DNA of 21,159 nucleotides from a virus, in IMG/VR virus record IMGVR_UViG_3300009126_000035, positions 1-21,159 of that record. One strand, written 5' to 3'. Below, in pieces: positions 1 through 21,159 of the stretch. The position numbers and the translations under genes are program-made. Under the pieces are notes generated by a model. It did not search any database. It was not told the origin of the DNA and saw only the letters and a list, made by a program, of their open reading frames with translations. Every line of letters begins with the position of its first letter. The first letter of the stretch is position 1.

Positions 1-27
1 GTTTCCTTGTATTTTAACTTTTGCCAT
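1..27 (-). CDS. 5' end of a further tail-fibre or virion-surface protein (partial)
   Basis: An ATG at 27..25 overlaps the stop codon of the upstream fibre gene in a TAATG junction. It opens a frame encoding MAKVKIQGN before the window ends. I recognise this opening as typical of phage tail or fibre-associated proteins in aquatic phages, which often start with a short beta-rich motif of this kind, but nine residues are too few for a firm call. Its position directly after the T7-gp17-like fibre supports a second fibre, adhesin or fibre-tip protein that is translationally coupled to it. The rest lies outside the window. Confidence 0.55.
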
Positions 28-1409
28 TATGCTATCACCCAAGTTGAACCAGTAGGTACTGTGACTGATACCCCTGAATTGATTGTAATTGGACCAGCAG
101 TCATAGCATTGTTGCCACTCGTAATGCTATAGTTGGCACTTATTGTGTGAGCGTGTTCGTATAGACCTTTGTCAGTGGTATTGCCACCACCTACGGCTGT
201 CCAAGCAGAGCCATCGTAAATCTCAGCACTGGTGTCTGTTGTGTTAAACCGTAAGTAACCAGCAGAGGGTGAGCCGTCTCTCTGTGCTGTTGTACCTGCT
301 GGCAATACTCCAGATCCTGTTGCCGAGGTTTTAGCCACCAGTGTCGCTGCGTCTGCTGCAACATCTGCCCAGGCACTTCCGGAATACACTCGCATCCTGT
401 CCGATCCGGTGTTGAAATACATATCGCCAGCTGTTAGCGCATCACCGTCATTATCGAGCGTTGGATCGGAGGCTTTCGCTCCTAAATAGGTATCATCAAA
501 ATTGTCTGCGCTTGCCGCTGCCGCTGCTGCACTTGCTGCTGCTGCTGTGGCTGAACCCGATGCGTTTGTTGCTTGCGTCGTGGCCGTTGTTGCGCTTGAG
601 GAGGCGTTGGTCTCACTTGTCGCTGCGTTTGTAGCGCTTGTGCTTGCCTCACTTGCTTTCGTTGTGGCTGTTGACGCCTGTGTTGTTGCTGTTGTTGCAG
701 ATCCTGCCGCAGAGGTTGCTGAACTGGCTGCTGCTGTCGCGCTGGATGCTGCTGCTGTGGCAGATGTTGCTGCCTCGCCAGCCTTGGTTGTTGCTGTGCT
801 TGCCTGTGTTGAGGCTGTTGACGCACTTGTGGCAGCATTGGTTGCGCTTGTTGCTGCGTTAGTTGCGCTTGTGGCAGCGTTGTTTGCCTGGGTGGTTACA
901 TTAGCAAGTTGATCATCGTAATCGTCGGTTGATATTTTAGGATTGCCGCTGGCATCAAACACCAGTGCTTTATTGGCCCTGGCAGTCGCCGAATCTGTTA
1001 TCTCGTTTGGTGAACCATCAACCCACTGACTAAAGCGGATTGTTCTGTTTTGAATTAAATCCTCTTGTTGCTGAGTCATCATCACCAGCTTGTCGAGATC
1101 GTCGTTAAGTGTGGTCGCTAAAAGATCGCCGTTGTTTTGGTAGTCAGAGGTTCTAGACACAGCCATGTCGCGGTATATTGTAACAACATCGCCTGCGCTA
1201 AGACCAGATGTAAATGTAACTGTACCGCCACTGTCTGTAGCAGCGCCTGATACTGTATAGTCTGTGGTTAATGCCTTGAGTGTTGATCCAACATATACCT
1301 TCAGGTCCGCATCCACAAAAACTGGAAACGAATAGGTAAACGCTGTCTGACCACTGGTGGCGGTGTATTGATTGCGTGGTGTTAAGTCACCAACTACTAT
1401 TGTTGCCAT
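27..1409 (-). CDS. Tail fibre protein with T7 gp17-like N-terminus
   Basis: Predicted tail fibre, 460 residues. Residues 1-125 resemble the T7 gp17 N-terminal domain that docks the fibre on the tail: NQYTATSGQTAFTYSFPVF at 13-31, then alternating strands and a QQQEDLIQNRTIRFSQ-like helix near 113-128. Residues 174-299 are 18 uninterrupted Ala/Ser/Thr-rich heptads (consensus SATxAxx), probably a trimeric shaft. After this come two copies of a motif ending in Y-x-GSAW (331-347 and 387-403), then a Gly/Ser/Thr-rich C-terminus ending GSTWVIA. There is no C-terminal receptor domain like that of T7, so host recognition may rest with the next gene, whose ATG overlaps this stop codon. An AGGA lies 7 bases before the ATG, one base after the stop of the upstream gene. 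The docking role is inferred from family resemblance. Confidence 0.88.
   Translation of the reverse strand: MATIVVGDLTPRNQYTATSGQTAFTYSFPVFVDADLKVYVGSTLKALTTDYTVSGAATDSGGTVTFTSGLSAGDVVTIYRDMAVSRTSDYQNNGDLLATTLNDDLDKLVMMTQQQEDLIQNRTIRFSQWVDGSPNEITDSATARANKALVFDASGNPKISTDDYDDQLANVTTQANNAATSATNAATSATNAATSASTASTQASTATTKAGEAATSATAAASSATAAASSATSAAGSATTATTQASTATTKASEASTSATNAATSETNASSSATTATTQATNASGSATAAAASAAAAAASADNFDDTYLGAKASDPTLDNDGDALTAGDMYFNTGSDRMRVYSGSAWADVAADAATLVAKTSATGSGVLPAGTTAQRDGSPSAGYLRFNTTDTSAEIYDGSAWTAVGGGNTTDKGLYEHAHTISANYSITSGNNAMTAGPITINSGVSVTVPTGSTWVIA
513..890 (-). repeat. Heptad repeat tract in the fibre shaft
   Basis: The tract consists of eighteen consecutive 21-base units encoding 7-residue repeats (residues 174-299 of the fibre), with Ala at position 2 in all but one unit and no phase break. 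Some units recur exactly at protein level: SATNAAT three times, SATAAAS twice, QASTATT twice. A composite block QASTATT-KAxEAxT appears twice. The biased composition also opens long frames on other strands, which are shadows. Confidence 0.85.
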
Positions 1410-1410
1410 A

Positions 1411-4089
1411 TTAAATTCCTATTGTTTGTTTGTTCATCATTGCCTGCTTCTCTCTCATTTTTTGGTATTTCACCTCTTCATAAAGACCAGGCCTTTCTAT
1501 ATAAAGCTGTTGTTGCGCAGCCTGCTTAAAGCCGTTAACGATCTTTAATACTATTGTCGCCTTGCCACCATCTGGGCCATCTGAGGCCATCTTATAGATG
1601 TCGCTCTTCATCATTTGGGCAAGGAAACCTCTAAGATTGTAGTCCTGGGTTTTTCCTGTGGCTGGATTGTAGTAAGGCAGTTTTACGCCCTTACCAACCA
1701 GCACAGCATAGCGGTCATACTCTCTTGGTTTTAGCTCAACCGCGAACTTGCCCTGGCCAAACTTCTTTCTAGGTAGGGTAACCTCGATCTCATGTGCCAC
1801 CAATTCTGCCGCCACCGGATCGTCTTTGATCTTTGAAGAGTAGATCGGCGAGACAAAGTCCCAACCCAATCCACCCTGTAAAACAATCGGCTCACCCCAC
1901 AGGTTTCTTCTTGGTGGTAGTGAGTCTGAAAGCCCAGGCGTTCTTGATTTGATTTGATCAATCACAGTATAGGTCGCTCGCATTGTAGGATCTAGATCTC
2001 TTTCAATGTTTGCCACCAAAGATGTCATTGGAGTAAATGTCGCCAACTGTCTTCTAAAATAACCTTCGGCATATCTGTCTGGATCACTGATAGCGTTCAT
2101 TGTGTCTGAAAGGCCACGCAGATAGGTTTTAGATGTGAGGTTTTTCGCAAGCGCTAAAATGGCCGCCACAGAAACCTCTGTCGCATCCGCATCATTAGCG
2201 TATTTCATAGCCTCTTGTGTGTCCGCAGCAAGACCCAAAAACATACCCAAAGGATCTACACGGTTATACGAGTGCCACTCGTCACCAATCTTAATGGAGT
2301 ACGGCTGCCAGCCAGTAAGTCTTAAAGCATCACGCAATTCTTTATCCTTAGGTCCTGCGCCTGTAATCGTACCCTCGCTGGCCATCATAACTCCGACACC
2401 CATAACACTAGAGCCTAAAGCTATTCTTGATAAAGCAAGGTCACGCCTTGCGCCACCAGCAGCAATATCCGCCTTAACTGATTTAGCAAATGGGGCAAGT
2501 GGAGATCTCACACCAACATACTTAACAATGTTTACCGGTGTTCTAACAAACGGTAATAGCAACTTTAGTGCCGGGTGAGCATTGGCCAACTGTTGTACTT
2601 TCCTTCCCGCATCACCCAATGGATTAGTAAAGGTTTGAACCCTGGCCATGTTTGACGCGGCCAAATGGATTTCCTCGGTTGGATTTTCAATTAAGTCAAT
2701 AACTCTTTGGGCTAGATCTGGACCCTCTAAACCTTCACTTACTGCTTTTCTATAGGCTAGGGCGTTAAGTTCCATACGATAGCCGACAGACTTAAAGAAC
2801 TCGTCCTCGGCGCCCAGGAATCGACCTGGAAGTCTTGTTACTTCACCCAACAGATCCACACCTTTTGCCAAAGATGTGTTTTTAACGTTTAGATTTTCAG
2901 AAGTAATTGAACGATATTGTCTTGCCTCTAGCTTCATCGCAGGGTCTGTAGGCTCACCTGTCTTTAATGCTCTCCAGGCCAGTCTAAGACCATCTCTTGT
3001 TCCCTGAAATACGCCATATAGTTGACCCACGGCCTCCTGTATTTGAACGCCGTCATGAGATCTAAATATTTTTGAAAACGATGCCGCTAACATTCTCTCT
3101 GGTATTGACCATAGCGCCACCATCGCGTTCGATGTCATATTGACAGAATGGGTTGCTGGTGAAGATAACAGGCCGTTGATCCAGTATTCAAGAACCATAT
3201 CTCCCGTTGTGGCCTTGCTTAATGCTTTTGTTTTCTTGGTAACATCAGCCAGATCTTCAGCCTCACTAATAATTTGTGCCATCTTATCAACAGCGTCATC
3301 GCCACCGGATCTCTCAAAAGCCTCCTGGAGCTGTGTTCTAAACACTGCGGACTTGCTACCGGTTTCAGCTCCCACTGGAATTCTCCAGGCATTAAGTGAT
3401 CTTCCAGACTCTGCCGCCATACCTGCGACCGCCTGCTGAATACCAACGTGAGTTGATATCGCTTGACGGAAGGCCATCTTGAATGAGGTATCAGCTCCCG
3501 CATCCCCTCTAAGGATTGTCTCGGCCATCTTTTTAAGGTTGTCGGCAGACTGTTGTAGTGCTATCCTTGCGCCGGTTACCCTGGTTGGTGATACACCATC
3601 ACCCAACTTAAAGCCCAGGATCTCTTCAAGATCAACCTTGGCAGATCCTAAAACAGTTTCCTCGTGAGACACGGTTCCACCCCTGGCGTCAATAAAGTGT
3701 TTGTTTTGCTCACCAATGTTGTCAATAACCGTTAACGCATCCTCAGAGTCGGTGATGTTGTTAAAGTTAATATTGCGACCCTCTGGGTTTTTAGCGGAAG
3801 GTCTACCACCCTCTAAATCTTTTGGTGCTGTAATATCCTCTGCTTGCTTAACCACATCGTCCTCTGGGTCTTTCGGCGCTTGCGCGTCAGCCTGATTGTT
3901 CTTTGGTGGTTCAACTGGAGGTTGTGACGCTTGCGCGTCCACCTCAACCTCTGCCTCTGATTTTTTAGCATCAACCCTTCCGGTGGTGTCCTTAAACAAT
4001 TGACCTGTGGATCCTTTAACAATAAGATCGTCCGTCTTGGTGGCCGAAGACTTAAAGAAAGCCCTTAGTATGCTCGCGCCTGCTGACAT
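1411..4089 (-). CDS. Large internal virion / DNA ejection protein (gp16 position)
   Basis: Predicted ejection (internal core) protein, 892 residues. The N-terminus (1-35) is followed by a disordered acidic, Pro/Gln-rich linker (about 38-105). A long mainly helical body follows, with a recognisable segment around 296-334 (LSSPATHSVNMTSNAM and flanks) and another at 485-530 (TFTNPLGDAGRKVQQLANAH, then LLPFVRTPVNIVKY). These are typical of the large proteins found between tail tube and fibre genes in podoviruses. Residues 552-571 form a hydrophobic, Gly-rich stretch that could insert into a membrane, which would fit a T7-gp16-like trans-envelope channel, but this is inference. The ATG overlaps the preceding stop (TAATG), and GGGAGG lies 9 bases upstream. 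I recognise no catalytic motif. The role rests on size, position and resemblance. Confidence 0.75.
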   Translation of the reverse strand: MSAGASILRAFFKSSATKTDDLIVKGSTGQLFKDTTGRVDAKKSEAEVEVDAQASQPPVEPPKNNQADAQAPKDPEDDVVKQAEDITAPKDLEGGRPSAKNPEGRNINFNNITDSEDALTVIDNIGEQNKHFIDARGGTVSHEETVLGSAKVDLEEILGFKLGDGVSPTRVTGARIALQQSADNLKKMAETILRGDAGADTSFKMAFRQAISTHVGIQQAVAGMAAESGRSLNAWRIPVGAETGSKSAVFRTQLQEAFERSGGDDAVDKMAQIISEAEDLADVTKKTKALSKATTGDMVLEYWINGLLSSPATHSVNMTSNAMVALWSIPERMLAASFSKIFRSHDGVQIQEAVGQLYGVFQGTRDGLRLAWRALKTGEPTDPAMKLEARQYRSITSENLNVKNTSLAKGVDLLGEVTRLPGRFLGAEDEFFKSVGYRMELNALAYRKAVSEGLEGPDLAQRVIDLIENPTEEIHLAASNMARVQTFTNPLGDAGRKVQQLANAHPALKLLLPFVRTPVNIVKYVGVRSPLAPFAKSVKADIAAGGARRDLALSRIALGSSVMGVGVMMASEGTITGAGPKDKELRDALRLTGWQPYSIKIGDEWHSYNRVDPLGMFLGLAADTQEAMKYANDADATEVSVAAILALAKNLTSKTYLRGLSDTMNAISDPDRYAEGYFRRQLATFTPMTSLVANIERDLDPTMRATYTVIDQIKSRTPGLSDSLPPRRNLWGEPIVLQGGLGWDFVSPIYSSKIKDDPVAAELVAHEIEVTLPRKKFGQGKFAVELKPREYDRYAVLVGKGVKLPYYNPATGKTQDYNLRGFLAQMMKSDIYKMASDGPDGGKATIVLKIVNGFKQAAQQQLYIERPGLYEEVKYQKMREKQAMMNKQTIGI

Positions 4090-7000
4090 TAGGCGGTACC
4101 TCCCTCAAATAGTTTTCTTTCTGCCTCTCGTCTTTTGACTAGGCCCTTTAATATCTTTCCGCCTTTTTTATCTTTCACAAAGCCGGTCTTGGAATCAAAC
4201 GCCTCTTTAATAAAGGTGTCAAAGTCCCCACTATTTAGTGCCTTTAATGCTTTGGATTTTTTGAAGTTGCCCTCACCCACGTTAAACACCAGGGAGACGA
4301 CCGCACTTCTTTGATTAGGTGTAAGATCAACCTTTACGAGACGATCTACAGCCTTCTCAGCTACCGCCAGATCCTCTTGGAAAAATTGCTCTGCTTGTTC
4401 TTTAGTGACCTTTTCGCCATTCTTAACACGGCGTGTTGAGCCATAACCAACGGTGACAATGCCTTGGTTTTTCTCGGATGTTGAGGCGTGATAGCCTGTG
4501 GCCTTATAATCCTCGAAGGATTTTATAAATGAGTCGGTCTCGTTGGCTTCTGTTGCCCCTGCTGTACCGACTGTAGCAATTGGTACTGCCGCGTTTGTTT
4601 TTACTTCTTCTGGTCCCTTGTCCCAGTTGTATTTTTCTGCGAAGGTTTGTCTGACTTCTTCTGCTTGTTGACCGTACTTATCGACCAGTTTCCGGTAAAG
4701 ATCGGATGATCGTCCGGTAAGTCCCTCTCCGTAATCTTGCCCATTTGTGCTTAACTCCCAATTGTTCTCAATTAATTTTCCTTCGGACCTAAATCTACCA
4801 ACACTTACATTTGGTAGATCAGCCTCTATTATAGCATTTTTAACCTTTTGATAGAACACCTTGTTGTCTAGATCGCCGAAGTTTATTAACTCAACTCCGT
4901 CATGTGATGGGATCGGTGATGTCCACTGATCGCCAAACTCAACCTCTAGTGCTTTATATAGTTTTGCTGTTTCATCTCTTGTTAGTGTTCTGCCCTCATC
5001 AACCTGAACATGAACACCGTTGCTTTCTTCCCAATTCTTTGGTTTAAACGCTCTTCGATAGGCAACACCTTCTTGTTTAAACACGGTTCCAACAACACGG
5101 GCGTAAAGATCCAACAACTCTTCATCAGCGGCATTAATACCATCATCCTGTGTGCCACTTACTACAGCCCTAACTTGGACGCTAGGGTTAACATCGCCAG
5201 CCCAACCACCAAAACCTAAGAAGTTGTCAGGCGCTAAAATTCCAATGTCTTTAGCTAAAGCATCAGCACCGTTCTCATCCAAGAACACGCTATACATGCT
5301 TTGGGTAAACTCGGCCACCTCTTCTGGCTTGGCGTTATGAATACCCGGAAGAACGTTCGTGGATCTTCCAGGGACGGCCTCAAGCGCTATATTGCCTAAG
5401 TTATCCTGAATACCATCAGAGTAATCATAAGAGGCCTTCAGGAATTCATCCAAATCAAACTCCCTGTCGTAAACCATCTCTTGATAGTATTTGTCGTACT
5501 TCTTTTGATGTTGTGGCAGGATATCACCCTTGGCGTTGGTCCAGCCTTTTGCTTTTGCGTGCTTCTTGATTGTGGCCTTAACTGGATCAAACCTGCCCTT
5601 GACCGCCACCCAGATTGCCGCCTGTGCCTGGTGTGGAGACCAGCCCATTTTCTCTGCGATGCTTGTGGTGATCTTCTCCATGTTTTCATACTGGGCGGGG
5701 CCTGGCGCATCACTGTCTAAGCCAAACGCCCTTGCCATCCACATGTCCTGCGTGGTTTTCAATTCGGAAACCATATCAGGGTCGATCTCAACCATCAGGT
5801 TGCGATAAAAAGAGTTTGTTTTTCTACCCTCCCACGGTATGCCGTTTAACACACCCTCGATCCTTTTAGACTGACTAGCAGGGAACCTGCCAGACTCTAT
5901 AGGCAAACCTGCCTTGTGTTGAGCGTATGCCTTAAAGGCAAAACCGGTGTTGGTTTTAACGTTCGTGCTTTGGCTTGTAATAGCGATGATCTGGGCCAAC
6001 TTTTCTGCCTCTTTAACGTCACCACCCACCAAGTCCATGATGGCCTTTGATGAGTTCTCGTACCACATTCTAGCGTCCGTTCCTTCATTCGCAAGGTTGT
6101 TGAGTTTTGCAATTAGTTTGTTTAGCTTTTGTGGTGTGTTGATTGTTTTAGAAAAGCCAACGTATGTACCATCCTTGTTGCGCTTAAAGTCTTTTGAACT
6201 AAGTGTTACCTTTTGAGCGCCTTTTACATTTGGCACAATATTGCTTGCCATCTGCGACTGAACACCAAACTTTTCTAAAACCCTTGGCACCAGATCCGGA
6301 TCGGTGTCGTGAATAGACTGCTTGATCTTTTTAAAACCCTGGACTAAATAGTGAGCAGCAAAACCAATACCAGCGCCCTCTAATACGTTGGTTGCCCTGG
6401 CTAACAACCTCTCCTCTGCGCTTGCGTCCTCGCCAACCTTGGAGTCTAGGAATTGGGTTAAAGCATTGTCAATATCCAACTCCCTTAACAGTGTGCCAAT
6501 GTTGCCCTCTTCAGGATCAAACAAGGAATCAGCAAAACCACCGGTCCACATCTGCTTAAACAGACCAGCACCTTTACTCATGCCTCCTAGAGCGCCGAAC
6601 ACGGACATAAATTGACTCAAGCCAGCGACAACAGCCTCTGTACCAGAATCGGGGTTAGAATCGAGAATTTGTGGAATCTTTAACCAATCCTCTTCGTTGA
6701 ATTCACCACCCAAAGCGTTGGTTACATCCCTTCCTAAATCTAAGATGCCCTGGGCTGCGTTTTGTGTTCCAAGCACCACACCCTTGGCTATCGGGTTTTC
6801 TTCCCTAGAACCCTTTAAAAACGGCGCTAAAAACGGGAAAACAACTTGCTGTGCCTCATCCGGTAATGAGTTCCAAGCGTTAGCAACAACAGAGTCTCCT
6901 GGCGTATCCAAATAACCCAAAGGTTCTTCCGTTGTTGTTGTTCCCCAATCGTCAAGCGGAATACCAAACTCGTCATGCTTTGGTGAGGCCTGAATCGACC

Positions 7001-7241
7001 AAGGATCTAACTCAACCGGCTCATCGGCCTGTTCAGGTTGGATAGAGTCCCTGTACATCTTTTTAGCTGTGGCAAGAGACGTAGGCTCGTACTGCTGATT
7101 TAATTTAGCAGCGTAAGAGGATACAAAGTCATCGCTTAAATCACGATCACCGCCCAACTGTCCGTCTTGAAAAACCAAAGGCTCTAGACGAGGCTTACCC
7201 GCTAACTCTTCTTTGCTTTTTTCAATACCTATTTCAATCAT
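4089..7241 (-). CDS. Large ejection protein with C-terminal T4-type lysozyme domain
   Basis: Predicted multidomain virion protein, 1050 residues. Residues 1-120 look disordered; 125-300 contain Gly/Ala-rich hydrophobic helices; 385-470 and 620-725 resemble domains common in large phage polyvalent or ejection proteins (ARMWYENSSKAIMDLVGG; EAVPGRSTNVLPGIHNA). Residues 903-1048 match the T4 lysozyme fold (GH24): SFE with the candidate general acid E910, VTVGYGS with T930, LTPNQRSAVVSLVFNVGEGNF, and a C-terminal KRREAERKLFEG helix. The domain would open peptidoglycan locally during DNA entry, the job done by the transglycosylase of T7 gp16. The position equivalent to T4 Asp20 is Ala919, so activity is uncertain. 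The start overlaps the preceding gene (TGATG). Lysozyme domain call is strong; ejection role is inferred. Confidence 0.82.
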   Translation of the reverse strand: MIEIGIEKSKEELAGKPRLEPLVFQDGQLGGDRDLSDDFVSSYAAKLNQQYEPTSLATAKKMYRDSIQPEQADEPVELDPWSIQASPKHDEFGIPLDDWGTTTTEEPLGYLDTPGDSVVANAWNSLPDEAQQVVFPFLAPFLKGSREENPIAKGVVLGTQNAAQGILDLGRDVTNALGGEFNEEDWLKIPQILDSNPDSGTEAVVAGLSQFMSVFGALGGMSKGAGLFKQMWTGGFADSLFDPEEGNIGTLLRELDIDNALTQFLDSKVGEDASAEERLLARATNVLEGAGIGFAAHYLVQGFKKIKQSIHDTDPDLVPRVLEKFGVQSQMASNIVPNVKGAQKVTLSSKDFKRNKDGTYVGFSKTINTPQKLNKLIAKLNNLANEGTDARMWYENSSKAIMDLVGGDVKEAEKLAQIIAITSQSTNVKTNTGFAFKAYAQHKAGLPIESGRFPASQSKRIEGVLNGIPWEGRKTNSFYRNLMVEIDPDMVSELKTTQDMWMARAFGLDSDAPGPAQYENMEKITTSIAEKMGWSPHQAQAAIWVAVKGRFDPVKATIKKHAKAKGWTNAKGDILPQHQKKYDKYYQEMVYDREFDLDEFLKASYDYSDGIQDNLGNIALEAVPGRSTNVLPGIHNAKPEEVAEFTQSMYSVFLDENGADALAKDIGILAPDNFLGFGGWAGDVNPSVQVRAVVSGTQDDGINAADEELLDLYARVVGTVFKQEGVAYRRAFKPKNWEESNGVHVQVDEGRTLTRDETAKLYKALEVEFGDQWTSPIPSHDGVELINFGDLDNKVFYQKVKNAIIEADLPNVSVGRFRSEGKLIENNWELSTNGQDYGEGLTGRSSDLYRKLVDKYGQQAEEVRQTFAEKYNWDKGPEEVKTNAAVPIATVGTAGATEANETDSFIKSFEDYKATGYHASTSEKNQGIVTVGYGSTRRVKNGEKVTKEQAEQFFQEDLAVAEKAVDRLVKVDLTPNQRSAVVSLVFNVGEGNFKKSKALKALNSGDFDTFIKEAFDSKTGFVKDKKGGKILKGLVKRREAERKLFEGGTA

Positions 7242-8935
7242 CAGTTTCTATCTTGCCTTAGTTCCCAGCCACTAATCCAGGTGTCAAAGTCGCTTAACAT
7301 CTGCTCTGCTTCGGAGTCCGATATAGTGCCATTCTCAGCCATCTCACCGATCTTGGCTATGGTCTTATTTTTGTCTGGGTTTTTCTCAGTACCAATCCAA
7401 ACAGGATTCCACACATTCATGGATGATTGGGATGACTCGCTTGCCTTATATTTATTCACAAGGATCGGATATAACTCCATAGGATCTTGGCCATCCACCA
7501 CACCCTCCCATAGCGCCCGTAGCGCCAGCGTGATGTTCTTGTTTGCCGGATCCGAAAACTGCGCCATAATGCCGGTTGTTTGCATGTCTCGCTTGATTGA
7601 CTCAACAGCAAACTTGTAGTTCGGGTTGTTTCTAACATCGGACAGCTTGCCACTTCTTAGCATAGCAAGAAGGTCTTTTTGTGTGTTGGGCTTAATATCC
7701 CTATCAAAGCCAGCCTGAAGAATGCTCATTTGAATATCGAAAGGATCCGAGTCTGGATCAAACAGGCTGGTCTGTATCTCCAGTATTAGGTCGTCGTCCT
7801 CTTTGTAGTACTTGTCGCCCTGGAGATCTGCCACAAGCCTTTGATAATCCTTGTCGCTTATGTCGCCATCGTCTCTCGCGTAATTTAAAACATTAATAGT
7901 GACCGTTTCGTCACCCTCGGCCATGCGTGTTACAAAGTCAGAGACCTTGTTGGCCTGATCTGCCAAGTGGGCTTTTTCAATCTTGTCGTCCAATACTTTT
8001 TGTTGTCTTTGATCCTCAGACCAGACATCAAGCACGGCCTTGTAAATACTCTCCCTCTGATCATCACTGATCACATAACCCTCGGGCATAAGAGAGTTGA
8101 GGTACTTGTTCTTCTTTAAAAATCTGTTTGGTGCTGTTGCAAAAGAGTGAAGATCCTCCCACGCCTTGGCGTCATCGGCCTCACCAACATGGGCCTCACT
8201 TAGCACGCTAACATGCGACAACATGACTGACGTCACATAGTTGGTCTCAAGTTCTTCCTGGAGTTCAAACGCCTTCTCGGCCGACATGTCATGCTCAAGA
8301 ACCAGGTTGTTAATAGAGGCCAGCAATTGGTTGTACTTTTCTGTGGTATTTTCTTTGTGTTTTATCAACGATTTGTTATCTTCCCAGTTGACAAGGTGTG
8401 ACTCATTTTCATGCCAATAGTCGATAGCCTTCCTTCCTTGGTGGGCCACATCCTCCATTTGCTCACGAACCAGATTAAGGGCGCTTGCCGCGTTGTCAGA
8501 TTTAACTTTTTCCTGGGTGTTTTTGTAAGGGTCTGCGCTGTACTGAACGATCTTGTTGTTGACCATCGTCTCGAACGCCTGACGCATACCTGGAACGGAG
8601 TCCAAAACTTCGCTTTTAAGCCAACCTTTTTTGAAACCCTCGGCGCTGGCTGTGTAAGCCTCAAAGTCGTTCACATGATCAACGCTTGACTGTCTTAGGG
8701 ACTGAATAACCTCGGCCTCCATGCTATCAACATGTGCCTTGATGGTGGCCTTGTTTGCCACAGCCTGCGCTCTCTTCTCTTCAGCCTCCTTGGCTTGAAA
8801 ATGGCGGGTCATGCTTGAAGCCTGGGCGGCAAAGCTGTCCATCGTGTTGGCTAGGGTTTCCCAAGCACGCGCCGAACCCATGTCTGGGGCTTGGACTTGC
8901 CTTGTTTGGTTAAATTCGTATGTCTTAAATGCCAT
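7241..8935 (-). CDS. Internal virion protein, gp15-like
   Basis: Predicted internal core or ejection protein, 564 residues, charged and mostly helical, with few hydrophobic stretches. Residues 30-75 (Ala/Glu/Lys-rich after WETLANTMDSFAAQAS) and about 190-330 look like coiled coil. The N-terminal region on MAFKTYEFNQTRQVQAPDMG resembles the openings of podovirus internal virion proteins. It sits where T7 gene 15 lies, between the gp14-like gene (3-base gap) and the lysozyme-bearing giant (one-base overlap). No enzymatic motif is visible. The function is assigned from gene order and general composition; sequence similarity to T7 gp15 is not demonstrated here. Confidence 0.68.
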   Translation of the reverse strand: MAFKTYEFNQTRQVQAPDMGSARAWETLANTMDSFAAQASSMTRHFQAKEAEEKRAQAVANKATIKAHVDSMEAEVIQSLRQSSVDHVNDFEAYTASAEGFKKGWLKSEVLDSVPGMRQAFETMVNNKIVQYSADPYKNTQEKVKSDNAASALNLVREQMEDVAHQGRKAIDYWHENESHLVNWEDNKSLIKHKENTTEKYNQLLASINNLVLEHDMSAEKAFELQEELETNYVTSVMLSHVSVLSEAHVGEADDAKAWEDLHSFATAPNRFLKKNKYLNSLMPEGYVISDDQRESIYKAVLDVWSEDQRQQKVLDDKIEKAHLADQANKVSDFVTRMAEGDETVTINVLNYARDDGDISDKDYQRLVADLQGDKYYKEDDDLILEIQTSLFDPDSDPFDIQMSILQAGFDRDIKPNTQKDLLAMLRSGKLSDVRNNPNYKFAVESIKRDMQTTGIMAQFSDPANKNITLALRALWEGVVDGQDPMELYPILVNKYKASESSQSSMNVWNPVWIGTEKNPDKNKTIAKIGEMAENGTISDSEAEQMLSDFDTWISGWELRQDRN

Positions 8936-8938
8936 AAA

Positions 8939-9376
8939 CTATAAGGTGAACATCTTTGATCCCGAGTCCGCAATATTCTGTGCCGCGCTCGCATAGCCAC
9001 TTAGCAGTGAGTGCTTTGCCTTGATATTGCCAGAGCGTATCGCAGCATCTGCCGAGTTGTTAAAGCTTCTAATCTGTTGTCTTGTGTTGATCAGGTCAGC
9101 ACCCTCTTCTAACTCAAACATTTCGTAAGAGCGGGAGGCAATCGTTGCTGGCGATCCTGTTGTTGAATCCACACCAGCAGCGGCCCAGTGCGCTCTCTGA
9201 CTTGCCTGTGCCATTCTTAGCTTGATCAGCCTTTTAAGTTCGCGATCCTTTGCCGAACTCTCTGCCTGCTCTGCTTGCTCTCTGTATGCCCTTGCCTGAT
9301 CCTGTCCAGCCTGTCTGTGTGCCTCTGAGGCCTTTTGGCTGGCGGACAGTTGGGCCATTATTCCGATTAACTGCAT
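8939..9376 (-). CDS. Internal virion protein, gp14-like
   Basis: A 145-residue helical protein: residues 1-60 are an Ala/Gln/Glu/Arg-rich amphipathic helix (SASQKASEAHRQAGQDQAR), followed by a GVDSTTGSPATIASRSYEMFE segment and a Ser/Ala-rich tail (SGYASAAQNIADSGSKMF). The GxxxxxGSP turn followed by long helices is characteristic of small internal core proteins of T7-like phages, which form the outer-membrane part of the ejection channel. Its position directly after the nozzle gene is that of T7 gene 14. The start ATG overlaps the nozzle stop (TAATG) with AGGA just upstream. Confidence 0.78.
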   Translation of the reverse strand: MQLIGIMAQLSASQKASEAHRQAGQDQARAYREQAEQAESSAKDRELKRLIKLRMAQASQRAHWAAAGVDSTTGSPATIASRSYEMFELEEGADLINTRQQIRSFNNSADAAIRSGNIKAKHSLLSGYASAAQNIADSGSKMFTL

Positions 9377-11316
9377 TATCCTGTCACCTGTACTTCCATT
9401 GTTAAGCCCAGCACCGTTAATGGTAGCGGGTCGGTCTGCGTTACTGAGACCTGCGAATCCCTTGAATAGCCAAGAATAGGCATTGTCTTAATGCCTGTGA
9501 ATAGGTCGGGTGCTGCGCCAAGAACATCCGTACCAAAGCCACGCACCGGCAATGGCTTGTTGTTTATCTTAACGCCACTTGACTGATGTAGTTGTGCCGC
9601 AACCCTTGAAATACGTCTTGGTTTGGCGTTGATTGGTCCAGACTGTAGGGCTATATTTATCGGCATGGTTTTGATCTCAACATCAAAGTTGATACCAACC
9701 TCGACACTGCTTGCCTCACGACTCAGGGTTATAGATCCACCCGAGGGTGTGGCATCGTCCATCACCGAACCGTCGCCACGAACACGGCACGACTCACCGT
9801 TAAGGTGGGCAATACCGGTGACCGATGTTGACGCTGGCGAGTTGGTTATTTGTTTCCCTGCGTCGGTGTAATAGTCGTTGTTTAGGGCCTCGATGTGATA
9901 AACATCAGAGCCGTTAATGTTGCGCTTCACATAAACGTAAACAATGTCCTCAACCACAGCAACATCCTTAATATCACCTGCGGTTGTAAACTTGGTCCAG
10001 GCCATTACCTTCTCCACCCGGTTGGTGATAAACACTCCCATTGAGCCATCGCCGTTGACGATGTATAGATAGTTACCCTCGTTTTCCACATCGCCGGTCT
10101 GGCTTGCCATAGACACCGGATTTGATGTGATATGAGGGGCAAGCAGATTTACCTCTGTGGAGACATAGGAGTTTTCAGTATATGTGAACAAGAATTCACG
10201 CACCTGCTTGCCGTTCCTTTGGATGAACATCGTTGCGCCATCCACGTTCAGTGGGCGTACCTTTTTCAGTACCCCAAACGTAGTTTGCCTCAAGACAGAA
10301 ACACTCGCTGGCTTTATCGGGCGCTCTGGAATATGGAATTCACCACCCGAAGTGAATATTTGAAGGTGCCTGCCTGAGACAAGATGGTAGACCGCGTTCA
10401 CCTGGTCGGTATCTAGGGTAATGTCGATGGCCTCGTCGTCACCGCCCACACCGCGATCATAATTAAAGAACTCACCAATCACCGAACCCCATAGGGTTTG
10501 CGGTCTTGACGTTGAGTTAGACATCCACAGGCGTGACTCGTGGAAGGTTACCGTGCCTGGATAGCCGTGGGTTGCTGACCACACAGGCTCCTCCAGTGAG
10601 GCATCCACACCACTGATAGCGTCATTACTGATAAACTCTTTTATTACCGTGCCTGTGATTGTAGTAGAGTTGGTTGAGGTGATGCGAACCACGCCGCCGT
10701 TGCCCTCAAACATACCACCCACATGATCCGAGGTTACGATCGACAGGCTACTGCTGATTGATATGGTGGACCCTATACTATCCCATCCAGTACCTGGTGA
10801 AAAACTCGAGCTATCGTAATCGGTATTAAAATCATAGGTTGGATAATAAGAAAACGAGATCGTTGACATCGTCCACGCCGTATGTGAGCCGGAGCGCATA
10901 ACTTTTCTGGGGGCGTGGTTGTTGTGACAGATGATCAGTGTGTCGGCACTCTGTGTAAAGTTAATCTCTTTGATCTCTGTGGCGCTGTAGGGGGTGGTAA
11001 TATAGTCGTTACCGGAGCCGTTTAGGTTTGTCTGTTTAACGCCGTCCTTGTAAACATACATCTTTGTGTTGGCAAACACCAGCAGGTAGGTTTGGGTAAC
11101 GTTAAACTCAAAGGTAATCAGGCGAACATCTGTGTCACTTAGGCTGTCAATGTATTGCATACCTGGACGTCTTTTAACCCCGCCCTGTCCCAGACAGATA
11201 ACGTTGGTCAGGGTTTGAGCGCCCTTGTAATAGCCGTCATAGTCATGACGCGCTGCCAGCCTGGGATCCAATTCCCCTGCGGTAAATTGAGTTTGTGATA
11301 CGCTGGCCCTTGCCAC
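9376..11316 (-). CDS. Tail nozzle / tail tubular protein B (T7 gp12-like)
   Basis: Predicted tail nozzle protein, 646 residues, which in T7-like virions forms the tip of the short tail below the gp11 adaptor ring. The N-terminus shows the family signature: FTAGELDPRLAARHDYDGYY (11-30), then GGVKRRPGM (45-53). The rest is beta-rich (FEFNVTQTYLLVFANTKMYVY; LWMSNSTSRPQTLWGSVIGE), as expected for the propeller. The start is GTG at 11316, overlapping the upstream TAG in a TAGTG junction; no in-frame ATG lies closer to the conserved start. Coupled translation with the gp11-like gene would help keep the two tail proteins in proportion. Confidence 0.92.
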   Translation of the reverse strand: MARASVSQTQFTAGELDPRLAARHDYDGYYKGAQTLTNVICLGQGGVKRRPGMQYIDSLSDTDVRLITFEFNVTQTYLLVFANTKMYVYKDGVKQTNLNGSGNDYITTPYSATEIKEINFTQSADTLIICHNNHAPRKVMRSGSHTAWTMSTISFSYYPTYDFNTDYDSSSFSPGTGWDSIGSTISISSSLSIVTSDHVGGMFEGNGGVVRITSTNSTTITGTVIKEFISNDAISGVDASLEEPVWSATHGYPGTVTFHESRLWMSNSTSRPQTLWGSVIGEFFNYDRGVGGDDEAIDITLDTDQVNAVYHLVSGRHLQIFTSGGEFHIPERPIKPASVSVLRQTTFGVLKKVRPLNVDGATMFIQRNGKQVREFLFTYTENSYVSTEVNLLAPHITSNPVSMASQTGDVENEGNYLYIVNGDGSMGVFITNRVEKVMAWTKFTTAGDIKDVAVVEDIVYVYVKRNINGSDVYHIEALNNDYYTDAGKQITNSPASTSVTGIAHLNGESCRVRGDGSVMDDATPSGGSITLSREASSVEVGINFDVEIKTMPINIALQSGPINAKPRRISRVAAQLHQSSGVKINNKPLPVRGFGTDVLGAAPDLFTGIKTMPILGYSRDSQVSVTQTDPLPLTVLGLTMEVQVTG

Positions 11317-11888
11317 TACGACCTCGCGTTAATAAGCGGCGATCCCTCGGATGGTGTGATCGTTGGGGTTGCCTGAGAATCGATCGTTCTTGCGCGTGTT
11401 AACGCATTATTAGCCAGGGCAGCATAATACTCTCCCTTGGTCGCAGACTCGGTGATTGGAATCGCAAAAACCGAGGCAAGTTTAAACTCTAACACTTCGG
11501 CAAAATAGGCTGGAAGAAGGGACTCGTCCGGCTTGTAAGTATAGTCAAGCACAATGGATGTCTTATCACTGTACAGCTTCGAGCCATAAATTTGGTAGTT
11601 GTTGTTGCCCGCATCAACGTGTTGAGCCACCAAGAAATCACTTGGCAGTTGGTAGGCATAATCCCACTGGTTAACGGGTGTTGCTGTTAGTCTCGACAGT
11701 GTCGCCTTGGAGGAAGCAAATCTCCATGGATGTTGGGTCAATAGAGCCTCGAATGTAGGCCCATATAAATTAGCGGCCACTAATGCCGCCGTTGAATCGT
11801 CCGTGAAGGATGCTATGGTTTCTTCACCAATCAAAAGCATGGCATTGGATGCTAGATCGATGGCTGTGTAGTTTTTAACTGCTGACAT
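11316..11888 (-). CDS. Tail tubular protein A / head-tail adaptor (T7 gp11-like)
   Basis: Predicted 190-residue adaptor that docks on the portal after packaging and connects it to the nozzle. Family features: an N-terminal helix ASNAMLLIGEETI (13-25), the HPWRFA motif (53-58), and WDYAYQLPSDFL (75-86), followed by beta strands and a C-terminal helix with SxxxFAIPITESxxK. Length is normal for gp11-type proteins. The ATG is 10 bases downstream of an intrinsic terminator and has AAGGA at 11893-11897, so translation starts anew here rather than being coupled to the capsid gene. Confidence 0.93.
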   Translation of the reverse strand: MSAVKNYTAIDLASNAMLLIGEETIASFTDDSTAALVAANLYGPTFEALLTQHPWRFASSKATLSRLTATPVNQWDYAYQLPSDFLVAQHVDAGNNNYQIYGSKLYSDKTSIVLDYTYKPDESLLPAYFAEVLEFKLASVFAIPITESATKGEYYAALANNALTRARTIDSQATPTITPSEGSPLINARS

Positions 11889-11892
11889 AAAA

Positions 11893-11897
11893 TCCTT
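11893..11897 (-). promoter_or_regulatory. Shine-Dalgarno of the gp11-like gene
   Basis: AAGGA lies 4 bases before the ATG at 11888 and directly follows the terminator T tract, so ribosomes can load only on readthrough transcripts or on transcripts starting within the short gap. Confidence 0.65.
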
Positions 11898-11928
11898 AAA
11901 AAAAAGACCCCCACCGAGGCAGGGGCCT
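11898..11928 (-). terminator. Intrinsic terminator after the capsid gene
   Basis: Starting 7 bases after the capsid stop, the minus strand forms a 10-pair GC-rich stem (11905-11928, three G-T wobbles) with a CTCG tetraloop, followed by eight T residues (11898-11905). The position matches T7 T-phi after gene 10. A partial terminator here would give far more capsid mRNA than tail mRNA; readthrough or another promoter is needed for the tail genes. Confidence 0.9.
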
Positions 11929-11935
11929 ATCTTAG

Positions 11936-12760
11936 TTACGCAGTCTCGTCGATCTGTACTTTAACAACACCAGTGTTGTCGATAGTTACAGCACCAGCCT
12001 TGACCTTACCTAGTGATAACCAAGAAACCTTCTCAGGTACGTAGTTAACTTCAGTAGATACGTCAATGCCAACCGCTAAACCAACAGCAGACTTGTGATA
12101 AGCGAAACAGTCACGGATGTTAGAGGCAACTGCCAAACCACCCTCTGTACGAGTTTCGATCATCTTCCACTGGAAGCCCATGAACGAGTTGATCTCACCA
12201 GCCATCAAAACGCGCAATGCGTTGTAGTCAGCAGATGTGATAGTAGAATCGTTCATCATCTTCTCGATTGCCTGTGGAGAGCAAGCCATAACACGATCGC
12301 TCATAGGTACACCGTTATCTGAAAGAACACGAGAGGCTTCTGTAATCTTAGCCAAAGTCATGTTTGTAGAACCGTGAGCAATAGTAGTACCGGCAGACAA
12401 AGCGTCGATAACCAATTGATCAACCTTACGACCAAGAGCGCCAGCGATTGTTTGCGCTAACTCTCTGCGCTCGTCAAAATTAACCTCAACAGCGTCAAAG
12501 ATGTCGGTGTACTCAGGCGCAACATAGTTGCCCAAAGTAGCAGCAACTACTGAGTGACTTACACCCATTGCTGTTACATCGGCTGAACTTGTACCACGAG
12601 CAGCGGCTGAACCTTTACCCATTGTACGGAAGTTGTGTGTATCGCCAACGACACCAGTGCGAACGCGCACCGTATCTCTTAGCTTGCCAGCACCTTGAAA
12701 GGCGTGCTTTACCTCTGCATCAAACTGCTTACTTGCAGCAGAACTTAAACTTGCGGACAT
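11936..12760 (-). CDS. Major capsid protein
   Basis: Predicted 274-residue major capsid protein with HK97-like fold, of the short form found in podoviruses. Recognisable blocks: FDAEVKHAFQGAGKLRDTVRVR (13-34), VVGDTHNFRTMGKG (37-50), EYTDIFDAVEVNFDERRELA (83-102) and ALGRKVDQLVIDAL (108-121), then DNGVPMSDRVMACSP and a beta-rich C-terminus. It follows the scaffold gene, as usual, and precedes a strong terminator. AGGAG at 12767-12771 is 6 bases before the ATG and the leader is 216 bases long and structured, pointing to independent, high expression. Codon choice is noticeably more uniform than in its neighbours (for example GTA, ACT and AAC preferred), consistent with a highly expressed gene; this was judged by eye. 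Confidence 0.93.
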   Translation of the reverse strand: MSASLSSAASKQFDAEVKHAFQGAGKLRDTVRVRTGVVGDTHNFRTMGKGSAAARGTSSADVTAMGVSHSVVAATLGNYVAPEYTDIFDAVEVNFDERRELAQTIAGALGRKVDQLVIDALSAGTTIAHGSTNMTLAKITEASRVLSDNGVPMSDRVMACSPQAIEKMMNDSTITSADYNALRVLMAGEINSFMGFQWKMIETRTEGGLAVASNIRDCFAYHKSAVGLAVGIDVSTEVNYVPEKVSWLSLGKVKAGAVTIDNTGVVKVQIDETA

Positions 12761-12766
12761 TTTATT

Positions 12767-12771
12767 CTCCT
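12767..12771 (-). promoter_or_regulatory. Strong Shine-Dalgarno of the capsid gene
   Basis: AGGAG with a 6-base A/T-only spacer before the ATG at 12760, preceded by an A/T-rich unstructured stretch. This is close to ideal for high initiation. Confidence 0.8.
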
Positions 12772-12806
12772 AAATTAAAAAAACTTTCTTCTTTCAATTC
12801 AGGTGT

Positions 12807-12922
12807 CCGTATTGGGCTGAATCTAGCACTTTATAAGAGCGCCTCAACTTATCAATACGGGTCTTAGATATAAGAGTGTCCGTGTGTGTTATTTTAACAT
12901 TTATGGTTTTTATTAAGTGCTA
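12807..12922 (-). repeat. Interleaved inverted repeats in the capsid leader
   Basis: CCGTATTG (12807-12814, plus strand) is the perfect complement of CAATACGG (12853-12860), and TAGCACTT (12824-12831) that of AAGTGCTA (12915-12922). The second pair extends to GAAT/ATTC with one bulged base. Because one arm of the second pair lies inside the loop of the first, the two helices interleave: in RNA this is pseudoknot topology or two competing hairpins. Confidence 0.6.
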
Positions 12923-12931
12923 ATTCCATTA

Positions 12932-12957
12932 GGGGGTAGGCTCCTAACCACACCCCC
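12932..12957 (-). other. GC-rich hairpin after the scaffold gene
   Basis: The minus strand has GGGGGT pairing with ACCCCC, with an inner GGT/GCC stem and a TAGGA loop. It begins 20 bases after the scaffold stop. No T tract follows, so it is not a classical intrinsic terminator; it could stabilise or process the mRNA, or act as a weak attenuator. Confidence 0.55.
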
Positions 12958-12976
12958 AAACAAGTATCAATGGACG

Positions 12977-13729
12977 CTACTGTCTAACCTCACTAGCCGG
13001 CTGAGATCCAAAGTAATCTCTAAACTTAGACTCAACCTCGGCTCTAAACGAAGGCGAACTTTCGTAACGCGGATCTGCCACCATTTCGTACAGCTTTTCC
13101 TCGCTTATTGAGCTTACCGGTTTAGCGTGGTCTGGCGCAGAGACTTGTGTTTCGCGCATCATCGAGCGCATCTTTTCTAACACCATAAAACCATCAGCAG
13201 TGGTAGCTATTTGCTGAATAGAGCCATACTCACTCTCGTTAAAATTGTTCCTCGCCCAATCGCCAATATCGTTAAGCCTTTGTTGTGCGTCCTTACCAAT
13301 CTTTTTGATCTCGTCCGCCATGTTTGGTTGGCTCTCCACCATATTGTTGACATAGACCCCCAACAGTTGGCTGTGTGCTTCCTGAGATAGTCCCGCCTCA
13401 CTAGCCCACTCGTTGAACTGAACAAGCAAAGGATCGTCCTCGGCAAAAGAACCTTCTACGCCCTCTGGCATTTCTATCTTGTAGCCATCCTCTGGTGCGC
13501 CGGTAAACGAACCCAGCTTAGACTCCAGGCCAGCGTATGCCTTTGCCTGATCAGCCACGGTCTTGTATTTGTTGTTCTTAAACCACTCAGGTGTGTCACC
13601 CTGACCCTGGATCTCGTCTGCAAGAAACCAACCCTCTGGTGCTTCTGTGCTTGCCTCGGTAGTTCCTGTTGTTTCCTCTGTTGTTGTCTCCTCAACGGGA
13701 GCATCACTTAATAATGACTCTTCACTCAT
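12977..13729 (-). CDS. Capsid assembly scaffolding protein
   Basis: Predicted scaffold of 250 residues from the chosen start. It has an acidic, Thr/Glu-rich N-terminus (1-35), a conserved PEWFKNNKYKTVADQAKAY block followed by LGSFTGAPEDGY (about 47-84), helical middle and a charged C-terminus (SSPSFRAEVESKFRDYFG) that may contact the capsid protein. It lies between the Bbp19-like gene and the capsid gene, the usual place. An ATG at 13756 would give nine extra residues, but the ATG at 13729 has AAGGAG six bases upstream and overlaps the previous gene by only 8 bases, so I use 13729. Confidence 0.86.
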   Translation of the reverse strand: MSEESLLSDAPVEETTTEETTGTTEASTEAPEGWFLADEIQGQGDTPEWFKNNKYKTVADQAKAYAGLESKLGSFTGAPEDGYKIEMPEGVEGSFAEDDPLLVQFNEWASEAGLSQEAHSQLLGVYVNNMVESQPNMADEIKKIGKDAQQRLNDIGDWARNNFNESEYGSIQQIATTADGFMVLEKMRSMMRETQVSAPDHAKPVSSISEEKLYEMVADPRYESSPSFRAEVESKFRDYFGSQPASEVRQ

Positions 13730-13961
13730 TGTTGTCTCCTTGTTTGTACGCGCCAAGTTCTTGTCGAACGATGGCGTTCTGAATAGCGCGAATCACGCTG
13801 TTTTGCCCTTCACGGTAATACCCCTGACCCTCTGGTGAGCCAGGAATACATACCGGTGCCTTGATGTAACGATCCTCAAGATGTTTTAAGATCTCTTTAC
13901 CGTCTTGAGTCTTGAACAACCTGGAGATCATTGCATCATAGTCTTTCTGTTTTCGCATCAT
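13722..13961 (-). CDS. Bbp19-like small structural protein
   Basis: A 79-residue protein with the pattern of the Bbp19 family of Bordetella phage BPP-1 and relatives: TQDGKEILKHLEDRYIKAPV (about 18-37), GYYREGQNSVIRAIQNAI (about 47-64). Family members are small virion-associated proteins encoded between portal and scaffold, and this is exactly that place. The precise role is not established. The ATG at 13961 overlaps the portal stop by 4 bases (ATGA); a second ATG follows immediately (13958). Family assignment is from memory of the motif. Confidence 0.7.
   Translation of the reverse strand: MMRKQKDYDAMISRLFKTQDGKEILKHLEDRYIKAPVCIPGSPEGQGYYREGQNSVIRAIQNAIVRQELGAYKQGDNNE
13736..13741 (-). promoter_or_regulatory. 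Shine-Dalgarno deciding the scaffold start
   Basis: AAGGAG with a 6-base spacer to the ATG at 13729. It lies downstream of the alternative ATG at 13756 and so could not serve it. Confidence 0.78.
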
Positions 13962-15520
13962 TGAAGTTGCGACGCCACCTGCTCAACGGCCTGCGGGTTC
14001 TTCATAGCCATTTCAGCCATCTGTGCCTCCGCCTGCTGTTGTTGCATTTGTTGTTTTATCGCAGCCCTCTCTTCAGCATCACGTACCAACGTTGGATCCA
14101 CACCCAACAGTTTGGCGATATGCTCCGGAATAGCCTCAAGATCTAAACCAATCTCTAAAGCCTCGGGTCCTACCATGCCAGCGAACTGAACAAACTGGGC
14201 GATCTTGTTGACCTCGTCCATGTCTTGTTGTTGCGCTAGTGGTGACACAACCTTGATCTCAACCTCCTGATTGCCCACCTTGATAGGCGCAACCTTTTGG
14301 TTCCTGGTTAGGATATCGATAGCACGCTTGACTAGCTTATTGATAAACTCCATCTGTAGGCGACCGAACGACGAGCCAATATCAGACATTAACTCTTGTT
14401 GTCTTATCGAAACCTCTGTCGCTGACTTGGTTGGTCCAGATACTGGCCCCAACTGATCATGGAATAACGCCTTCTTGATTGAGTCACGCAGATCACCCAG
14501 GATCAACTCAGAAACGTTAAAGTTACCACCAGACACTAAAGGCGATAGAGACCCCTCTGCTGCCACAGGTACCACAGCTCCAGGTTGAATGTTAATCGTC
14601 CAAGGATTAAGCACACCGTCGTCCACAGCCTTATAAACGCCGGCTATCTCTTTCTCGGCATTCTTTAAAACATAGCGAACAACCTCATTGGCCGTTTTGA
14701 TATCAGGCAATGCGGTCATCACTGGTCCACGACCGTAGCGCTCACCTGCCACCTTCGACCATCTAAAGACGATCCAGGGTGATGTCTCAAAGTAGTCCTC
14801 AAACACAACGTGCTTGGTTGCTGCCTCGATGATCACATACTCGTAAACCTTCTTCTTGGGGTTGTAGATTGTCGCCTCGATCAGCTCAACCAATTCGTCT
14901 GGCTTTTCTTGAAGCAAAGACTTGACGTTCTCAGAGCATTTGGCCTTCTTCCACACCTGCTTGATGTTTCTTGCTGGGTGGGCGTGTTCCCTAAAGACTG
15001 TCTCGATAGTTCCCTGTGGCCCATCCTCAACAATCAACTCCTTGAGTGGCACAGCACTAAACTTCAGCAATTCATCGCCCTCGCCCTCGTCCAACAACAA
15101 AGCACCTGTACCTACAGCAAGATCTAAGAAGGCCTCGTTGGCCTCCGTTGCTAGGTTGGATGTGTTGATATACGAAAACAAAGTATCGGTCACCTGCTCT
15201 AGTTGTTTATCAATCTTGTTAGCATACTGTTTAGGGATTGCCGTGCCAGCCGATAACTTCGCCCACTTCTTGAATGGCGGGATTAGCGTTGACTGTAAGC
15301 GAGACGCAAACCTTTGTGTGCCTATAAGCGCCGTCGAGTCATATACCCTCGTGTTCTTCTTAGCACCTTCAGCATGAGTGTTAAATATCTCCCTTTGCGG
15401 TAACGCATACTCATAGCACTCCTTCCAATGTGACTCCCAAGACGATCTGTGTTGTTTGGCGACGTTGTAGCGCTTAATGATCGCCTCAACACCGTCCTGG
15501 TTCTTTTTATAGCTTGGCAT
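13958..15520 (-). CDS. Portal / head-tail connector protein (T7 type)
   Basis: Predicted portal of 520 residues, which forms the dodecameric DNA gate at the capsid vertex, binds the terminase during packaging and then the gp11-like adaptor. Family blocks: WESHWKECYEYALPQREIF (28-46), YDSTALIGTQRFASRLQSTL (60-79), WIVFRWSKVAGERYGRGP (249-266), and SATEVSIRQQELMSDIGSSF (366-385) followed by LQMEFINKLVKRAIDIL. The C-terminus (about 487-520) is a Gln/Ala/Met-rich helix suited to the barrel. Length matches T7 gp8-type portals. It starts 3 bases after the preceding stop with a weak GGGGT ribosome site. Confidence 0.95.
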   Translation of the reverse strand: MPSYKKNQDGVEAIIKRYNVAKQHRSSWESHWKECYEYALPQREIFNTHAEGAKKNTRVYDSTALIGTQRFASRLQSTLIPPFKKWAKLSAGTAIPKQYANKIDKQLEQVTDTLFSYINTSNLATEANEAFLDLAVGTGALLLDEGEGDELLKFSAVPLKELIVEDGPQGTIETVFREHAHPARNIKQVWKKAKCSENVKSLLQEKPDELVELIEATIYNPKKKVYEYVIIEAATKHVVFEDYFETSPWIVFRWSKVAGERYGRGPVMTALPDIKTANEVVRYVLKNAEKEIAGVYKAVDDGVLNPWTINIQPGAVVPVAAEGSLSPLVSGGNFNVSELILGDLRDSIKKALFHDQLGPVSGPTKSATEVSIRQQELMSDIGSSFGRLQMEFINKLVKRAIDILTRNQKVAPIKVGNQEVEIKVVSPLAQQQDMDEVNKIAQFVQFAGMVGPEALEIGLDLEAIPEHIAKLLGVDPTLVRDAEERAAIKQQMQQQQAEAQMAEMAMKNPQAVEQVASQLQ

Positions 15521-15523
15521 AAT

Positions 15524-15790
15524 TTACCCCAGTGTGTCTGAAATTCCTTTCTCGTCCTTCTTCCAAGTTAATAGTGAACGACCCCTTCTGCGGCGCTTGC
15601 CGGCAGACATGTTTTTCTTTTCTTGATACTGCTCCGCTCTTAGGCTTCTGTTGCGGTTGGCATCCGCCCTAACCTCGGCCTCTGACTTCTTGGGCTGGGC
15701 TGGTGTGGTAGTCACAGACTTGCTTCTAAAATGGAAACTAAACTTGTCCTCAAACCACTCACGGTTAAAGACGGGTAATAGATGTTTCAT
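15524..15790 (-). CDS. Small basic protein upstream of portal
   Basis: An 88-residue protein of unknown function. It has an aromatic N-terminus (VFNREWFEDKFSFHF), a charged middle and a strongly basic stretch AGKRRRRGRSLLTW (about 63-76). The GR-S-LLT pattern near a small protein's C-terminus just before the portal gene is frequent in podoviruses and siphoviruses, where it remains uncharacterised; a nucleic-acid-binding or virion role would suit the charge but is speculative. Start is well supported by AAGGAG 6 bases before the ATG; the ATG overlaps the preceding stop (ATGA). Confidence 0.68.
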   Translation of the reverse strand: MKHLLPVFNREWFEDKFSFHFRSKSVTTTPAQPKKSEAEVRADANRNRSLRAEQYQEKKNMSAGKRRRRGRSLLTWKKDEKGISDTLG

Positions 15791-16149
15791 TGCTTTCTCC
15801 TTTCTAAATAATTAAATAATTGTTTGGGTGTCACCACCCATGCTGCCCTTATCCCCAGAAGATGCTTCACCACAGTTACGCACGTCATCCACCCCCTAAA
15901 AATAAATCTCTCGTTGTCGCTCTGCTTAACCTTTTGAACGATAAAGCCCTCGTCCTTTAGTATCTGAACAACATCGTCTTTTTTGCCGTATGGCATAATT
16001 CCAACTTCGATATTACATGCGATATGGTCCATTGAAATCCAGTTAAACCCGTCCCACCAAATAGCAGAACAATGTCTAAAACCTTTTGACGTAAATACGT
16101 CCCAAAAATGTAGGGAACTTCTATCCCTGTACACAACATAGTAATCCAT
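15787..16149 (-). CDS. Conserved small phage protein, possible Cys/His hydrolase fold
   Basis: A 120-residue protein of unknown function between TerL and the portal-proximal genes. Visible features: SSLHFWDVFTSKGFRHCSAIWW (11-32), a DHIACN block (41-46), and MTCVTVVKHLLGI followed by VVTPKQLFNYL (88-100, 105-114). The CVxxVKxLLGI...TPxxL ending is a pattern I know from uncharacterised phage proteins near terminase. His26-Cys27 and Cys90 could suggest a papain/NlpC-like core, but this is inference. I use the ATG at 16149, which forms a TGATG junction with the TerL stop, rather than a GTG at 16164 lying inside TerL. Confidence 0.68.
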   Translation of the reverse strand: MDYYVVYRDRSSLHFWDVFTSKGFRHCSAIWWDGFNWISMDHIACNIEVGIMPYGKKDDVVQILKDEGFIVQKVKQSDNERFIFRGWMTCVTVVKHLLGIRAAWVVTPKQLFNYLERRKQ

Positions 16150-17405
16150 CACGCACTCAACCACTGTAGGTTGGCCCTTGGCTGTATCGCACCATGCTCA
16201 ACTCTGTTCTCACGATAGGCGATCGCAAAATACCTGAAGGCATCAGCGTAATGGCTGGACCAATCATGGAGTGGATGTGGCTTGTACACACCCTTCTTCT
16301 CGTCAAACTCTTTGCGATAACGCTTTAATGCCTGGAGTCCATCCTTACAGTTGGTCTTATGAAAATAACACTTAGGTAGTATCGCCCTCACCGCGTGAAT
16401 ACCATCCTCGATCGATAGCCTCGGCACAACCCTGAAGTTAATACCTAACTTGCGAGCTGTCTCTAACCTGGACTTACCAGTACCCAACTCTCTCACTTGG
16501 ATATCATGTGGCGCGTAATGCTGACCCAGCACACACTGGTGCTTTGTTCTAAACTCATGAAGGTAGTTCACATAGAACGCCAGACCCTCGCCTTGATTTT
16601 CATAGCTATGGACCACACGGATCTCCCGACCAACACGCTGAACAAACCAAATTGCAGTGCTATCACTAATACCCAAGTCAAAATATGTATCAACAGGTAC
16701 ACCAGGCTCGATAGCAAACTCCATAATCTGCTCATCGTTGATGAACTTGGCAAAGTACGCGCCGTCTCTGTTAGAAAGGACCTCGCCCTCCCAGACATGG
16801 TTATATAGATCGACGTTCTTTTGTTTAAGATGGATCCTTTCTTTCTCCAGTTCTCTAGGAAACCAAGGATTGTCTGAATAGTTAACTTTCTCAACATACG
16901 CCTCCGGTGGTGGATTAACAACGAAACGCTGATAGGTATCATCCATTTCGTCGTTCGGGTTAAACGAGACCCAGATCTCTGAGCCTTTCTTTCTCAAGGT
17001 CGGCACCAGGGTTTCCCACGATGAGTAGGTCACTGACTCGGCCTCCTCAACCCAGGCAATGTCCAATCCTTCCATCGATTTAACTTTGGTTATATTGGAT
17101 CTCATGCCCTCAAAAATAAAGCGAGAGCCATTGGTCCCAACGATCTGAGTCTTTTGTACATCAAAGTATTCGCCCAGGCCCATACGCTCGATTGTGTCGG
17201 CCAACAACTGTAAGACTGAGTCTGATATAGATCTCTGTATTTCACGCGCACACAGTATCCTCACGGGCTTCTGCCAGGCTTTAAGCACAAGCATCTGTGC
17301 GATGGACCAGGACTTTCCACTGCCCCTGCCCCCAAAAACCACTTTATAGCGCTGTGGCTCCAGGAACGGCTGAAACTTCTTGGTGATCTTTAAATCAACT
17401 TTCAT
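16149..17405 (-). CDS. terL: Terminase large subunit
   Basis: Predicted packaging motor and nuclease, 418 residues. ATPase: Walker A GGRGSGKS (25-32), Walker B with catalytic acid GLDIAWVEEA (113-122), coupling motif SFNP (147-150). Nuclease: FDLGISDST with D243, PHDI with D301, and ADAFRYF with D388, the usual three acidic positions of the RNase H-like fold. The overall pattern fits the PBSX/Terminase_3-type family (relatives usually cut headful or at direct repeats), whereas T7's terminase is of a different type; thus the packaging mode cannot be read off the T7-like capsid genes. Its ATG follows the preceding TAG with no gap, so translation is probably coupled. Confidence 0.96.
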   Translation of the reverse strand: MKVDLKITKKFQPFLEPQRYKVVFGGRGSGKSWSIAQMLVLKAWQKPVRILCAREIQRSISDSVLQLLADTIERMGLGEYFDVQKTQIVGTNGSRFIFEGMRSNITKVKSMEGLDIAWVEEAESVTYSSWETLVPTLRKKGSEIWVSFNPNDEMDDTYQRFVVNPPPEAYVEKVNYSDNPWFPRELEKERIHLKQKNVDLYNHVWEGEVLSNRDGAYFAKFINDEQIMEFAIEPGVPVDTYFDLGISDSTAIWFVQRVGREIRVVHSYENQGEGLAFYVNYLHEFRTKHQCVLGQHYAPHDIQVRELGTGKSRLETARKLGINFRVVPRLSIEDGIHAVRAILPKCYFHKTNCKDGLQALKRYRKEFDEKKGVYKPHPLHDWSSHYADAFRYFAIAYRENRVEHGAIQPRANLQWLSA

Positions 17406-18278
17406 CTAATCACCACAAAAACAAGGAATGGTTGTGTCGTCAAATCCAAACATTGGAGTTTGCTCTATCGCTATTTGTTTCATCTGTGCGTAGCTTGGTG
17501 AGTCCTTCCTAAAAAAAGCCGCCTTGCCAACATCGGTACTCAACGACTCCTCGGTTTCAATCCACCAATCAGCTAAATCTGGTCTTGCTTGGATAATGCT
17601 TTGTTTCTTGCCATATCCTTTTAGAAAACACAAATCACAATTACCCCAGTCGGTAACCCCGTTGTTGTTGGGCAAATCTAAATCAAAATCCTGTGCGTTC
17701 CAAAAATCACAAACGTCTTGCGCTGTCACCCCGTCCAAATACAATGGTAAATATCTCTCTTGTCCTGACTCCACTGTGCCATTCATTTTGACCGCCCGTC
17801 TTGGCTCGTCACCACGAATACCGATATAAGCAACATAAGGTGTTTCAAAACCACACGAATCAATTAAATACTCTTTGATAGCCCTTATCTTTAAATCCGC
17901 AGTACAAAATCTCGCCACTGGATTTGGGGCATATCGTCTTGCCTTGACCAACGCACTAAACGGCTCGCCATTTCTGCTGGCTGACTCATAATCAACAAGT
18001 CGGGTTTCATAAACGTATTTGTTTTTCTCGTCCTCTCTCGCCTCTCTTGCGAACCTTTCCAGCCAGACAATATCAACGCCCCACTTCTCACCACAATCTC
18101 TAACGAAATCCAATGTTTCAGGCATTTCTTTACCAGTATTCGCAAAACAAACCTTGGCGAACTCAGGCAATTTACCATCATGCGCCTCAAGTATCTTGTG
18201 TAGCATATAGGCAGACGTTCTCCCTCCACTGAAGCTGATTACTGATGGCTCGGTGATTTTGTAAAGCGATCTCGTCAT
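17406..18278 (-). CDS. PP-loop (PAPS reductase-like) enzyme
   Basis: A 290-residue member of the adenine nucleotide alpha-hydrolase (PAPS reductase/ATP pyrophosphatase) superfamily. PP-loop ISFSGGRTSA (14-23); FANTGKEMPETLDFV (45-59); ARFCTADLKI (122-131); GIRGDEPRR (153-161); NCDLCFLKG (213-221); C-terminal CFCGD (286-290). C125, C214, C217 and C286/C288 could hold an Fe-S cluster or zinc. Family members activate substrates with ATP or reduce sulphate; related proteins act in sulphur assimilation (CysH), DNA phosphorothioation (DndC) and tRNA thiolation (TtcA). The KTEC-type end of true CysH is not seen, so a CysH role is not supported; a nucleic-acid or nucleotide modification role is possible. 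It sits between TerS/DUF3310 and TerL, 2 bases after the former. Confidence 0.85.
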   Translation of the reverse strand: MTRSLYKITEPSVISFSGGRTSAYMLHKILEAHDGKLPEFAKVCFANTGKEMPETLDFVRDCGEKWGVDIVWLERFAREAREDEKNKYVYETRLVDYESASRNGEPFSALVKARRYAPNPVARFCTADLKIRAIKEYLIDSCGFETPYVAYIGIRGDEPRRAVKMNGTVESGQERYLPLYLDGVTAQDVCDFWNAQDFDLDLPNNNGVTDWGNCDLCFLKGYGKKQSIIQARPDLADWWIETEESLSTDVGKAAFFRKDSPSYAQMKQIAIEQTPMFGFDDTTIPCFCGD

Positions 18279-18280
18279 GC

Positions 18281-18556
18281 TTACCTAGCCTCTACCTTGT
18301 CAAACACGTCATCCAATCCATCATCAAACCTTTCGTCATAAGCTGAGTTCATTCGGTTGTTGATCTCCCTCTCAATATAGAATCTGGCCTTTCTAAGATC
18401 CTCAATACCACCATCTCCCTTGTGTTTTAAGTCGGCACGCCAGAGATACTTAACAGCGTTTCCTACACAGAAGCTCATATGCTCTGTAATTTCGATACAT
18501 TCCACGCCAGACGGGTGTGAAGTATAGTGTTGTGGGTAGTTAACGTTATCGCTCAA
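18281..18556 (-). CDS. DUF3310-family protein
   Basis: A small phage protein of the DUF3310 family, about 91 residues from the chosen start. The family signature is clear: NYPQHYTSHPSGVECIEITE, then FCVGNAVKYLWRADLKHKGDG and EDLRKARFYIEREI. The family is widespread in phages, sometimes annotated as a nucleotide kinase without basis; its function is not known. The C-terminus is acidic (DERFDDGLDDVFDKVEAR). An ATG at 18625 or 18577 is possible, but TTG at 18556 begins exactly at the conserved region and has AGGAG 7 bases upstream, so I use it; the gene then overlaps TerS by 11 bases. Confidence 0.87.
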   Translation of the reverse strand: MSDNVNYPQHYTSHPSGVECIEITEHMSFCVGNAVKYLWRADLKHKGDGGIEDLRKARFYIEREINNRMNSAYDERFDDGLDDVFDKVEAR

Positions 18557-18992
18557 TTCCTGTCTCCTGTTTATCATCCAAGGCCGACTCATAATCGTCA
18601 TACTCATCAACCGCTCCACCATCAACCACAGTAATCACCACGTTGTTGTCGTTCGTGTTGTTACTTGTAAGGTTCACGTCCTTCACGTCCGCATATCCAC
18701 GATCCTTTAATACCATCGGCGCAAATTTGTTTAGCACAATAGGGTTGCGATCCTCAAAAACCTGCTTATTGATCTCGTCCTCCCACCTGTCCTTTAGTGC
18801 CTCTTTAGCCTGTTCTACCGCCTGTGAGAATGTGTCCGAGCGATTACACCACTCGTAGTATGTCGACCTTGGAACGTCAGCCTTTCGACACGCCTTTGCC
18901 ACATTGCAATAGTTAGACACATAAGCGTTAATAAACTTTAGCTGTTTGTCCTTCAGCCCCTCGCCTATTAGGATGGGTAATTCATCACTCAA
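18546..18992 (-). CDS. terS: Terminase small subunit
   Basis: Predicted small terminase subunit, 148 residues, which recognises the packaging site and recruits TerL. Residues 13-60 carry a helix-turn-helix: LKDKQLKFINAYVSNYCNVA followed by ACRKADVPRSTYYEWC (34-49), typical of phage small terminases. A helical oligomerisation region follows (60-100), then a low-complexity acidic tail (DEYDDYESALDDKQ) that may contact TerL. The start is TTG at 18992; there is no in-frame ATG before residue 93, and AAGGAGG lies 9 bases upstream, so TTG use is strongly supported. Unlike the usual adjacent terS-terL pair, two genes (DUF3310 and the PP-loop enzyme) intervene. Confidence 0.85.
   Translation of the reverse strand: MSDELPILIGEGLKDKQLKFINAYVSNYCNVAKACRKADVPRSTYYEWCNRSDTFSQAVEQAKEALKDRWEDEINKQVFEDRNPIVLNKFAPMVLKDRGYADVKDVNLTSNNTNDNNVVITVVDGGAVDEYDDYESALDDKQETGIER
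18564..18568 (-). promoter_or_regulatory. Shine-Dalgarno supporting a TTG start of the DUF3310 gene
   Basis: AGGAG lies 7 bases before TTG at 18556. It lies downstream of the in-frame ATGs at 18625 and 18577, so it cannot serve them, and neither of those has a comparable site. Confidence 0.72.
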
Positions 18993-19150
18993 TGGACGGT
19001 CCCTCCTTCGCTAGTTTCAATAATTTCGATTGCGTCCAGCAGGGTGCTAACATCCTGGTGTGCCTCATCAATTGTTATGCCCCTCTCTTCACTCAGCAAC
19101 ATAATGGCGGCAACATATCTCTCTCTTTCGGTGTATTCCTCTTCACTCAT
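18989..19150 (-). CDS. Small acidic hypothetical protein (53 residues)
   Basis: A 53-residue frame from ATG at 19150 to TGA at 18989-18991, beginning MSEEEYTERERYVAAIMLLS and ending SEGGTVH. It fills the otherwise empty 155 bases between the methyltransferase and terS. Its ATG overlaps the methyltransferase stop by 4 bases (ATGA), and its TGA overlaps the terS TTG start, the same arrangement as neighbouring genes. It is acidic and predicted helical (one hydrophobic helix face around 13-19 and 36-45). I do not recognise a family. The tight fit on both sides makes it a likely real gene; function unknown. Confidence 0.75.
   Translation of the reverse strand: MSEEEYTERERYVAAIMLLSEERGITIDEAHQDVSTLLDAIEIIETSEGGTVH
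19002..19008 (-). promoter_or_regulatory. Strong Shine-Dalgarno before the terS TTG start
   Basis: AAGGAGG with a 9-base spacer to TTG at 18992. It is the best ribosome site in the right half of the window and lies inside the end of the 53-residue gene. Confidence 0.78.
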
Positions 19151-19566
19151 AAAACCACCACCATTGAATCGTGCATGCCATCCTTTTTAGACACCCTCTC
19201 ACCATTAGTATTTACACCAATAAACTTAACCCTTCCTCTAATAAACCGGATCTCTTTGGCGTTGGGCTGTACATGATCATGAAATAGTTTGGTGCTTGTA
19301 CTAACTGGCAACAACATCACACACGTTCTGCCTTGTTTTGCAAAATCAATTGCCCTTAAAACAAACGCCTCTTTTAGTTTTCGGCTGTAGGGAGGATTGA
19401 TAAAATTTCTCATCCCCCAATCTATTGAGAGTCCATCGGTTTCTGGTGTAACTTCTTGCATAATTGGGCAGGGATCAAAATCAAAATCAAATTCATTGTT
19501 GAGTTCGTCATAAAGATATTTTGGTGTTTCCCAATGATCACTATGCTGTATGTTTCTATTCTTCAT
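19147..19566 (-). CDS. Phage DNA N6-adenine methyltransferase (Dam family)
   Basis: A 139-residue phage-type adenine methyltransferase. WETPKYLYDELNNEF (12-26), FDFDPCP (28-34) as the SAM-binding region, and the catalytic NPPYS motif (57-61); then TCVMLLPVSTSTKLFHDHV (81-99) and an IRFIRGRVKFIG block (106-117) with a short C-terminal strand ending HDSMVVVL. This pattern matches the Pfam 'phage N-6-adenine-methyltransferase' family, usually around 160-190 residues, so it is short but with all visible motifs. It would modify phage DNA, protecting it from host restriction or marking it; target site is unknown. ATGA overlaps link it to the genes on both sides. Confidence 0.9.
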   Translation of the reverse strand: MKNRNIQHSDHWETPKYLYDELNNEFDFDFDPCPIMQEVTPETDGLSIDWGMRNFINPPYSRKLKEAFVLRAIDFAKQGRTCVMLLPVSTSTKLFHDHVQPNAKEIRFIRGRVKFIGVNTNGERVSKKDGMHDSMVVVL

Positions 19567-19970
19567 ACCCCAATTCCCATTGCTGCGTAATAAAGATCTG
19601 CCGGCCTTGGTAGTGTCAACGAATACTCACTGCCCAGCTGATCGATTTGCTCTAAATAATCCGTAAACTCTTTCACCCCCAAGTCAGATGTAGATCTGAT
19701 CTGTGAGATCTCCTTGCCTGTCTTGCTTGTAAATTCAAATCTGCCTAAAAACTTATCTGCCAAAAGTAGATGGCACTCGTCTTTCGTATAACCCGTATGC
19801 TCACAAAATATCATCACCCAGGCAAAATAAAGACGGTTTTGCTTCTGGCTTCTCGTTAAGTGGTCCTCTTTGATTTCAACAACAGCCCGATCCGACTCGC
19901 TGTCTTTGAAAAACCCTGCCACCATTTCCTGCACATCAAGTGGTTTGCTACGCTTAACTATCATTCTCAT
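19563..19970 (-). CDS. NinB-like recombination protein
   Basis: A 135-residue protein resembling the lambda NinB (Orf) family of recombination mediators, which bind single-stranded DNA and help load a recombinase. The key block is DHLTRSQKQNRLYFAWVMIF (36-55), close to the RSxxQNxxxW/F signature. It is followed by a helical region (YTKDECHLLLADKFLG) and a C-terminal part SLTLPRPADLYYAAMG. A lambda-nin-like neighbourhood (YbcO-type nuclease before, Dam after) supports the call. The match is partial and other short phage proteins share a QN-rich helix, so confidence is moderate. Start ATG is 3 bases after the preceding stop. Confidence 0.62.
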   Translation of the reverse strand: MRMIVKRSKPLDVQEMVAGFFKDSESDRAVVEIKEDHLTRSQKQNRLYFAWVMIFCEHTGYTKDECHLLLADKFLGRFEFTSKTGKEISQIRSTSDLGVKEFTDYLEQIDQLGSEYSLTLPRPADLYYAAMGIGV

Positions 19971-19973
19971 GAA

Positions 19974-20261
19974 TTAAATTAACCCCTTTGCCACCAAAAT
20001 CTCTTGCGTTTTAATCACCCCTTCCAGGTGAACCTTGCGAACAAAATCTCTGTCCTTTTCGTTAGGCACTCGACCGTCCAGGATGTCATGGCAATGAGCG
20101 CACGAATACGCGCCGTGTATGTCCAAAACCTTTGACCCCATACCGCCACCGTTTAAATGTGCGTAAACCACTGTCTCATTATTTGGCCCGCCATTACAAC
20201 CGTTGAATCTAATCTGGCACGGCATTCCCCTTGCGCTGCGGGTGAGCTTATTCATTGACAT
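19974..20261 (-). CDS. YbcO/DUF1364-type nuclease
   Basis: A 95-residue protein closely resembling E. coli DLP12 YbcO (DUF1364), a small HNH-type metal-dependent endonuclease. SARGMPCQIRFNGCNGG (9-25), VVYAHLNGGGMGSK (31-44), SCAHCHDILDGR (53-64) and a C-terminal helix VHLEGVIKTQEILVAKGLI. C15, C22, C54 and C57 may bind zinc; H35 and H58 are candidate catalytic residues. It probably acts in late recombination or branch processing, as lambda-like nin genes do. Two starts are possible: ATG at 20261 (4 bases after GGGAGG) or ATG at 20255 (ATGA overlap with the preceding gene, 10-base spacer); I give the longer one. Confidence 0.85.
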   Translation of the reverse strand: MSMNKLTRSARGMPCQIRFNGCNGGPNNETVVYAHLNGGGMGSKVLDIHGAYSCAHCHDILDGRVPNEKDRDFVRKVHLEGVIKTQEILVAKGLI

Positions 20262-20725
20262 AAAGCCTCCCTAACCTGTTGCTCACTCCAGCCATTGTCC
20301 AGGTAGAACTTCTTTGCCCAATATTTGGTTGCCGTTGAGCATCCACGAGGGTCGTATCTTTTGAAGAACTCAAAGCGCTCCTCTCTGTTTGACGAATCCC
20401 AGAGTCCGGCGTAGTCGATCTGCTTATGCTCAATCACCGCCTTGGGTTCGTTCATATCCGCGTTATGAAACTCGCGTAACATGGTCAGAAAGTCTGGCAT
20501 TGTTGGTGGCCTCTTGTGACTTTCGTCCACCCATTTGTGTTTGGCTTTATCAACAAAGCGCAAGGCGTTATCAGGCAAGTGTGCCAACTCTTCAGCAAAA
20601 GCCTTTACCATTTCTACCTTATCGACGCTACTGTTAACAAAGTAACCATAACGTGTCACTGACCATTGAGCTATGTTGCTCGCGACTGCCAGATATTCAA
20701 TCTCTTCTTCTTTTTGATAAGTCAT
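20252..20725 (-). CDS. P-like replication protein (helicase-loader candidate)
   Basis: A 157-residue protein directly after the O-like initiator, overlapping it by 4 bases (ATGA). RPPTMPDFLTMLREF (72-86) resembles the PP-T-PxEF motif of lambda P-type replication proteins, and the C-terminal part (YWAKKFYLDNGWSEQQVREAL) is helical. In lambda, P loads the host DnaB helicase onto the O-bound origin. This protein is shorter than lambda P (233 residues), lacks Walker motifs, and is called chiefly by position and one motif. It might instead be a divergent or unrelated small replication protein. Confidence 0.5.
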   Translation of the reverse strand: MTYQKEEEIEYLAVASNIAQWSVTRYGYFVNSSVDKVEMVKAFAEELAHLPDNALRFVDKAKHKWVDESHKRPPTMPDFLTMLREFHNADMNEPKAVIEHKQIDYAGLWDSSNREERFEFFKRYDPRGCSTATKYWAKKFYLDNGWSEQQVREALCQ

Positions 20726-21159
20726 CCCACTATCCTCATTTTGTTTGTTAAATTAGATAAAGCACTTTTCTTCTTCTGCTCTATCACCCTGCCTATATCT
20801 TGGTAACTCATGTTTTGAGTTGGTGATTGCGGGACCATAGGTCTTCCCGTGTACTTCCAATCGGGGTCAATGCCCTTCCATGTTTTTGATAAGTAAAAAT
20901 CAACAGCGTCATCAACAGTGATTGACCAGTAGGCAGCGTATGCCCTCAATGACTTGAGCAATCCTTTAAGCATTCGATTGGTCAACAAAGGTGCCTTAAC
21001 GACAACCTCTCTATGCTCGACCAGATCCTGGAGCGTTTCCAATGAAAATTCAGGGGAAACAAAAGCATCAAAATCCAACTTTCTTTTTGGTACTTTTTCT
21101 TTATTAGGTTCTATGGGAGGTTCTATGGTAGATTGGTGTACCGTTTTTGGTACTTTTAA
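20722..21159 (-). CDS. O-like replication initiator, C-terminal part (partial)
   Basis: The frame is open to the right edge, with 145 residues visible; the N-terminal DNA-binding domain lies outside. The visible part begins with a linker containing two KVPK motifs (residues 2-5 and 23-26) around IEPP and IEPNKE, then a helical domain FVSPEFSLETLQDLVEHREVVV through WSITVDDAVDFYLSKTWKGIDPDW, ending at MRIVG. The repeated VPK...IEP linker is typical of lambda O/phage-type initiators, whose linker DNA contains the origin iterons. A TTG at 21078 is not the likely start, as the frame continues upstream. The stop TGA overlaps the next gene's ATG. The O-like call is from linker and order. Confidence 0.7.
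   Translation of the reverse strand, partial: LKVPKTVHQSTIEPPIEPNKEKVPKRKLDFDAFVSPEFSLETLQDLVEHREVVVKAPLLTNRMLKGLLKSLRAYAAYWSITVDDAVDFYLSKTWKGIDPDWKYTGRPMVPQSPTQNMSYQDIGRVIEQKKKSALSNLTNKMRIVG
21084..21157 (+). repeat. Iteron-like direct repeats inside the O-like gene
   Basis: TTTTTGGTACTTTT occurs exactly at 21084-21097 and 21144-21157, 60 bases apart. Between them AGGTTCTATGG occurs at 21106-21116 and 21118-21128, a 12-base period. They are A/T-rich and lie in the linker-coding region of the O-like gene, where lambda-type phages carry their origin. More repeats may lie beyond the edge. Confidence 0.6.

Follow-up and report, generated by a model that had tools for sequence, protein, structure and literature searches.

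The stretch of DNA analysed here (the window) is an entire virus record of 21,159 b, and its final minus-strand gene (20722–21159) is open at the record end. The gene is that of an O-like replication initiator, truncated on its 5′ side by the record end, and the remaining open ORF of 145 codons covers the linker and the C-terminal domain. The first 60 bases on the minus strand are TTA AAA GTA CCA AAA ACG GTA CAC CAA TCT ACC ATA GAA CCT CCC ATA GAA CCT AAT AAA. At the position of lambda P lies a gene for a 157-aa protein (20252–20725, minus strand), which has no Pfam match and no significant PHROG match and possibly encodes a helicase loader. A single-sequence search for its relatives found none, and an alignment-based search found 10 loci, some on contigs found earlier (loci are given as L numbers). 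A homologue with 49% identity is located directly after the 284-aa HTH_36 initiator in L005.

The neighbors of the initiator gene include a YbcO-type nuclease and NinB (Pfam and PHROG matches), both of which are known from lambdoid nin regions. A Dam-type DNA adenine methyltransferase gene (19147–19566, minus strand) lies beside NinB and had no counterpart by tblastn (E up to 0.01) in 73 other loci. The structural genes of the window match the PHROG families of head-tail adaptor, tail, tail tubular, and major head protein. Phage MEP301, whose head protein is related, carries annotated tail tubular proteins A and B, and we take the head and tail genes of the window to be T7-type. These structural families together with the YbcO/NinB/O region fit the mosaic phage proposed in the initial annotation. 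A further minus-strand gene (4089–7241) encodes a 1050-aa protein with an endolysin-like domain at its end (residues 881–1048).

When searched alone, the truncated initiator fragment gave no match in Pfam and no significant match in PHROG by direct hmmscan. No phage match was obtained by tblastn (at E up to 10, five records appeared, the best with E 3), and no close relatives were found in viral_contigs, phages, or genome_contigs. L002, the sole match in viral_contigs, lies within a 3284-aa ORF and was taken as chance. The fragment is, however, recognized at 27.2 bits (E 3.8e-7) by an HMM of the C-terminal parts of nine initiators, window excluded, though these members were picked when the resemblance of some to the window was already known, and L168, L215, and L244 are near-identical. 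The best of 2000 shuffles reached 9.7 bits with this HMM, and among the 138 stop-to-stop ORFs of the window, only the one holding the initiator gene scores above the shuffles. A BLASTP comparison of the fragment with the L201 initiator alone gave a weak match (30% over 47 aa, E 0.002). Residues 30–92 (20884–21072, minus strand) constitute a helical C-terminal domain predicted by AlphaFold2 and matched by the HMM, which presumably binds a partner protein. In the AlphaFold2 model, the mean pLDDT values of the blocks in residues 31–90 are 85–92, whereas residues 1–20 are a low-confidence linker with values around 50. Comparison of the model with solved structures gave no fold match (best E 5.7). 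Based on the HMM match, we assign the C-terminal domain of the window to the HTH_36 class of phage initiators.

The linker-coding part contains two kinds of repeats. The 14-mer TTTTTGGTACTTTT is found exactly at 21084–21097 and 21144–21157, 60 b apart, and an 11-mer, CCATAGAACCT on the minus strand, is found exactly at 21118–21128 and 21106–21116 with a period of 12. On the minus strand, the 14-mers are translated as KVPK...KVPK and the 11-mers as IEP-PIEP. Both repeats had been pointed out in the initial annotation, and both proved to be exact and above synonymous chance, as described below. The interpretation of their units should be revised, however. The 14-mer had been regarded as the repeat unit, but the putative binding unit, the iteron, is a 16-bp dyad, GTACC-AAAAAC-GGTAC (21138–21153, minus strand), consisting of 5-bp arms and a 6-nt spacer. 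This dyad overlaps the 14-mer copy at 21144–21157, which is the only copy in a full dyad. The second copy, at 21084–21097 (minus strand), is a half site, GTACC-AAAAA, without a second arm by direct reading. One full dyad and one half site are thus visible in the window, and the record ends 6 b past the dyad. Similarly, the IEP repeats had been described as lying between the 14-mers; the 11-mer pair is indeed exact, but it is part of a separate module (module 2) adjoining the dyad, a run of three 12-nt units, CAATCTACCATA, GAACCTCCCATA, and GAACCTAATAAA, that encode the IEP repeats (21100–21135, minus strand).

We evaluated these repeats by 200,000 synonymous draws over the first 32 codons, in which the protein was fixed and codons were taken from the usage of the window itself. 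The p values were 0.006 for the 14-mer repeat, 0.018 for the 11-mer pair, and 0.0035 for the 16-bp dyad, and no draw contained all three. The minus strand of 21084–21159 (76 nt) folds into a hairpin formed by the dyad, with a z value of −2.69. An A/T-rich tract, the search for which had been recommended in the initial annotation, is located beside module 2 (21070–21109), with 75% AT over 40 b against a fragment mean of 59%; it is not the AT-richest 40-mer of the fragment, the maximum (0.775) being near the fragment 3′ end. No records extending past 21159 were found in a scan from which the record of the window itself, and perhaps very near ones, had been left out. GC skew was dropped as evidence for an origin because both gene direction and the record end, 76 b away, confound the minimum of the window at 21083. 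The skew of L005 has a local turn near 18,000, just upstream of a cro-like gene, which may be explained by the change in gene direction, and its global minimum is at 27,506.

In viral_contigs, 98 stretches were found with two GTACC-N6-GGTAC dyads within 30 b; 80 of these loci were analyzed, and L250 alone was examined among the other 18. A number of the 80 loci are in GT- or VP-repeat proteins. A coherent group among them has the dyads mostly at approximately aa 90–150 of 250–320-aa ORFs, whose linkers contain peptides such as STKNGT, STKIGT, and VPKTV. The 16-mer dyad of the window is found in identical form in the initiator linkers of L168, L196, L207, L215, and L244, among others, and L192 carries ...STENGTRVVPKTVLEPVPKTVHKPVIEP..., which resembles VPKTVHQSTIEPPIEP of the window. 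All 10 dyad-bearing ORFs scanned matched PHROG replication-initiation families, and in Pfam, eight of them contained HTH_36 above the cut-off, while the other two, L182 and L222, were Phage_rep_O (PF04492) proteins. In the Phage_rep_O gene of L182 (12–806, minus strand), six exact GTACC-N6-GGTAC dyads are arranged in 24-b steps and encode STESGTSG. Judging from this gene, the GTACC arm is also used in Phage_rep_O, the other initiator family.

The gene in L201 (7404–8273, minus strand) should be noted, since the iteron core GTACCAAAAACGG appears there in all three registers of one gene, giving STKNGT, PVPKTD, and QYQKRD, though the second arm of the PVPKTD copy has diverged. In the predicted structure of this initiator, the linker encoded by the iterons is disordered (pLDDT below 50 for residues 107–155) and is located between a winged helix and a helical domain.

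The use of registers was counted in 34 representatives with at least two near-dyads (one mismatch or less), drawn from 106 genes in 56 clusters at 70%. Thirty-one array ORFs passed the linker-motif filter, and five were omitted before clustering, L179 and L200 by judgement and L194, L234, and L241 for being shorter than 180 aa. The 34 genes each have 2–11 near-dyads, spaced mostly by 12, 18, or 24 b, in the part coding for the disordered linker. The near-dyads are distributed over the three codon registers as 131, 23, and 3, and at least two registers are used in 16 genes and all three in L283. The dyad in the window, in the VPKTV register, belongs to the class with 23 of the 157 near-dyads.

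These counts bear on the possibility that the repeats belong to the protein, a low-complexity linker whose DNA repeats are by-products of codon reuse. KVPK and IEP are certainly repeated in the window, the linker is of low confidence in the model, and several GT- or VP-repeat proteins also match the two-dyad pattern. This explanation is nevertheless very unlikely, as it is contradicted by the same DNA being read in two or three registers as STKNGT, VPKTV, or YQKR, and the counts exceed those in synonymous shuffles. The shifting registers of both modules, together with the excess over synonymous shuffles, lead us to conclude from the comparison of genes that selection acts on the DNA and that the peptide repeats follow from it. 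Since the linker peptide would be free to vary, the DNA could set the protein sequence. The earlier suggestion that the linker repeats are due to DNA constraints is thereby borne out.

Homologues in bacterial genomes were collected using N-terminal peptide patterns that do not contain the iteron, and the best 80 of 90 were used. This set is biased in that the query alignment was made from dyad-picked initiators and the 80 were ranked by similarity to one such initiator over a region that took in the linker. Most of the homologues come from Acinetobacter genomes, and the rest include those of Marinomonas, Desulfovibrio, and Thioalkalivibrio. Clustering at 60% identity left 29 representatives, which together contain 40 near-dyads, while synonymous shuffles of the same genes gave a mean of 6.0 and a maximum of 10. 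A near-GTACC dyad is present in only 13 of the 29 representatives, six of which use at least two registers. When the 29 genes were scanned regardless of the arm sequence, a spacer of 6 was the commonest (nine genes, one with the arm CCCCC, versus 0.00 in shuffled sequences), followed by spacers of 4 (six genes) and 1 (five genes). In a second ORF set (77 of 87 kept by length, 11 clusters), a spacer of 10 was the most frequent (4 of 11 clusters) and a spacer of 6 was found in 2 of 11; in our reading, the former reflects the outer portion of that same dyad (TATTGAC-N6-GTCAATA). Inspection of the 29 representatives by eye gave no clear rule relating the recognition helix to the arm.

The positions of the near-dyads are relevant to another explanation, that the initiator, or some other regulator, uses the dyads as operators to control its own operon, the origin being elsewhere. 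A winged-helix protein that binds the dyads could also act as a regulator, and the origin activity is inferred from sequence. However, 37 of the 40 near-dyads in the bacterial homologues are within aa 90–155, in the coding region and not at a promoter, and the sites occur in arrays of several copies with a second repeat module of 12 nt next to them, an arrangement like that of the lambda origin. We therefore consider operators improbable, and an origin the better explanation of the arrays.

Module 2 is also conserved in the family. In many related genes, chains of (G/C)AAYC(T/A) at 11–13-nt steps follow directly after the last dyad. In 31 genes, the very genes where the motif had been found by eye before it was counted, chains with three cores were present in 17, two cores in four, and none in 10, whereas synonymous shuffles gave 0.54 genes with at least three cores and 3.36 genes with two. 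Three of the 34 representatives are outside this test: L196, where the last near-dyad falls within the C-terminal part, and L182 and L222, which are of the Phage_rep_O type. Of the 21 chain-bearing genes, 18 have the motif in two or more registers. When the 50 b following the last dyad are compared with themselves, similarity peaks at lags of 12 (z 5.0) and 13 (z 4.3); lags of 4, 8, and 23 are likewise raised, but to a lower level (z 3.1–3.9).

A composite pattern of the dyad, AAYCT, and GAAYCT, derived from the module-2 genes, matched 26 stretches in viral_contigs, seven of which were already in the earlier set. Twenty-five of the 26 are in ORFs with an initiator N-terminus, and the result was again 25 of 26 with references free of the iteron peptide. 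At 60% identity, the 25 hits group into seven clusters, one of which has 11 members. All 26 hits share a single register, so that they are uninformative on frames. By direct reading, the window also matches the composite pattern. The agreement of the dyad, the three 12-mers, and their spacing with the related genes makes it highly improbable, even more so than codon reuse, that the window shows a chance similarity or a decayed origin, that is, the remains of a non-working or weakly used array. Such decay would account for the single full dyad and for the second copy without an arm, but with 6 b of the record beyond the dyad, there is room for an upstream array.

The search with the terminase gave 72 loci, among which dyads of the same design but with other arms were found. 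TTGAC-N6-GTCAA dyads are present in the initiator linkers of L005, L043, L046, L055, L038, L052, and L048. The initiator gene in L023 (6853–7644, plus strand) has four exact-arm TCGGA-N6-TCCGA dyads in three registers, a count reached in 0 of 200 synonymous shuffles, and that in L057 has GTATG-N6-CATAC dyads, a count reached in 2 of 200. Seven TTGAC genes have two copies each, always in the same register, and 7–20 of 200 shuffles reach the observed count; these genes were accordingly set aside as weak proof of synonymous constraint. The linkers in L047 and L037 have no repeated dyad.

The HTH_36 initiator gene in L043 (5709–6410, plus strand) had matches in 105 phage records, many from phages of Staphylococcus, Lactobacillus, and Lactococcus, with identities of about 42–54% among the 40 matches listed. 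A PAPS-reductase-like gene lies between the terminase and a DUF3310 gene in the window (17406–18278) and directly after the initiator in L055 (5477–6364) and L046 (1094–1981), with approximately 77% identity. The gene is a moving accessory gene within this phage group.

The arms differ between phages that are otherwise close. L005, a syntenic relative of the window, carries the TTGAC arm and not GTACC, and the terminase in L023, where the arm is TCGGA, is 82% identical to that of the window. Overall, L005, L023, L057, and the window carry different arms despite terminases with 76–86% identity, which suggests that the initiator and the origin were exchanged together, as one block, among these phages and, more broadly, among phages with terminases of 75–86% identity. 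Through such joint exchange, relatives infecting the same cell could escape each other's initiators. We tentatively extend this to a general scheme, to which we give somewhat less than an even chance. In this scheme, HTH-type initiators share a two-module in-gene origin, in which constant 5-N6-5 dyads with interchangeable arms (GTACC, GTCCC, GTGCC, TCGGA, TTGAC, and GTATG) are combined with a conserved 12-nt (G/C)AAYCT-N6 repeat. The repeat would serve as a sequence-specific opening signal rather than plain A/T-rich DNA, and the initiator-plus-origin block would be swapped as a unit. The bold part is the extension of the 12-mer module to other arms, since it was examined in the genes with GTACC-like dyads.

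From these observations, the repeats in the window are very probably the promoter-distal (3′) part of a lambda-type in-gene replication origin of a mosaic phage. The strongest support is comparative: the two DNA modules recur at the same position of the same gene class in differing codon registers. The initial annotation had placed origin-type repeats inside the O-like initiator gene, and the same iteron and 12-mer module in HTH initiators of phages and prophages, together with the C-terminal HMM match, uphold this placement. We infer that further dyads and the N-terminal HTH lie beyond the record end. The initiator, through its N-terminal winged helix, would bind the 16-bp GTACC-N6-GGTAC dyads as a dimer. 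Once bound, the initiators may put strain on or capture the 12-nt repeats and the A/T-rich tract alongside, so that the duplex would open there, and the C-terminal domain would recruit the helicase loader or the helicase, giving origin activity.

If this is right, the signature of a dyad and a 12-mer chain points to origins in phages and prophages for which experimental origin data are lacking, and the linker would be a clear case of a protein segment dictated by its coding DNA. The conserved 12-mer module would also be a candidate signal for strand opening; the way in which origins open is presented as a still unsettled question in the title of PMC5043065. A literature search over titles and the beginnings of abstracts, with most subscription journals outside its scope, found no GTACC-type iterons, shifting registers, or 12-mer module in HTH_36 initiators.

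For lambda, the location of the origin inside a gene is well established. Lambda O contains four annotated iterons (ITN1–4), the starts of which are in three codon registers, and three of the four contain a dyad, TCCCT-N7-AGGGA, with one mismatch or less. The A/T-rich region of lambda ori is described as lying beside the iterons, to their right (PMC6022878). The window and its relatives resemble lambda ori in that dyad iterons with A-rich spacers in the linker-coding segment of the initiator gene are followed by A/T-rich DNA, and the GTACC-dyad genes of this family share with lambda iterons that start in different codon registers. On the other hand, the arms and spacer are TCCCT and 7 in lambda but GTACC and 6 in the window, HTH_36 (eight relatives) is more frequent than Phage_rep_O (two) among the 10 GTACC relatives scanned, and the window and its relatives have the regular 12-nt (G/C)AAYCT module. 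The O genes of Stx phages also contain iterons, and their O proteins are described as longer for carrying them (PMC7466680).

HTH_36 initiators (PF13730; PHROGs 678, 6643, and 1032, annotated as replication initiation) have a C-terminal domain homologous to that of the window and, in part of the class, the same iteron and module 2. The window differs in that its record ends before the N-terminal HTH region and its dyad is in the minority VPKTV register. In the PLE satellites of Vibrio cholerae, RepA uses semi-palindromic iterons, and its DNA-binding domain varies together with the origin, whereas its C-terminal domain stays conserved; unlike in the window, the PLE origin is in a noncoding region and not in the gene (PMC8263062). 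In staphylococcal pSK41-type RepA_N plasmids, the origin with its Rep boxes is placed centrally in rep, in linker-coding DNA (PMC5703833). The initiator there is a plasmid protein with another named domain (RepA_N), but, by description, the window is alike in having origin-type sites within the initiator gene, in the DNA coding for the linker.
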